Part shown: positions 1 through 64,000 of the stretch, piece by piece | Numbering within the stretch: position 1 is the first letter of the stretch | Layout of the letters: each line of letters begins with the position of its first letter | From: Methanothrix sp. | Lineage (GTDB): Archaea > Halobacteriota > Methanosarcinia > Methanotrichales > Methanotrichaceae | Direction of reading: 5' to 3' | DNA length: 64,000 nucleotides | Assembly (NCBI GenBank): GCA_026394555.1 | Contig: JAPKXZ010000074.1 | Location: forward strand, 92,424-156,423 | Program-made: the position numbers and the translations under genes | The notes under the pieces: generated by a model | What the model was told of the DNA's origin: nothing | What the model saw: only the letters and a program-made list of their open reading frames with translations | The model's database searches: none

Positions 1-52
1 GCCGTCATTGTGAGGATCTGGAAGAAGGGCGACTAATTGTGGATAGCTACTT

Positions 53-180
53 GCCGGGCTAAAAGCCATGATTGTGAGAGGATAATGTGCCTTTGTGAGC
101 GGCAAATCGTTCTTCGCGTCTTCGCGGCTTCGCGTGAGATTCAAACAGGGTCCGGTTTCACGCGAAGCTGCGAAGTTCCG
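53..180. repeat. Dispersed palindromic intergenic element, copy A (core hairpin 128-167)
   Basis: Core CTTCGCGTGAGATTCAAACAGGGTCCGGTTTCACGCGAAG with complementary arms CTTCGCGTGA/TCACGCGAAG. Flanks are shared with copies at about 1440, 4409 and 43181. Confidence 0.8.
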
Positions 181-260
181 ATAATTAAAGAAGATCTTCT
201 ACAGAAAAGTCATTTCTGACCAGGATCTTAATAAGTCGTTCTCCCGATGTCACCGGAAGC

Positions 261-476
261 TTAACAGACATCGGCCAGCTCCACTTTAAGGATCTCAGAA
301 TTGGAGCGCACCATCAGATCATAGCTCAGAACTTCTATTACAAGCCCAATTGCCTCCTTGATGTTTGCCAGAGCTTCCTCTTTCGTTTCGCACTGACTTA
401 TGGCACCCGGCAATTCGAGGCATCGAACCGTATAACCCCCCTCATCCTGCGGTTCGAGGATAACTGTGTATTTCAT
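261..476 (-). CDS. HicB-like (UPF0150 family) protein, short, no obvious HTH
   Basis: MKYTVILEPQDEGGYTVRCLELPGAISQCETKEEALANIKEAI matches the HicB-fold pattern. Confidence 0.8.
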   Translation of the reverse strand: MKYTVILEPQDEGGYTVRCLELPGAISQCETKEEALANIKEAIGLVIEVLSYDLMVRSNSEILKVELADVC

Positions 477-590
477 AGTGATAATAGTTGATGGAAGTTA
501 TATTTATAACAGGACACACTGCAGAACTCATCGGGCAATTTAACGTCAAAGGAATTGATCCCGGAGTAAATGTCTTCGCGAATTGAAACA

Positions 591-1274
591 TTATGGAGGG
601 CTGCACACTTTGCATGGTACATATCCCTGGTTTCGAGCATCCTGAGAGCTGTTGAACTTGATCACGTTTCCGGGACTTATTTCCTTGACCCACTGGCAGC
701 AAGAATAGTGATATTTCCGGGATGATGTACTGCCAACAAGCGAACCATCAGAACATGACCCAGAATCGTTGATACCCGGAGAATCTTTCCTGCAAGCGGT
801 TGACGGGATGGTCCAATTCCACCAGGTGGCCGGATCAAATTCATTATTCTTGAAATCCCAAATGCAGGCATGACCGGAGTCAACCAGCATCCGGTTAAAG
901 TTCGCTAGCGTACCATCTTGCTTTTGGAGAAATACAACGGCTACCCAACGGCAATATCGATCCTTTCCTGTATCGTCATCGAGGTCCAGGGAGACGAAGC
1001 TGCCATTCAATACCTGGTAAGCATAATTCCTCGAATCCAAGCCTTTTGGAGTGCTCATTTCAGGAGAATCAACATCAGCTAGCCGAACTGTGATATTGCC
1101 TATCCTGCTATCGTAGCCTTGGATCTGGACGTGGATTGTATCGCCATCCACAACATTGGTCACAATGCCATAGGCTTCTCCGGGCGCTGCGAAAACCAGT
1201 GGCGACAGCAATAACGCCGGCAGAATCGAGATAAGGATTATTTCATTTCTCATTAGGAGTCTTTCCCGTTCCAT
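591..1274 (-). CDS. Secreted thermonuclease-like (SNase/TNase) protein with C-terminal Ada-like Cys motif
   Basis: Signal peptide MRNEIILISILPALLLSPLVFA. VVDGDTIHV...RLADVDSPE...D-DTGKDRYCRWVAVVF is SNase-like. C-term KYHYSCCQWVKEI...NQGYVPCKVCSPP. Confidence 0.8.
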   Translation of the reverse strand: MERERLLMRNEIILISILPALLLSPLVFAAPGEAYGIVTNVVDGDTIHVQIQGYDSRIGNITVRLADVDSPEMSTPKGLDSRNYAYQVLNGSFVSLDLDDDTGKDRYCRWVAVVFLQKQDGTLANFNRMLVDSGHACIWDFKNNEFDPATWWNWTIPSTACRKDSPGINDSGSCSDGSLVGSTSSRKYHYSCCQWVKEISPGNVIKFNSSQDARNQGYVPCKVCSPP

Positions 1275-1439
1275 AAATCCGTTTATCTATCTCATGAAAA
1301 ACATTACAAAATATGGCTCGTCGCCATCATCGATGACTTTGTATTGCGCCTTCTCCAGAGCTGCCTGGATGTATTCCGCGAACATATCAATATCCTATTT
1401 GAGTTTCAAAGGATATGAAATATGCGATTCAGATTTCAG

Positions 1440-1545
1440 GTGCTTGTAAACAGCTAATCGTTCTTCGCGGCTTCGCGCCTTCGCGTGAAAACGGACCTGG
1501 GTTGAATCTCACGCGGAGTGGCGAAGTCAAAACATTGGCTTATTT
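1440..1545. repeat. Dispersed palindromic element, copy B (core 1479-1518 inverted relative to other copies)
   Basis: CTTCGCGTGAAAACGGACCTGGGTTGAATCTCACGCGGAG is the reverse complement of the core form in the other copies. Outer flanks AGCTAATCGTTCTTCGCGG and AAAACATTGGCTTATTTC keep the same orientation. Confidence 0.75.
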
Positions 1546-2100
1546 CTATATTGCCTCTTTCTGCCCCATCAGTTGAATCATCGTCCCCACAATTTCGTCA
1601 TGCTCTGAACAATTGACCGCAAAATTCAATCGGTCGGGATAGATGGAGAAGAGAACCTGCGGGATGTGGGAGTTGCAGTCATCCAATGCCATCTGCAGTT
1701 CACGATACTCGCGATTGGTGACCAGGAGCTGATCGCGATACTCTTCTTCCTGGTCCAGAGACTCCATAGGGTTCTTCTCGTCAATCGTGCTGTCAACAAC
1801 CAGATCGCACTGCCACTCCAATACCAGGGCCCGGTTCTCCCAGTAATATGTATCAGGCGGGATCAAATCCTGCAATATCTTCAGATCCTCCAGGGGCACA
1901 AGCCACTCTCTCGCCTGTACTTCTTCCGGCAAATCCCCTTCGATGCTTATCAACGAAGAGACAGGCCCCGAGGTTAGATTCAGATCGCCCATGTCAAACG
2001 ATATCTTAACCGGCGAGTTCCTCATGGCTTTGAGGGCAAAATAAAGCCGGCCGGGATTGAGTATTTCGATTGCCTTCTCATAAATTATATCGTCTTCCAT
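1546..2100 (-). CDS. Hypothetical protein
   Basis: Uninterrupted 184-aa ORF with a coherent acidic sequence and no recognised domain. Confidence 0.6.
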   Translation of the reverse strand: MEDDIIYEKAIEILNPGRLYFALKAMRNSPVKISFDMGDLNLTSGPVSSLISIEGDLPEEVQAREWLVPLEDLKILQDLIPPDTYYWENRALVLEWQCDLVVDSTIDEKNPMESLDQEEEYRDQLLVTNREYRELQMALDDCNSHIPQVLFSIYPDRLNFAVNCSEHDEIVGTMIQLMGQKEAI

Positions 2101-2432
2101 GATTTATGTATTTGTTGCAACTGATATATTCAAGTGGCGCACCGGAGGTGGGCAGGCAAAGCTGGGGTCCGCTCTTCGCCCCAGCCCGCCATTTTGTGAC
2201 CTTCCCCGTCTTCGTTGGTACGGGTCCGCGGATTCGACAGGTGGCGAGATGAGCGGTTATAATCAAGTGCACAGTTTATGGTTATTAATTATTTAAATAG
2301 AAATTTAGTTTGCAATTAATTATGATATATCGTCACATTGGCGACTCAACTCTTTAGAAAAATTTATATTACTGAAGTGTGATCAGTACTAAAAATACTA
2401 AACTGCGGAAAAGTAAATCTGGAGAAATAAAG

Positions 2433-2858
2433 ATGAATAACCGAATATTTGCAGGGGCGCTAATCTCCCTTGCCGTCCTGATTCTGGGAGCGGCATTGGT
2501 GCAGGGCGCAACAGAGAGCGGTATCGCCATAACAAATGCCAATTTTGCGGCCCCAAGCCCGGAGAAAGAGAACTTGGATGAGGAATGGGTGGAGATATCC
2601 AATCTGGGCACCGCAGATGTCAGCCTGGCCGGCTGGACGCTGGAGGATGCGCAGAATCACACCTACAAGTTCCCGGATTTCAGCTTGAAGGCCGGGGCCA
2701 AGGCCAAAATTCGCACGGGAATAGGAAATGACACTACCGAAGATCTCTTCTGGAACCGCGGCTCACCCATCTGGAACAATGATGGCGATGTGGCTACCTT
2801 AACGGATGCTTCAGGCAGCATAGTCTCTCGCTATCCTGAGGAGGCAAAGGCAGCTTAA
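2433..2858 (+). CDS. Secreted lamin-tail-domain (LTD) protein
   Basis: Signal peptide from M at 2433. ITNANF...EEWVEISNLGTADVSLAGWTLEDAQNHTYKFPDF matches the LTD pattern. Confidence 0.8.
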   Translation: MNNRIFAGALISLAVLILGAALVQGATESGIAITNANFAAPSPEKENLDEEWVEISNLGTADVSLAGWTLEDAQNHTYKFPDFSLKAGAKAKIRTGIGNDTTEDLFWNRGSPIWNNDGDVATLTDASGSIVSRYPEEAKAA

Positions 2859-2938
2859 ATATTTTTTTGGGGGCTCGTCGCTATTTTCATGGCAAATCTC
2901 GCGTTACAATATTTTTCCATTTGACTACGAAATACGAT

Positions 2939-3074
2939 CACCACAAAGTCACAAAGGCACAAAGACGACTTAATAATATGGCTCTTCGCTATTTCCAGTT
3001 GCTAACTTCAGGTTACTACGTTTTTCCAGTTGTTAGTTAGTCGCTCTGTGCGTACTCTGTGAACTCTGTGGTGG
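2939..3074. repeat. CACAAAG-type imperfect inverted-repeat element
   Basis: Left arm CACCACAAAGTCACAAAGGCACAAAGACGAC. Right arm GTCGCTCTGTGCGTACTCTGTGAACTCTGTGGTGG is its imperfect reverse complement. Confidence 0.65.
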
Positions 3075-3197
3075 AAACGTCGTTAGCCCTTGGTTATTAT
3101 TAAGTGGCTGACGATACTACCACAACCGATCATTTTTTCGCGGGAAGAGCGCAAGTGTGAAATGCCATTCCCGCCTCCTGTTATACGGTGTATTAAG

Positions 3198-3899
3198 ATG
3201 AATCTTGAAGAAATGTCGGATATATTGAAGTCCTCCTTAGGCATTCGCGACAATATCGTGGGCGTAAGACTGTTCAAGAGCGAAGCGGAAATTCCCAAAG
3301 ATCTCAAATCTGTGGAGAAGCCCTTCCATTACTGCGGCATGATCCAGGGGGCACGACAAGAAGGGAAAAGCTTCCTGGCCCGGGCCGACTATCACGGATG
3401 CAAGGGCGGAGCCTCGGGCCTGGGGATTGTGCAGTGCCCGGAGAACATCGCCTCAGGATCTTTGTACTTCGACAAGCTGCACAAGTGTGAGACCCCGGCG
3501 ATCGGCACCAGCATCGCCTCCAATATGCCGCGCCTCCTTCCCGGCAGCACGGTAGCCACCTACGTTGCCCCTCTGGACAAGATGGTCATGAACCCCGATG
3601 TAGTGATATTTGTAGGCAGTCCGCTTAACGCCCGGCGTATTGTGCAGGCGGTCATGTTCAAAGAGGGAGGCAGGACCAGCTTCAACACGGCGGGAATCCA
3701 GTCTTTTTGCGTGGATGCCACAGCCTCGCCCTACCTCAGAGGAGAGGTGAACATCTCTTTAGGCTGCGACGGATCTGCGAAAAACTCCGGCCTGAAAGAT
3801 GAGGATGTAGTGGTGGGCATACCCTATGCGATGATGGAAGATATCTGCACCGTCCTCAAGACGCAATACCAGGGCTGGGATAAGTTCATGAGAGGCTAG
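3198..3899 (+). CDS. DUF169 family protein
   Basis: ATG at 3198 (MNLEEMSDILKSSLGIRDNIVGVRLFKSEAEIP); Cys-rich GMIQGAR...CKGGASGLGIVQCPE pattern. Confidence 0.75.
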   Translation: MNLEEMSDILKSSLGIRDNIVGVRLFKSEAEIPKDLKSVEKPFHYCGMIQGARQEGKSFLARADYHGCKGGASGLGIVQCPENIASGSLYFDKLHKCETPAIGTSIASNMPRLLPGSTVATYVAPLDKMVMNPDVVIFVGSPLNARRIVQAVMFKEGGRTSFNTAGIQSFCVDATASPYLRGEVNISLGCDGSAKNSGLKDEDVVVGIPYAMMEDICTVLKTQYQGWDKFMRG

Positions 3900-3904
3900 G
3901 AATC

Positions 3905-4357
3905 ATGTTTGAAAGGATCTTGATTGCAACCGACGGCTCCAAGCATAGCGAGAGGGCCGCAGAAGCAGGAATAGAAATGGCCAGGCCCTACGGCTCAGCC
4001 GTCACCGCTCTTTTTGTTGTCGATATCGGCAAAGAGTATGGCCCCCTGGGGGACCTGATCTCAAAGGTTGCCGACGACCTGATCGCAGGCATAAGAAGCA
4101 ATCTGCAAAATCAGGGCGATGAAGCCACAAAAAGAGTAGAAGTGATGGCAGAGAAGGCAGGCATTGCCGTGACCAGAAAGATCACGGAAGGCTATCCGGC
4201 TGAGGAAATCATTGCAATCGCAAAGGAAGGCGATATGAACCTCATCGTCATGGGCGGAATCGGAGTCACTGGCCTGGAAAGGTTCCTCCTGGGCAGCGTG
4301 GCCGATAAAGTGGTCAGAAGCTCCAATATTCCCGTGCTGGTGGTGAGAAAGGAGTAG
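3905..4357 (+). CDS. Universal stress protein UspA family
   Basis: MFERILIATDGSKHSERA...GGIGVTGLERFLLGSVADKVVRSSNIPVLVV has the ATP-binding Usp motif. Confidence 0.95.
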   Translation: MFERILIATDGSKHSERAAEAGIEMARPYGSAVTALFVVDIGKEYGPLGDLISKVADDLIAGIRSNLQNQGDEATKRVEVMAEKAGIAVTRKITEGYPAEEIIAIAKEGDMNLIVMGGIGVTGLERFLLGSVADKVVRSSNIPVLVVRKE

Positions 4358-4408
4358 GCCCGGGGGGCACTTATTGGAACGTCTCACCTGGGGCTCGCCA
4401 CTAGCACA

Positions 4409-4513
4409 GCCGGGCCTAATTAAAGCCATGAGATTCAACCGGGTCCGGTTTCACGCGAAGGCGCGAAGCCGCGAAGTAAAAACATTGGTTTATTTCGGCC
4501 TCGCTGTACTTGT
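4409..4513. repeat. Dispersed palindromic element, copy C (left part internally deleted)
   Basis: GGGCCTAATTAAAGCCATGAGATTCAACCGGGTCCGGTTTCACGCGAAGGCGCGAAG...AAAACATTGGTTTATTTCGGCCTCGCTGT. Confidence 0.75.
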
Positions 4514-4526
4514 GCTCCCATAATCG

Positions 4527-5201
4527 TCAGGGCCGTTCGCTTGGCAGGCTCCACTTGAGAAGCACTCCCTCGTCCAGCCGCTCTACACAGCTTAGGGTCA
4601 GCCGGGGGAAATTATCTTTGAACCCCGGCCCGTCCATCAGGGTGGGGGCATTCTCTCCGCCGATGAGCATCGACCCCATGTAGACATAAAGTTCATCCAC
4701 CAGGCCTAGCTTGAGGAGCGACCAGTTGAGCGTAGCCCCGCCCTCCACCATGAGACGCTTGACGCCCCGATCAAAAAGCCGGGAAAACAGCTCCGTCAGA
4801 TCGACCCGCTCTTCTCCGCATACTATTATCTCACACTTTGAGGAGAGCCTATCCAGCCGTTCCTGCGACGCAGAGTCGGTGACGGCCACGATGCACCCTG
4901 GTCCCAGTACCTTGGCATAGGACGGCGTTCTTGCCCGGCTATCGGCAATAATGCGAAGCGGGTCTTCCGGCCAACCCTTCGCCCGTCTGGCCTCGCGAGA
5001 GCTTAACGACTTCACCCTCAGGCGGGGATCGTCTGCCAGCACCGTTCCCACTCCTACCATGACAGCGTCGCTCTCTGCCCGGAGAAGGTCGACCCTGGCT
5101 CTGTCCTCCAGGCCGGAGATGCTCACCTGGCAGCGCTCAACGGAGCTGATCTTGCCGTCAGCGCTCATGGCGCTATTGATGAATACGAAGGGCCGGGTCA
5201 A
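4527..5201 (-). CDS. 2,5-diamino-6-(ribosylamino)-4(3H)-pyrimidinone 5'-phosphate reductase (RibD C-terminal family, archaeal riboflavin pathway)
   Basis: RPFVFINSAMSADGKIS...DAVMVGVGTVLADDPRL...MVEGGATLNWSLL. Confidence 0.9.
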   Translation of the reverse strand: MTRPFVFINSAMSADGKISSVERCQVSISGLEDRARVDLLRAESDAVMVGVGTVLADDPRLRVKSLSSREARRAKGWPEDPLRIIADSRARTPSYAKVLGPGCIVAVTDSASQERLDRLSSKCEIIVCGEERVDLTELFSRLFDRGVKRLMVEGGATLNWSLLKLGLVDELYVYMGSMLIGGENAPTLMDGPGFKDNFPRLTLSCVERLDEGVLLKWSLPSERP

Positions 5202-6310
5202 TGCATCTAATTAGCCAAGAGGTGCTAAATAGCTTGCCGGCCCATTTTTTGGATATGCCAGAAGCACGCGAGATTCTGTTGCAAGGAACCATAATCTATG
5301 GCGATGATTTCCAGGCAGAGGATGGCTACATCAGCATCCGGGATGGCATCATCCGGGAGTTTGGCTTTGAGCATGTAGACGCTGACTATGAGGGCATTGT
5401 CTGTCCGCGCTTCGTGAATGCACACGTCCATGTGGGCGACTCCGCCTTTAAGGACCCACCATTTTTGCCGCTCTCTGAGCTTGTCGGCCCGCATGGACTG
5501 AAGGCACGAATGCTGGCCCAAATGCCGCGCGCTGTTCTCGTAGAAGGCATGAGAAGAAGCCTGCAACAGATGGCGGCGTCTGGTACGTGTGCTTTTGCCG
5601 ATTTTCGGGAGGGAGGGGCAGAAGGTGCAAGCATGCTGGAAGAGGCCGTGCAGGGCCTGCCCCTTCTTGCCAGAATCCTGGGACGGCCAAGCTTGGGCCA
5701 GATAAATATCCCAAAGAGCTGCTGGGGGCTGGGAATAAGCAGCACTCGAGACCATGATCTGGACCAACTTCGTGCAGCTGTGGCGGCAGCCAGAAAGGAG
5801 GGCCAGGCGGTGGGAGTGCACGCCGGCGAAGCCGGTAATGACGATATCGACGATGCTCTTGCCCTTCATCCGGATTTCCTGGTGCACATGAACCGGGCCG
5901 GCGAGGCGGATCTGAGGGATGTGGCCCACGCCGGCATTCCGGTCGTCGTCTGTCCCAGATCCAATCTGGTGACGGGCGTAGGTCTGCCCAATGTGAAAAG
6001 AATGACGGAGCTGGGCATTACAATTGCCGTTGGAACAGATAACGTTATGATGAACTCGCCGGACATCTTTGAAGAGATGCATTTCCTTGTCAAGGCTCTG
6101 CTGCATGACGATAGACAGGTATTTAAGATGTGCACGCTAAATGGTGCTAAAATAACAGGGCTTGATCAGAGGCTGGGGTCCATTCTGGAAGGAAAAGAGG
6201 CAAAAGTGATGGTTATAGATAAAAGATCGAATAATATGTGGGGGTCGATGGCACCTCTTTCCAGCATTGTGAGAAGGGCCGGGCAGTCTGACATAATAGC
6301 TATCTTTTAG
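5201..6310 (+). CDS. Amidohydrolase family protein
   Basis: PRFVNAHVHVGD...VGVHAGEAG...HMNRAGEADL...VGTDNVMMN metal-ligand motifs. The start may be the later Met (MPEAREIL). Confidence 0.85.
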   Translation: MHLISQEVLNSLPAHFLDMPEAREILLQGTIIYGDDFQAEDGYISIRDGIIREFGFEHVDADYEGIVCPRFVNAHVHVGDSAFKDPPFLPLSELVGPHGLKARMLAQMPRAVLVEGMRRSLQQMAASGTCAFADFREGGAEGASMLEEAVQGLPLLARILGRPSLGQINIPKSCWGLGISSTRDHDLDQLRAAVAAARKEGQAVGVHAGEAGNDDIDDALALHPDFLVHMNRAGEADLRDVAHAGIPVVVCPRSNLVTGVGLPNVKRMTELGITIAVGTDNVMMNSPDIFEEMHFLVKALLHDDRQVFKMCTLNGAKITGLDQRLGSILEGKEAKVMVIDKRSNNMWGSMAPLSSIVRRAGQSDIIAIF

Positions 6311-6319
6311 AGGTTAATC

Positions 6320-6757
6320 ATGTTTAAGAAGATTCTAGTTGCAACCGACGGATCAGAGCACGGATACAGAGCGGCCAAGGTGGCATTGGAGCTGGGAAAG
6401 ATATCTGGTGGAAAGGTCAATGCGATCTATGTGGCCGACACCAACAGGACGAGCCATCTGCCGGACGATATGTTACTATTCAGCATCCGAGAGCTTCTGC
6501 TCAAAGAAGGAAAAGAGGCCTTGAAACAGGTAGAAACGCTGGCTAAGGATATGGGCGTTGCCTTTGCGAGCCTTGTGGCTGAGGGCAATCCCGGCAGCGA
6601 GATCATCAGCTATGCAGAGTCAGAAGGCATGGATATTATCATCCTGGGAGCTGTGGGGCGCACCGGTCTTGATAAGTTCCTGCTGGGCAGTGTGGCCGAA
6701 AAGGTGGTAAGAAGCTCCAAGATTCCTGTACTGACCATTCCGAGGGGAAAGACGTGA
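6320..6757 (+). CDS. Universal stress protein UspA family
   Basis: MFKKILVATDGSEHGYRAA...GAVGRTGLDKFLLGSVAEKVVRSSKIPVL. Confidence 0.95.
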   Translation: MFKKILVATDGSEHGYRAAKVALELGKISGGKVNAIYVADTNRTSHLPDDMLLFSIRELLLKEGKEALKQVETLAKDMGVAFASLVAEGNPGSEIISYAESEGMDIIILGAVGRTGLDKFLLGSVAEKVVRSSKIPVLTIPRGKT

Positions 6758-7614
6758 GCATTCTCGTCAGAGACGTAATGGTCAAGGATGTGGCTCATGT
6801 CGCCATCCCCGGCAGCAGGGATGATGTCTTGAAGACGCTGCAGGACCACAAGGTCTCCGGCGTTCCCGTGATTAAAAAAGGCGAGGTCGTGGGCATGATA
6901 ACCAGGACCGACCTGCTCCGCAATCGCGATGAGGACCAGACGGCCCTGCTCATGACTCGCGATCCTGTTGTGATAAGCCCGGAGAAGAGCATAGTCGAGG
7001 CCTCAAGGCTGCTGATCAAGCACGACATCCGGCGGCTTCCTGTTGTAAAAGGCAAAGAGCTGGTGGGCATCATCACCGTTGCCGATATCGTTCGGGTGGC
7101 CGCAGACCTGGGAATAAAAGAGAGCATTGAGCCCTATTTAGAGAAGAAGACCGTGGTTCTCTGGAGCGAGATGCCCCTGGCGGTAGCCGGATCAATTATG
7201 GAGTTTGCCGCAGTGGAGGCCTGCCCCGTCATCGATAGCAGCCTCAAGCTGGTGGGCATGATATCGGACCGCGATCTCATCAAGACCAGTGTCATCGAGG
7301 ATACGGTCGAGAAGACGGATATGTCTGCCAATGATGGAGAGGACACCTGGATGTGGGACCGGGTGATGCAGACCATCAGTAAGTATTACACTGTTTCGCG
7401 GATCAAGCTGAAAAATATTCTGGTCTCCGAGGCTATGGTGCCGCCCATCACGGCTTATAAAAAAGATGAGGTGGGCAAATGCGCGGCGACAATGTACAAG
7501 AATAGAATCGACCAGATGCCTGTGGTCACATCCAGCGGAAGGCTGATGGGTATGCTCAAGGACAAGGACATCCTGATGGCGCTGGTGGATTACAGCCAGA
7601 GGGCGACGGTGTGA
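6754..7614 (+). CDS. Four-CBS-domain protein
   Basis: Repeated CBS motifs (VRDVMVKDVAHVAI..., LLMTRDPVVISPEKSI..., IEFAAVEACPVID-like, VSEAMVPPITAYKKDE...); 4-bp overlap with the upstream USP gene. Confidence 0.9.
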   Translation: MSILVRDVMVKDVAHVAIPGSRDDVLKTLQDHKVSGVPVIKKGEVVGMITRTDLLRNRDEDQTALLMTRDPVVISPEKSIVEASRLLIKHDIRRLPVVKGKELVGIITVADIVRVAADLGIKESIEPYLEKKTVVLWSEMPLAVAGSIMEFAAVEACPVIDSSLKLVGMISDRDLIKTSVIEDTVEKTDMSANDGEDTWMWDRVMQTISKYYTVSRIKLKNILVSEAMVPPITAYKKDEVGKCAATMYKNRIDQMPVVTSSGRLMGMLKDKDILMALVDYSQRATV

Positions 7615-7648
7615 AAAGCTATTTTTCTCAGTGTTGAAAGACTGTGCA

Positions 7649-7673
7649 CCCCCGCCAGCTTGCTGCGGGGGGG
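7649..7673 (+). terminator. GC-rich hairpin after the CBS gene
   Basis: CCCCCGCCAGCTTGCTGCGGGGGGG self-complementary, 35 nt after the stop codon at 7614; no poly-T tract. Confidence 0.35.
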
Positions 7674-7807
7674 CATAATTATGTTGCCGCCAATAATAAT
7701 CATTGCTTCTCGCAGGTCAAGCTCTTTTAGGCGGTACTCGTTATATAAATAGTTTAACAAATTAGGGAACTAATAAAAAATTAATTCAAAAATATAGTAC
7801 AACTAGA

Positions 7808-8608
7808 TCAGACTTGAACATGCGGTAAAGATTCATTGTACGCAAAATCTACGGTTTTATTTATTTCTACCGTTTTGTTTGCTGAATTGAATTCAAAACT
7901 TGCTATTGCAGGTGGTAAATCCTTTTTGTCCAGACTGGAGTACTTTGTTGCTGTTATTGCATTTCCAGAAACACTTATAAGTTGTTTATTTGAAGACGGA
8001 AGTTTCGCCTTGATTTGATCAAGTTCGGAAGAAAATCCTGTACTATCTTCAATCAATCCGGATGAAATCGATACGTTTTCTCCTCCAGCCACAGTGGCTA
8101 CAAGAGTTACTGGATGCACCCCTAATTTCAGATCAATCACGGATTCACTGATTTTGGAATCTTTACCGTTGATGCTGAATGAGTCTGTGAGTTTTAATAT
8201 CTTTTCTGCATCACTATCTTTATTGAAGACAGGTCTTCTGTTTATGGAGATGTTTGAATTGATATCAGAAGTTCCATCTATTCTTGCTTTATGCAGCAAC
8301 TTTTCTTTTATTCCATTCATGGAAACCATATAACTGCTATCATATCCATGGCTATTTTTAAGCGAATATACTGAATTAAACGATTCTGATTCACTCCCAA
8401 AGCTAAACCTTCTACTATAATCCTGGGATTCTCCGCAAGAATTCACAGCATCGCTAGCTATCGGCGTATATGTATTCGATTGAATCCTGCCGTCTCCAGA
8501 TACGGTAACATTTCCGGAATATGTTATTGCTTCAGTTCCTGTGAAAAAAAGGATTCCACACACCAAGATAATCAATATCAATTTCACAATTATCACCATA
8601 CTATCCAA
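7808..8608 (-). CDS. Hypothetical secreted protein
   Basis: N-terminal hydrophobic segment VIIVKLILIILVCGILFFTGTEAITYSG, then a Ser/Asn-rich exported body. Confidence 0.65.
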   Translation of the reverse strand: MDSMVIIVKLILIILVCGILFFTGTEAITYSGNVTVSGDGRIQSNTYTPIASDAVNSCGESQDYSRRFSFGSESESFNSVYSLKNSHGYDSSYMVSMNGIKEKLLHKARIDGTSDINSNISINRRPVFNKDSDAEKILKLTDSFSINGKDSKISESVIDLKLGVHPVTLVATVAGGENVSISSGLIEDSTGFSSELDQIKAKLPSSNKQLISVSGNAITATKYSSLDKKDLPPAIASFEFNSANKTVEINKTVDFAYNESLPHVQV

Positions 8609-8670
8609 TTCACCCTGTTACATCTTTAATTAAAAATTAATTACGTAGAGATTATGTTTTTATAAGAGAG

Positions 8671-9093
8671 CTACATCCTAGGCTGGAAAAACTTTATCTC
8701 TGCGTTCTTTCTCTCGTTTCGATCATCTAAATCCTTATAATTTGCTGGATCAGGCGGAAATCGTCCCTCAATCCTCAGTCTCAGCTCCGGGTCAGGATAA
8801 TTAGGATAAAGTTTTTTATATTCATCTAACGTATAATAGTCACCATTTCCATCGCCAAAAGTAACTGCACCAGATATTATGGCCTGATAGATCTGCTCTT
8901 CCGTTGCGGTTTTCCACCATTTGATAGGAAACGAGGTCTTTACGCCGGATGGTTTTGCTTGAACGTCCATAGGGAACGCGCATATTCCATTTTCACCCAG
9001 CCATCCTTTTTTTTTCCAATCATCAAGTGTTGCTTTGCTGGGCACCCTAACGCCAAAGGCTTTTCCATTGAATGCGAAACACTCTTCAGACAT
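8671..9093 (-). CDS. Hypothetical protein
   Basis: 140-aa ORF with biased composition and no recognised domain. Confidence 0.55.
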   Translation of the reverse strand: MSEECFAFNGKAFGVRVPSKATLDDWKKKGWLGENGICAFPMDVQAKPSGVKTSFPIKWWKTATEEQIYQAIISGAVTFGDGNGDYYTLDEYKKLYPNYPDPELRLRIEGRFPPDPANYKDLDDRNERKNAEIKFFQPRM

Positions 9094-9264
9094 ATTTCTA
9101 CCCTCTAATTACTATCATTATATCAATCTCCATATTTATAAATCATTCGGTAATGATTTTTATGAAAGTTACTGTTTCACCAGAAACAATAAAGTTCTAA
9201 GTTTCGTTGCCTTCAGCAAAATTACCCCAAAAGGCAAATAAGCTTGCACGGCTTCGCCATTCCC

Positions 9265-10761
9265 ATGTCTCGCTTTCTCGTGATCCTCGGCACCACCTCC
9301 CATTCCGGCAAGAGCACTCTTGTTGCCGCCCTCTGCCGCCTGCTCTCCGATCGCGGCTTCAGAGTCGCGCCCTTCAAGTCCCAGAATATGAGCCTCAACT
9401 CCTGGGTCACCCAAAACGGCTCGGAGATCGGCATCGCCCAGGCGGTGCAGGCCTGGGCGGCCCGCATTGAGCCGACGGAGTTCATGAATCCCATCCTGCT
9501 CAAGCCTAAGGGCGACCGCACCTCTCAGGTCATCGTCCTGGGCAGTCCCGTGGCCGACAAATCGGCAGAGGAGTACTATCGCGAGATCGATGGGCTCAAG
9601 GGGGTGGTGGACCGATCTTTGCAGGAGCTGGAGAAGGACTACGACTACATAGTAGTAGAAGGCGCGGGCGGAGCGGCAGAGATCAACCTCTACGATCGGG
9701 ATATCGCCAATATCTACGTGGCCCGCCTCCTAAGGGCTTCAATAATCCTGGTAGGGGACATCGAGCGGGGTGGCGTCTTCGCCAGCCTTTTCGGCACGGT
9801 GCAGCTTTTGCCCGATGACATCCGGCCACTCGTAAAAGGCCTGGTTATCAACAAATTCCGGGGCGATCCTGCCATCTTGGGCAGCGGCCTGAAGACGCTG
9901 GAAGAGCTCACCGGCGTCCCCGTGCTGGGCGTCCTGCCCTACCTGGATCTAGACATACCCTCCGAGGACTCTGTCTCTTTAGGCGACAAGAAAGCGGGGC
10001 CCGCGGGCGAGCAGGTCGATATCGCGGTGATCAGGCTGCCGCGCATCAGCAACTTCACCGACTTCGAACCCTTGGAACGGCTGGCGCGTATTCGCTACGT
10101 TGGCCTCTCGGAAGAGCTGGGCTGCCCGGATGCGGTGATCATTCCCGGCACCAAGAACACCGTCTCCGACCTCTTGGAGATGCAGGAAAAAGGTATGGCC
10201 GATCAGATAAAATCCCTGCCGGACACTCCGGTCCTGGGCATCTGCGGAGGCTACCAGATGCTGGGCCGGGCGATCATTGACTGCGGCATTGAGGAGACCG
10301 TGGGAACAATCCCCGGTCTGGGTCTGCTGGATGCTGTGACCCGCTTCGACCTTTATGAGAAGAGGACGGTGCAGGTGAAAAAGACAGTTACGGGCAGCGG
10401 CCCCATCCTGGAGCCGATCCGCGGCCAAATCGTCACAGGCTATGAGATTCACATGGGTATGACCAGCCCCCAGGGGCAAAAGGCCTTCGGAGACGACGGC
10501 GCTGTATCGGAAAGCGGAATGGTGATAGGCACCTATCTGCATGGCATCTTCGAGAATGAAAACTTCCGCAATGCTTTTCTCGAATTCCTGCGCCGCCGCA
10601 AAAATCCCGGCCAGGACCAAGAATTGTTCCCCAAGACGGAAATAGGGACGAAGGCTGCGAAGGGAGATGGCTTCGCGAAGCTTGCCGCGGCGGTAGAGGC
10701 AAACTTGGATATGGAGAAGATCTGGCGAATGATTGACCTGGATTCGCCTTGTGCGCCGTAA
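9265..10761 (+). CDS. cobQ: Cobyric acid synthase
   Basis: MSRFLVILGTTSHSGKSTLVAALCRLLSDRG...SQNMSLNSWVT...GTYLHGIFEN; GICGGYQML GATase site. Confidence 0.95.
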   Translation: MSRFLVILGTTSHSGKSTLVAALCRLLSDRGFRVAPFKSQNMSLNSWVTQNGSEIGIAQAVQAWAARIEPTEFMNPILLKPKGDRTSQVIVLGSPVADKSAEEYYREIDGLKGVVDRSLQELEKDYDYIVVEGAGGAAEINLYDRDIANIYVARLLRASIILVGDIERGGVFASLFGTVQLLPDDIRPLVKGLVINKFRGDPAILGSGLKTLEELTGVPVLGVLPYLDLDIPSEDSVSLGDKKAGPAGEQVDIAVIRLPRISNFTDFEPLERLARIRYVGLSEELGCPDAVIIPGTKNTVSDLLEMQEKGMADQIKSLPDTPVLGICGGYQMLGRAIIDCGIEETVGTIPGLGLLDAVTRFDLYEKRTVQVKKTVTGSGPILEPIRGQIVTGYEIHMGMTSPQGQKAFGDDGAVSESGMVIGTYLHGIFENENFRNAFLEFLRRRKNPGQDQELFPKTEIGTKAAKGDGFAKLAAAVEANLDMEKIWRMIDLDSPCAP

Positions 10762-10764
10762 AAC

Positions 10765-12081
10765 ATGATGAAACTGGGCGTGCTCTTCTCAGGCGGCAAG
10801 GACTCGGTCTTTGCCTGCCACCGGGCCATGGAAAAGAACCAGGTAGCCTGCCTGATAACTCTGGTCTCGGAGAACCCGGACAGCTACATGTTCCACACGC
10901 CCAACATTCGCCACACCGACCTGCAAGCGAAGGCCATGGGCATTCCCCTGCTCACCTGGCCCACGTACGGCATCAAAGAGGAGGAGCTGGCGGACCTGGC
11001 GGCGGCCATTACCGCCGCCCGGGAGAGATACGGCATCAGGGGAATCGTCACCGGAGCCATTGAGTCTGTCTACCAGGCGGCGCGTGTACAGAGGATCTGT
11101 CGCGACCAAGATATCTGGTGCTATAATCCCCTCTGGCAGACAAATCAGATCGATTACCTCCGCAGACTTTTAAAAGAAAACTTTTCCATCATCATCTCCG
11201 GGGTCTATGCCTATCCCTTCGATGCCTCCTGGTTGGGTGCAGAGTTGACGGAGGAGCGCATCCAAATGATGGAGCAGCTCCAGAAAAAATACAAGATAAA
11301 TCCCTCTGGTGAGGGCGGAGAGCTGGAGACCTATGTCCTGGATGGCCCCCTTTTCCAGAAGAGAATTGAGATCATGAAGGCATCCCAGAGCTATGCCAAC
11401 TATCGGGGGCAGTTTGTCATAGAAGATATGCAACTGGTGGGGAAACCGGGGAAGGCAATAAGTTCGGAAATGGACGGGAAAAATCCGTACGAAGGACAAA
11501 ATCCAACGGAGATGATGCATCAGAGGTCGTGCATCCTTCTGGTTGACCTGTGCTATGAAAAAGACTCCTTATCCCGGTACGAATTTGTCCACCCCATTAG
11601 AGATACGCTACAAAAATTGGGCTTTCTTTGCAACATTTTGCATTATACCGAGGTCAAGCCGCCGCATCTCGCCAACTACGATAAAATTATCCTTTGCGGA
11701 ACGGCCCTGATGGACAATGTTTATGCCGAGCATTTAGAGCTCTTCTCCTGGATAAAGGATTGCAAAAAGCCCATTTTAGGAATCTGCGCCGGCATGCAGG
11801 TCATCAGCGCCGTTTATGGCGGATCGATAGTGTCAAATCGGGCAATCGGCCTGGAAGAGATAGAGGTCGTCAGGGATTCATCGCTGCTGGGCGAGCCGCG
11901 GCAGATAGAAGTCTATCACCTTCATAACTATGCAGTGACATTGCCGGAGGGATTCCTGCAGCTGGCGGGAAGGACGAACGACATAGAGGCCTTCTTGCAC
12001 TACATGAAACCCATCTTCGGTGTATTATTCCACCCCGAGGTCAGGAATAGATGGATTTTGGATAAATTTGCGTGTTTGTAA
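10765..12081 (+). CDS. Fusion: Dph6/DUF71-type ATP-pyrophosphatase (diphthamide synthetase-like) with C-terminal class I glutamine amidotransferase
   Basis: N-term MMKLGVLFSGGKDSVFACHRA...GAIESVYQAARV...GEGGELETYVLDGPLF (Dph6). C-term PILGICAGMQVISAVYGG...VEVYHLHNYAV-like...FGVLFHPEV (GATase1 Cys and His-Glu). Confidence 0.9.
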   Translation: MMKLGVLFSGGKDSVFACHRAMEKNQVACLITLVSENPDSYMFHTPNIRHTDLQAKAMGIPLLTWPTYGIKEEELADLAAAITAARERYGIRGIVTGAIESVYQAARVQRICRDQDIWCYNPLWQTNQIDYLRRLLKENFSIIISGVYAYPFDASWLGAELTEERIQMMEQLQKKYKINPSGEGGELETYVLDGPLFQKRIEIMKASQSYANYRGQFVIEDMQLVGKPGKAISSEMDGKNPYEGQNPTEMMHQRSCILLVDLCYEKDSLSRYEFVHPIRDTLQKLGFLCNILHYTEVKPPHLANYDKIILCGTALMDNVYAEHLELFSWIKDCKKPILGICAGMQVISAVYGGSIVSNRAIGLEEIEVVRDSSLLGEPRQIEVYHLHNYAVTLPEGFLQLAGRTNDIEAFLHYMKPIFGVLFHPEVRNRWILDKFACL

Positions 12082-12090
12082 TAATATAGA

Positions 12091-12915
12091 TCACACAATA
12101 TCTCTTAGTTTCTCCGCGGAGATCTTTACTTTAAAGGATTTATCCGGAACATTGAACTTTTTCAGGTGGCTGGTCTCAAAATTGTCTCTCATATAAACGG
12201 CACACATCGTATTTGAAATATGATAAATAGAGTCTAGCCGATCTTTCGGACTGCCATCTAAAATTCCCGCCAGAACCGACCATCTTACGGTCTCCGGCCC
12301 AAAGCCGTAATCGTGCCAGACTATGACGGATTTTTCATCTCTAAGGAGCGGATAGGCATTTTGCGTGTCTATCTTTACCGTCTCGTAATGATGGTCTCCA
12401 TCAATGAATATCACATCAAATTTTTTATTGAGTTTTGAGAAATCAAAGAAGCGAGAGTCATGACCTATATGTTCGACATTATTTAGCTTTTTAGAAAAAA
12501 ATTTGTTATTTTTTATAAAATCTTCACCAAAGCCCAAACGACTCATCTCTTCCTCGGATAGACTTAGGGTGACGCAATTCTTTGCTATTTTTGCCACATT
12601 AGCTACGCTTTCTCCTCTCCAGGTCCCAATTTCCAAGTACGAGCATTCTTCATGCATTCTCACAAGGGATTTCAGCAGCGCCAAGTCGGTTAACATGGAT
12701 GTACCGTCGAGGAAACTGTATGGTTCAACCGTTTCCGAAAAGCAGGGGAATATGCTCAAGAGGTCTACCACCGGCATGCCTTGAAAAAGACCGTATTTTT
12801 TTATTACATATTCCTTTTTATCCGTCTCCTCATCCATGACTCGTAGCAGACGCTCCGGACTTTTTGAAAGCACTTTTATTATCTTAAAAATTGTTTTTGC
12901 ATTATACATTTTCAT
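12091..12915 (-). CDS. Class I SAM-dependent methyltransferase-like protein
   Basis: CSYLEIGTWRGESVANVAKI...KFDVIFIDGDHHYETVKIDTQNAYPLLRDEKSVIVWHDYG. Confidence 0.8.
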   Translation of the reverse strand: MKMYNAKTIFKIIKVLSKSPERLLRVMDEETDKKEYVIKKYGLFQGMPVVDLLSIFPCFSETVEPYSFLDGTSMLTDLALLKSLVRMHEECSYLEIGTWRGESVANVAKIAKNCVTLSLSEEEMSRLGFGEDFIKNNKFFSKKLNNVEHIGHDSRFFDFSKLNKKFDVIFIDGDHHYETVKIDTQNAYPLLRDEKSVIVWHDYGFGPETVRWSVLAGILDGSPKDRLDSIYHISNTMCAVYMRDNFETSHLKKFNVPDKSFKVKISAEKLRDIV

Positions 12916-12959
12916 CCTCAGAATAGCCCGTGAATTTTAGATGCACGGGTGACGTATGG

Positions 12960-12983
12960 CAATAGGGATATATTTACCTATTG
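12960..12983. promoter_or_regulatory. Palindrome enclosing an AT-rich TATA-like sequence upstream of the homocitrate-synthase-like gene
   Basis: CAATAGG-GATATATTTA-CCTATTG; the downstream ATG is at 13055. Confidence 0.35.
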
Positions 12984-13054
12984 CGGGTAGGTCTGGCGGA
13001 AACCCCTTTCCTTCGAAACCGATTTATGTAATGAATTATCACTATTAGCGCGCT

Positions 13055-14239
13055 ATGCAAGACTACTCCCTCAATCAGTTCTTGGCCCTGGCCAAGACAC
13101 CACCTCTGGACATCGAGATATGCGATGTAACCCTTCGCGACGGTGAGCAGATGCCGGGGGTAGTCTTTCGCGCCGATGAAAAATTGGATATAGCTCTGCG
13201 GCTGGACGAGATCGGCGTCGAGGTTATAGAAGCCGGTTTTCCTGTCGTCTCCGCGGCCGAGATGAATGCCGTAAAAGAGGTCTGCAATCTGGGACTTGAT
13301 GCCAAGATCTCAGCGCTCTGCCGGTCCGTCAAGAAGGATGTCGACGCAGCCATTGAATGCGGCGCGGACATGGTCAGCGTCTTCATCGCTACCTCTGATC
13401 TTCATCTCAAGTACAAATTGCACATGAGCTGTCCTGAGGCGATTTCTTGCGCGCTGCAAACTGTGGAGTACGCCAAGGACCATGGCCTGATTGTACGCTT
13501 CTCAGCCGAAGATGCCACGCGCACCGATTTCGAGATTCTAAAGAAGCTTTACAAGAAGGCAGAGGATTACCATGCCGATTACATCAGCGTTGCCGACACC
13601 GTGGGAATCATGAATCCGCGCACGACATATTACATGATAAGCGAGCTGAAAAAAGTTGTCAAGGTCCCGATCTGCATGCACTGCCACGACGACCTGGGAA
13701 TGGCCCTGGCCAACACCCTGGCCGGAGCGGAAGCCGGGGCCAAGCAGCTGCATACTACGGTAAACGGCATTGGTGAACGCAGCGGAAACACGCCATTAGA
13801 AGAGCTGCTGGTAACTTTACGGCTGCATTACGACCTGGGAGGTTACGATCTTACCAAGGTAAAGGACCTATCCAAGCTGGTGGAGACCTACTCAGAGGTC
13901 CCTGTGGCCAGGAATAAGGCCGTCGTGGGCAGCAATGCTTTTGCCCATGAGTCGGGAATCCATGTGGCGGCCGTCTTGGAAGAGCCCAGGACCTATGAAC
14001 TCTACTCCCCGGAAATGGTGGGCGCTGCCCGGCACATCATCATAGGCAAGCACACCGGAGCCAAGGCACTAAAATATATCACGCAGAGAATGGGCTACTA
14101 CTTAAAGGACAAAGAGCTTGGGGACCTATCGGAACGGGTGAAGCTGTGCAGCGAGTTCAAGCATCCCATAAACTGCGAGGAGCTTAGGAAGTTGATATTG
14201 AACATGGAGAATATCGAGGTTATTTATCCGGGGCCTTAA
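13055..14239 (+). CDS. Homocitrate synthase/isopropylmalate synthase family (AksA-like)
   Basis: ICDVTLRDGEQMPGVVF...HCHDDLGMALANTLAGAEAGA...TVNGIGERSGNTPLEE...GKHTG. Confidence 0.88.
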   Translation: MQDYSLNQFLALAKTPPLDIEICDVTLRDGEQMPGVVFRADEKLDIALRLDEIGVEVIEAGFPVVSAAEMNAVKEVCNLGLDAKISALCRSVKKDVDAAIECGADMVSVFIATSDLHLKYKLHMSCPEAISCALQTVEYAKDHGLIVRFSAEDATRTDFEILKKLYKKAEDYHADYISVADTVGIMNPRTTYYMISELKKVVKVPICMHCHDDLGMALANTLAGAEAGAKQLHTTVNGIGERSGNTPLEELLVTLRLHYDLGGYDLTKVKDLSKLVETYSEVPVARNKAVVGSNAFAHESGIHVAAVLEEPRTYELYSPEMVGAARHIIIGKHTGAKALKYITQRMGYYLKDKELGDLSERVKLCSEFKHPINCEELRKLILNMENIEVIYPGP

Positions 14240-14319
14240 TTGATTTGAGGGACACGATCTATTTTACTGCCAAAGGATTTATGCAGGAGCCTCTTTTTGC
14301 TTGAAGCAATGGTGATATT

Positions 14320-15768
14320 ATGAGCCAGCGGCAGCTTCTGGCGAAACGAATTGGTCTGGTGGCCTTAACCAACCTGCTCGTGGAGGCAAACACACTCATT
14401 ATGCTCCCCCTTCTCACCAAGAACCTGCCAATATCCGAGTATGGCGTCTGGGTTCAGATCTCAGTGACCATAGGCCTTATTCCCGCCGTGGCCCTTCTGG
14501 GACTGCCTTACTCTATGGTGAGATTCCTGCCGTCCGCCAAAGGAAGAGAGAATATTCAGGAAATATTTTATTCGATGGCGGCGATAATTGCTATTGCCGG
14601 ACTGGTGGCAGCCACCGGAATTTTTCTCCTGGCAGAGCCGATTGCATCAGCTCTTTTCGATGGGCGCCAGAATATCGTCGAAGCACTTTCTATATTAGTC
14701 TTTTTAGAGTGTTTGATCAGCATTCCGTTCGCTTATCTCCGGGGCGTTCAGCAGATTAAAAAATACTCAGCATTTAATTTTGGGAAGGTATTTATCAGCT
14801 TGGTCCTGGTAATTTACTTCGTGCTTTCCGGCAAGGGAATTTTGGGAGCCGTGATGGGGCTGATATTCGCAGATATTCTGATATTTCTGGCGATGAGTTC
14901 GTTTGTATTCTCGGATGTGGGTGCATCATTTCCAAAATTCAAGAACATAAGAGAGCATCTGGTCTTCGGCATGCCTACCATCCCTGGGAATCTATCAAGT
15001 TGGATTGTAAACTCGAGCAATCGCTACGTTATTGGGCTCTTGATGGGGACAACCTTTGTAGGTTACTTTTCTCCGGGATATACCTTAGGCAATATGATCA
15101 ACTTGTTTATAGCACCGCTATCATTCATACTGCCAGCCGCACTTTCCAAGCATTACGATGAGCATGAGACGGAAGAAGTGATAGCTATCTTAGGATTCTC
15201 ACTGAAGTTTTTTCTGGCCTTGGGCATTCCTGCTGCCTTCGGACTGTCGCTCTTATCCCGACCCATATTGAATGTGCTGTCCACACCAGAAATCGCAGCT
15301 CAGGGGTATATGATAACACCATTTATGGCCTTAGGTGCTCTGTTTCTTGGAGCTTATGCTATCGTTGCGCAGATCATGGTCCTGGAAAAAAATACAGTAC
15401 TTACAGGTAAAATATGGATCATTGCCGCGGTTTTGAATCTTGGATCCAGCTTTCTGTTGATAACCTACGTGGGAATAATCGGAGGAGCTATCGCTACATT
15501 GATCTCATTCGCCTTCGTGTTTATTACTACTAGTTATTATGCCAAAAAATCGATAAAAATATCGTTCCACCTGAATTTTGTTGCTAAAAGCTTGGTAGCT
15601 TCGCTGGCCATGTCTTTTCTACTGCTCATACTAAGGCCGGAAGGTGTCGCAGGATTAGCTCTGTCCATAGCAATCGGCGCTCTGATGTACTTTATCGTTT
15701 TATTGGCATTAAAAGGATTTACAAAAGAGGAGATTGCGTTTATTAGAACTCTGCGATATAATAAGTAA
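14320..15768 (+). CDS. Polysaccharide biosynthesis flippase (Wzx/MATE-like)
   Basis: 482-aa polytopic protein with MSQRQLLAKRIGLVALTNLLVEANTLIMLPLLTKNLPISEYGVWVQI. Confidence 0.88.
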   Translation: MSQRQLLAKRIGLVALTNLLVEANTLIMLPLLTKNLPISEYGVWVQISVTIGLIPAVALLGLPYSMVRFLPSAKGRENIQEIFYSMAAIIAIAGLVAATGIFLLAEPIASALFDGRQNIVEALSILVFLECLISIPFAYLRGVQQIKKYSAFNFGKVFISLVLVIYFVLSGKGILGAVMGLIFADILIFLAMSSFVFSDVGASFPKFKNIREHLVFGMPTIPGNLSSWIVNSSNRYVIGLLMGTTFVGYFSPGYTLGNMINLFIAPLSFILPAALSKHYDEHETEEVIAILGFSLKFFLALGIPAAFGLSLLSRPILNVLSTPEIAAQGYMITPFMALGALFLGAYAIVAQIMVLEKNTVLTGKIWIIAAVLNLGSSFLLITYVGIIGGAIATLISFAFVFITTSYYAKKSIKISFHLNFVAKSLVASLAMSFLLLILRPEGVAGLALSIAIGALMYFIVLLALKGFTKEEIAFIRTLRYNK

Positions 15769-15880
15769 ATGGCTTGAGGACGAGCGGAATTAAACCGGCA
15801 AGTCGAGAAGCCTTTAAATCCTGGTCGCGTATAGATCCATTTATTACATCCGGTGCGGCAATAATCCAAAAGGGAATTCA

Positions 15881-16861
15881 ATGTTCGACGATCTTAATAT
15901 CCTGGTCACGGGTGGAACGGGCTCTTTCGGCAGGAAGTTCACAGAGATAATGCTTCGCGAATACAGCCCTAGACGGCTGGTAATCTTTAGCAGAGGCGAA
16001 CTCAAACAGCATGAGATGCGCCAGATATTTCCCGACACGGGAAACTCCCCGGTGCGTTACTTCATTGGCGATGTAAGAGATAAAGAGCGCCTTTACAGAG
16101 CCTTCAATAAAGTTGATGTGGTTATACATGCCGCTGCTCTTAAGCAGGTTCCTGCTTGCGAATATAATCCATTTGAAGCTATTCAGACCAATATCATCGG
16201 TGCTAAGAATGTGATAGATGCGGCTATTGATCGCGGTGTGAAAACGGTCATGGCCATTAGCACGGATAAAGCCGTCAACCCCATCAATCTTTATGGTGCG
16301 ACTAAGCTATGTGCCGAGAAGATGTTCGTCCAGGCCAATGCCTATTCCGGCGTTGAAGGCCCCAAATTTTCCGTATGCCGCTATGGAAATGTTGTTGGCA
16401 GCCGTGGCAGCGTCATGCCCCTCTTCAAGAAACAACGTGAGTGTGGAACAGTTACGGTTACGGATCCTCGCATGACCAGGTTTTGGATCACCCTCAATCG
16501 GGGCGTTAGGTTTGTGATGCAGTGCACAGAAGATATGCATGGCGGTGAGATATTCGTGCCCAAGATTCCCAGCTCCAAGATCATGGATCTGACGCAAGCG
16601 ATGGCACCCGGGTGCGCCGTAAACTACATCGGTATTAGGGGCGGAGAGAAGCTGCATGAGGTTCTTGTCTCTGAAGATGAGGCTAGACATGCCGTTGTGC
16701 TGGATGATAAGTATGTGATCATGCCCACTCATCCCTGGTGGAAAGTGGAAAACTGGGCGGGCTCCACGAGGATGGAAGAAGGCTCAAGCTATTCCAGTGA
16801 CAGCAACGAAGAGTGGTTATCCGTGGAGGAGTTGAGACGGCTTGGCGAGGGCGAGGAGTGA
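15881..16861 (+). CDS. pseB: UDP-N-acetylglucosamine 4,6-dehydratase (inverting)
   Basis: ILVTGGTGSFGRKFTEIML...VVIHAAALKQVPACEYNPFEAIQTNIIGAKNVIDAA...ISTDKAVNPINLYGATKL. Confidence 0.93.
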   Translation: MFDDLNILVTGGTGSFGRKFTEIMLREYSPRRLVIFSRGELKQHEMRQIFPDTGNSPVRYFIGDVRDKERLYRAFNKVDVVIHAAALKQVPACEYNPFEAIQTNIIGAKNVIDAAIDRGVKTVMAISTDKAVNPINLYGATKLCAEKMFVQANAYSGVEGPKFSVCRYGNVVGSRGSVMPLFKKQRECGTVTVTDPRMTRFWITLNRGVRFVMQCTEDMHGGEIFVPKIPSSKIMDLTQAMAPGCAVNYIGIRGGEKLHEVLVSEDEARHAVVLDDKYVIMPTHPWWKVENWAGSTRMEEGSSYSSDSNEEWLSVEELRRLGEGEE

Positions 16862-18047
16862 AGAAAAGCTGGCGATAGAGGGCGGAAGGCCGGTGCGCCG
16901 GACTTTTCTTCCCTATGGACATCAGAGCATCGATGAAGAGGACATCCAAGCAGTAGTTCGAGTCCTTCAATCCGACTGGATCACTACTGGCCCCAAGGTC
17001 GTCGAATTTGAGGAAGCCTTTACAGGTCGCGTGGACGCAAAGCACGCGGTTGCCTTCAGCTCCGGCACTGCCGCCCTGCACGGTGCGGCCTATGCTGCTG
17101 GCCTGCAGCCGGGTGACGAGGCCATCACCACGCCCATGACTTTTTGCGCTACTGCTAATTGCATTCTCTACCAGGGTGCAACACCTGTATTTGCCGATGT
17201 TACTGCCGATACTCTAAACATTAATCCTGAAGACGTGGCAAGCCGCATAACGGAAAAAACAAAGGCCATCATACCTGTGGATTATGCCGGCCATCCGGCA
17301 GATCTCGATCCGATTAGGGAGCTGGCCGAGGAGAGGAACCTCATAGTAATCGAGGATGCCTGCCACGCCCTTGGTGCCGGATACAAAGGAAAACAGGTGG
17401 GCGGGATTTGTGATATGACCGTCTTCAGCTTTCATCCTGTCAAACACATCACCACAGGGGAAGGCGGCATGGTTACCACTGACGATGCTGATATGGCAGC
17501 AAGACTGCGGCTTTTTCGCAATCACGGGATAGAGGGCGATGCCCGGCAGCGCCAGGCAAAAGGGCAGTGGTATTATGAAATGGTGGATCTGGGATACAAT
17601 TATCGTCTCACAGATATCGGTTGCGCACTCGGGCAGTCGCAGCTAAAGAAGTTGGATCAGAACCTTTCTCGCAGGCGAGAGATAGCAGCGTGCTATAATG
17701 CTGCATTAAAAGACATCCACGGGATTATATTGCCGACGGTAAAAAAAGAGGCTTTGCCAGCCTGGCATTTGTATCCGATCCGGTTCGATCAATCATCTTT
17801 TCGTGCCGGACGGACAGAGATCTTTGCTGCTCTGCGAGCGGAGAACATAGGCGTAAACGTCCACTATATCCCAGTCCACACTCATCCCTTTTACCAGAAA
17901 CGCTTTGGCTATCATGGCAACGAGTATCCGGTTGCACAGGCCGCTTATGAGACCCTTATATCCTTGCCCATGTTCCATGGCATGACTGATCAGGATGCAG
18001 AAAACGTAATCGATGCGACAGAGAAGGTGTTTGGGCATTATGCATAA
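16842..18047 (+). CDS. pseC: UDP-4-amino-4,6-dideoxy-N-acetyl-beta-L-altrosamine transaminase
   Basis: FLPYGHQSIDEEDIQAVVRVLQSDWITTGPKV...FSFHPVKHITTGEGGMVTTDD; TTG start overlapping pseB. Confidence 0.93.
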   Translation: MARARSEEKLAIEGGRPVRRTFLPYGHQSIDEEDIQAVVRVLQSDWITTGPKVVEFEEAFTGRVDAKHAVAFSSGTAALHGAAYAAGLQPGDEAITTPMTFCATANCILYQGATPVFADVTADTLNINPEDVASRITEKTKAIIPVDYAGHPADLDPIRELAEERNLIVIEDACHALGAGYKGKQVGGICDMTVFSFHPVKHITTGEGGMVTTDDADMAARLRLFRNHGIEGDARQRQAKGQWYYEMVDLGYNYRLTDIGCALGQSQLKKLDQNLSRRREIAACYNAALKDIHGIILPTVKKEALPAWHLYPIRFDQSSFRAGRTEIFAALRAENIGVNVHYIPVHTHPFYQKRFGYHGNEYPVAQAAYETLISLPMFHGMTDQDAENVIDATEKVFGHYA

Positions 18048-18690
18048 TCTAACCGAGCAGGCTTCAAAATGGAGTGGAGCCTTTGGTCGTGAGTACACAG
18101 AACGAAATCCCCAATCCATCGAGGAGATGGAGGAGCTTTACACCAGGAATTACGGATTAACCAGGACAGAACTGAATCGGAGATTTCTGGATAATCTGGA
18201 TCGCTCAATTAGGATTTTAGAGGTAGGCTCAAATGTCGGTAATCAGCTCCTCTGCCTGCAAAGAATGGGCTTTGATTGCCTTTATGGCATCGAGTTGCAA
18301 AGTTATGCCGTCGAGATCGCCAAATCAAAAAGCAAAAATATTAACATCATTCAGGGGGAAGCATCCGATATACCCTTCAAAGATAGCTTTTTTGATATGG
18401 TCTTCACTTCCGGCGTACTCATCCATATCTCGCCCAAAAAATTGCCGGATGTTCTTGAGGAGATTCATAGGTGCACAAAGAAATACATCTTTGGCTTTGA
18501 GTACTATTCAGATGAGACCAAAGAGATCCCTTATCGAGGCAATAGCGATCTTCTTTGGAAGGCAGATTTTGCGGAAAAGTATCTCGAGCTGTTTGATGAT
18601 CTGACCCTTGTAAAAGAAGAGCGCATCAAATATTTAGGAAATGATAATGTAGATACAATGTTTCTCTTGAAAAAAGAATTACTGATATGA
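18040..18690 (+). CDS. Pseudaminic acid biosynthesis-associated methylase
   Basis: GAFGREYTERNP...TRTELNRRFLDNL...ILEVGSNVGNQLLCLQRMG...FDMVFTSGVLIHISP; located inside the pse cluster. Confidence 0.85.
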   Translation: MHNLTEQASKWSGAFGREYTERNPQSIEEMEELYTRNYGLTRTELNRRFLDNLDRSIRILEVGSNVGNQLLCLQRMGFDCLYGIELQSYAVEIAKSKSKNINIIQGEASDIPFKDSFFDMVFTSGVLIHISPKKLPDVLEEIHRCTKKYIFGFEYYSDETKEIPYRGNSDLLWKADFAEKYLELFDDLTLVKEERIKYLGNDNVDTMFLLKKELLI

Positions 18691-19418
18691 AAATCGTAGC
18701 CATAGTTCAGGCTCGCATGGGGAGCTCTCGCCTGCCGGGCAAAGCGCTAAAGGATATTCATGGCAGGACCATGCTGGCCAGAGTTGTCCGGCGAGCTTTG
18801 CGCTCTGCCTTAATTGACAAGCTGGTTGTGGCAACTACCGAGAAAAAAGCCGATGATGCCATAGTCTCTGAGTGCGATTCTTTGGGCATCTCTTGTTTTC
18901 GTGGCTCGGAAGATGACGTTCTTGATCGCTACTATCAGGCGGCCAAGACTTTTTCTGCGGATTCTATCGTGCGCATAACTTCGGACTGCCCGCTCATCGA
19001 TGCGGAAATTATCGATCGTGTCGTGCAGGATTTTTTGGATAACGGCCCGGACTATGCCAGTAATACCATTGAGAGTACATATCCTCGCGGCCTGGATGTG
19101 GAGGTCTTCACCTTTGATGCCCTAAAAAAAGCATGGTGTGAAGCCTCCGCGGATTTCCAGCACGTGCACGTTACTCCTTACATCTATCAGCATCCAGAGC
19201 AGTTCAGAATACTCTCGGTAAGCGGGGATGAGGACGAGAGTCGTTATCGCTGGACGGTTGATACCAGAGAGGATCTGGCCCTTATTCGAGCCGTCTATGC
19301 AAAGATCAATAGAGATGACCTTTTCTCCTGGAGAGATGTGCTGGAGCTTTTCAGAAAGGAGCCAAATTTGGCAGAGGTAAACCGTCACATACGTCAGAAG
19401 TCTCTGGAGGAGTGCTGA
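18687..19418 (+). CDS. pseF: Pseudaminic acid cytidylyltransferase (SpsF-like)
   Basis: MKIVAIVQARMGSSRLPGKALKDI...RITSDCPLIDAEIIDRVV. Confidence 0.9.
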   Translation: MKIVAIVQARMGSSRLPGKALKDIHGRTMLARVVRRALRSALIDKLVVATTEKKADDAIVSECDSLGISCFRGSEDDVLDRYYQAAKTFSADSIVRITSDCPLIDAEIIDRVVQDFLDNGPDYASNTIESTYPRGLDVEVFTFDALKKAWCEASADFQHVHVTPYIYQHPEQFRILSVSGDEDESRYRWTVDTREDLALIRAVYAKINRDDLFSWRDVLELFRKEPNLAEVNRHIRQKSLEEC

Positions 19419-19421
19419 GAA

Positions 19422-20456
19422 ATGGTCCCAACACTGCTTATTCGGGCAGATGCCAGCCAGGAGATGGGAACCGGCCATGTTATGCGCTGCCTGGCCCTGG
19501 CCCAAGCGTGGAAGGATGTAGGCGGCAATCCTATATTTGCCATGTCTGCGAAGACAGAGTCAATTGAGTCTAGGTTGAAATCAGAAGGTTTTGAGGTTAT
19601 CTCTTTAGATGCTGATCCGGGTAGTGTAGCAGATGCTTACCAGACCGCAGATATTTCTGCCAGGAAAAATGCTTGTTTTGTGATAGTTGATGGTTATCAT
19701 TTTGGATCACTCTATCAAAAGCTTATGAAGAGCTTAGGAGTGCGATTTCTTTTTATAGATGATAATGGGCATGCGGATCATTATTATGCAGACATCGTAC
19801 TGAACCAAAATATCCATGCCGATAAAAAGCTTTACTACCATAGAGAGAATTACACAAAGCTTCTTCTTGGCACAAAATATGTTCTTCTGCGTCGTGAGTT
19901 CCGAGATTTTCGAAATTGGATCCGAGACGTACCTAATGCTGTCAGGAATATTCTGGTTACTTTTGGGGGAAGCGATCCAACCAATGCAACTTGCAAGACA
20001 ATCCAGGCTTTAGAACAATTAAACATAACGGATGTTCAAATCAGAATAGTTGCAGGGGGCAGCAACTACCGTTATTCACAACTCCAGTCCTTTGCAGAAA
20101 GTCGACATTGGATCCGGATCGACCGAAATGTGACCAATATGCCGGAATTGATGACATGGGCCGATATTGCCGTTTCTGCAGCGGGCAGTACGGTATGGGA
20201 GCTGGCTTTTATGGGCTTGCCGAGCCTGATAATGATTGTTGCAGATAATCAGTATAAAGCAGCATCCGAGCTGGATAGGACGGGATGCTTCAAATTGGTT
20301 CAAGAACATAATTTATCGGAGGAGCTCAATAAACTCTTGCTGAGCAAGTCACTCAGATCTTCATATGCACATCGCTGCAAAGACTTAGTTGATGGTGATG
20401 GTTGTATGCGTGTCTTGTCAGCTATATTTAAGGAAGTGGAGGATTTGCATGATTAA
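19422..20456 (+). CDS. pseG: UDP-2,4-diacetamido-2,4,6-trideoxy-beta-L-altropyranose hydrolase
   Basis: LLIRADASQEMGTGHVMRCLALAQAWKD...VTFGGSDPTN...ADIAVSAAGSTVWELAFMGLPSLIM. Confidence 0.92.
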   Translation: MVPTLLIRADASQEMGTGHVMRCLALAQAWKDVGGNPIFAMSAKTESIESRLKSEGFEVISLDADPGSVADAYQTADISARKNACFVIVDGYHFGSLYQKLMKSLGVRFLFIDDNGHADHYYADIVLNQNIHADKKLYYHRENYTKLLLGTKYVLLRREFRDFRNWIRDVPNAVRNILVTFGGSDPTNATCKTIQALEQLNITDVQIRIVAGGSNYRYSQLQSFAESRHWIRIDRNVTNMPELMTWADIAVSAAGSTVWELAFMGLPSLIMIVADNQYKAASELDRTGCFKLVQEHNLSEELNKLLLSKSLRSSYAHRCKDLVDGDGCMRVLSAIFKEVEDLHD

Positions 20457-21000
20457 CGTTCGTGATGTATCTCTAGATGATATCGAAAAAATAAGGACTT
20501 GGAGGAATAACCCCGCCGTAGCTAAATATATGTATACTGATCACTATATATCTCTCGAAGAACATCAGCGCTGGTTCAATCGTATCCATGCAGATCCCTC
20601 GATGAGATACTGGATTATAGTAAGCGATGGAACTGATGTTGGTGTAATTGGGCTTTCTAATATAGATCATGTGAACAAGCGCGCATCTTGGGCATTCTAC
20701 CTTGCGGAAGAGAGTGCAAGAGGAAAAGGCATTGGCAGCTACCTGGAATATTTTATATTAAATTACTCATTTGAGGATCTCAAGCTTAATAAACTATGTT
20801 GTGAGGTACTTGATATAAATAAGAATGTAGTAGATATGCATAAATCATTTGGTTTTAAAGAAGAAGGATACTTTAGGCAACACATTTGGAAAATTGATGA
20901 GGCACATGATGTCCATGTCCTCGCGATTCTAGCAGTAGAGTGGGCGGCAATTAAAGATAGCATATGCGTTCGCCTAAAGCAGAAGGGTGTCCTACCGTGA
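20449..21000 (+). CDS. pseH: GNAT acetyltransferase, PseH-like
   Basis: INVRDVSLDDIEKIRTWRNNPAVAKYMYTDHYISLEEHQRWF...LAEESARGKGIGSYLEYF. Confidence 0.88.
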   Translation: MINVRDVSLDDIEKIRTWRNNPAVAKYMYTDHYISLEEHQRWFNRIHADPSMRYWIIVSDGTDVGVIGLSNIDHVNKRASWAFYLAEESARGKGIGSYLEYFILNYSFEDLKLNKLCCEVLDINKNVVDMHKSFGFKEEGYFRQHIWKIDEAHDVHVLAILAVEWAAIKDSICVRLKQKGVLP

Positions 21001-21743
21001 AAACTAATAGAGAGCTTACGGCTCTGATTACAGGCAGCTCGCGCGGAATTGGCAAAGCTATTGCAGTTGAGCTTGCGTCCTATGGAATATCAATAATTCT
21101 CAATTATATTGATAGCGATGATGAAGCTGCTGGATTATCTCAAGAGATGCACAATAATGGCCGGAACGTGCTTGCTATAAAGGCGGATGTGGCTGATAGA
21201 TCACAGGTAAAACTGATGGTTGCAAGAACGGTTGAGGAGTTTGGAAAGATAGATATTCTGGTCAACAATGCTGGCATCACATTGGATAAGACCATCAAGA
21301 ACCTATCTTACAGTGATTGGGATTCAGTTCTATCTGTGAATCTGACGGGCGTATTTAATGTGACGAAAGAAGTACTTCCTCATATGATCCCATTAGGGCG
21401 AGGTTGTATTATTAATATTTCATCAGTTATAGGTCAAACCGGGGCAGTCGGTCAGTCGAATTATTCGGCATCTAAGGCGGGCGTAATTGGTTTTTCGAAG
21501 TCATGTGCCTTAGAGGTGGCTAGATACGGCATTACTGTAAATGCAATTTGTCCAGGATATGTAGAGACTGACATGCTCAAAGCTGTACCTGCAGATGTTT
21601 TGGATAAGATAAAGCAACGTATTCCCCTTCGACGTTTTGCCAGGCCAGAGGAGATCGCAAAGTTGGTTCGTTTTTTAGCAACGGATGGAGATTATATCAC
21701 TGGCCAGTGCATTAACATTAATGGTGGCGTATTTACTGGATAA
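20997..21743 (+). CDS. SDR family oxidoreductase (FabG-like)
   Basis: ALITGSSRGIGKAIAVEL...VNNAGITLDKT...YSASKAGVIGFSK...INGGVFTG; GTGA overlap with the pseH stop. Confidence 0.9.
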   Translation: MKTNRELTALITGSSRGIGKAIAVELASYGISIILNYIDSDDEAAGLSQEMHNNGRNVLAIKADVADRSQVKLMVARTVEEFGKIDILVNNAGITLDKTIKNLSYSDWDSVLSVNLTGVFNVTKEVLPHMIPLGRGCIINISSVIGQTGAVGQSNYSASKAGVIGFSKSCALEVARYGITVNAICPGYVETDMLKAVPADVLDKIKQRIPLRRFARPEEIAKLVRFLATDGDYITGQCININGGVFTG

Positions 21744-21778
21744 GCTAATATAATTTTAATCATTGATAAGATGATATT

Positions 21779-22843
21779 ATGAGCGGTTTAATCGAGATCG
21801 ATGGGACACAAATTGGACCTGGCTTGCCGGTTTACATTATTGCCGAGATATCGGCTAATCATAACCAGAGCTACGATGAGGCCGTAAAATTAATTCATGC
21901 CGCCAAGAACGCCGGTGCAGATGCTGTTAAGCTGCAGACCTACACTCCCGACACCATAACTATCGACTGCAAGAGCGAGATTTTCCGCATTGGCACGGGC
22001 ACTTTGTGGGAGGGCAGGTTCCTTTACGACCTCTATGGCGAGGCTTATACCCCCTGGGAATGGCATGCCGGATTATTTGAAGAGGCAAGATCGCTGGAGA
22101 TGGATATATTCTCCACAGCCTTCGATCCGTCAGCCGTGGATTTCTTGGAAGAGCTATCTGTTCCCGTGCATAAGATAGCTTCGTTTGAGATCGTAGACAT
22201 ACCACTCATTGAGAAGATGGCGGCCACCGGCAAGCCTTTGATCATTTCCACAGGCATGGCCACCTTAGGAGAGATTGAAGAGGCGGTGCAGGCGGCGCGC
22301 GGTGCCGGTGCCAAGCAGATCGCACTTCTCAAATGCACCAGTGCCTATCCTGCCACTGCCGAGGAGATGAACCTATGCACCATTCCCCACCTCGCGGAGG
22401 CATTCGGCGTTCCTGTGGGCCTGTCGGACCACACACTGGGCATAGAGGTGCCAGTGGCCGCGGTCTGTATGGGTGCATGCATAATCGAGAAGCATTTTAC
22501 TCTTTCTCGGTCAAAATCCGGACCGGACAGTGCCTTTTCCCTTGAGCCGCATGAATTTAAGTCAATGGTCAAGGCCATACGCATCGCTGAGAAGTCCTTG
22601 GGGAAGGTGCACTACGGCGTTAGCGCAGAGGAGGCCAAGAGCAAGGTCTTCAGGAAGTCCCTCTTTATTGTAAAGGATGTCAAAGAGGGAGAGATTTTAA
22701 CACACGAAAACGTTCGGTCCATACGTCCCGGCTACGGCCTTCACCCAAGACATTTGAAGGACGTGCTTGGTAGGCACGTTGCGTATGATTTGAGGAAGGG
22801 CACACCTCTGACTTTTGATATGATAAGCAGGCGAGACACATGA
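21779..22843 (+). CDS. pseI: Pseudaminic acid synthase with SAF domain
   Basis: VYIIAEISANHNQSYDEAVKLIHAAKNAGADAVKLQTYTPDTITID...GLSDHTLGIEVPVAAV...EKHFTLSRSKSGPDSAFS. Confidence 0.95.
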   Translation: MSGLIEIDGTQIGPGLPVYIIAEISANHNQSYDEAVKLIHAAKNAGADAVKLQTYTPDTITIDCKSEIFRIGTGTLWEGRFLYDLYGEAYTPWEWHAGLFEEARSLEMDIFSTAFDPSAVDFLEELSVPVHKIASFEIVDIPLIEKMAATGKPLIISTGMATLGEIEEAVQAARGAGAKQIALLKCTSAYPATAEEMNLCTIPHLAEAFGVPVGLSDHTLGIEVPVAAVCMGACIIEKHFTLSRSKSGPDSAFSLEPHEFKSMVKAIRIAEKSLGKVHYGVSAEEAKSKVFRKSLFIVKDVKEGEILTHENVRSIRPGYGLHPRHLKDVLGRHVAYDLRKGTPLTFDMISRRDT

Positions 22844-22856
22844 AATTGGGGATATT

Positions 22857-23540
22857 ATGATTATTGAAGAAATTGATAAAGCGTTTCATTGCGGCAAACG
22901 TCCCGGCAAGTTTCATTTTAAGATACGTGTGGGTGATAAATACGCAATAATTAGGAAATTTGTCTCGGGAAAAAATATCCTGGATATTGGTTGCACAGGT
23001 GGTGATCCTGATGCATATTCCAATGAACTCTGGGTCCATGGGTATATTAAAAGGCACGCGAAATCTGCAAAAGGCCTAGATCTCAATAAAAATGAGGTGG
23101 AACGGTTGAATGGTCTAGGATATGATATAGTTGTTGGAAATGCAGAAAATTTCAATTTGAATGAGACATTTGATGTTGTTTTTTCGGGCGATTTGATTGA
23201 GCACCTATCTAATCCAGGACTATTTTTGAAAAGTGCCAGGTTGCATATGGGACAAGAGAGCCGTTTAATCCTTGTGACACCTAATCCCTATAGATATGGT
23301 CGTATTATAGATATAGTATTAAGAGGATATGTGCGCAACCATGCTGATCATACCTGCTGGTTTGATCCTGTTACGTTATCTCAGTTATTAGATTTTCATG
23401 ACCTCAGAGTGGAAACAATATATTGGACAGGATATACAAAGAGATTCATTAAATATCTAGGCACCTCGGTTATCGATAAGCTGTCATTTAAGGGGATACT
23501 TGCCCAAGACTTCATTATTGTGGCAAAGATGAAGACTTGA
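22857..23540 (+). CDS. SAM-dependent methyltransferase
   Basis: KNILDIGCTGGDPDAY...GLDLNKNEVERLNGLGYDIVVGNAENF...DVVFSGDLIEHLSNPGLFL. Confidence 0.88.
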   Translation: MIIEEIDKAFHCGKRPGKFHFKIRVGDKYAIIRKFVSGKNILDIGCTGGDPDAYSNELWVHGYIKRHAKSAKGLDLNKNEVERLNGLGYDIVVGNAENFNLNETFDVVFSGDLIEHLSNPGLFLKSARLHMGQESRLILVTPNPYRYGRIIDIVLRGYVRNHADHTCWFDPVTLSQLLDFHDLRVETIYWTGYTKRFIKYLGTSVIDKLSFKGILAQDFIIVAKMKT

Positions 23541-23561
23541 GATTATTATTATTCCTTTCTC

Positions 23562-25067
23562 CTAAACATTTGCCAATTTGATTAGAAGGCTTACCACTCT
23601 GTCTGTTGCCAATCCATCCATTTTATAAAGATAGTTCTCAACATATCCAGTCCTGTTAGATGCGAGTTCGGAATCATCGGAAAGCAGCCCTTTAATGCCT
23701 TCTTTAAGGTCAGCCTTTGCATATATTCCCAAGGCTACACCTTCTTGAACGTATTCCACCGTATCAGGTTCCCCGCTGAGGTTTAAGATTATTACCGGCT
23801 TATTGAGAGCCACTGCTTCCATAACCGTTGTAGAAGCTTTGGCGACAACCAGATTGCTGATGAAAAGCAACTCATAAGTATCCGCATCCCTGGGAGCAAT
23901 CAGGCAATTTATTTGATAATCCTCGATATATCTTCTCATCTTCTCTGTGAAAATTTTTCCCTCGGCAGGATGTTGTTTTATGATCAGGGTGATGCCCCGT
24001 AGATCCTTTATGGCTCCGAACACTGCTTGGAAGTTTGCGGTATTCTCTTCCTCACTCACTACATGGCACTGAGTCGTCCAAAGAACGATCTTACTACTAG
24101 GATCAATTTTATGCTCATTAAAAAATTCAGTTCGGGAATATATCTCAGAGGCGTTGCTGAGCACATCGTATCGAGGAAGACCCGTAATCAATACATTTTC
24201 CGCTTCATTGTGTCTCTCTTTGAGTTTTGCGAAATTCCGACCCGAGGATAAAAAGAATTCCGGCCTCAGGCCATGCTCTTGAAAGATTAATTCCTTGCAT
24301 TCCTCTAAATAGTTGGCCATCCTCGCCGATTGAAGGACGACCATTTTGGCATTGCTGTTCAGCGGCCGGGTGTACATGCAATCATCATTTGATACAATCA
24401 CCTTGGGTTTTTTCTGGGAAAACATTCTCGCCATACTGTATCCCATTAATGCAATTCGCAAGAGCATTCTGGGTCGAAAAAAATTGGATGCCGTCGATGT
24501 TACATGGTTGCAGTCTAAATAATTCAGTCTTTTCAAAAATTCTTTATTATAAAAAACCCATTTAAAATAGATCTTTGTAGCGGTATATATCGATCCAGCT
24601 ATGTCCATCAAAGTTGCATAATGGTATTTATCGTAGCTATCGTCGATGATATACAGATGGTGTTTACATTCAGGACATCTTCGAGCCAATTCATCGATCA
24701 CGCTATAGAATATGTAATCCCCTGTCAAATATCCCGACTTGATCTTTGCTTTCACCTGTCGATCCCTAGATATAAAAAGGAAATCCGTTCTTGCATTGCT
24801 TTTTTTCCGTGCAATTCCTCTGATCAGGGCAAATATCTTGTTGAATCTTAAACGTTTGACGGTCTCGATTGCCGGCCTATATGCGGCATTTGATTTCTTT
24901 AAAGTTACATAGCCGACATATTCATTTATGAACAAATATCTTATAGTAAATGGGCCGATCTCTCCTTGAAGTAGCTCTTGAAGACCTCTATCTTGCAGGG
25001 CTCTTCTCAGTTCTGCAGCGTAATGACTTTCCAATAGAGATTGATTGTTTTTTAGGTTTCCTGACAT
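23562..25067 (-). CDS. Putative GT-B glycosyl/glycerophosphotransferase-like protein
   Basis: ITGLPRYDVLSNA...ILWTTQ...ITLIIKQHPAEG...LVVAKASTTVMEAVALNKPVIILNLSGEPD (CDP-glycerol transferase/GT-B-like). Confidence 0.7.
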   Translation of the reverse strand: MSGNLKNNQSLLESHYAAELRRALQDRGLQELLQGEIGPFTIRYLFINEYVGYVTLKKSNAAYRPAIETVKRLRFNKIFALIRGIARKKSNARTDFLFISRDRQVKAKIKSGYLTGDYIFYSVIDELARRCPECKHHLYIIDDSYDKYHYATLMDIAGSIYTATKIYFKWVFYNKEFLKRLNYLDCNHVTSTASNFFRPRMLLRIALMGYSMARMFSQKKPKVIVSNDDCMYTRPLNSNAKMVVLQSARMANYLEECKELIFQEHGLRPEFFLSSGRNFAKLKERHNEAENVLITGLPRYDVLSNASEIYSRTEFFNEHKIDPSSKIVLWTTQCHVVSEEENTANFQAVFGAIKDLRGITLIIKQHPAEGKIFTEKMRRYIEDYQINCLIAPRDADTYELLFISNLVVAKASTTVMEAVALNKPVIILNLSGEPDTVEYVQEGVALGIYAKADLKEGIKGLLSDDSELASNRTGYVENYLYKMDGLATDRVVSLLIKLANV

Positions 25068-25116
25068 TTTGGTATTCAACTCACAAATCAATGAATATCG
25101 TATGTATATTATTCTT

Positions 25117-26214
25117 TTATTGCTTGCCCAATTCATCCTGATACAAAATTGCAATCCTTTTCGCAATCTTATTCCACATAAACTGATCTGCATAATTCAA
25201 AATTGCATCAGTATTCCAATCACGATCTAGCGCCCTTATCACTGCCTCTGCAAGTCCATTTACGTCCGTTGGCTCCACGAGAATGCCTAGATTCTCATCA
25301 ACTATTATCTCGGGAATGCCCCCCACCCTCGTGCCGATAAATGGCTTTCCGCAGCCTAGAGCTTCGAACATTACAGTAGGATTGCCTTCGCTTAAGCTGG
25401 GAAGGACAAAGAGATCACAACTGCACATCCAAAGTACTATCTCTTCAATGGGCTTATTGCCCCCTGCTAAGATAACGCTATTCTGCAGATCGCATTCATT
25501 GATTAGCGATTTAAGATGATCTCTTCGCGAGCCTTTTCCTACTATATAAAGACAGATATTCTTTCTGCATGCATCAACAATTTTCATTGCCCGAATTAAA
25601 TATTCTTGTCCCTTATAACTTTCCAGGGCGGCCAGGTTTAGGAGAATCCGCTTATCTTGAGGCAGGTTTAGTATCTCCCTTGCCGCTCTCTTATCCATGG
25701 GTTTGAATTTCTCTGCAGAAAAGCCGTTGGGAAGATAAACCAGCTTTGACAGGTCTATATTTATCTTCTTAAACTCATCTAAATCAGCCCTGTTGACTCT
25801 GATTATCCTGTCAGCATTTCGCCAGGCGTAAAGGAGATTTTTGTCGCCTGATGCTATTTCATTAATAAACCAGTTCCGATCTTCATGAACTGTCAAGATC
25901 AGTCTCTTTCCCAAGGACTTTTTAAGTTTTGCACCAACATATCCAGATGGAAAGGTAAAATGAGCATGAATCAAATCGAAATCTAATCCATTTTTTTTAA
26001 TCACTTTTTTCGCACTTCTCAGTCCTTCATCCCCCCTTCGCTTCCTGGAAAACTCAAGAGGCAGTGCCCAAGGCCTGGCAAAATATACTTCTACATTATC
26101 ATATTTGTAGTCCTCTGCATATCCATCCCACCGTCCTTTGCTATCCATAAAGTCAAAGTGCGACAGGAACTTTGGCACAAAAGGCGCGAGAGATATGACG
26201 TATACTTTTTTCAC
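25117..26214 (-). CDS. Glycosyltransferase family 4
   Basis: IHAHFTFPSGYVGAKL...LLNLAALESYKGQEYLIRAM...VLPSLSEGNPTVMFEALGCGKPFIGTRVGGIPEII. Confidence 0.93.
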   Translation of the reverse strand: MKKVYVISLAPFVPKFLSHFDFMDSKGRWDGYAEDYKYDNVEVYFARPWALPLEFSRKRRGDEGLRSAKKVIKKNGLDFDLIHAHFTFPSGYVGAKLKKSLGKRLILTVHEDRNWFINEIASGDKNLLYAWRNADRIIRVNRADLDEFKKINIDLSKLVYLPNGFSAEKFKPMDKRAAREILNLPQDKRILLNLAALESYKGQEYLIRAMKIVDACRKNICLYIVGKGSRRDHLKSLINECDLQNSVILAGGNKPIEEIVLWMCSCDLFVLPSLSEGNPTVMFEALGCGKPFIGTRVGGIPEIIVDENLGILVEPTDVNGLAEAVIRALDRDWNTDAILNYADQFMWNKIAKRIAILYQDELGKQ

Positions 26215-26314
26215 ATAATCTTTCAGGCATTCAATCTGGTTTTTTACGAAGGACGAGCTTATCTGATCTTTAGCGTGCGGGTATCTGTCGGATACGACCA
26301 GAAGGTTGCAGTCT

Positions 26315-28180
26315 CTAAGCTCTTTCGTAGTACATCACCCCATGCTTTGGCGGATCTATGAAAATTCTCAGCCACAGCTCAATGGCAATGATTCTCCACA
26401 GAGCTTCCTCATGATTTTTCTTGCCGCTCGTGTGTTCCGCAAATAGCCGCCCTACCTCATCAGGCTTCCAGTACTTTCTATTTCGGAAATCATCTGAATT
26501 GATCAGGCTTGCCATAAATGCTATAAAATCAGGAGATCTCATCCAGGATTCGTCGGGAGTGGCAAATCCGATCTTGTCTTTTCGCTCCAATATCCGGTCG
26601 GAGACAAGTCCCTTCATTGCTTTTCTCAGGATGTATTTAGTCGTTCCCTTTCGAATCTTTAAGCCGGAGGGAAGTGACAATGCCAGTTCCACCAGCCGGT
26701 AATCGAGAAACGGAACTCTGGACTCGATAGACCAGCGCATGGAGTTCTTGTCCTCGTATCTGAGGAGCTGCGGTATGCTGTAGCGGGTCAGATCGCTATG
26801 TAGTGCCCGGTTCAAATCAAAGCCCCGATCGGTCAGGGGATTGGCAAGGGCAACACCATTGAATCCTTTCAGGTACTTCCTGCGAGAAAGCCACAGGTTC
26901 TGAAGGATGCCCTCTGAAAGCCCCAGAGTGCTGAGTATTGTCATGGCTGGAAAAAGCACCATGTCCTGGAGCTTGCTTTTCATCCTCTTTGCGGTCTCCA
27001 TGGTTTCCCCCATTCGAAGATGGAGCAGAGACTCAAAAAGGTAATATTTGTAATATATAAAATAGCCTGCAAAAATCTCATCGCTGCCCTGGCCATCCAG
27101 CAGCACCTTCATGCCGGCTTTATTGGCCAGCTGCATTACTTTATACTGCCCGTAGATGCTCAGGGACCCAAAGGGTTCCTCTTGCGTCCAGATCAAATCA
27201 AACAGATCCTTCTGGAGATCATCTGAGGAGGGGCTTACCTTGTGCGCTTCGACTTTTGCGGCTGCCACCACCTCATCTATAAACGAGGATTCATCCAGCT
27301 TTTTGCCGGGAAAGACCATGGAGAAGGTCTTTATCACACAGGTCTCGCTGTTTTTTCTCATGGCATGAACAATAGAAGAGGAGTCTATGCCGCCGCTAAG
27401 GCAGGAGCCGACTGGCACATCAGATATAAGACGGTAGCGCACGCTGTCCATAAAGAGCTCTCTTATTCTTTTTGCCGCATCCTCTTCCGTTATATTACCT
27501 TCATCCGACAGCCTGTCGGCCAGGTCATACCACCGGAATATGTTCATCGTGCCCCGGGAGAGATCATAGATCATGCTCTCTCCCGGCATGAGACGGCTTA
27601 TGCCCATGAAGAATGTCTCTTTGGTGTGATCCACAAAGCCCAAAACCAGAAAATCATAGACTGCTTTGTCGCTGGGCATCCGTCTAATGGAGTGCTGCAA
27701 AATGCCCTTGATCTCGGAGGAAAAGATCAGGCCGTTTTTATCTTGGCAGAAATAGAGCGGTTTTACACCGAACCGATCACGAGAGAAGAAGATTGTTCCT
27801 TTATTCTTATCGTAAATGGCAAAGGCCCACATGCCGTTGAACCTCTCCACGCAATCGGTCCCCCACTCCTCATAAGCGTGAATTATGACCTCGGTATCTG
27901 TATTTGACGAGAACTTATGGCCGCTCTTCTCCAGCGTTGCTCGTATTTCTTGAAAGTTATAAATCTCTCCATTGAAGACAATCCAGATGCTTGCATCCTC
28001 ATTGCACTTGGGCTGCCGTCCAGCAGGAGAGAGGTCAATGATCGCTAGCCTGCGGTGGCCCAAAGATATTCTATCATCGACGTAGGTGCTCTGATCGTCC
28101 GGCCCGCGGTGCTGCAGGGCCAGGTTCATTTTCTCGATCAGATCGGGGTCCTTCCAAGTAAATCCGTTAATGCCGCAGAT
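26315..28180 (-). CDS. asnB: Asparagine synthase (glutamine-hydrolysing), apparent ATC start codon
   Basis: ORF-track start at 28129 lacks the catalytic Cys. Upstream in frame the sequence reads ATC-TGC-GGC-ATT-AAC-GGA-TTT = (M)CGINGF. Downstream MNLALQHRGPDDQ...FNGEIYN...SCLSGGIDSSSIVHAM. Confidence 0.88.
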   Translation of the reverse strand: MCGINGFTWKDPDLIEKMNLALQHRGPDDQSTYVDDRISLGHRRLAIIDLSPAGRQPKCNEDASIWIVFNGEIYNFQEIRATLEKSGHKFSSNTDTEVIIHAYEEWGTDCVERFNGMWAFAIYDKNKGTIFFSRDRFGVKPLYFCQDKNGLIFSSEIKGILQHSIRRMPSDKAVYDFLVLGFVDHTKETFFMGISRLMPGESMIYDLSRGTMNIFRWYDLADRLSDEGNITEEDAAKRIRELFMDSVRYRLISDVPVGSCLSGGIDSSSIVHAMRKNSETCVIKTFSMVFPGKKLDESSFIDEVVAAAKVEAHKVSPSSDDLQKDLFDLIWTQEEPFGSLSIYGQYKVMQLANKAGMKVLLDGQGSDEIFAGYFIYYKYYLFESLLHLRMGETMETAKRMKSKLQDMVLFPAMTILSTLGLSEGILQNLWLSRRKYLKGFNGVALANPLTDRGFDLNRALHSDLTRYSIPQLLRYEDKNSMRWSIESRVPFLDYRLVELALSLPSGLKIRKGTTKYILRKAMKGLVSDRILERKDKIGFATPDESWMRSPDFIAFMASLINSDDFRNRKYWKPDEVGRLFAEHTSGKKNHEEALWRIIAIELWLRIFIDPPKHGVMYYERA

Positions 28181-29307
28181 TAAGATCGCCTCGCATTCCT
28201 TAGGACTTTTTCATAACTCTTTGCGATCTCTCTCCAGTCGTACTTCATAGCCGAGGAGCGATGTCTCTTCTCGTCGTTTCCTGCTGCCAAGACGTTCTTT
28301 ACCTGCGATATGAAGCTCTCCACATCATCGTAGTAGTATATCTCGTCGCCGAGCAGCCTCTCCAGAGAGATCATGCGGCTGGAAAGCACCGGTCGGCCGC
28401 AGGCCAGATAATTGAAGACCTTCCCTCCGGCCGCGTACTCGTTCTTCTTCATCATCTTCAGGGGATTAAGGCCAATGTCCATAGCAGAAATGTAGCGGGA
28501 GAGATCGGCGTACAACACAGCGCCCGTGAAGACAATCCTATCGAGAACTCCTAAGCCATTCGCCATCTTCTTTATACCGTCCCCATAATCGGTAAAAAGT
28601 CCCGGCCCCACAACCAGCAACGTGGCATCGATGTGCGGCAAGGCCGACACCACGGTCTCCAGATCCACCCAGTGCTCTAGCGAGCCCACGTAGCCTAGAA
28701 CCACCCCCTTCAGGCCCAGAGATTTCTTGGCTTCCTGCATGGAAAGCGGCAAAAGAAGCTTTGTATCCACGCCATTGGGAACCACAGTTACGTCTTTTAC
28801 ACCCAGCTCCCCCAGAAATTTTGAAAGCTCACGGGTAACTGTAATTACGGAGTGGGCCGTGCGAAGATTGTATTTGGTGATGAGGCTTACCACCTGCTTG
28901 ACGACCTCACCTAAGGCAGATCCGGGATAATAAATCGATGCCGACTCCTCCAGGTGATCCAGATAGTCGAATACGACCGGCGAAGGCGCAAAGTTTGCGG
29001 CAAAGGATGGCAAAATATTGGTGGAGAGGATGACGTCTATGTCCAGCTTCTTCACAATGCTCCAGATCTTCCACAGGTGGTATGGAAAATTCAGGAGGTA
29101 ATAGAGGGAAGGGTCCTCGACATTTATCCAGCTCGCTTCCACCAGCCGGCATTTTGTTTCCCTTGCCTGCAGTTTGGAAAACCTCTTCAGGCCGAAATGC
29201 AGCACATAAACATCGTGCTTCTCTGCTAAAATATCGAAGATGAAGTTGAGCCGATTGGGAACAGGATGCCTGATCCAGTCGGTGGTGGGTATTACCAGTA
29301 TTCTCAT
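28180..29307 (-). CDS. Glycosyltransferase family 4
   Basis: MRILVIPTTDWIRHPVPNRLNFIFDIL...VVPNGVDTKLL...LGYVGSLEHWVDLETVV...YLACGRPVLSSRM. Confidence 0.88.
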   Translation of the reverse strand: MRILVIPTTDWIRHPVPNRLNFIFDILAEKHDVYVLHFGLKRFSKLQARETKCRLVEASWINVEDPSLYYLLNFPYHLWKIWSIVKKLDIDVILSTNILPSFAANFAPSPVVFDYLDHLEESASIYYPGSALGEVVKQVVSLITKYNLRTAHSVITVTRELSKFLGELGVKDVTVVPNGVDTKLLLPLSMQEAKKSLGLKGVVLGYVGSLEHWVDLETVVSALPHIDATLLVVGPGLFTDYGDGIKKMANGLGVLDRIVFTGAVLYADLSRYISAMDIGLNPLKMMKKNEYAAGGKVFNYLACGRPVLSSRMISLERLLGDEIYYYDDVESFISQVKNVLAAGNDEKRHRSSAMKYDWREIAKSYEKVLRNARRS

Positions 29308-29434
29308 GATCCTGTCGCCCTCGCGAAAGAGTCCTTGCATTCTGCATCTATAAAAGCCTGGGCCTTTGACCTTGCGGACCGAAAAGATCTAAAGCCAGGC
29401 TGAGCGTTATGCATCAGTTCGAGATATCCGGGCT

Positions 29435-30643
29435 GTGATAGATTTGAAGGGAGTTATATTGGCGGCAGGAGAAGGCCGTAGATGCAGGCCACTTACCCAG
29501 ACCAGATCCAAGGTCATGCTTCCCGTGGGAAACCGCCCTTTCATGGAGCATGTCATTTCGGCTCTGGCTGCTAACGGCATTCGAGATCTCTACATTGTAG
29601 TGGGCTATCAGAAAGAAAGGGTCATGGACTATTTCGAGGATGGTCTTGATTTTGGCGTAAAGATCACTTACCTCGAGCAAAATGAGCTTTTGGGGACGGC
29701 CCATGCCCTGCGCAAAGCTGAAAGCTATGTGAATGAGGAATTTCTGGTGGTCAACGGAGATAATCTCATAGATGCCAGGGCGGTTAAGGAGCTGATCTCA
29801 GCATGTGGAGAGAACGTGATATTGGCTGCTCTTCGCCGGCATTCCGGAGACTATGGGGTCTTAATGGTAGAACAGGAGAGGGTAAAGGCAATAATCGAGA
29901 AGCCAGGGAGGCCATGTTCCGGAATTCTCAATACGGGAGCCTACAAATTCAGTCCTGCCATCTTTGAAGATCTTCGCCATACACCCATATCGGAGAGGGG
30001 ATCTTACGAGCTGACAGAGACCATATCTCAGATGATCAGAGACGGAAAAGAGATCGTACCCCAGATATGCAAAGGCATATGGTCCGATGCCATATTCGCC
30101 TGGGATCTTCTCAATGCCAACAGCCTGGCTTTGGGCATGAAGGATACAATAATCTCGGGAGAGGTGGAAGAAGGCGCCTGGATCAAGGGGCCGGTGGGGG
30201 TGGGCGAGGGCAGCATTATCCGCTCCGGATCTTATCTGGTGGGCCCGATCTGTATCGGCGAGGACTGCGATATAGGTCCTGGTGCCACCATCCTGCCGTC
30301 CACTTCCATAGGCAACTCGGCCAGGATCGGCTCACATTCTGAGATAAGAAACAGCATAATCATGAATGATACCAGGATCGGTTCAGGGACTATTATCTCC
30401 GACTCGGTTATCGGAGCAAGCTGCACTTTGGGAGACCAATTGGTCATCGAGACGGGGCCGTGTGTCGTAGAGGTGGAGGAGGCCTTTTTGAGGGCAGAGT
30501 TCGGGGCAATATTTGCCGATGATGTGACCGCAGGAAGCAGAGTTCTGGTCAGTCCGGGAACGGTAGTGGGCACGGGTGCGCGCATAGCCTCAGGAGCCTC
30601 AATTCGCGGCTGGATTGAGAGGGAGAGCAGGGTGATCAGCTGA
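29435..30643 (+). CDS. Bifunctional sugar-1-phosphate nucleotidylyltransferase/acetyltransferase (GlmU-like)
   Basis: GVILAAGEGRRCRPLTQTRSKVMLPVGNRPFMEHVI...LGTAHALRKAESYV plus left-handed beta-helix hexapeptides. Confidence 0.9.
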   Translation: MIDLKGVILAAGEGRRCRPLTQTRSKVMLPVGNRPFMEHVISALAANGIRDLYIVVGYQKERVMDYFEDGLDFGVKITYLEQNELLGTAHALRKAESYVNEEFLVVNGDNLIDARAVKELISACGENVILAALRRHSGDYGVLMVEQERVKAIIEKPGRPCSGILNTGAYKFSPAIFEDLRHTPISERGSYELTETISQMIRDGKEIVPQICKGIWSDAIFAWDLLNANSLALGMKDTIISGEVEEGAWIKGPVGVGEGSIIRSGSYLVGPICIGEDCDIGPGATILPSTSIGNSARIGSHSEIRNSIIMNDTRIGSGTIISDSVIGASCTLGDQLVIETGPCVVEVEEAFLRAEFGAIFADDVTAGSRVLVSPGTVVGTGARIASGASIRGWIERESRVIS

Positions 30644-32448
30644 TGTGCGGAATTGTGGCTTATGTGGGCGACAAGCAAGCAGGACCGATTCTCTTTGATA
30701 CTTTGAAAAGGCTGGAGTATCGAGGTTATGATTCGGCGGGTGTAGCCATCAAGTCGGAGGGAGCAATTGTCGTCTTAAAGTCCGCTGGGACAATAGTAAA
30801 TCTGGAAAAGGTCTACCAATCCAAAGGCTGTCCGGGGGAGGGCATGGGCATCGGCCATACCCGCTGGGCAACGCACGGGCGGCCCAGCGACCGGAATGCG
30901 CATCCTCACACCTCCGGGGAAATTGCCATAGTGCATAACGGCATCATTGAAAATTACCTGGATTTAAAAGAGCTGCTGACTGAAATGGGCTATGTGTTTT
31001 CATCCGAGACGGACAGCGAGGTCCTGGCTCATCTCATTCACTTTTATTTTAAGGGCGATCTTTACGCCGCCGTTTGCAGGGCTTTAATGCATGTGGAAGG
31101 TTCCTATGCCGTGGCCGTGCTCGCGGCCAGTTCGCCCTATTTGGTCTGTGCCAGAAAGGACAGCCCTCTGGTACTGGGCAAAGGCAAAACTGCCATCTAT
31201 GTGGCATCCGATGTATCCGCGCTCCTTCCCTATACCAAAGACGTCATTCGCATGAAGGACGGCGAGATCGCCCGCATCTTTGCGGACCGGGTTGAGATAA
31301 TGGATCGAGAGGGTCAGCCCCGCCAGGCACAGGTCGAGCGCATCACCTGGGATGCCGATGCCGCAGAGAAGGGCGGCTATACGCATTTCATGCTCAAAGA
31401 GATTCATGAGCAGCCGCGAGCCATTCGCGAGACCATTGCCGGACGCATCTCGGAGATAGACGGGGATGTGCGACTCAAACTGGGCATGAGCGAGGAAGAG
31501 ATAAAATGCCTGGAAAGGGTGACCATCATTGCCTGCGGCACATCCTACCACGCCGGAATGCTGGCCAAGAACCTGTTTGCTCGTGTGGCCGGTCTGCCGG
31601 TGGATGTAGAGGTGGCATCCGAGTTCTTGAATATTCAGATGCGGCCCAAGGCGCTCCTTTTGGGCATTACTCAGTCCGGAGAGACGGCGGATACTCTGCT
31701 GGCCCTGAAGAAAGCCAAGGCCTGTGGTGGAAGGAGCCTGGCCATAACCAACGTCGTGGGATCAACGGTGACCGAACTGGTGGACGGCACCATCTACACT
31801 CGCTGCGGCCCGGAGATCGGCGTGGCTGCCACCAAGACCTTCACCACTCAGCTGGTGGCCATCATTCTGCTGGCCATACGTCTGGGCAGAGCTCGCGCCC
31901 ATCTGACGCCCGATCAGGCCAAAAAGATGCTTATTGAGCTGACCAAACTCCCCGGCCTGGTGCAGAGGGTTCTGGAGAAGAGGGAAGAGATCAGAAAGAT
32001 CGCCGAGCGTTATGCTGGCGCAAGCTGCTACTTCTTCATCGGCAGGGACTATCTCTATCCGATCTCTCTTGAAGGCGCGCTGAAGATGAAGGAGATCGCC
32101 TACATCCCATCCGAGGGCTACGCGGGAGGTGAGCTCAAGCACGGGCCGCTGGCATTGATTACGGAAAAGACGCCCGTAGTGGCGCTGGCCACTTGCGGCA
32201 AAAAGATTCAGTCCAATATCAAAGAGGTCAGAGCCCGCGGCGCTGAAGTGATAGCCCTGGCCACAGAAGGAGATCCGGACATCGCCAAGGTGGCAAGTCA
32301 CGTGATTGAGCTGCCCCAGACGCAGCCCATCTACTCCGCCGTGCTCTGCACCGTGGCCGTGCAGCTTCTCTCCTATTATACGGCAAAAAAGCTGGGTCTA
32401 CCCATTGATAAGCCCAGAAACCTGGCCAAGTGCGTGACGGTGGAGTGA
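30643..32448 (+). CDS. glmS: Glutamine--fructose-6-phosphate aminotransferase
   Basis: MCGIVAYVGDKQAGPILFDTLKRLEYRGYDSAGVA...GHTRWATHG...ITQSGETADTL...KPRNLAKCVTVE. Confidence 0.97.
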   Translation: MCGIVAYVGDKQAGPILFDTLKRLEYRGYDSAGVAIKSEGAIVVLKSAGTIVNLEKVYQSKGCPGEGMGIGHTRWATHGRPSDRNAHPHTSGEIAIVHNGIIENYLDLKELLTEMGYVFSSETDSEVLAHLIHFYFKGDLYAAVCRALMHVEGSYAVAVLAASSPYLVCARKDSPLVLGKGKTAIYVASDVSALLPYTKDVIRMKDGEIARIFADRVEIMDREGQPRQAQVERITWDADAAEKGGYTHFMLKEIHEQPRAIRETIAGRISEIDGDVRLKLGMSEEEIKCLERVTIIACGTSYHAGMLAKNLFARVAGLPVDVEVASEFLNIQMRPKALLLGITQSGETADTLLALKKAKACGGRSLAITNVVGSTVTELVDGTIYTRCGPEIGVAATKTFTTQLVAIILLAIRLGRARAHLTPDQAKKMLIELTKLPGLVQRVLEKREEIRKIAERYAGASCYFFIGRDYLYPISLEGALKMKEIAYIPSEGYAGGELKHGPLALITEKTPVVALATCGKKIQSNIKEVRARGAEVIALATEGDPDIAKVASHVIELPQTQPIYSAVLCTVAVQLLSYYTAKKLGLPIDKPRNLAKCVTVE

Positions 32449-32483
32449 GGGCTCCTTTCTTTTGCAGAGCACACCCTTCATGT

Positions 32484-33473
32484 TCAAAGGCTCTCGTAAA
32501 CCTCTCTGATAATCTGGTCGTTCCTCTCCCAGAACCTGTAATCCTTCGCCAAGAGCTTTTCCGGCTCATGCCGAAGGTTCTCCCGCACCGCTTCTTCCAG
32601 CTGTTCTGCCTTCACAACCACCAGATTTTTCCTTTTCTCCTCCGTGGTCACCCCGGAGGCCACTACAGTTTTCCCCAGCAGCAGGTACTCATTTAGCTTC
32701 CAGACGCTCTTGTCCGTGGCATAGGGCGTGAGCAAGCTCTCGCTATGGGGTATGAGGCAGATCCTGGCCTGACTGATCAGTCCGGCCACCTTATCGTGTG
32801 GTTGCCAGCCAAAGAATCGAGCGTTTTTAGGAAGGTTCCAGAGATACCAGCGAGAGAACGGCCCGTCGCCTATGATCCAGAAGGTCTGCTCTGGAATCTT
32901 CTCGATGAGACGGAGCAGATTGCCTATGCCCTCCTGGCGGCTGATTCTTCCCATGAAGACGATGGGCCTCTCATTGGCGAGATCAGACCGGGCAGCAGCC
33001 CGGCTCTTTTCCAGGAAGCTATGCGCCGGGTAATTGTTCACAATAAAGAGGGGCTTTTCCTGGGGGACGTAAGACCTCACCTTTTCCGCCAGAGGCCGGT
33101 TGACAGCTGTGATCACATCGGCGATTCTAGCCAGCTCTCGCTCAAAGTACTCGCCTGCCGGCCTGGCCAGCGGCCCAAAGCTCATCTGCAGTTCTACTCC
33201 CCAGGGGGAGCGATAGTCGTAAATGAGCTTTTTGTAGCAGGAGCCCTTCAGCTTGCCGAGACCATGAAAAATAATATCCGGCACATTAAAGAGGTGTACG
33301 GCATCCGGCCTCTCCTTTTGCAGGACCTGCCTGGCCTCTCGGGCTATTTGCAGCCATCCTTTAGAGCTGAATTGGGGCACGATGACATCCTGGCCCTGGC
33401 TCTCCAGGGTTGCTTTGAACATCAAGAGCCTTGTCGTCCTCTCCGGCTGGTTGGAGAGAAGAAGTATCCTCAT
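32484..33473 (-). CDS. Glycosyltransferase (GT4-like)
   Basis: IVFMGRISRQEGIGNLLRLIEKIPEQTFWIIGDGPFSRW...PYATDKSVWKLNEYLLLGKTVVASG. Confidence 0.88.
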   Translation of the reverse strand: MRILLLSNQPERTTRLLMFKATLESQGQDVIVPQFSSKGWLQIAREARQVLQKERPDAVHLFNVPDIIFHGLGKLKGSCYKKLIYDYRSPWGVELQMSFGPLARPAGEYFERELARIADVITAVNRPLAEKVRSYVPQEKPLFIVNNYPAHSFLEKSRAAARSDLANERPIVFMGRISRQEGIGNLLRLIEKIPEQTFWIIGDGPFSRWYLWNLPKNARFFGWQPHDKVAGLISQARICLIPHSESLLTPYATDKSVWKLNEYLLLGKTVVASGVTTEEKRKNLVVVKAEQLEEAVRENLRHEPEKLLAKDYRFWERNDQIIREVYESL

Positions 33474-34651
33474 GGATACTCGAACTTCAGCAGGAAGGGG
33501 TCGAAGAGCAGATCCGCCTTATCTGGCTCGATGTAGCATAGGCCCTTTGTCTGCACATCGTGTTCGCTTAGCAGTGGATCATAAACGTAAGCGTCGAGCC
33601 CTTTTTCCATAAGGAGCCTGGCCAGGGCCAGGTTTCTGCTGTGATAGAACTCTTTTACACCGGCACGAAAAGTTATGCCCTTGATGCAGATCTTAATGCT
33701 GAAAAGCGGCTTGTTGATCTTCATGCACTCCAGCAATATTCGTTCCGCCCAGTAGCGGATCATCTCGTCGTTGACCTCTCGCGAGACACTGAGCAAACGG
33801 CAATTGCTGAAATGTTCTCTCTTTTCCATCTCCTTTATGAGAAACCAGGGGTATACTGGAATGCAGTGGCCGCCAACCCCCGTGGAGGGCAGATGGATGT
33901 GGCAAAACTGGTGGTTGGCGTTGTCTCTGGCCTCGAAAAAGTCGATCCCCAGATCCTGGCAAATCTTGAAGAGTTCATTGGCTAAAGCGATATTTACATC
34001 GCGATAGCAGCCCTCCATGACCTTGATCATCTCCGCCACTTTGGCCGAAGAGACCAGATGAAGGTTGCAGATGAATTTTTTGTAGACCTGATAGGCTAAT
34101 ATCCCGCTCTCTTCGTCCCTGCCGCCGATTACTTTGGGAAATTCCCGGAGTCGCGAGAGGCTAACGCCGGTCATTATCCTCTCTGGAGAATAGGCCAGGA
34201 AAAATTCGTTCTGTAAAAGGCCGCTTGACTCGCATAGCCGGTTTTGTACCAGGCCCTGTGTAGTTCCCGGCGGAAAGGTCGTCTCCAAAACGACCAGATC
34301 TCCCTTCTTCAGGATCTTGCCCAGAGAACGGAGTGCTTTCTCCATAATTGAGAAGTCGGGATTATTGCTGGCATCCACAAAGACGGGCACGATCACTATG
34401 TAGGTACGGCAGCCTCTCGCGTCCTCGAAATGCGATGTGGCTACGAGCCTTTTTCCGCCGTGCTGTTTTATTAGCTCTTCTAAGCCCGCTTCCTCGGGTA
34501 TGGGATTTTCCCCCCGGTTTATCTGCCGACAGCGCTCTTCATTGATATCCACGCCTATGACCATAATGCCACTGTCCGCTACAACTGCAGCTAACGGCAG
34601 CCCGGCATTGCCTAGACCGATAACTGCGATCTTTGCACATTCTTCAGACAT
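33470..34651 (-). CDS. Nucleotide-sugar dehydrogenase (UDP-GlcNAc/ManNAc 6-dehydrogenase, WbpA/WecC-like)
   Basis: KIAVIGLGNAGLPLAAVVADSGIMVIGVDIN...YSPERIMTG...PSTGVGGHCIPVYPWFL catalytic Cys. Confidence 0.9.
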   Translation of the reverse strand: MSEECAKIAVIGLGNAGLPLAAVVADSGIMVIGVDINEERCRQINRGENPIPEEAGLEELIKQHGGKRLVATSHFEDARGCRTYIVIVPVFVDASNNPDFSIMEKALRSLGKILKKGDLVVLETTFPPGTTQGLVQNRLCESSGLLQNEFFLAYSPERIMTGVSLSRLREFPKVIGGRDEESGILAYQVYKKFICNLHLVSSAKVAEMIKVMEGCYRDVNIALANELFKICQDLGIDFFEARDNANHQFCHIHLPSTGVGGHCIPVYPWFLIKEMEKREHFSNCRLLSVSREVNDEMIRYWAERILLECMKINKPLFSIKICIKGITFRAGVKEFYHSRNLALARLLMEKGLDAYVYDPLLSEHDVQTKGLCYIEPDKADLLFDPFLLKFEYP

Positions 34652-35231
34652 AGATCTCCACACTCTTTCCACAGGCGGGGCATATATAAATCGACTTATT
34701 GCTGCATTGCACGGCATCCTCTTTCAGCTTCTGGCCGCAATAGCAGACATAACCCCTTTGCTGGCCGGGATTGCCCAGCATTAGAGCAAAAGGCGGCACG
34801 TCCTTCGCCACTACGCTTCCCGCGCCAATCATGGCATACTCGCCTACGGTTATGCCGCAGACCAGTGTGGCATTGGCCCCGATGCTTGCGCCCCGGCAGA
34901 TGCGCGTGGCAGAAATGTGCTCTTCATTCCAGATAAATGCACGCGGATACAGATCGTTGGTGAAGGTGGCAGAGGGGCCTACAAAGACATCGTCCTCAAT
35001 GATCACGCCCTTATAAACGGAAACGAAGTTCTGGATCTTCACATTGCTGCCAATCTCGGCATCAATGTCGATATAAACGCTCTTTCCTATGTTGCAGTTC
35101 TTGCCGATCTTCGCGCCCTGGCGAACGTGGGCGAAATGCCAGATCTTTGTGCCCTCGCCAATCACCAGGCTTTCGACTATGGCCGTGGGATGGGCATAGT
35201 AACTATGGCTTTCTCCTTGCATTTTTTCCAT
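34644..35231 (-). CDS. Hexapeptide-repeat N-acetyltransferase (WbpD-like)
   Basis: YYAHPTAIVESLVIGEGTKIWHFAHVRQGAKIGKNCNIGKSVYID...CRGASIGANATLVCGITVGEYAMIGAGSVVAKDVPPFAL. Confidence 0.9.
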   Translation of the reverse strand: MEKMQGESHSYYAHPTAIVESLVIGEGTKIWHFAHVRQGAKIGKNCNIGKSVYIDIDAEIGSNVKIQNFVSVYKGVIIEDDVFVGPSATFTNDLYPRAFIWNEEHISATRICRGASIGANATLVCGITVGEYAMIGAGSVVAKDVPPFALMLGNPGQQRGYVCYCGQKLKEDAVQCSNKSIYICPACGKSVEIYV

Positions 35232-35241
35232 TCCTTCCGTC

Positions 35242-36165
35242 CTAAGGCGTCTTGATCTGTAATCCCTGCTTGATTTGCTCGCATATTTGCAGGTTCTTCA
35301 GGGCCTCTTCTGGCGTGACAGGGAAAGGCCGGCCGGCCCGGACACAATCCAAAAAGGTCTTCAGCTCTACCTTTAAGGGCTCGACCTTGTTTACCAGGAC
35401 CTTTTCGATGATGTTCTCCTGCATATACCGCTCATTTTCCACGCCGTACTTGCCGGGCTTTCGGTATATGTAAACCTCCTGGGTCATGAAGTCGCCTTCC
35501 GCCGTAAAGTCCTCGGACTCGACATAAAATGTGCGAAACTTCTTGGAGGATAGACGGCTGGCGGAGATGGAGACCACACAGCCGGGGAAAACGGCCAAAG
35601 CCTCGCAGACGTTTGCGCTCCCGGCACTGAATATCTTGTAGTCGCATTCGCCCTTGAAAAGCACATTGAAAGCTATGTCGATGTCATGGATCATGAGGTC
35701 CTCTACCACGGAAGCATCGGTGATGCGGCTTGAGGTGGGATTATGTCTCTTGATGGATACATAATCGGGCCGCTGTGCGATCTTTGTCATCTCCGCCACG
35801 ATGGGGTTGAACCTCTCGATGTGGCCCACACCAACGATAAGCTCTTTGCCCTCGATGATTTTTGCCAGCTGCACTCCTTCCTCCACGGTCAAGGTGATGG
35901 GCTTTTCAATCAGGCAGTTTATGCCGGCATCGATTACTTTTTTGGCCGTCTCGAAGTGGTAGCGGGTGGGCACACAGATGCTGACTGCATCCACCTGGCC
36001 CAGTAGCTCTGGCAATGATTTGCATATTGTAGCAAACTCCCGAGAACGCTCTGCGTTTTCGGTAACGGGATCATAGACATAAACGTTGCCTACTCCTTTC
36101 ATTTCCGAGTAGACCCGCACATGATTTCGGCCCATGGCCCCCACGCCGATGACTCCTACGTCCAT
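35242..36165 (-). CDS. Gfo/Idh/MocA family oxidoreductase (WbpB-like)
   Basis: MDVGVIGVGAMGRNHVRVYSEM...AVSICVPTRYHFETAKKVIDAGINCLIEKPITLTVEEG. Confidence 0.9.
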   Translation of the reverse strand: MDVGVIGVGAMGRNHVRVYSEMKGVGNVYVYDPVTENAERSREFATICKSLPELLGQVDAVSICVPTRYHFETAKKVIDAGINCLIEKPITLTVEEGVQLAKIIEGKELIVGVGHIERFNPIVAEMTKIAQRPDYVSIKRHNPTSSRITDASVVEDLMIHDIDIAFNVLFKGECDYKIFSAGSANVCEALAVFPGCVVSISASRLSSKKFRTFYVESEDFTAEGDFMTQEVYIYRKPGKYGVENERYMQENIIEKVLVNKVEPLKVELKTFLDCVRAGRPFPVTPEEALKNLQICEQIKQGLQIKTP

Positions 36166-36168
36166 ACT

Positions 36169-37269
36169 TTAAGCCTCGAAGGAATTTATGGTCTCAGAGA
36201 TGTAGGCCAGGTCCTCTTCGCGAAGAGAGGGGTGCACAGGCAGGCTCAACACCCTGCGAGAGACGTCTTCGGATACAGGGCAGCTCTCATTAGTATAGCC
36301 CAGCTCCCGGTAGAGGGGCTGCTCATAAACCGCTTTGGGATAGTGAACGGCAGAGCCGATTCCCTTCGCCAGAAGATATTCCATCAGTTTCTCCCGGGAA
36401 GAGGCAAAGCTGTCCTCCACCCGCACCACATATTGATGATAAACGTGCCGAACGTTTTTCGCCTGGTAAGGGGTGCTGATGCCCTTGATGTTGATGTTGT
36501 CGTTTAAAAACGCGGCATTCTTAATCCTCTTGGCCGTGAACTCCTCCAGCCGTTTGAGTTGCACGAGACCAAGGGCCCCCTGCAAATTCATCATCCTGTA
36601 GTTGTAGCCTAATGTGGCGTGGTTGTACTTGCCAGTGTCACCGTGGCTTCTCAGCAGGCGCAGACGGGCCGCCAAAGCATCATCGTTGGTGGTGATCATG
36701 CCCCCCTCGCCCGTGGTCATGTTCTTGGTGGGATAGAAGGAGAAGCAGCCTGTAGCAAATGAGCCTACCTTCTTGCCTTGAAATCCTGCTCCGTGGGCCT
36801 GAGCGCAGTCTTCTACCAGAGCGATCTTCCCATCCTGGCAGATCTCCGACACAGCCGACAGGTCGAAGGGCTGGCCGTAGAGGTGAACGCCGATCACGGC
36901 CCTGGTGCGAGGAGTTATTCTTTTTTGCAGATCCTCGGGATCGATATTGAAAGTCCTCGCGTCCACATCCGCGAAGACGGGGCGTAGACCCTGATAGAGG
37001 GCGCAGTTGGCAGTAGCAATGAAGGTGAAGGCGGGTGTTATGACTTCGTCTCCCTTCTGTAGTCCCAGGGCCTTGATGGCCAGATCCAGGGCGACGGTGC
37101 CGTTGTTTACGGCTATGGCATTTTTCACGCCCAGATAGCCGGCGAATTCATCTTCAAACTGCTTGACACTCTCGCCCTGGGCGAGCATGCCGCTCTTCAG
37201 CACATCTCCTACAGCTTTAATCTCTTCGTCGCCAATGATTGGCTTGGCTATGGGAATAAAGTCTCTCAT
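36169..37269 (-). CDS. DegT/DnrJ/EryC1/StrS aminotransferase (WbpE-like)
   Basis: DFIPIAKPIIGDEEIKAVGDVLKSGMLAQGESVKQFEDEFAGYLG...FSFYPTKNMTTGEGGMITTND. Confidence 0.92.
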   Translation of the reverse strand: MRDFIPIAKPIIGDEEIKAVGDVLKSGMLAQGESVKQFEDEFAGYLGVKNAIAVNNGTVALDLAIKALGLQKGDEVITPAFTFIATANCALYQGLRPVFADVDARTFNIDPEDLQKRITPRTRAVIGVHLYGQPFDLSAVSEICQDGKIALVEDCAQAHGAGFQGKKVGSFATGCFSFYPTKNMTTGEGGMITTNDDALAARLRLLRSHGDTGKYNHATLGYNYRMMNLQGALGLVQLKRLEEFTAKRIKNAAFLNDNINIKGISTPYQAKNVRHVYHQYVVRVEDSFASSREKLMEYLLAKGIGSAVHYPKAVYEQPLYRELGYTNESCPVSEDVSRRVLSLPVHPSLREEDLAYISETINSFEA

Positions 37270-37323
37270 CATCATCATTTCCATTACTATGCTCACCCTT
37301 TGCCTTGAAAAGGTTTGTTATAT

Positions 37324-38526
37324 TCAGTCTCTCTTGGACGAGACAAGGCCCCTGTGAATGGCAGCCGGCAGCCCCCTAAAACCGGGCTCAATGACCGTGC
37401 CGGGATAGATCGATGTATTGATCCCGGTCATCACCCCTTCACCCATGATCACGCCCAGTTTGCGCCTGCCGCTATCCACCCGCTCGCCTTTGACGAACGA
37501 TTTTATGGGCCCCTTGTCATGGCGCAGATTGGAGCATACGGTTCCCGCCCCGAAGTTGCAGTTCTCTCCGATAACGCTGTCTCCCAGGTAGGAGAGGTGC
37601 CCGATCTTGCTGCCGCTCATGATGGCGCTGTTTTTGACCTCCACCGCATTTCCTATCCGAACTTTGTCGCCGATGCAGGTCGTGGGCCGGATGTAGCAGT
37701 TGGGTCCGATGTCACAGTCCTCTCCTATTATTACCGGGCCCACGATGTAGGCTCCACAGCGCACGATGGTGCCCCGGCCCACGGCTACATTGCCCTTGAT
37801 GGTCGCGCCGCTCTCAACCTCGCCCTTCATTTGGGGCGCAAGGTCTTTAAGCAAAACCTCATTGGCGGCCAGAATATCCCAGGGCCTGCCGATCTCCAGC
37901 CAGCTCTTGAGAGTGACGATTTTGATCCTCTCCTGGGAAGCGAGCCGGTTGAGCCCATCGGTCAGCTCGTACTCGCCTCGCTCTGATAGTGGCATAGATC
38001 GCATCGTCTCGAAGATGCTTCTCTCGAAGAGGTAGATGCCGGCATTGGCCAAATTGGAGGGCGGATTGGCGCTCTTCTCGACCACGGATTTGAAGTAACC
38101 GTTCTCCTCCGTGAAAACCCCATATCTTTTGGGATCATCGACCTTTATGGCCGAGACGGCAACGCCGTCGCGAGCCATCTCTCGCAGGGACGCCTCATCT
38201 GGCAGCACATCTCCGTTTAGGACCAGGAAGCGATCCTCCGCCTGGCTGGCGGCAGCCATCAGGGCGTGACCGGTACCAAGCTGCTTATCCTGCACGACGT
38301 AGTCGATCTTCACACCTAAGGGGCTTCCGTCCCCAAAGTATGAGCGAACGCTTTTTGCCCCGTATCCTACCACCAGCACGAAACGATCCGCACCTGCACC
38401 GTGAGCCCGCAGGATGATATGCTCCAACAGAGGCTTGCCGGCTACGGGCAGCATGACCTTTGGCATCTTTGCAGTCAAGGGACGCATGCGGCTTCCTTCG
38501 CCCGCGGCGAGAATGATCGCTTGCAT
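37324..38526 (-). CDS. Bifunctional UDP-GlcNAc pyrophosphorylase/acetyltransferase (GlmU-like)
   Basis: MQAIILAAGEGSRMRPLTAKMPKVMLPVAGKPLLEHIILRA...LGTGHALMAA plus LbH repeats. Confidence 0.92.
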   Translation of the reverse strand: MQAIILAAGEGSRMRPLTAKMPKVMLPVAGKPLLEHIILRAHGAGADRFVLVVGYGAKSVRSYFGDGSPLGVKIDYVVQDKQLGTGHALMAAASQAEDRFLVLNGDVLPDEASLREMARDGVAVSAIKVDDPKRYGVFTEENGYFKSVVEKSANPPSNLANAGIYLFERSIFETMRSMPLSERGEYELTDGLNRLASQERIKIVTLKSWLEIGRPWDILAANEVLLKDLAPQMKGEVESGATIKGNVAVGRGTIVRCGAYIVGPVIIGEDCDIGPNCYIRPTTCIGDKVRIGNAVEVKNSAIMSGSKIGHLSYLGDSVIGENCNFGAGTVCSNLRHDKGPIKSFVKGERVDSGRRKLGVIMGEGVMTGINTSIYPGTVIEPGFRGLPAAIHRGLVSSKRD

Positions 38527-38597
38527 GGATATAGTCAAATAACGAGGAGGGTTAAAAATGCTTTGAGCATGAGGATCGAGCAACATTCACTCTAATA

Positions 38598-40502
38598 TCA
38601 TAGTTGCTGCTTGAATATTGATTTCAATATCTCCTTTATCGAGATAGCTGAGTTTATAAATTCTGCAAGTTTGTCGGGGTATAATCCCAGTACTATAATA
38701 AAAATGAGCCATGCTACTTCCATTATTTCAATGATTATTAAATCCAAAATTTCAAGTTTAGGTCTGAATGTTGGAATCGGCATAATTATATAAACGATTA
38801 CTGAGATCACAGCCACCTGTGCGATGATCATACCTATCACGCTAATAGTACTATTTAATTCGTATATGTTTAGATCATCATTTACCATCTTTGCTATAAA
38901 TTTATTAGTTCTACCGTTATCTATTTCTAAAAAAACTTCAGTTTTTTTATCGTTAAGTCTTAGTGAAAGAAAATTATTTTCAGTAGATACTTTGATCGCC
39001 TTGCTATTTTCAATTCTTTCAATTTTTGCATTTTTTACCCAATCAATACCAAATTTCTTTGTTAGAAATTCTTTGAGTCTACCCTCATCCTTTCCTGGAA
39101 TTTTATCCCAGCTAAACACATACTTTAATTCTTTTGTTGAGGGGGATATGGTATCTTTAATTGTATGTCTATTTACGAGGATGAATCGCAAAAAATCTAA
39201 AAATATTGCAAGCAAAACTGCGATTAAAATCCTTTGAGATAAAATGCTTGGCAAAAAATAATGAAACGATAATACACCACTAAACAGTCCTATTATTATC
39301 TTACCAAAATTCCACCAATTGAGGGGGTGACAATCATTTTCGTTACACAGCATATATATTGTAAATAATAAAAACGAAACAATCATCATTGAAGATTCTA
39401 TCCACACGAGACTTCTATAATGATTGTCTGAGCAGAAATAATAATAATATAGTCCTAAATGCGTTAATATCAATATTGGTATAATCAATATTGGTATAAT
39501 ATGTATTGTTAGTCTTTGTTTATTCGCCCATATGCTAGGCTTTTTTGAAAGTACGTGTATGAATATTAAAATCAGTATGGCTACAAATAATGCTTGTACC
39601 AGCGAAATGTATGAGTCCCTGCTTCGGTGGTATTCAACTAAATCTACAACTTCAAGAAATTTGCTATTATTTGTAAAATTATTATCAATTAAATCACATG
39701 CTTTTATTTGAAATTGGTGAGTTCCTAAGTCAATTATTTCGGATCCACTTTCAATATTAGAGCCAATTTTTTTATCAAAATACTCTATGTAGATCTGATC
39801 ATTGTCTGAGTCATAGCACTTACTAGAAAAATTAATTTTTGAATATCTAAATACGGTCACATTTGGCCCATTCGAGCAAGTGATATTACACTCAGGTTCT
39901 ACATTTACGTTGAATTCAGTTATTACTGGTTTATTATTAGTTACTTTAAAAGATTCAACCAATTTATTTTTGTCATTTTTTTTATAATCCCATTGGAAAG
40001 TTTTAATCAAGCAAATATCCTGAGGTTCTTGAGAAGTTTCATTTTCTACCTTAGTGATATATTTGACTAATATTTTCTCTTTTTTATTCAATGAGGTGAG
40101 GTGTATTTTCATTATTCTATCCGGACCAATTTCTGCCGAATCACCTCGGCCTTCGTTGTGGTTATTAAAATTGCTATAAATACTTATTTTTCCCTCATTG
40201 CTTTCATTTACCATTTTACCGTTTTCATTGCCGATTCTTATTGTCTGGCTCGGTACAGCAAGCGATTTAGACAGCAAAGCAACCAAATTAAAATCGTGGG
40301 CATCTACGTCTTTCTCTATATTTATAATATTGAAATATATTTGAATGCACTGGTCGCGGCCTACAATTTCTTTATCAGGTATTACCGTTAAATTCAATTC
40401 AGATAATCTATCTCCGCTGTGGTCTACTCCACCCATGCATCCAATACGTACCATGCTTATGATTATTAAGACAGAAAAAATTAATATATATTTCGCGCTC
40501 AT
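38598..40502 (-). CDS. Large membrane protein, N-terminal exported domain plus multiple TM helices
   Basis: N-term hydrophobic segment, extracytoplasmic Cys-containing region, then several TM segments (VQALFVAILILIFIHVL, IIPILIIPILILTHLGLYYYYF, MMIVSFLLFTIYMLC and others). Confidence 0.75.
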   Translation of the reverse strand: MSAKYILIFSVLIIISMVRIGCMGGVDHSGDRLSELNLTVIPDKEIVGRDQCIQIYFNIINIEKDVDAHDFNLVALLSKSLAVPSQTIRIGNENGKMVNESNEGKISIYSNFNNHNEGRGDSAEIGPDRIMKIHLTSLNKKEKILVKYITKVENETSQEPQDICLIKTFQWDYKKNDKNKLVESFKVTNNKPVITEFNVNVEPECNITCSNGPNVTVFRYSKINFSSKCYDSDNDQIYIEYFDKKIGSNIESGSEIIDLGTHQFQIKACDLIDNNFTNNSKFLEVVDLVEYHRSRDSYISLVQALFVAILILIFIHVLSKKPSIWANKQRLTIHIIPILIIPILILTHLGLYYYYFCSDNHYRSLVWIESSMMIVSFLLFTIYMLCNENDCHPLNWWNFGKIIIGLFSGVLSFHYFLPSILSQRILIAVLLAIFLDFLRFILVNRHTIKDTISPSTKELKYVFSWDKIPGKDEGRLKEFLTKKFGIDWVKNAKIERIENSKAIKVSTENNFLSLRLNDKKTEVFLEIDNGRTNKFIAKMVNDDLNIYELNSTISVIGMIIAQVAVISVIVYIIMPIPTFRPKLEILDLIIIEIMEVAWLIFIIVLGLYPDKLAEFINSAISIKEILKSIFKQQL

Positions 40503-42322
40503 GGGGCCACATCGGTCGCTTTATCTACTTTATTAAATGGATGATTGTTGTTTATATGATACATTTCTAGCTCAGTTATATTGTATTTTTCTGGTCCTTT
40601 TACTCCGATCCCTACGGTTGCATACTCAAATTCGTTTTGTTTAATTTGCATAATTGTATTATTGTCACAATTATACATTTTAATACAATAATTTATCTTT
40701 TGTGAATTTTTCGGCTGGCGTAATTCGGCATTCAATTTATTTAGTGTTATTATAAAATTGTTGCAATTTTCAAGATCTATGCATATTCGTTCGGTATTTA
40801 TATACTGCATAAGATTATAAACACGATTGTTGCTTATATTACTATTGTTACATGTTCTAAATCGGATCGCGCCTCCACATTGAGATATATCATTATCTAT
40901 TATGCGTATATTTGTTAGCTTGTTTTTTAGTCCATCTATGTCTATCCCATAAGAACCGTTCTTAATTGCCAACCCACGTATCTCAACGTCACTTCCACAT
41001 ATTGAAATGACGCTAGTACTCGCTATGCTTTTTGGCCTAGGATCTAATAAGGGCCTATTTCTACCAATTATTGTCAATGGTTTGTTAATTATAATCTGCT
41101 CGTTATAAACTCCACGATCTATAATAATTCTTCCGAAATTGTCAGTTTTATTAATGGCTTGGCTAATTGTCGGAAAAATAAACCTGGATTCGTCACGATT
41201 CGACTGATTTACGTATGTTGTGCTATTATTCTTAGCTATTCTAAAATATGTGCTTCTGGTGGAATTGCACAAAGATCCACACTCGCAACATTTTACCATC
41301 CATTCATGAGACCCTTCATCAATGGGCCTCTTATTTAATATCAGTTCATTCCTATCATTTTTTAATTTATGAGAGTAGGCCCATTCATGGTCATCTATAA
41401 TTAATGTGCAGTTTACAACCCTGCTGCTGTTATTAAGCATATATTCAAATTTTAATTTGCTTTCATTAGATAATGTCTCATTTTCTTTTGGTGATATCGG
41501 TTCTATAGAAATCTTGCCATCGATAGGGCAAGGATTTTGTGGGGTGTACTTTATCTCCTTAATAACTACAGTTATATTTGGTTTGAGCTCGATGCCCGAA
41601 CCGTTATTCCCAACGGATTTCAGACTTCTCTGGCCCAAATCAGGAGTAGCTAATCCCGTGTTCGCTAATAAGTTAGCCACAGTCGATGCATTATTATCGC
41701 TACGTTCCAAGGGTCGGCTTGTCCCTACATCCACATATTCTCCGGTTCCCTGCTGGTCCATTCTAACTAAACCGATATTGTCTATCCAGCCAGCTCCGCC
41801 CCACAATGGATACGACTTGATCTTTCTAAAGGTCCACTCCAAGATATGAGATCTATCTGCATTCAATGGATAGCTGAAGTCAGTCCAATCGCGAGAATTA
41901 CATTCGAAGGTTCTATTTTCATCCACACTGAATATCAATTGACCTATTCCCGACCCAGCATCATTCTTCCATTTAAACCGTATTATGGCAGGTCCCGATA
42001 TATTATTCATCTTAAGACTGCTTGCACCTACACATTCAATAGGTCCTGATTTAAGAGAGATTTTATCATTATAACCACTTGTATAATCGATTGTCCAGGG
42101 AATTTCGCCAATCTTTGACCAATATAAATAATTTTGAATAGGATAATTAATAACATTACTCGGCTCTTGTGCAAGCACAATGGGCAAAAAGATCTCTGCT
42201 AGAAGTACCATAATTGAGAGCAGCATCCATTTGAGACATCTGTTTGCCCTCGGTGACATTTGATTTAGCTCCCATACTTTAGTCCAAATGCATTCCGTTT
42301 TAAATGCGAACACAGTTATCAA
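40499..42322 (-). CDS. Exported right-handed beta-helix (NosD/pectate-lyase-like) protein
   Basis: TFPTISQAINKTDNFGRIIIDRGVYNEQIIINKPLTIIGRNRPLLDP-like segment, then ...IRGLAIKNGSYGIDIDG...ISNNRVYNLMQY; 4-bp overlap with the downstream gene. Confidence 0.8.
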   Translation of the reverse strand: MITVFAFKTECIWTKVWELNQMSPRANRCLKWMLLSIMVLLAEIFLPIVLAQEPSNVINYPIQNYLYWSKIGEIPWTIDYTSGYNDKISLKSGPIECVGASSLKMNNISGPAIIRFKWKNDAGSGIGQLIFSVDENRTFECNSRDWTDFSYPLNADRSHILEWTFRKIKSYPLWGGAGWIDNIGLVRMDQQGTGEYVDVGTSRPLERSDNNASTVANLLANTGLATPDLGQRSLKSVGNNGSGIELKPNITVVIKEIKYTPQNPCPIDGKISIEPISPKENETLSNESKLKFEYMLNNSSRVVNCTLIIDDHEWAYSHKLKNDRNELILNKRPIDEGSHEWMVKCCECGSLCNSTRSTYFRIAKNNSTTYVNQSNRDESRFIFPTISQAINKTDNFGRIIIDRGVYNEQIIINKPLTIIGRNRPLLDPRPKSIASTSVISICGSDVEIRGLAIKNGSYGIDIDGLKNKLTNIRIIDNDISQCGGAIRFRTCNNSNISNNRVYNLMQYINTERICIDLENCNNFIITLNKLNAELRQPKNSQKINYCIKMYNCDNNTIMQIKQNEFEYATVGIGVKGPEKYNITELEMYHINNNHPFNKVDKATDVAP

Positions 42323-42468
42323 TTAGCGCGACGTAATACCGTTGTCAAGTATAAGCCATTTCCGCTTAAACAGAATAAACTTAATTACATATATTATAAT
42401 ATAAATGTCAAAAATTGTTTAATAAATTAATATACAAAACATTATCGTTCGAATGGGCCGAAAAGAAT

Positions 42469-43179
42469 ATGGAGTTATTCGCCCTACCTATGTGCATGTT
42501 GGATGAGTTCATCCGTTACACTGCCCTGCAGCGCGATCAAGCTCCTCTGGCCTCTCTATTGATTTACCTGAAGCGAAAAGGAGGCTATGTTCAGCTCAAT
42601 CAGATCTGGCGGGAGAATGGACCCACCGGCGGCGGCCCCTTCTGGAACCAGACCACCCTTTTAAACAAGCTGGACAAGCTGGAGCGCCTGGGGATTGTCA
42701 GCATGGAGCGGCGAATTCTGCCCTCGCCCCGCGATGAGGCCAAGAAAAAGACCAATACCTTCTACCGGATAAGTCCAGAAACACCCCTTTATCCTTACAT
42801 CTTCGGCATGCTCAAGATCTACCGGGAGGAGCCGGACAAATATTCCTCGGAGCTGGTGGATAAGCCCCTCGATCATCTAAGCGATCTGGCAGGCCGCTCT
42901 GCCTGCGGCGACCCGCTGGTGGGCCGGGAGCTGGATGTGGCCATGGAGCTGATCGGCGAGGTCTTCTCCGTGGGGGGGGACGAGGTTCGGAGGATGATCA
43001 AGGAGAGGATGACCAGAAGGGGCATGATCAGGGATCGCAGGAATGAGCTGCCGGAAAATGCCCCGCCAGAAATAAAGATAAAGCCGAAGAGGGCCGGGGC
43101 AGAGGCAAAGAAATCCACGAAGAACTCAAAAAAGAGGGAAAAAACGAAACCCCTGTCTGAGGAAGAGGAGGCAACGTAA
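42469..43179 (+). CDS. Winged-helix-like putative regulator with Lys-rich tail
   Basis: APLASLLIYLKRKGGYVQLNQIW...TTLLNKLDKLERLGIVSMERRILPSPRDEAKKKTNTFYRIS. Confidence 0.65.
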   Translation: MELFALPMCMLDEFIRYTALQRDQAPLASLLIYLKRKGGYVQLNQIWRENGPTGGGPFWNQTTLLNKLDKLERLGIVSMERRILPSPRDEAKKKTNTFYRISPETPLYPYIFGMLKIYREEPDKYSSELVDKPLDHLSDLAGRSACGDPLVGRELDVAMELIGEVFSVGGDEVRRMIKERMTRRGMIRDRRNELPENAPPEIKIKPKRAGAEAKKSTKNSKKREKTKPLSEEEEAT

Positions 43180-43180
43180 G

Positions 43181-43333
43181 CCGGGTACCGTCAGGCCCAA
43201 TTAGAGCCTATGAATGTGATTGGATAAATGCGTCATTTTGAACAGCTAAACGTTCTTCGCGGCTTCGCGTGAGATTTAACCGGATCCGTTTTCACGCGAA
43301 GGCATAAAATTGGCTTATTTCGGCCTCGCTGTG
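43181..43333. repeat. Dispersed palindromic element, copy D (core 43263-43301)
   Basis: CTTCGCGTGAGATTTAACCGGATCCGTTTTCACGCGAAG with flanks AGGCCCAATTAGAGCCTATGAATGTGA and TTGGCTTATTTCGGCCTCGCTGT; ends at the AOR stop codon. Confidence 0.8.
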
Positions 43334-45070
43334 TTAGCCCCAACCTCTCTTCTTCCGGTAAAGCCCGAGCATCTCCTCCACCGTTTCCGGTGTCACCAAT
43401 CCTGCGGCGGAGACTGTCTCGTAAAACCGGCGCGGCACGCGCACATTTGAGAGGTCGAATCCCTCCTGTACCTTGAATTTGTACTTCTCCTCAAAGATCC
43501 TTTTGCCCAGCTCCATTAGATCATCCTTTGTCTTGATGATGCCCACCGTTTCCAAAGAGTCGATGATATTCTCCTCAGTGTAAACGCCCCGGGCAAACAG
43601 ACATCCCACCAGAGAGTTGAAGACGCCGCGGGAATTGTCCTCCTTGATGAGCTCATCGACCATCATCTCTATCTCCATGGGCTTTTTGACGGCCTTCTGG
43701 TCCACGGCGTATCCTGCGTTATCCAGATGAGAGTGGCGCACACCCACCAGCTGGCCCACGATGGAGGCAGGACCGGTATGGTATCCGGAGACCTCGTTTC
43801 CTCCTAACGCCATGGCATAATCCAGTCCGCAGTACTTTTTCGCGGCATAGTCCACTCCCCGAGCCAGAGCCCCATAAAATTCATTGGGCGCTTTGACGAG
43901 ATTCTCTAAGGCCCGAGTGTAGCCGTCTACGCCGTTCCACTGCAGCGGGACATCCAGGGTCTCTTTGCTGGTGATGAGTCCCTTTTCCAGAGCCTCAGTG
44001 GCCCAGGAGAGGACCACTCCCGCCGACATTACATCCAGGCCCAGCCTCTCGCAGACATCGATCAGTTGCAGGACTCCCTCAGCCTGGCCCACGCCCAGGT
44101 TCGAGCCCAGGGAATAGATGGGCTCGTAGTCGTAGGAGACCTTTTTTACCTCGAATTCGTGATGAGTGGAAAAGGCCGTCTTCAGAGCGGCGATATGCAC
44201 ACAGCCGATGGGGCATCCGGCGCAGGAGAGCCTGCGGAAAAGATGGTTTTCTGCAAACATCTCGCCGCTGATATTTTCGCCTTGTGGGAAGCTGGAGAGA
44301 AGGAAGTTATTGGTAGGCAGACCTTTGAGCCAATTCAGGGCGCTGATGTTCACAGATGTGCCGATATCATGGTACTTCTCCATGACATCCGTCTGCACCG
44401 CGGTCTTGTAGAGCCGATTGTAGACCTCTTTGTAACGCTTGGCATCCGGAACATCGATAGTCTCCGTTCCCGAGATCACCAGGGCCTTGAGTCTCTTGGA
44501 GCCGAAGACAGCACCCAAACCCAGCCGCCCAAAGTGCCGGTAGGTGTCCACCACCACGCCCGCGTACCTCACCTTGGCTTCCCCGGCCGGGCCGATGCGG
44601 ATAATGGAGCGCCGACCGACACCGGGCTCGCGATCGCGCAGGATCACGCCCGTGGTCTGGGCGTCGATGCCCCAGATCGATGTGGCGTCCTTGATCTTTA
44701 CCTCGCCGTCATTTATGGAGATGTAAGAAGGCTGCTCTGCCTGGCCGCGTATGACCACTGCCTCATGCCCGGCAAACCGCAAAGCCAGAGAGAGCCTGCC
44801 TCCTGCGTAGGATTCGCCCAACTCGCCCGTGAGGGGCGATTTGAAGGTGGCTACGGTCTTGGTGGCCACGGGAAAGATGCCGTTGAGGGGACCGATGGAG
44901 AAAATTATTGGTGCAGCGGCAGAGAGTGGATCGGTGTTCGCGGGGCACTCCTCTTGCAGCAGCCGAATTCCTACGCCGGTCCCGCCCATCCACCTCTCGA
45001 ATAGCTCCTGCCGCTCTTCAACCCATGATTCTTCTTTAGAAAGATCGATGTAGAGAACTTTTCGTAGCAT
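43334..45070 (-). CDS. Aldehyde ferredoxin oxidoreductase (tungsten/AOR family)
   Basis: MLRKVLYIDLSKEESWVEER...ERWMGGTGVGIRLL...GPLNGIFPVATKTVATFKSPLTGELGESYAGG...RRLSCAGCPIGCVHI. Confidence 0.93.
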   Translation of the reverse strand: MLRKVLYIDLSKEESWVEERQELFERWMGGTGVGIRLLQEECPANTDPLSAAAPIIFSIGPLNGIFPVATKTVATFKSPLTGELGESYAGGRLSLALRFAGHEAVVIRGQAEQPSYISINDGEVKIKDATSIWGIDAQTTGVILRDREPGVGRRSIIRIGPAGEAKVRYAGVVVDTYRHFGRLGLGAVFGSKRLKALVISGTETIDVPDAKRYKEVYNRLYKTAVQTDVMEKYHDIGTSVNISALNWLKGLPTNNFLLSSFPQGENISGEMFAENHLFRRLSCAGCPIGCVHIAALKTAFSTHHEFEVKKVSYDYEPIYSLGSNLGVGQAEGVLQLIDVCERLGLDVMSAGVVLSWATEALEKGLITSKETLDVPLQWNGVDGYTRALENLVKAPNEFYGALARGVDYAAKKYCGLDYAMALGGNEVSGYHTGPASIVGQLVGVRHSHLDNAGYAVDQKAVKKPMEIEMMVDELIKEDNSRGVFNSLVGCLFARGVYTEENIIDSLETVGIIKTKDDLMELGKRIFEEKYKFKVQEGFDLSNVRVPRRFYETVSAAGLVTPETVEEMLGLYRKKRGWG

Positions 45071-45071
45071 T

Positions 45072-45617
45072 TCATCCTCCTGAAGTTGGGATCTCCTCCA
45101 GCATAAGAACGCCATGCGGGCAGAAGTCCACGCAGGCTCCGCAGTGAATGCATTTGATGGGCTTTTTCTCTTTACCAAAGGTTACCGCGCCCACCAAGCA
45201 GGCCTTCTCGCAGCTGCCGCAACCGATGCAGCGGTCCTTGTGAAAGACCACACTGCCGTTGGGCCTCTTCTCCATGGCGCCCGTAGGGCAAGCGCGGGCA
45301 CAGGGTGGGTCCTGGCAGCCGCGACATACCACCACGCGAAAATCGCCCTCAATGCCGCCCTGCGTCTGCACCTTGATGGCGCTGTTTTGCAGGGAGACAG
45401 TGCCCGTGCGCATGCGGCTGCAAGCGAACATGCAGCTAAGGCAACCGATGCAGCGCTCGGGATGGGCCACCTTGAGGCGGCGGCGCGTCCTGGGCTTGGC
45501 TGGCGTGGCTGCTTCTTTCTCGGCGGGCCGAAGGACCGGCTTGGCCTCTGTTTCTTTATTCTCTTCTACAGCCGGGCTCTCTATCATTTCAGGATCCACT
45601 CCCTGCAAGAATCGCAT
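45072..45617 (-). CDS. Polyferredoxin (AOR-associated 4Fe-4S protein)
   Basis: CIGCLSCMFAC...CRGCQDPPCARACPTGAM...CIGCGSCEKACLVGAV...CIHCGACVDFCPHGV. Confidence 0.9.
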   Translation of the reverse strand: MRFLQGVDPEMIESPAVEENKETEAKPVLRPAEKEAATPAKPRTRRRLKVAHPERCIGCLSCMFACSRMRTGTVSLQNSAIKVQTQGGIEGDFRVVVCRGCQDPPCARACPTGAMEKRPNGSVVFHKDRCIGCGSCEKACLVGAVTFGKEKKPIKCIHCGACVDFCPHGVLMLEEIPTSGG

Positions 45618-45795
45618 GTGAATAATTATTTTGCATTCAGATTAAATATGTAAACAAGCTTTCTCTTCTCAAGGGGCAACAGGGACTTTGAAATTCTTAA
45701 AACCCCTTTTCGTGTTTTTCCACCGGCTATTATCATCCCATCAATCAAGGCAATGCAGACGAAAAATAAATAGATGATGAAGATTCGCGAAGCGG

Positions 45796-46911
45796 CTACT
45801 CCGCTTTCACGAACCTTTTCTCCAGCACCTTCATGACATGGGGCAGCGTGGTGTACTCCATGTCCTCCATGGGGAGACGCGCTGGCTCGAAGGGGCCGTG
45901 CGCCCTCATGTAATCAGTGATCTCCAGGCATCTCTTGCGGGTCAGGTCGAAGGCCACATCTTTGAAGAGATCCACGGGACCCACGAAGTTTCCGTAGGCC
46001 ATCTGGAAGCCGGCGGCTATGACGCGAGGCGGACCGTCAAACCTTGTGGGGTGCGCGGTCTCAAAGGAGCAGGGCATGAGTGGACCGTTATGGCTGCCGC
46101 GCATCCATCCGCTTACCAGGTGCCCGAGAGCAAAGGGCTCAAGCACCTCGCCCAAAGCGGGCAGGCCGGACTGGCAGCGCACCAGGGCCACGGGGTCATC
46201 CTTGCCGACGTATGTTCCCGCTGTCTGGAAGAGCTTCTCCGTGCTTATCACAGCCACTGCCTCCTGCTCGGAGATCTTGCTGTTGGGCTTGCAAAAGACT
46301 CTCTTGATCACATAGCGGCTCTTGGCGCCGATGAGCGCCAAAAGGTCGTACATCTCGCCCGGGCAGTCCATGAAGACCTTCTTGTGCTCCATGATATCCC
46401 AGACCTCGAAGGTGAAGCCGTGATGGCAGGCCGGATCTATCACCAGGCCGGCTGTGTTGAAGGGGTCGGCGAACATCTTGAAGATGGGCAGATTGAAGGC
46501 CCCGGGCTCGGTCTTGTCCATCATGAAGGCGACGACGGGCTCGCTGGTGCGCTCCTCAATCTCCATCTCCGCCACGCCCGGTCCCATGCCGCGAATGTTG
46601 CCGGAGAAGGCGTCAGCCAGTAGGTCCTGCCCGGCTCCGTAGAGCTTGAGCTTCTTGGCAACCTCGGTGGCCTCCTCGAAGGTCTCCCAGGCCAGGGCAT
46701 GCACCTCGCCGTTGTCGCAGCCATTCTTGTGGCTCATGAGAAGCTCCAGGTCGTCGCCGCAGGCCATCACCCTAAAGTCTATCAGTGCGCCGGACTTCTT
46801 AGCCTGTGCAAGCTTCGCCTCTGCAGTCTCGATCAATGCGGGATGGACCGAGGAGTGGCCGGGATAGCCGCCCACATCGGCCTTAATTAAGCTGATAGTG
46901 ATCTTGGTCAT
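45796..46911 (-). CDS. Fructose 1,6-bisphosphate aldolase/phosphatase (archaeal bifunctional)
   Basis: MTKITISLIKADVGGYPGHSSVHPALIE...CGDDLELLMSHKNGCDN...FDGPPRVIAAGFQ. Confidence 0.95.
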   Translation of the reverse strand: MTKITISLIKADVGGYPGHSSVHPALIETAEAKLAQAKKSGALIDFRVMACGDDLELLMSHKNGCDNGEVHALAWETFEEATEVAKKLKLYGAGQDLLADAFSGNIRGMGPGVAEMEIEERTSEPVVAFMMDKTEPGAFNLPIFKMFADPFNTAGLVIDPACHHGFTFEVWDIMEHKKVFMDCPGEMYDLLALIGAKSRYVIKRVFCKPNSKISEQEAVAVISTEKLFQTAGTYVGKDDPVALVRCQSGLPALGEVLEPFALGHLVSGWMRGSHNGPLMPCSFETAHPTRFDGPPRVIAAGFQMAYGNFVGPVDLFKDVAFDLTRKRCLEITDYMRAHGPFEPARLPMEDMEYTTLPHVMKVLEKRFVKAE

Positions 46912-47089
46912 CTTAAATTCCATCTGATTTTATTTCAATTTGTCTTTAGGTATTTCCCTGGATCTAAGTTCTATATTACCGTTTTTGCGAGGAGGCCTCT
47001 CCCCCGTGGAAGTTCTTATATCTGCATGGGATCTCCTTATCTTGTTCACCATTCGATTGGGTGAATAAAGCAAATCCCGGAGCATCATT

Positions 47090-48253
47090 ATGGAACTTAT
47101 AGCAAAATATCATGTAGAGACAGACCTTCCCATCCAGAAGGCGGCGGAGGCTATCGCGGCAGAACAGTCCACCGGCACCTGGACCGCGGTGCGGGGAGCG
47201 GACAATCCCCTCGCGGCCAGGGTGATACTGGCGGAGGGCGACAACGTCGAGATAGGCTTTCCTGAGGAGCTCTTTGAGCCGGGAAATATCCCCCAGTACC
47301 TCTCTGTGGTGGCGGGAAATCTCTTCGGTCTGGGCGAGCTAAAAAAGGTACGGCTGCTGGATATCATCTTCCCGGAGAGCTTGCTCCGGGCGCACAGGGG
47401 TCCAAGCTTTGGCATTGAAGATGCGCGAAAAATCCTGGGAGTTTATGGCCGTCCCTTGGTTGGAACCATCGTCAAGCCCAAGGTGGGCCTGGACCCGGCC
47501 GGCACCGCGCGCGTCGCCGCGGCTGCCGTTCGCGGCGGACTGGATCTGGTCAAAGACGACGAGACCCTGACCGATCAGAGCTTCTGTCCACTCATCCCCC
47601 GTTTGGAAGCGGTCATGAGCGCCTTGGACAGAGTAGAGACTGAGACTGGAAAGAAGGCCTTCTATGCGGTGAACGTTACCGTCGGCGCCGATAAGATCCT
47701 GGAGCGGGCTGAAGCCGCGGTCGATCATGGCGCCAACATGGTCATGATCGATGTCCTGACGGTCGGCTTCTCCGCATTGGAGGAACTCTCCCGGCATCTA
47801 AAGGTGCCCGTGCATGTACACAGGACCATGCACGGAGCCTTTACCAGAGACAAAGGGCACGGCATTGCCATGCTGGTCATTTCCAAGCTGGTGCGCATGA
47901 CGGGAGGCACTAACCTGCATACAGGGAGCTACATGGGCAAGATGGCGCGCGAGACCCTGGAAAACGACCTCTCCCGCGATGCTCTGCGAGAGGATTGGCA
48001 CGGCTACAAGAGAGTCTTCCCGGTGGCCTCGGGCGGGGTCTATCCGGCCAAGGTCCATGGAAATTTGGACGGCTACGGCATTGATTGCATCATCCAGGCG
48101 GGCGGAGGAGTGCACGGTCATCCCGACGGAACCACAGCCGGGGCAAGGGCCATGGTGCAGGCGGCTGATGCCTGGCGAATGCAAATTCCCCTAAAAGAAT
48201 ACGCAAAAGACCACAAAGAGCTGGAAACAGCCTTGAAATTTTGGGGATATTAA
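47090..48253 (+). CDS. RuBisCO large subunit, form III
   Basis: TGTWTAV, AGNLFGL, GTIVKPKVGL, GGLDLVKDDETL (carbamylation Lys), HVHRTMHGAF, LHTGSYMGKM (loop-6 Lys), PVASGG, QAGGGVHGHPDG. Confidence 0.92.
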   Translation: MELIAKYHVETDLPIQKAAEAIAAEQSTGTWTAVRGADNPLAARVILAEGDNVEIGFPEELFEPGNIPQYLSVVAGNLFGLGELKKVRLLDIIFPESLLRAHRGPSFGIEDARKILGVYGRPLVGTIVKPKVGLDPAGTARVAAAAVRGGLDLVKDDETLTDQSFCPLIPRLEAVMSALDRVETETGKKAFYAVNVTVGADKILERAEAAVDHGANMVMIDVLTVGFSALEELSRHLKVPVHVHRTMHGAFTRDKGHGIAMLVISKLVRMTGGTNLHTGSYMGKMARETLENDLSRDALREDWHGYKRVFPVASGGVYPAKVHGNLDGYGIDCIIQAGGGVHGHPDGTTAGARAMVQAADAWRMQIPLKEYAKDHKELETALKFWGY

Positions 48254-48298
48254 GAAGAATGATCATACTTAGCCCTCTACTCAAATCAAAACCGAAGA

Positions 48299-48308
48299 GT
48301 TTATATTG
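48299..48308 (+). promoter_or_regulatory. Candidate TATA box for the aha operon
   Basis: CGAAGAGTTTATATTGG about 100 nt upstream of ahaH. Confidence 0.4.
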
Positions 48309-48409
48309 GTAGATGAGGATGGATCTGAACGTTTATCACGAGCCAAACGTGATGTAGCGCTGTTTGAAAAATGGAAGAGGTGTAGTGAGGGAAGAAGTAG
48401 AGGGATCAG

Positions 48410-48736
48410 ATGGCTAGAGACGATATCTTATCGAAAATTAAATCGGCAGAGGCTGAAGCCAAGGCAGTAGTCCAGCGGGCCTTGGATGAGAAAGGGAAAA
48501 AGATAGCCGCTGCCACTACTGAAGCTGCAAACCTCGTCAAATCCGCCGAGACTGATGCACAGGACTACTATGACAAGAGCGTTGCCAAAGCTGATAGCGA
48601 TGTGAAAGCCAAGAAGGCATCGATCGTTAACAGCGGTGAGAAGAACGTAAGCTCAATGAGCGGCAGCGCCAGCGCAAAGCTGGACAAAGCAGTTGAATAT
48701 TTGATTAAGGAGTTTATGGGGTTGTTGCATGCTTAG
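48410..48736 (+). CDS. ahaH: A-type ATP synthase subunit H
   Basis: Short coiled-coil protein (DDILSKIKSAEAEAKAVVQRALDEKGKKIAAATTEAANLV) at the head of the operon. Confidence 0.9.
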   Translation: MARDDILSKIKSAEAEAKAVVQRALDEKGKKIAAATTEAANLVKSAETDAQDYYDKSVAKADSDVKAKKASIVNSGEKNVSSMSGSASAKLDKAVEYLIKEFMGLLHA

Positions 48737-50771
48737 ACCCGTGAAGATGAGTCGTGTAGTCGTCGCCGGGTCAAAGAACGTAATATCTCCAGTTGTAGAA
48801 AAGCTGCATGAGTTGCGCTTGCTTCACATTGTTAACTATAATGGCAGCCAACCACAGTTTGAGATGGGCAAGCCCATCGGCAAAGCCAAAGAATACTCCG
48901 AGAATCTCATTAAGCTCAGATCTGTCACCAGGTACCTTGAACTAAATAAAAAGTTTCCTGATAAGGCATATCCTGAGAGCCAGGTTCTATCGGAGCTGGA
49001 TAATCTTCTCAATAACGTCGGTGCAGATGTTACTGCTACATACGAGCGCATCGTTGCCATCGACGCAGAAGTAAAGTCCAAACAGGATCAGATCAAGTCT
49101 CTGACTCCTTTGGCTGTTTTGCCGCTGCCTTTAGAAGCTTACTATGGTTATGATTCTCTGGCGACCTTTGTCGGCACAGCAACAACACCAGTTGATGCCG
49201 ATGTAGCGAGGGTATCTCCGGTAAATGAGGTATATTCCGGAAGCGCCAAGAACGCAACTTTTGTAGCGGTATTTGTGCCTGCGGAAAAGGCCGGCGAAGT
49301 TTCTTCAGTCCTTTCCGAGCATGGGTTTTCTGAAACATCCGTACCCAAGCTGGAAGGCAATGTAGACTCGGCGATTGCTACTCTTGAAGGCAGCATCAAA
49401 TCCTTGGAAGGCGAGAAAGCGCCTCTCCAAAAGAAGCTTGCCGACATGAAGAAGCAGTATGAAGATCAGATGCTGGCAACGGACGAGTATCTGTCCATGC
49501 AGACCCAGAAGACAGAGGCACCACTCAGGTTTGCTGAGACGGCCAACGCCTTCGTTATAGAGGGGTATGTTCCAGCAGATCAGTTCAGCAGGCTTAAGAG
49601 CGAGCTGGAGAGCGCTGTCGGCGGCAGGCTTGAAGTTTCGTTGATTGCAGATAAAGAGACAGACGAACTTGTCGAGAAGGGCGAAGACGTACCGACCCAG
49701 ATGGATAATCCCAGCTTGGTCAAGCCTTACGAACTGATAACAAGGATGTTCGCCATTCCCGAGTATAAGGAGTTCGATCCGTCATTGCTGATATTCATAT
49801 TCTTCCCAATCATGTTCGGCATGATTCTGGGTGATATCGGCTATGGCGTCATGTCGCTTCTGACCATGGTGCTTCTGAAGAAGAAGTTCAAAACACCTGG
49901 CTGGCAGCAGTTGATCAACGTCGTTCTGATTTCCAGCGTGTGGGCTATCATATTCGGCATATTCTTCGGCGAGATCTTTGGCCCGCTCGGTTTGTGGGGC
50001 AAGGTCATGGGACAATTGCCTGAGCATGAACTCGAGGCTGTAAAAGTCGCAGGTCTCTATTTCGGTGAAGGTGTTTTTGGCTCGCTGGGAAGAATCGGAT
50101 TTTGGCCGGGAATTGATATTTTCCCCATGGATCGGCTGGCAAGTAACGCGGTTTTGTTGCTGATCGGTACTAGTGTCATCATAGGCATTATTCACTGCAG
50201 CGTTGGTTCTATCTTGGGCATCAAGACGGAGCTGGCCTACGGCGAGAAGAAGCATGCCTATTTCGAGAGACTTCCTGTGATGCTCGTCCAAGTATTCTTC
50301 GGGTTGCTTGTTCTTGGACTTGTCATAGGTCAGATGATGTTGGTAATTGCAAGTGCTATCGTAATTTTAGTCGCCATGGTGATGCTGGTAATGGGACCAG
50401 AAGGGCCCATGGGTCTTGCTCACATGCCATTCTACGTGAGCAACCTGATATCCTATCTTAGGTTATTGGCCATCGGCCTTGCTTCAGTAGGCTTGGCATT
50501 CGCTGCCAACCAGCTGGCATTCTATGTAGTCATGCCCATGCTGAGCGGTGGAGCGACAGATAGCGCTGAGTTCACGATACCTGCGATCATTGCAGGTCTT
50601 GTGGTATTATTAGCAGTGCACTTCATTAACTTCCTGCTGGGAATTCTCTCTCCCTTCATGCATCCTCTCAGGTTGCATTATGTGGAGATGTTCACGAAGT
50701 TCTACAGCAATCATGGCGGTGGAGTGGAGTACAGTCCCTTCGGACATGTCCGGAGGTTCCTGAAAGCATGA
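48729..50771 (+). CDS. ahaI: A-type ATP synthase subunit I (a subunit)
   Basis: RPVKMSRVVVAGSKN...FFPIMFGMILGDIGYGVM...SYLRLLAIGLASVGLAFAANQLA. Confidence 0.95.
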   Translation: MLRPVKMSRVVVAGSKNVISPVVEKLHELRLLHIVNYNGSQPQFEMGKPIGKAKEYSENLIKLRSVTRYLELNKKFPDKAYPESQVLSELDNLLNNVGADVTATYERIVAIDAEVKSKQDQIKSLTPLAVLPLPLEAYYGYDSLATFVGTATTPVDADVARVSPVNEVYSGSAKNATFVAVFVPAEKAGEVSSVLSEHGFSETSVPKLEGNVDSAIATLEGSIKSLEGEKAPLQKKLADMKKQYEDQMLATDEYLSMQTQKTEAPLRFAETANAFVIEGYVPADQFSRLKSELESAVGGRLEVSLIADKETDELVEKGEDVPTQMDNPSLVKPYELITRMFAIPEYKEFDPSLLIFIFFPIMFGMILGDIGYGVMSLLTMVLLKKKFKTPGWQQLINVVLISSVWAIIFGIFFGEIFGPLGLWGKVMGQLPEHELEAVKVAGLYFGEGVFGSLGRIGFWPGIDIFPMDRLASNAVLLLIGTSVIIGIIHCSVGSILGIKTELAYGEKKHAYFERLPVMLVQVFFGLLVLGLVIGQMMLVIASAIVILVAMVMLVMGPEGPMGLAHMPFYVSNLISYLRLLAIGLASVGLAFAANQLAFYVVMPMLSGGATDSAEFTIPAIIAGLVVLLAVHFINFLLGILSPFMHPLRLHYVEMFTKFYSNHGGGVEYSPFGHVRRFLKA

Positions 50772-50838
50772 ATTCGATAGAACGAATTGAAAGATCGAAT
50801 GCAAATTGTAATATTCATATAAAGGAGGATTGAGGAAA

Positions 50839-51105
50839 ATGGCAGTTGTAGCAGATGCAGGAACGTTGTATGGATTGTTGGCTGTCGGCGCAGGCTTGGC
50901 TACCGGATTAGCAGGCATTGGTGCTGGTATGGGTGAACAAGGTATTGGCGCAGCAGTGGTTGGCGTCGTGGCTGAGGAGCCCGGATTCCTGGGCAAGGGT
51001 CTGTTCCTCATGCTTCTGCCCGAGACACTGATCATCTTCGGTCTCGCCGTATCGCTGATTCTGATGTTCGCCTGGACACCCTTCTCTGGCATCGTGACAC
51101 CCTAA
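50839..51105 (+). CDS. ahaK: A-type ATP synthase subunit K (c subunit)
   Basis: Two-helix hairpin: GLATGLAGIGAGMGEQGIGAAVVGV...LFLMLLPETLIIFGLAVSLILMF. Confidence 0.93.
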   Translation: MAVVADAGTLYGLLAVGAGLATGLAGIGAGMGEQGIGAAVVGVVAEEPGFLGKGLFLMLLPETLIIFGLAVSLILMFAWTPFSGIVTP

Positions 51106-51135
51106 GCAAGCCAATTACAAGGAGTGTAAGAGGCA

Positions 51136-51684
51136 ATGGCACTAGATGCAGTGGTTGAGTCAATCCTGGCAACCAGCAAGGAAAAGGTCGCTCAGATAAC
51201 CAGTGAAGCCGACCAAGAGGTTGCAAGGGCACTCAATGAAGCTAGGGAACGTGCCGCCGAGATAAAGTCCAGAAAGGAAGCGGAGGTTGGACACACGGTT
51301 GAGGCTATCGAGCGCAGGGAGATTTCCAGCGCCAATCTCGAAGTCAAGAGAGCGGAGCTGAATGTTCACAAGAATCTCCTGGAGCAGGCTAGGACGAAAC
51401 TGCTTGAGAAGCTGCAGAATCTTCCTAAGAAGGATAATGAAGCCATGCTCAAAAAGTTGCTCGAGCCTCACAATCTCAAGGAAATGAAGGTCTTCTCCAA
51501 CAAGAGAGATGAGGCCTTCATAACCTCTCTCGCCCCAAAATATGGCGGGAACCTGGACATCATAGGCGGCGCTGTGGTTGAGAGCAGTGATGGAGCTCTG
51601 CGTTACGATTTAACCTACGAAACTCTTGCGCGTGAGGTCTTTAATAACCACATGAAAGAGGTTTCCAGGATCTTATTCGGGTGA
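51136..51684 (+). CDS. ahaE: A-type ATP synthase subunit E
   Basis: [29 protein letters not shown]...[21 protein letters not shown]. Confidence 0.93.
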
Positions 51685-52739
51685 GGACGATGCCTGTACT
51701 ACGTTTGCCGAAGTTCGGTTCACCGGTGAAGTACGCTTACATCACGGGCAGAGTCCGGGCGATGAAGACTAAACTTGTCCCGGCGGAGATGTATGCCAGG
51801 ATGATGAACATGGATATGTCTGAGATCGCCCGCTACCTGGAAGAGACCCAGTATAAAGATGAGATCGATGCGTTATCCAAGGACTACTCCGGTGTGGATC
51901 TCATTGAACACGCCACCTTTGCCAATATGGCAAAGACCTTCAGGAAGCTCGAGGATGTCTCAATAGATGAGCCCTCATTCCTGATTCTGGAGTACCTTCG
52001 GCGCTGGGATGTATGGAACATCAAGACCCTCCTACGCGGCAAGTTCTACGGGGCCACCGATACTGAGATAGTAAAACATCTCGTGCCGGCTGGTGAGTTA
52101 TCCGCAGAGTACCTCGAAGAGTTGGCCAAAAAGGATTCCATAACCGATATCATATCGGCCTTTGATGGAACCGACTATTCCAGCGCACTGGCACAATACG
52201 ACGGCAAGAATTTGGCATCGTTGGAGAATGCTCTCGACAAGCTCTATTACTTCAGAATGGAGCTGGCCGTGGGCGGCACTCTATCCGTGGGCGGAGGTCT
52301 GCTGCTCAAGTATGTCCGAAGAGAGGTCGATATAAGAAATTTGATCACCCTCTTCAGGATGAACAAGGCAGGCGTCGATGCAGCCGTGATACTAGAGAAC
52401 CTCATCCCCGGAGGCAAGTTGCATGGAGAGCTGAGCCGTATGGCCGGTCAGCCTTTCGGCGAGTTCCTGCGCGGGCTTGAAGGATATCCCTTCTGGTCCT
52501 CCATTTCGGACATCGCATCTGTAGATCTGGATGCGGTCAGCAGAATCGAGGCTAGGTTGAGGGCGTATCTCATCCGGTATGCTTGGGCTCTTTCCAACTA
52601 TCATCCGTTATCTATCTTGCCGGTGCTCGGCTATATGGTGAGCAAAGAGACTGAAGTATCCAACATCAGGAAGATTGTAAGAGGAAAAGAAGCCGGACTT
52701 CCTGCCGAACTCATTGAGGAGCAAGTGGTGGTGGCCTAA
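51681..52739 (+). CDS. ahaC: A-type ATP synthase subunit C
   Basis: [25 protein letters not shown]...[15 protein letters not shown]. Confidence 0.93.
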
Positions 52740-52741
52740 AA

Positions 52742-53041
52742 ATGGAGATTGCTTTTGTGGGAGGCAGCGAGAGCGTCCTCGGGTTCAATCTGGCAGGAAT
52801 AAAGAAATCTTATGCGGCCAACACCGAAGAGGAGATGGTCTCAAAGATTGGCGTCGTCATGGCTGATTCCAATGTGGGAATTCTGGTCTTGAAACAATCG
52901 GATTACAATAAGCTGCCCAAGAGGCTTCAGGAGCAGCTCTCCGATTCAATCAAGCCAACCGTTATTGCCATCGGAACCGAGCAGAGCACAGAGATGAGAG
53001 AGAAGATTAAAAGGGCAATAGGTGTTGATTTATGGAAGTAG
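52742..53041 (+). CDS. ahaF: A-type ATP synthase subunit F
   Basis: MEIAFVGGSESVLGFNLAGIK...operon position. Confidence 0.92.
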   Translation: MEIAFVGGSESVLGFNLAGIKKSYAANTEEEMVSKIGVVMADSNVGILVLKQSDYNKLPKRLQEQLSDSIKPTVIAIGTEQSTEMREKIKRAIGVDLWK

Positions 53042-54762
53042 GTAAAGTAAAGCGAGTCGCCGGACCACTAGTTCAGGCCACGGGCCTGAAGGCTTCCATG
53101 TACGACCTGGTTCTGGTCGGCGAGGAAGGCCTGATGAGTGAAGTCATCGGCATTTCCGGCAATAAATATATCATTCAGGTATACGAGGATACGGGCGGCG
53201 TGCGGCCCGGCGAGCCCGTCAAGGAGACCGGAGCTCCGCTCGTAGCACAATTGGGTCCAGGCATTCTGACCCAGATTTACGATGGTATTCAAAGGCCGCT
53301 ACCCATGCTGGCAGCAGCATCAGGAGACTTCATCAGCAGAGGTCTGTTCGTAGATGGCATCGATCACAAAAAGAAGTGGGAGTTCAAGCCTACAGCCAAG
53401 AAGGGCGATGTCCTAAAGCCCGGGCAAGCCTTTGGTGAGGTTCAGGAGCAACTGCTCATCAAGCATAAGATCATGGTTCCACCCAAGCATAAGGGCGGCG
53501 CCATCAAGGAGATCTATGCAGGGAACTTCAACGTTGATGAGACGATTGCAGTCTTAGAGGACGGCAGCAAGCTCACCATGATGCATAAGTGGCCAGTAAG
53601 ACAGGCCCGGCCCGTGACTAAAAAGTTGGCACCCACCATTCCCCTGAGAACTGGACAGAGGGTCGTAGACGGATTCTTCTCCCTGGCCAAGGGCGGAACA
53701 GCAGCCATTCCCGGTGGATTTGGTACCGGAAAGACGGTTATGCAGCAGACCCTGTCCAAGTGGGCAGATGTCGACATTGTGATTTATGTGGGATGCGGCG
53801 AGCGCGGCAATGAGATGGCCGATGTTCTGCATGAGTTCCCTGAGCTGCAAGACCCCAAGACCGGCAGACCCCTCATGGAGAGGTCCATCGTTTACGCCAA
53901 TACCTCCAACATGCCTGTAGCTGCTCGTGAGGCTTCCATCTACACCGGAATGACCACGGCAGAGTACTACCGAGATATGGGCTACGACTGTATGATGACC
54001 GCTGACTCCACTTCCCGTTGGGCAGAGGCCATGAGAGAGATGGGCTCGCGTCTAGAAGAGATGCCTGGTGAAGAAGGCTATCCCGCATACCTGGGTGCAA
54101 GACTCGCCGACTTCTACGAGCGTGCCGGACGTGCCGAGGTTCTCAATGGCGGTCAGGGTTCCATCAGCGTCGTCGGTGCTGTATCCCCGCCCGGCGGAGA
54201 CTTCACCGAGCCCGTTACTCAGAACACACTGAGAATGGTCAAGGTATTCTGGGCACTGGACTCTAAGCTAACTCAGCGCCGTCACTTCCCGTCCATCAAC
54301 TGGCTGGATTCCTATTCTCTATACGACCAGATCCTCGAACCCTGGTTCATTGAGAATGTCAGCCCGGACTGGAACAAGAACAAGAGACGTGCCATGAATA
54401 TATTGCAGGAGAACGCCGAGCTGGAAGAGATCGTGATGCTCGTCGGTTCCGATGCCCTGCCCGAGGACCAGCAGATCACTCTGGAAGTAGCAAGAATGAT
54501 TATCAACTTCTGGCTGGCTCAGAGCGCTTTCCACCCGGTAGATACATTCTGTCCCTACAAGAAGCAGTTCGACCTCTTGGCTGCCATCCTGAAATACAGG
54601 GATTACGCCTTCGAGGCAGTTCAGAGGGGCATATCCGTGGCGGAGATAAATTCCGTTCCATCCAAGGATGCTCTGGCCAAGGTGAGACTGGAAGCCGAGT
54701 ATGAGCCCATCCTGGCAAAGATTCTGGCTCAGATGGACGTTGAGTTCAAGGCGCTGAAGTGA
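53032..54762 (+). CDS. ahaA: A-type ATP synthase subunit A
   Basis: AAIPGGFGTGKTVMQQTLSKWADVDIVIYVGCGERGNEM. Confidence 0.97.
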   Translation: MEVGKVKRVAGPLVQATGLKASMYDLVLVGEEGLMSEVIGISGNKYIIQVYEDTGGVRPGEPVKETGAPLVAQLGPGILTQIYDGIQRPLPMLAAASGDFISRGLFVDGIDHKKKWEFKPTAKKGDVLKPGQAFGEVQEQLLIKHKIMVPPKHKGGAIKEIYAGNFNVDETIAVLEDGSKLTMMHKWPVRQARPVTKKLAPTIPLRTGQRVVDGFFSLAKGGTAAIPGGFGTGKTVMQQTLSKWADVDIVIYVGCGERGNEMADVLHEFPELQDPKTGRPLMERSIVYANTSNMPVAAREASIYTGMTTAEYYRDMGYDCMMTADSTSRWAEAMREMGSRLEEMPGEEGYPAYLGARLADFYERAGRAEVLNGGQGSISVVGAVSPPGGDFTEPVTQNTLRMVKVFWALDSKLTQRRHFPSINWLDSYSLYDQILEPWFIENVSPDWNKNKRRAMNILQENAELEEIVMLVGSDALPEDQQITLEVARMIINFWLAQSAFHPVDTFCPYKKQFDLLAAILKYRDYAFEAVQRGISVAEINSVPSKDALAKVRLEAEYEPILAKILAQMDVEFKALK

Positions 54763-54774
54763 GGTGGGTTCAAA

Positions 54775-56163
54775 ATGACAAAGGAATACAAAACAATTAC
54801 TGAGATCTCCGGACCTCTCATCTTCGTGGAGAAGACTGAGCCAGTGGGCTACATGGAGCTCGTCGAGATCAGGACGGGCGGAGAGATGAAGAGAGGGCAG
54901 GTGCTGGATTCCTCTGATGATATCGTGGTTATTCAGGTATTCGAGGGAACCGGCGGTCTGTCCAAGGATACTGCGGTCAGTTTCACCGGTGACGTCATCA
55001 AGATGCCACTTTCTCCCGGCATCGTGGGACGCGTTCTGTCCGGATCCGGGAAGCCCAGAGACGGCGGCCCGGAAATTGTGCCCGAAGTATTGAGAGATAT
55101 CGCAGGAGCTGCCATCAATCCAGCTTCCCGTGGGAAGCCGCGCTCTTTCATTCAGACCGGCATCTCTACTATCGACGGGACAAACACACTGGTGCGCGGC
55201 CAGAAGCTGCCCATCTTCTCGGGAGCTGGTCTGCCCCACAACGATCTTGCTCTGCAGATCGCTCGCCAGGCCAAGGCATTGGGAGAGGCCGAGTCCTTCG
55301 CAGTTATCTTCTGCGCTATGGGCATCACCAACGAAGAGGCTCAGCACTTCCTGGCTGATTTCGAGAGGACAGGAGCCCTGGAGAGGGCAGTGGTGTTCCT
55401 CAATCTGGCCGACGATCCGGCTGTAGAGAGGATTCTAACACCCAGGCTGGGCCTGACCACTGCGGAGTATCTGGCCTTCGATCTGGACATGCACGTGCTC
55501 ATCATCTACACGGACATGACCAACTATTGCGAGTCGCTCCGGCAAATGGGAGCCGCTCGTGAAGAGGTGCCTGGACGACGTGGTTATCCCGGTTACATGT
55601 ATACCGACCTGGCCTGCCAATATGAGAGAGCTGGCATCATCAAGGGCAAAAAAGGCTCTATCACCCAGTTCCCCATCCTGACCATGCCCGGCGACGACAT
55701 CACTCACCCCATCCCGGATCTGTCCGGATACATCACCGAGGGCCAGATCATCGTCTCCAGAGAGCTGCACAGAAAGGGCATTTATCCGCCCGTCGACATC
55801 AGACCAAGCTTAAGCCGCCTGATGAACTCTGGAATCGGCAAAGGCCATACTCGCGAGGATCACAGAGCAGTATCGGATCAGCTCTATGCTTACTATGCAG
55901 AGGGCAACGATCTACGCGGTCTCGCGGCCATCGTCGGTAAGGAGGCTCTCTCCGAACGCGACAAATTGGTCCTGGAGTTCGCCGATAAGTTCGAGAAGAG
56001 ATTCGTCAATCAGGGCAGAGATGAGGATAGGTCTATCTTCGATACCCTCCAGATCGGATGGGATCTCCTGGCAGACCTGCCTGAAGCAATGCTCACCAGG
56101 ATTGACGACAAATACATCAAGGCCTACCACCCCAAGTACGCAGCAAGCGCAGCGAAGAAGTGA
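54775..56163 (+). CDS. ahaB: A-type ATP synthase subunit B
   Basis: [29 protein letters not shown]...[22 protein letters not shown]. Confidence 0.97.
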
Positions 56164-56167
56164 GATC

Positions 56168-56869
56168 ATGGCCGTAATTCGAGGAACTAAACCGACCAGG
56201 TCAGTGCTGATCGCTCTCAAGAAAAGGATGAAGGTCGCAAAAACTGGTCACTCGCTCCTCAAAATGAAGCGTGACGGCCTCATGATTGAGTTCTTCGAGG
56301 TGCTAAACAAGGCCAAGACTGTCAGGAAAGAGCTGGTTGAAGCTCTGATCATAGCCGAGCAGAGACTTCAAATGGCTATGGCCATCGAGGGAACAGTTGC
56401 CATCGGAAGCGTGGCCTATTCCCTGCAAAAAGAGCCGACCATACAGCTCGAATCCAGAAACATCATGGGTGTAGTGGTTCCCAAGATCGCCTCCGAAGCA
56501 GTGCGTAAGAAGATGTTCGAGCGCGGCTACGGCATCATTGGGACCAGTGCCGCCATCGATGAGGCCGCTGACGCCTATGAAGGCTTGCTGGATAAGATCA
56601 TCCTGGCTGCAGAGGTAGAGACCGCCATGATAAGGCTTGTCGAGGATATCGACAGCACTAAGAGGCGTGTCAATGCTCTGGAGTTCAAGGTGATTCCTGA
56701 ACTCAAGGACACCGTCAAGTTCATCGCCATGGCCTTAGAGGAGATGGAAAGGGACAACGTGGTCAAGCTAAAGATGCTCAAGGGCAAGTCCGAGAGGAAA
56801 GCCGCAGTAGAAGAAGCCAAGAAGGAAGCGGAGAAAGCAGCAGAAGCAGCTGCTAAAGCTTCTGCTTGA
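56168..56869 (+). CDS. ahaD: A-type ATP synthase subunit D
   Basis: MAVIRGTKPTRSVLIALKKRMKVAKTGHSLLKMKRDGLMIEFFEVL; the ORF-track start at 55886 is inside ahaB. Confidence 0.95.
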   Translation: MAVIRGTKPTRSVLIALKKRMKVAKTGHSLLKMKRDGLMIEFFEVLNKAKTVRKELVEALIIAEQRLQMAMAIEGTVAIGSVAYSLQKEPTIQLESRNIMGVVVPKIASEAVRKKMFERGYGIIGTSAAIDEAADAYEGLLDKIILAAEVETAMIRLVEDIDSTKRRVNALEFKVIPELKDTVKFIAMALEEMERDNVVKLKMLKGKSERKAAVEEAKKEAEKAAEAAAKASA

Positions 56870-56878
56870 TCGGAAAAA

Positions 56879-57058
56879 ATGTCCAACTGGTTTGAGCGAA
56901 AAGCGGATAACTGGGTTGGGACGGCTGAGAAGAAGATGCGTCTTCTTCAGTGGTTGGTGTACATCACCAACCTCTACATTATTTTTGGAATTTTTGTGCT
57001 CATCTGGATTCTTTATGGGAAATACATTATAAGAGCATGGGAATATTATACTCAATAG
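56879..57058 (+). CDS. ahaG: A-type ATP synthase subunit G (small membrane protein, 59 aa)
   Basis: Read by hand, absent from the ORF track: MSNWFERKADNWVGTAEKKMRLLQWLVYITNLYIIFGIFVLIWILYGKYIIRAWEYYTQ*; 10 nt after ahaD. Confidence 0.8.
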   Translation: MSNWFERKADNWVGTAEKKMRLLQWLVYITNLYIIFGIFVLIWILYGKYIIRAWEYYTQ

Positions 57059-57066
57059 ATTTTTGT

Positions 57067-58604
57067 CTAGCATTCGTCTCGATTGCGAAGAAAGGCCGCC
57101 ACTGCCCCCAGTAAGCATAACGCCGCCGCAATGATCATCACATTGCTTATGGTGAGACTGAGAAGCTGTGGCTTTGCGTCTATTATCGGGCCGTGATAAC
57201 CGGCAAGGTTTAATTGCAGTGATAAGAGTAAAGTAGAGATCGAGACTCCCAGGGACATGCCCATATTTCTTATAGCCGAAGAGAGACTGGAAGCAGTGCC
57301 AAGCATCTCTCTTGGCAGGGCATTCATGATCTCGGTGTTGATGGGGCTTTGAAATAGCATGCTTCCCAGCCCCATGATCACAAAGGAGATGTAAATCGTG
57401 GAAAGATCATCTCTAGCAATGCCGCTTCCCATGAAAAGGAGGGACGCTGCTACGATTATCATGCCCAGTTCTGGCTGGGTCGTCCGGAACACCACTACCA
57501 TTCGCTGAAAAGGAGGGACGCTGCTACGATTATCATGCCCAGGGCGGAATTGTAGCGAAAGTGATATCGGTCATATATCCAGCCGCCCAGTGGTGATCCA
57601 AAGGCCATTATGGCCGGCACAATGAGAAATACGCTGCCCACTTGGGAGGGCGAGTAGCCCATGACGCCCTGGAAATAAAAGGGACCCAGTATGAAAGCTG
57701 AGAAGCTGGAAATGATGAATAAGATTATGGCGATTATGGGCAGGACGAACTTTTTTACCCGGAAGATGGAAAGGTCCAGAAGAGGAGACTTTTGATGCGA
57801 TTCGATCCAGACAAATGCCGGCAGTGATAACGTAGCCAGCAGGAAGAAAGGATCCTCTGCAATAAAAAGGGCGGTGTTGCTGGAAAGATCGCCCAGAAAT
57901 AGCATCAGAGATACTATGAAGATAATAAGCACCGTCGCTCCACGCCAGTCTAAGTCCAATTTTTTCGATATCTCCTCCTCGATTTTCATGTACTTGGCGG
58001 CAAGGGCTAAGAGCACAATGCCTATGGGCAGATTGATGAGAAAAATGTATTTCCAGCCCATGTAGTCCACCAAATAGCCACCAAGAATTGGTCCGGCTAT
58101 GCTGGCCAACGATACGGTCGTGCCGATGTAGCCCATGGCTCTGCCCTGTTCCCCGCGATGATAAATCTGGAATATTATAGCCGTGCTGATGGAGAAGGAC
58201 ATGGCAGCTCCTGCCGCCTGAATCGCCCTAAAGAAGATGAGCATGCTAAGGGTAGTGGAAAGACCGCAGGCGACCGATGCCATCGTGAAGATGACAAATC
58301 CTGCCAAAAAGAGCCTGACCTTCCCGGTTCGCTCTGCAATCTTGCCGAAAATCATGAGCATGCTGGTCACAGTGACCAGGTAGGAGGTTATCACCCACTG
58401 AGTCTGGGCTACATCGGCATGAAAATAGCGGGTTATGGTGGGAAGGGCAATGGATACTACTGAGCCGTCGATGACAAACATGAATATGCCGAGCAAGATG
58501 ATGAAGGCCAGAACATTTCTGCCGGCCACAGGCAATTCAGATGAATCGAATGTGTCCAGTCCTTCTCGCCCCTTATTTCCAATCACAGCGAGGCAAGAAC
58601 GCAT
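57067..58604 (-). pseudogene. MFS drug transporter (DHA2-like), frameshifted by a 74-bp insertion
   Basis: ORFs 57495-58604 and 57067-57501 are N- and C-terminal parts of one MFS protein. LGMIIVAASLLF occurs at the end of one and the start of the other. Confidence 0.85.
57433..57542. repeat. 36-bp direct repeat pair (57433-57468 and 57507-57542)
   Basis: GAAAAGGAGGGACGCTGCTACGATTATCATGCCCAG occurs twice, offset 74 bp. Confidence 0.95.
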
Positions 58605-58610
58605 GAAAGG

Positions 58611-59741
58611 CTATATATGTAGCGCTGATGCCGCAGCCGTCTCTTTTCTCTGCGCTATGCGATATCCTGTGACCACCATTCTCTTTCCGGCCAGGATTCG
58701 ATCCATCTCTAGGTCGCCCGTATCCACCAATAATCGTGGCAGCTCCGCCAGCTTATGGGGCGTAGATACGATTATCAAATTCTCCACACCTATGCGTCGC
58801 AGGACAGAAGCGCTGATCTGCTGGCTGCCTCGTCCCAATATGAAGCCTTGAGCGCCGATGGGGCTGACAATGACCTTAACGCTCTTTTCTCGGTCCAGCA
58901 AAGCCAAAAGGTCTCTCTCCGAGGCGTCCTTCTGCTGTAGCCTTCCCTCCTGAATAACGTCCACGCCAAGCAGGGTCTTCTCCACGCCTAAAAGCTCGGC
59001 AATCCTGGCGGTAGTCGTTCCCGCCCCTAAAATGTAGGCAGAGCCGTCTCTCATGAATTCGGAGGCAAAGAGTGCGATCTGATCCTTGAACTCCTCCTCG
59101 CTTGCGGAGCTGTAGATTCTCTTTCGCTCCTGCACCAGCACAGGTTGGTAGGGCGTTTTGGCTATGGCATAAAGCCTGGTCTGCAGCTCTCCGGCCCGGT
59201 AGAGCTCCTCGTCCACATCTACAATCTCCGTATCACGGGCCAAAAGTTCGCCCCGCACAAAGCCCAGAGCCAGCTCTGCTGCGGCCTGGGGACTGATGGC
59301 AAAGACACCGGAATGCATCTTCACTCCCGCCGGGATGCCCAGGATGGGGCGCAGGCCTGCGGCGTTGGCCACGTCTCGCGCCGTTCCGTCCCCTCCGCAA
59401 AATAGGATTAAATCGACGCCGTTTTCCAGGAAGGCCCGGCAAGCCAGTTTCGTATCCTCTGAGCTGGACTCTCTAGCGGCTGTGTAGGCCACAGTGTATG
59501 GCAGGCCGCATTGCAGCAGTACATTTTCACCCATCTCGCCGCTGGCGGCAAAAAAGAGGAGGCTCGGCTCCTGGGAAAGCAAATGCAGGCACGCGCGTGC
59601 GCGCACGGCTGCCTGGGGCTTTGCGCCCCTGGCCAGGGCAGCAGCCGCCAGGCCGTCCGTGCCTTTCAAGCCCACGGCCCCGCCCATGCCAGCTATGGGA
59701 TTGATCAGAAATCCGATCTTTCCCACTCTTGCAACCATCAA
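58611..59741 (-). CDS. ATP-NAD kinase-like (AcoX/PpnK family) protein
   Basis: [23 protein letters not shown]...[21 protein letters not shown]...[20 protein letters not shown]. Confidence 0.88.
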
Positions 59742-61099
59742 ACCCGGGGCAGCTTAGCCAGGGACTGCTTGACCAGATCGGCTGGATACTCGTAGTCCAC
59801 CAGTTTGCCGTCGTTGTAGGCATCATAGGCAGCCATGTCGAAGTGGCCGTGTCCGGTTAGGGAGATGAAGATGGTCTTGGCTTCGCCCGTCTTCTTGCAC
59901 CTTCGTGCCTCGTCAATGGCGGGCTTGATGGCGTGAGCCGCTTCCGGAGCTGGAATTATGCCTTCGCTGCGAGCAAAGAGGGTGGCAGCTTCGAAGACCT
60001 CGTTCTGCTGCAGAGCCGTGGCCTCAATCAGGCCGTCGTGCACCAGATTGCAAAGCAAGGGGGCATCACCGTGGTAGCGCAGGCCTCCGGCATGGATGCC
60101 GGGCGGAATGAAGTCATGTCCCAAAGTGAACATCTTGATCACAGGAGCCATGCCGGCCGTGTCGCCGAAGTCGTAGGCATAAAGCCCTTTGGTGAGTGAG
60201 GGACAGGCGGATGGCTCGCAGGCCACCATGCGTAGGTCCTTCTTGTCCTTCAGCTTGTCTGGTATGAAGGGGAAGACCATACCCGGGAAGTTGCTTCCTC
60301 CACCGCAGCAGCCGTACATGATATCCGGATAGTCGTCGGCCAGATCGAACTGCTTCTTCAGCTCCAGACCTTCGATGGTTTGATGGAGCAGAACATGGTT
60401 GAGCACGGAGCCCAGGGCGTAATTGGTATCACTGTGGCTGGCTGCGTCCTCCACTGCCTCGGAGATGGCGATGCCCAAAGAGCCCGGGGTGCCCGGCATC
60501 TCGGCCAGGATCTTTCTGCCGAAATTGGTCTTATCGGACGGGCTGGCGAAGCAATCTGCGCCCCAGACGCGCATGGCGCTCTTACGGTAGGGCTTGCTGT
60601 CGAAACTTGATCGGACCATGTAAACGGTGCACTTCAGGCCGAAGAGGCAGGTGGCCAAAGAGAGAGCCGAGCCCCACTGCCCGGCGCCCGTCTCCGTGGC
60701 CAGCCGCTCAATGCCCTCCTTCATGTTGTAGTAGGCCTGGGGTACGGCAGTATTGGGCTTGTGGCTGCCGGCCGGACTTACACCCTCATATTTGTAGTAG
60801 ATCTTGGCAGGAGTCTGCAATGCCTTCTCCAGGGCAGCAGCCCGGTAGAGGGGCGTAGGCCTCCAGAGCCGGTAGATGTCGCGTACCTCTTCCGGGATGT
60901 CTATCCAGCGATCGGTGCTCATCTCCTGTTGGATGAGAGCTTTGGGAAAGATCATTTCCATATCCCTGGCAGAGAGGGGCTTTAGCGTCCCGGGATGCAG
61001 AGGCGGGTCCAGGGGGGTGGGCATATCGGCGGCTACGTTGTACCACTTTTTGGGGATCTCTTCCTCGTCGAGCAAATACTTGATCTTCATCTGGGACAC
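59738..61099 (-). CDS. TrpB2-type tryptophan synthase beta-like protein
   Basis: [46 protein letters not shown]...[14 protein letters not shown]...[11 protein letters not shown]. Confidence 0.93.
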
Positions 61100-61229
61100 T
61101 CCATCTTTAAACTACGATGTGATCTTGTGTACATCGTTGTTATTATCTGATTTATTTAAAGGCTTTGAATGGGTTGAAAGAGTTTTCGCAGGATACTATT
61201 TTGGGCGGGAAGGTAAGGATTTATTTATC

Positions 61230-62519
61230 ATGGATGAGATGGCTTTTGCCATGAGTGGCCAAACCCTGTCTGAGAAGATATTTTCCAAAGCCTCGCAAAA
61301 AGAGGTACATGCTGGCGAGTTCGTCATGGCGGACATAGACGGTGCCATGATCCACGACATCACCGGCCCGCTGGCGGTCAAGGGATTTTATGAGATCGCG
61401 GGCAGGGATGCCCGGGTCTGGGACCCTGCCAGAATCGTCCTTCTCTTCGATCATCAGGTTCCTGCGGACAGCCTGAAGGCGGCGGAGAATCATATCATGC
61501 TGCGCAAGTTCGCGCAGGAGCAGGGCATCTTAAACTACGACATATTCTGCGGCGTATGCCATCAAGTCATGCCGGAGAAGGGGCATGTGCTGCCAGGGCA
61601 AATCATCCTGGGTACAGACTCGCATACCTGCACCTACGGAGCTTTGGGGGCTTTCGCCACCGGCGTCGGATCTACGGACATGTCATCCGTCTTTGCCACG
61701 GGCAAGCTCTGGTTCATGGTGCCCAAAACCCTGCAGATAATGATTGAAGGAAGGCTGCCCTCCCGCGTCACCTCCAAGGACGCAGTGCTGAAGATCATTG
61801 GCGATATCGGGGCGGACGGAGCGAACTATCTGGCCTGCGAATTCCTGGGCGAGGCCGCGGCGCGCATGAGCATCCCGGAGAGAATGACGGTATCCAACAT
61901 GGCCATTGAGATGGGGGCCAAGGCCGGCATCTTCGAGACGGATGAGACCACCATAAAGTATCTGGAGGGCCGGGTGAAGGATCGCGCTGCCATTCGAGAG
62001 GGAATTGTGCGAACCGATGAGGATGCCGCCTTTACCAGGAAGAGCTGGAATGTCAGCGATCTGGAGCCGCAAATTGCATTGCCCCACAACGTGGACAATG
62101 TTTTGCCGGTAAGCCGGGTGCCGGAGACGAAGCTCGATCAGGTCTTCCTGGGCTCGTGCACCAACGGCCGATTCGAGGACCTCTTGCTCGCCTCGCAGAT
62201 GATGAAGGGCGAGCCTGTGGCCAAGGGCGTGCGCATGATTGTGGTGCCCGCCAGCCGGGAGGAGTACATGAAATGTCTGCATGCTGGCCTCATAGAGAAG
62301 TTCATGGAGGCGGGGGCCATGTTTGAGTCGGCCTGCTGCGGGCCGTGCATGGGCGGGTCCTTTGGACTTTTAGGCGCGGGCGAGCGCTGCCTCTCCACGT
62401 CCAACCGAAACTTCGTGGGACGGCAGGGCAGCCCTCAGGCATTTGTCTACCTCTGCTCGCCCGCTACAGCCGGTGCCAGCGCCATCACCGGGTACATCAC
62501 CGACCCACGGGAGATTTGA
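61230..62519 (+). CDS. 3-isopropylmalate/homoaconitate dehydratase large subunit family
   Basis: [22 protein letters not shown]...[24 protein letters not shown]...[12 protein letters not shown]...CGPCMGG iron-sulfur Cys motifs. The longer ORF-track start at 60876 runs antisense through TrpB2. Confidence 0.92.
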
Positions 62520-62534
62520 TTAATAGTAATTTCG

Positions 62535-62602
62535 CTTTGTGTCTTTGTGCCTTTGTGGTTAGATCTCACTACGATTCACCACAAAGACACAAAGTCACAA
62601 AG
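62535..62602. repeat. CACAAAG-type inverted repeat (25-bp arms)
   Basis: CTTTGTGTCTTTGTGCCTTTGTGGT (62535-62559) and ACCACAAAGACACAAAGTCACAAAG (62578-62602) are near-complementary. Confidence 0.8.
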
Positions 62603-62626
62603 ACGACGATTTCTAGGATAATTTAG

Positions 62627-63427
62627 ATGAAGGTTGCACTCAAGCTCGCCTACCTGGGCGACAACTACTACGGCTTTCAGAAGCAGCCAGATCTGGTCAC
62701 AGTCGATTCCGTGGTTAGGAAGGCGCTGGCCCAAATCGGTGTCATTCACGGCGACTTCTGCTACGCAGGAAGGACGGACCGGGGCGTCTCGGCTCTGGGC
62801 CAGGTGATCGACTTTTGGATCGATGAGGACAAGGCCAAGTTGACCCGACCACGCTGCGTGAACGGGCGGCTGCCCCGTGACATCTGGACCTGGGCCTGGG
62901 CCAAAGCCCCCATAGGTTTCAGTGCCCGCTGGAATGCCCAGTGGCGGGAGTACCGTTATCTTTTATGGCATCCGGGCCTCGACCTGGAGAGGATGCACGC
63001 GGCAGCAGCGCAGCTCTTGGGCGAGCACGACTTTAGAAACTTCTCCTCAGCCAAGGTGGATACGGTGAAGACGGTGCAAAAATTGCAGATCTCTGAGGTG
63101 GGCGGGCTTTTCGTCTTCGACATTCGGGCCAACGGCTTTCTCTGGAATATGGTGCGAAAGATAGTGGGCGCTCTGGAGAAGGTAGGGGCGGGCCAGAAGG
63201 AGATGAGCTGGTTCTCCGACCTGCTCTGCCCAGAGCTGAACCACGGCGCGCCCACCGCCCCGGCGGATGGGCTGATCCTCATGGATGTGGGCTACGAGGG
63301 GCTGGACTGGCAGGTGGACGAGTACTCCCGAGCGCGGGCGGCGACGGCCTTGGGCGCGACGGTGCAGAGCAGGATGGCCAGGGCGAGCGTGGCCAGGGTG
63401 ATGGAAAGGGCGATGACGAAGGAATGA
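62627..63427 (+). CDS. truA: tRNA pseudouridine synthase A
   Basis: LAYLGDNYYGFQKQPDLVTVDSVVRKAL...CYAGRTDRGVSALGQVI...ANGFLWNMVRKIVGAL. Confidence 0.95.
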   Translation: MKVALKLAYLGDNYYGFQKQPDLVTVDSVVRKALAQIGVIHGDFCYAGRTDRGVSALGQVIDFWIDEDKAKLTRPRCVNGRLPRDIWTWAWAKAPIGFSARWNAQWREYRYLLWHPGLDLERMHAAAAQLLGEHDFRNFSSAKVDTVKTVQKLQISEVGGLFVFDIRANGFLWNMVRKIVGALEKVGAGQKEMSWFSDLLCPELNHGAPTAPADGLILMDVGYEGLDWQVDEYSRARAATALGATVQSRMARASVARVMERAMTKE

Positions 63428-63508
63428 GTTTAATCGCTCCACCAATGCAGGGATTCTTTCTGCAATTGCAGAGATGTGTATCTTCCTGATTCTATCGACA
63501 GGCGCGCC

Positions 63509-63853
63509 TTACATTTTCTCTTTCACAATGGCTTCTACTTCATCCATAAACTCTGGTCGGCTCATCTCTTGTAGCTCTTCCGGGGTGAAGAATTCATACC
63601 AATCATACGGTCTAACTACAAGAACAGACCTGCCGTCCTTTTCCATCTTCTCGATGTGAACCAGCTTCGATTTTTCCAAACGTCTAACCGAGGCATATGT
63701 TTTGCCGTTGCTCCAGGCCATCAGCTTGGCCAAAGAATATACGCTCTCTCCGGGACTATTCTCGATTACATCGTAGAGCTCCAGGTCGGTATCAATCCCC
63801 TTGTCCTCGACGGCTTGAATGGCCTGTGCGATGCTCATGATATGAATACTCAT
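63509..63853 (-). CDS. Winged-HTH transcriptional regulator
   Basis: ELYDVIENSPGESVYSLAKLMAWSNGKTYASVRRLEKSKLVHIEKMEKDGRSVLVVRPYDW. Confidence 0.7.
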   Translation of the reverse strand: MSIHIMSIAQAIQAVEDKGIDTDLELYDVIENSPGESVYSLAKLMAWSNGKTYASVRRLEKSKLVHIEKMEKDGRSVLVVRPYDWYEFFTPEELQEMSRPEFMDEVEAIVKEKM

Positions 63854-64000
63854 TGGAAGTTATTTAAAACCTTAACTCTTCTTAATTAGGGAACATATTT
63901 TCTTCAATCTCACTTGATGCATTCGATTTCTCTCCTATTAACAGCAAGTTATTTATAATAGTACATTCCCTATATATGGAATATGGAACCCTGGGCAAAA

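Follow-up and report, generated by a model that had tools for sequence, protein, structure and literature searches.

The window analysed here, a stretch of 64,000 nucleotides from a Methanothrix draft genome, encodes a 438-residue protein in which a Dph6-type ATP-pyrophosphatase (DUF71) is joined to a class I glutamine amidotransferase (GATase). This fusion is probably the host's Dph6 (diphthine--ammonia ligase), made glutamine-dependent by its dedicated GATase. An earlier note on this DNA had offered a glutamine-dependent diphthamide synthetase as one of several readings, and it emerges as the best supported on sequence evidence: the protein passes the Dph6 family cut-off, it is the only DUF71 protein found in the genome, EF-2, Dph2 and Dph5 are present, and, in the phylum sampled, GATases of this type were seen only with one clade of Dph6.

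Domain composition and predicted structure

The open reading frame (ORF) starts with ATG and contains no internal stop (Table 1). Pfam assigned residues 2–222 to Diphthami_syn_2 (PF01902, E = 2e-62) and residues 274–427 to class I GATase (PF00117, E = 1e-22), and the N-terminal part scored 277.3 bits against the curated NCBIfam equivalog TIGR03679 (Dph6_archaeal), above its cut-off of 197.3. The catalytic triad of the GATase domain is intact (GICAGMQ with Cys341, FHPEV with His423 and Glu425). ORF, Pfam, NCBIfam and motif evidence thus confirmed the original description of a single uninterrupted frame joining Dph6 to a class I GATase with a complete triad. Among curated models the GATase domain best resembled GMP synthase subunit A (GuaAa), with scores well under the membership cut-offs (PRK00758, 77.5 versus 198 bits; TIGR00888, 70.8 versus 172 bits). 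An AsnB-type class II GATase fusion was ruled out, as Pfam found neither GATase_7 nor Asn_synthase in the window protein, both of which were detected in an AsnB-type comparison protein (L236).

Table 1. Positions in the window of the fusion gene and of the elements of its product.
Feature	Window position	Strand	Basis
dph6-GATase fusion gene, 438 aa	10765..12081	+	ORF, Pfam, NCBIfam; same fusion in 12 other genomes
Dph6/DUF71 N-type ATP-pyrophosphatase domain, residues 2-227	10768..11445	+	PF01902, TIGR03679, model match 3rk1
SGGKDS PP-loop, residues 9-14	10789..10806	+	invariant in alignment A1 (15 homologues)
EGGELE (Dph6 EGG(D/E)xE motif), residues 183-188	11311..11328	+	E183, G184, G185, E186 and E188 invariant in A1 (15 homologues)
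Inter-domain linker, residues 228-253 (~26), predicted disordered	11446..11523	+	pLDDT <50 at residues 230-252
Class I glutamine amidotransferase domain, residues 254-437	11524..12075	+	PF00117; model matches 2a9v, 2d7j, 7d97
CGT, residues 311-313, putative oxyanion-hole loop	11695..11703	+	conservation of 95% or more among triad-intact GATases; role by analogy with class I GATases
Codon of nucleophile Cys341	11785..11787	+	Cys and His kept in 66/81 homologues; Ser or Ala in two clades
His423-Pro-Glu425, rest of catalytic triad	12031..12039	+	homologue alignment

The motif of the N-terminal domain is EGGELE, which conforms to the EGG(D/E)xE reported for Dph6 and differs from the ENGE(F/Y)H motif that marks a further group of DUF71 proteins (PMC3585130); the PAB0415 family was matched with 59.5 bits against a cut-off of 250. 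PMC3541065 proposes S44, Y45, E78, Y103, Q104, A149, E183, E186 and E188 as the EF-2-facing residues of PF0828, and their counterparts in the fusion (S40, Y41, E74, Y103, Q104, A149, E183, E186 and E188) are invariant in alignment A1. Sequence relatives with solved structures exist for both parts: PF0828 and PH1257 for the Dph6 domain, and GMP synthase GATase subunits for the GATase domain. An AlphaFold2 model of the fusion (pLDDT 85.8, pTM 0.82) agreed with these assignments when compared by Foldseek: its Dph6 domain matched PF0828 (3rk1) with a target-normalised TM-score of 0.93, and its GATase domain matched GMP synthase GATase subunits with a target-normalised TM-score of ~0.79, the matches to the class I GATase fold including 2a9v, 2d7j, 7d97 and 1gpm.

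Fused, split and degenerate forms of the Dph6-GATase pair

Whether the fusion recurs across archaea, a point raised with its first description, was addressed by comparison of genomes within the phylum of the host: it is present in 13 Methanothrix genomes including the host (14 loci, one of them broken by a frameshift), with linkers of 25–53 residues that diverge between genomes, and split pairs occur elsewhere in the phylum. The nearest named relatives of the fusion are those of two Methanothrix MAGs (85–88% identity over the whole length), because of which we assign the host family (f1) to the Methanotrichaceae on present sequence evidence. The GATase is present in 43 of the 50 genomes of this family, whose non-fusion members with a GATase carry two separate genes. 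A phylum-wide search of 393 genomes detected the GATase in 73, and the loci of most of these were read. The unfused pairs came from other Methanotrichaceae, from what we take to be Methanomicrobia-type (and Methanoculleus-type) and Archaeoglobus-type groups, and from two ANME-like genomes, the last label (family f4) being inferred from neighbouring genes such as one for a multihaem cytochrome-like protein. In all 86 of 86 unfused pairs the GATase gene lies on the same strand as dph6 and downstream of it, and in 73 of them the dph6 stop and the GATase start share a 4-nt ATGA/GTGA overlap. One pair (G240, L165:1666-2826) has a TnpB-like gene between dph6 and GATase, the sole pair in the sample seen split by a mobile element.

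Within the phylum of the host, the GATase was seen only behind one clade of Dph6, across many families. In a tree of 118 Dph6 sequences the class I GATase-associated members formed a single clade (support 99/95; 84 with GATase, two without), whose sister clade (99/92) contains Dph6 with an AsnB-type class II GATase, either in the same protein or encoded by an overlapping gene ahead of dph6; the latter arrangement, in G142 (L240:811-3034) and G154 (L241:1366-3559), mirrors the fused and split pattern of the class I pair. A separate group is formed by 18 stand-alone Dph6 genes, and for most of the remaining Dph6 genes in the sample there is no GATase partner. The fused state required one change on the tree, the single fused group having a support of 75/91; the Methanothrix fusion is a late, single derivative of the wider dph6-GATase pairing. 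In genera g71 and g76, some genomes with the class I pair matched Dph6 at 1e-90 to 1e-99 and others without it at 1e-39 to 1e-50. Judged from scores and not from a tree of these genes, this suggests that one Dph6 type has replaced the other, and it supports a common function.

Several genomes have Dph6 without this GATase. In G027 the locus (L073:4725-6710) is syntenic, with genes for an amidohydrolase, UspA, a CBS protein, cobQ and dph6 followed directly by an isopropylmalate/homocitrate synthase-like gene, and the GATase is missing: a clean loss in which Dph6 was kept. G367 also carries a Dph6 of the GATase-associated type, and no GATase was recognised close to it. Three members of the host family (G004, G048 and G049) carry a different stand-alone Dph6, 33–35% identical and also above the TIGR03679 cut-off. 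In G043 (genus g9), rated 99% complete, no Dph6 of any type was found, EF-2, Dph2 and Dph5 being present; the cause is either a gap in the assembly or a pathway that naturally ends at diphthine.

Conservation of the catalytic residues was examined in an alignment of 84 GATases, 81 of which are ungapped at both the Cys and the His position. Both residues are kept in 66 of the 81, and the Glu and the oxyanion glycine in all 81; every fused GATase aligned keeps the full set. The triad is broken in the other 15: five GATases of genus g9 in the host family, where Ser or Ala replaces the Cys and Asn, Asp or Ser the His; nine of genus g41, all with Ser for Cys and one with Tyr for His as well; and that of G287, of Archaeoglobus type, with Tyr for His. 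Five further g41 genomes also have Ser, so that all 14 of the 14 read share the substitution. Triad state required three changes on the tree, giving at least three losses; the broken GATases are therefore derived, and they still stand beside dph6, the g9 pairs having lost the 4-nt overlap as well. Median dN/dS was 0.25 (g9) and 0.32 (g41) for broken GATases versus 0.18–0.24 in triad-intact clades. The broken genes thus appear somewhat relaxed and still constrained, and because of these values they are unlikely to be simple pseudogenes. In genus g82 two GATases (G420 and G315; L170, ORF L170:2605-3429, and L171) have a low-complexity stretch, several dozen residues long, inserted between the Cys and His parts, with FHPEV retained.

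The three losses of the triad, together with the loss of the GATase in G027, indicate that not every lineage depends on the use of glutamine. That a gene without its triad stays beside dph6 in three lineages, under the constraint just described, speaks for a GATase that acts as a structural or regulatory partner of Dph6, for example as a glutamine sensor, a stabiliser or a part docking on EF-2, with Dph6 using free ammonium and glutamine hydrolysis not its main job. We nevertheless consider this unlikely, since the catalytic residues persist in most homologues and in all fused ones aligned, since the broken forms are derived, as in CPS1 (see below), and since an unrelated GATase, of class II, was recruited in the sister clade of Dph6, ammonia supply being the obvious feature that the two share. 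A tentative history, to which we give slightly less than even credence, is that one branch of Dph6 became a two-part glutamine-fed synthetase (the class I clade and its class II sister), and that in g41, g9 and one Archaeoglobus-type genome the GATase later died and was nonetheless kept, returning the enzyme to free ammonia. Ammonia-rich digesters are a known habitat of some Methanoculleus (PMC12776343); a link between such habitats and loss of the Cys is speculation.

Host pathway and alternative targets

The host genome (G000) is a draft of 2.53 Mb, 96% complete. A search of the whole assembly at E values up to 10 recovered the fusion as its only DUF71 protein; a second, stand-alone dph6, which by the earlier note would, together with a lack of EF2 amidation, have spoken against the proposed role, was not found in it. 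EF-2 is encoded in single copy, its diphthamide loop LHEDAVHRGPAQ (DAVHRGPAQ) containing the target His, and Dph2 (TIGR03682) and Dph5 (TIGR00522) are also present. A separate GuaAa-like gene (L002/L082), so labelled from similarity and motifs and not from a curated score, has 41% similarity to the GATase domain and the motifs GICLGMQ and WHPE. Elsewhere in the window, behind the dph6 locus, positions 15881-18047 hold a gene for PseB (UDP-GlcNAc 4,6-dehydratase; 489 bits versus a cut-off of 408) followed by an aminotransferase-like ORF, the predicted start of a pseudaminic-acid-type surface sugar cluster, and two adjoining ORFs of 634 and 607 residues on the minus strand (38598-42322) have no Pfam match at 1e-8.

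The gene directly upstream of the fusion is cobQ (TIGR00313, 600 bits), as first described, with three bases between the ORFs (stop ending at 10761, start at 10765). This neighbour had led to the suggestion that the fusion amidates a corrinoid or another cofactor instead of EF-2, and B12 salvage is predicted for a DUF71 subgroup (PMC3541065). However, cobQ precedes dph6 only in part of genus g1, other neighbours taking its place in other genera and families; because of this restriction the corrinoid role was rejected. A target other than EF-2 is further opposed by the EGGELE motif and the low PAB0415 score, and the host, which has EF-2, Dph2 and Dph5, would lack Dph6 without the fusion. We regard such a target as very unlikely.

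Gamma-glutamyl peptidases and hydrolases also have class I GATase folds and are among the structural matches of the GATase domain. A GATase that hydrolyses some other amide or gamma-glutamyl compound, and is tied to Dph6 for unrelated reasons, is nonetheless highly improbable: all pairs read, from several families, show the association with dph6, and a chance neighbour would not keep an overlapping reading frame. That the fusion arose as an artefact of annotation or, as a draft in 75 contigs might suggest and the earlier note had allowed, of assembly, is refuted because independent genomes carry it (12 further genomes with divergent linkers and two named Methanothrix MAGs), leaving this reading practically no chance.

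In the favoured reading, a glutamine-dependent diphthamide synthetase, the GATase would hydrolyse glutamine through Cys341, His423 and Glu425, and the ammonia would pass to the ATP-pyrophosphatase site of Dph6, where the carboxylate of diphthine on EF-2 would be activated by adenylation; formation of the amide on EF-2-bound diphthine would then release AMP and PPi. We infer in this scheme the glutaminase activity, the coupling of the two sites, the channel and EF-2 as the fusion protein's own substrate. In other organisms, Dph6 proteins that stand alone function with no GATase. By the same gene evidence, related archaea with overlapping dph6 and GATase genes may also make diphthamide with glutamine-derived ammonia, which suggests a function for many genes that lie nearest to the GMP synthase subunit A model with scores far under its cut-off.

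The fusion bears on the unsettled question of the ammonia source of diphthamide synthesis in vivo. In yeast, Dph6 bears RidA-like domains whose role is unclear, and in archaea it mostly has no added domain. Since fused, split, catalytically dead and GATase-less forms of one enzyme occur in relatives, these four natural forms make the question directly testable.

Comparison with known systems

GMP synthase consists of a class I GATase and an N-type ATP-pyrophosphatase and takes its ammonia from glutamine. The fusion shares this composition with GuaA, or with archaeal GuaAa plus GuaAb, and its GATase is nearest to GuaAa; it differs in its reversed domain order, its Dph6 synthetase partner, an acceptor that would be EF-2-bound diphthine, its GuaAa scores below cut-off and the separate GuaAa-like gene in the genome. 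Pyrococcus Dph6 (PF0828 and PH1257; PDB 3rk1 and 2d13) has the same P-loop, EGGxxE motif and fold as the whole N-terminal domain of the fusion, which passes the TIGR03679 cut-off; unlike Methanothrix Dph6, which bears a class I GATase, it is encoded by a single gene without one. Eukaryotic Dph6 resembles the fusion in having a C-terminal addition, of YjgF/RidA domains, proposed as an ammonia provider (PMC3541065 and PMC3585130), but the domain and its chemistry (imine deaminase-like) are unrelated. Human CPS1 retains an ancestral, inactive GATase-like domain in which Cys is replaced by Ser, and uses free ammonia (PMC4655335). The same substitution in a kept class I GATase is found in g41 and g9; the synthetase is a different one, and the likeness concerns these degenerate homologues and not the window protein.

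The closest parallel comes from De Crecy-Lagard et al. (2012), who identified Dph6 and reported that a few archaea (Methanohalophilus, Methanosalsum and others) have it fused to AsnB-type class II GATases, proposing that these supply NH3 (PMC3541065). There, too, a GATase is joined to Dph6, of the sister clade, but these proteins carry an N-terminal class II GATase_7 and an asparagine-synthetase PP-loop domain, whereas the Methanothrix protein has a C-terminal class I triad GATase and one PP-loop domain. A reviewer's query in the same paper asked which PP-loop domain of the AsnB-DUF71 fusion receives the NH3; the class I pair and fusion are free of this ambiguity because they have only one PP-loop partner. 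No description of a class I GATase-Dph6 pair or fusion was found in the accessible literature on diphthamide, DUF71 and glutamine amidotransferases, from which subscription journals were mostly absent; within that literature the class I pair appears undescribed, whereas class II GATase-Dph6 fusions have been known since 2012. The two arrangements suggest two separate gains of a glutamine amidotransferase by Dph6, the folds involved being unrelated.
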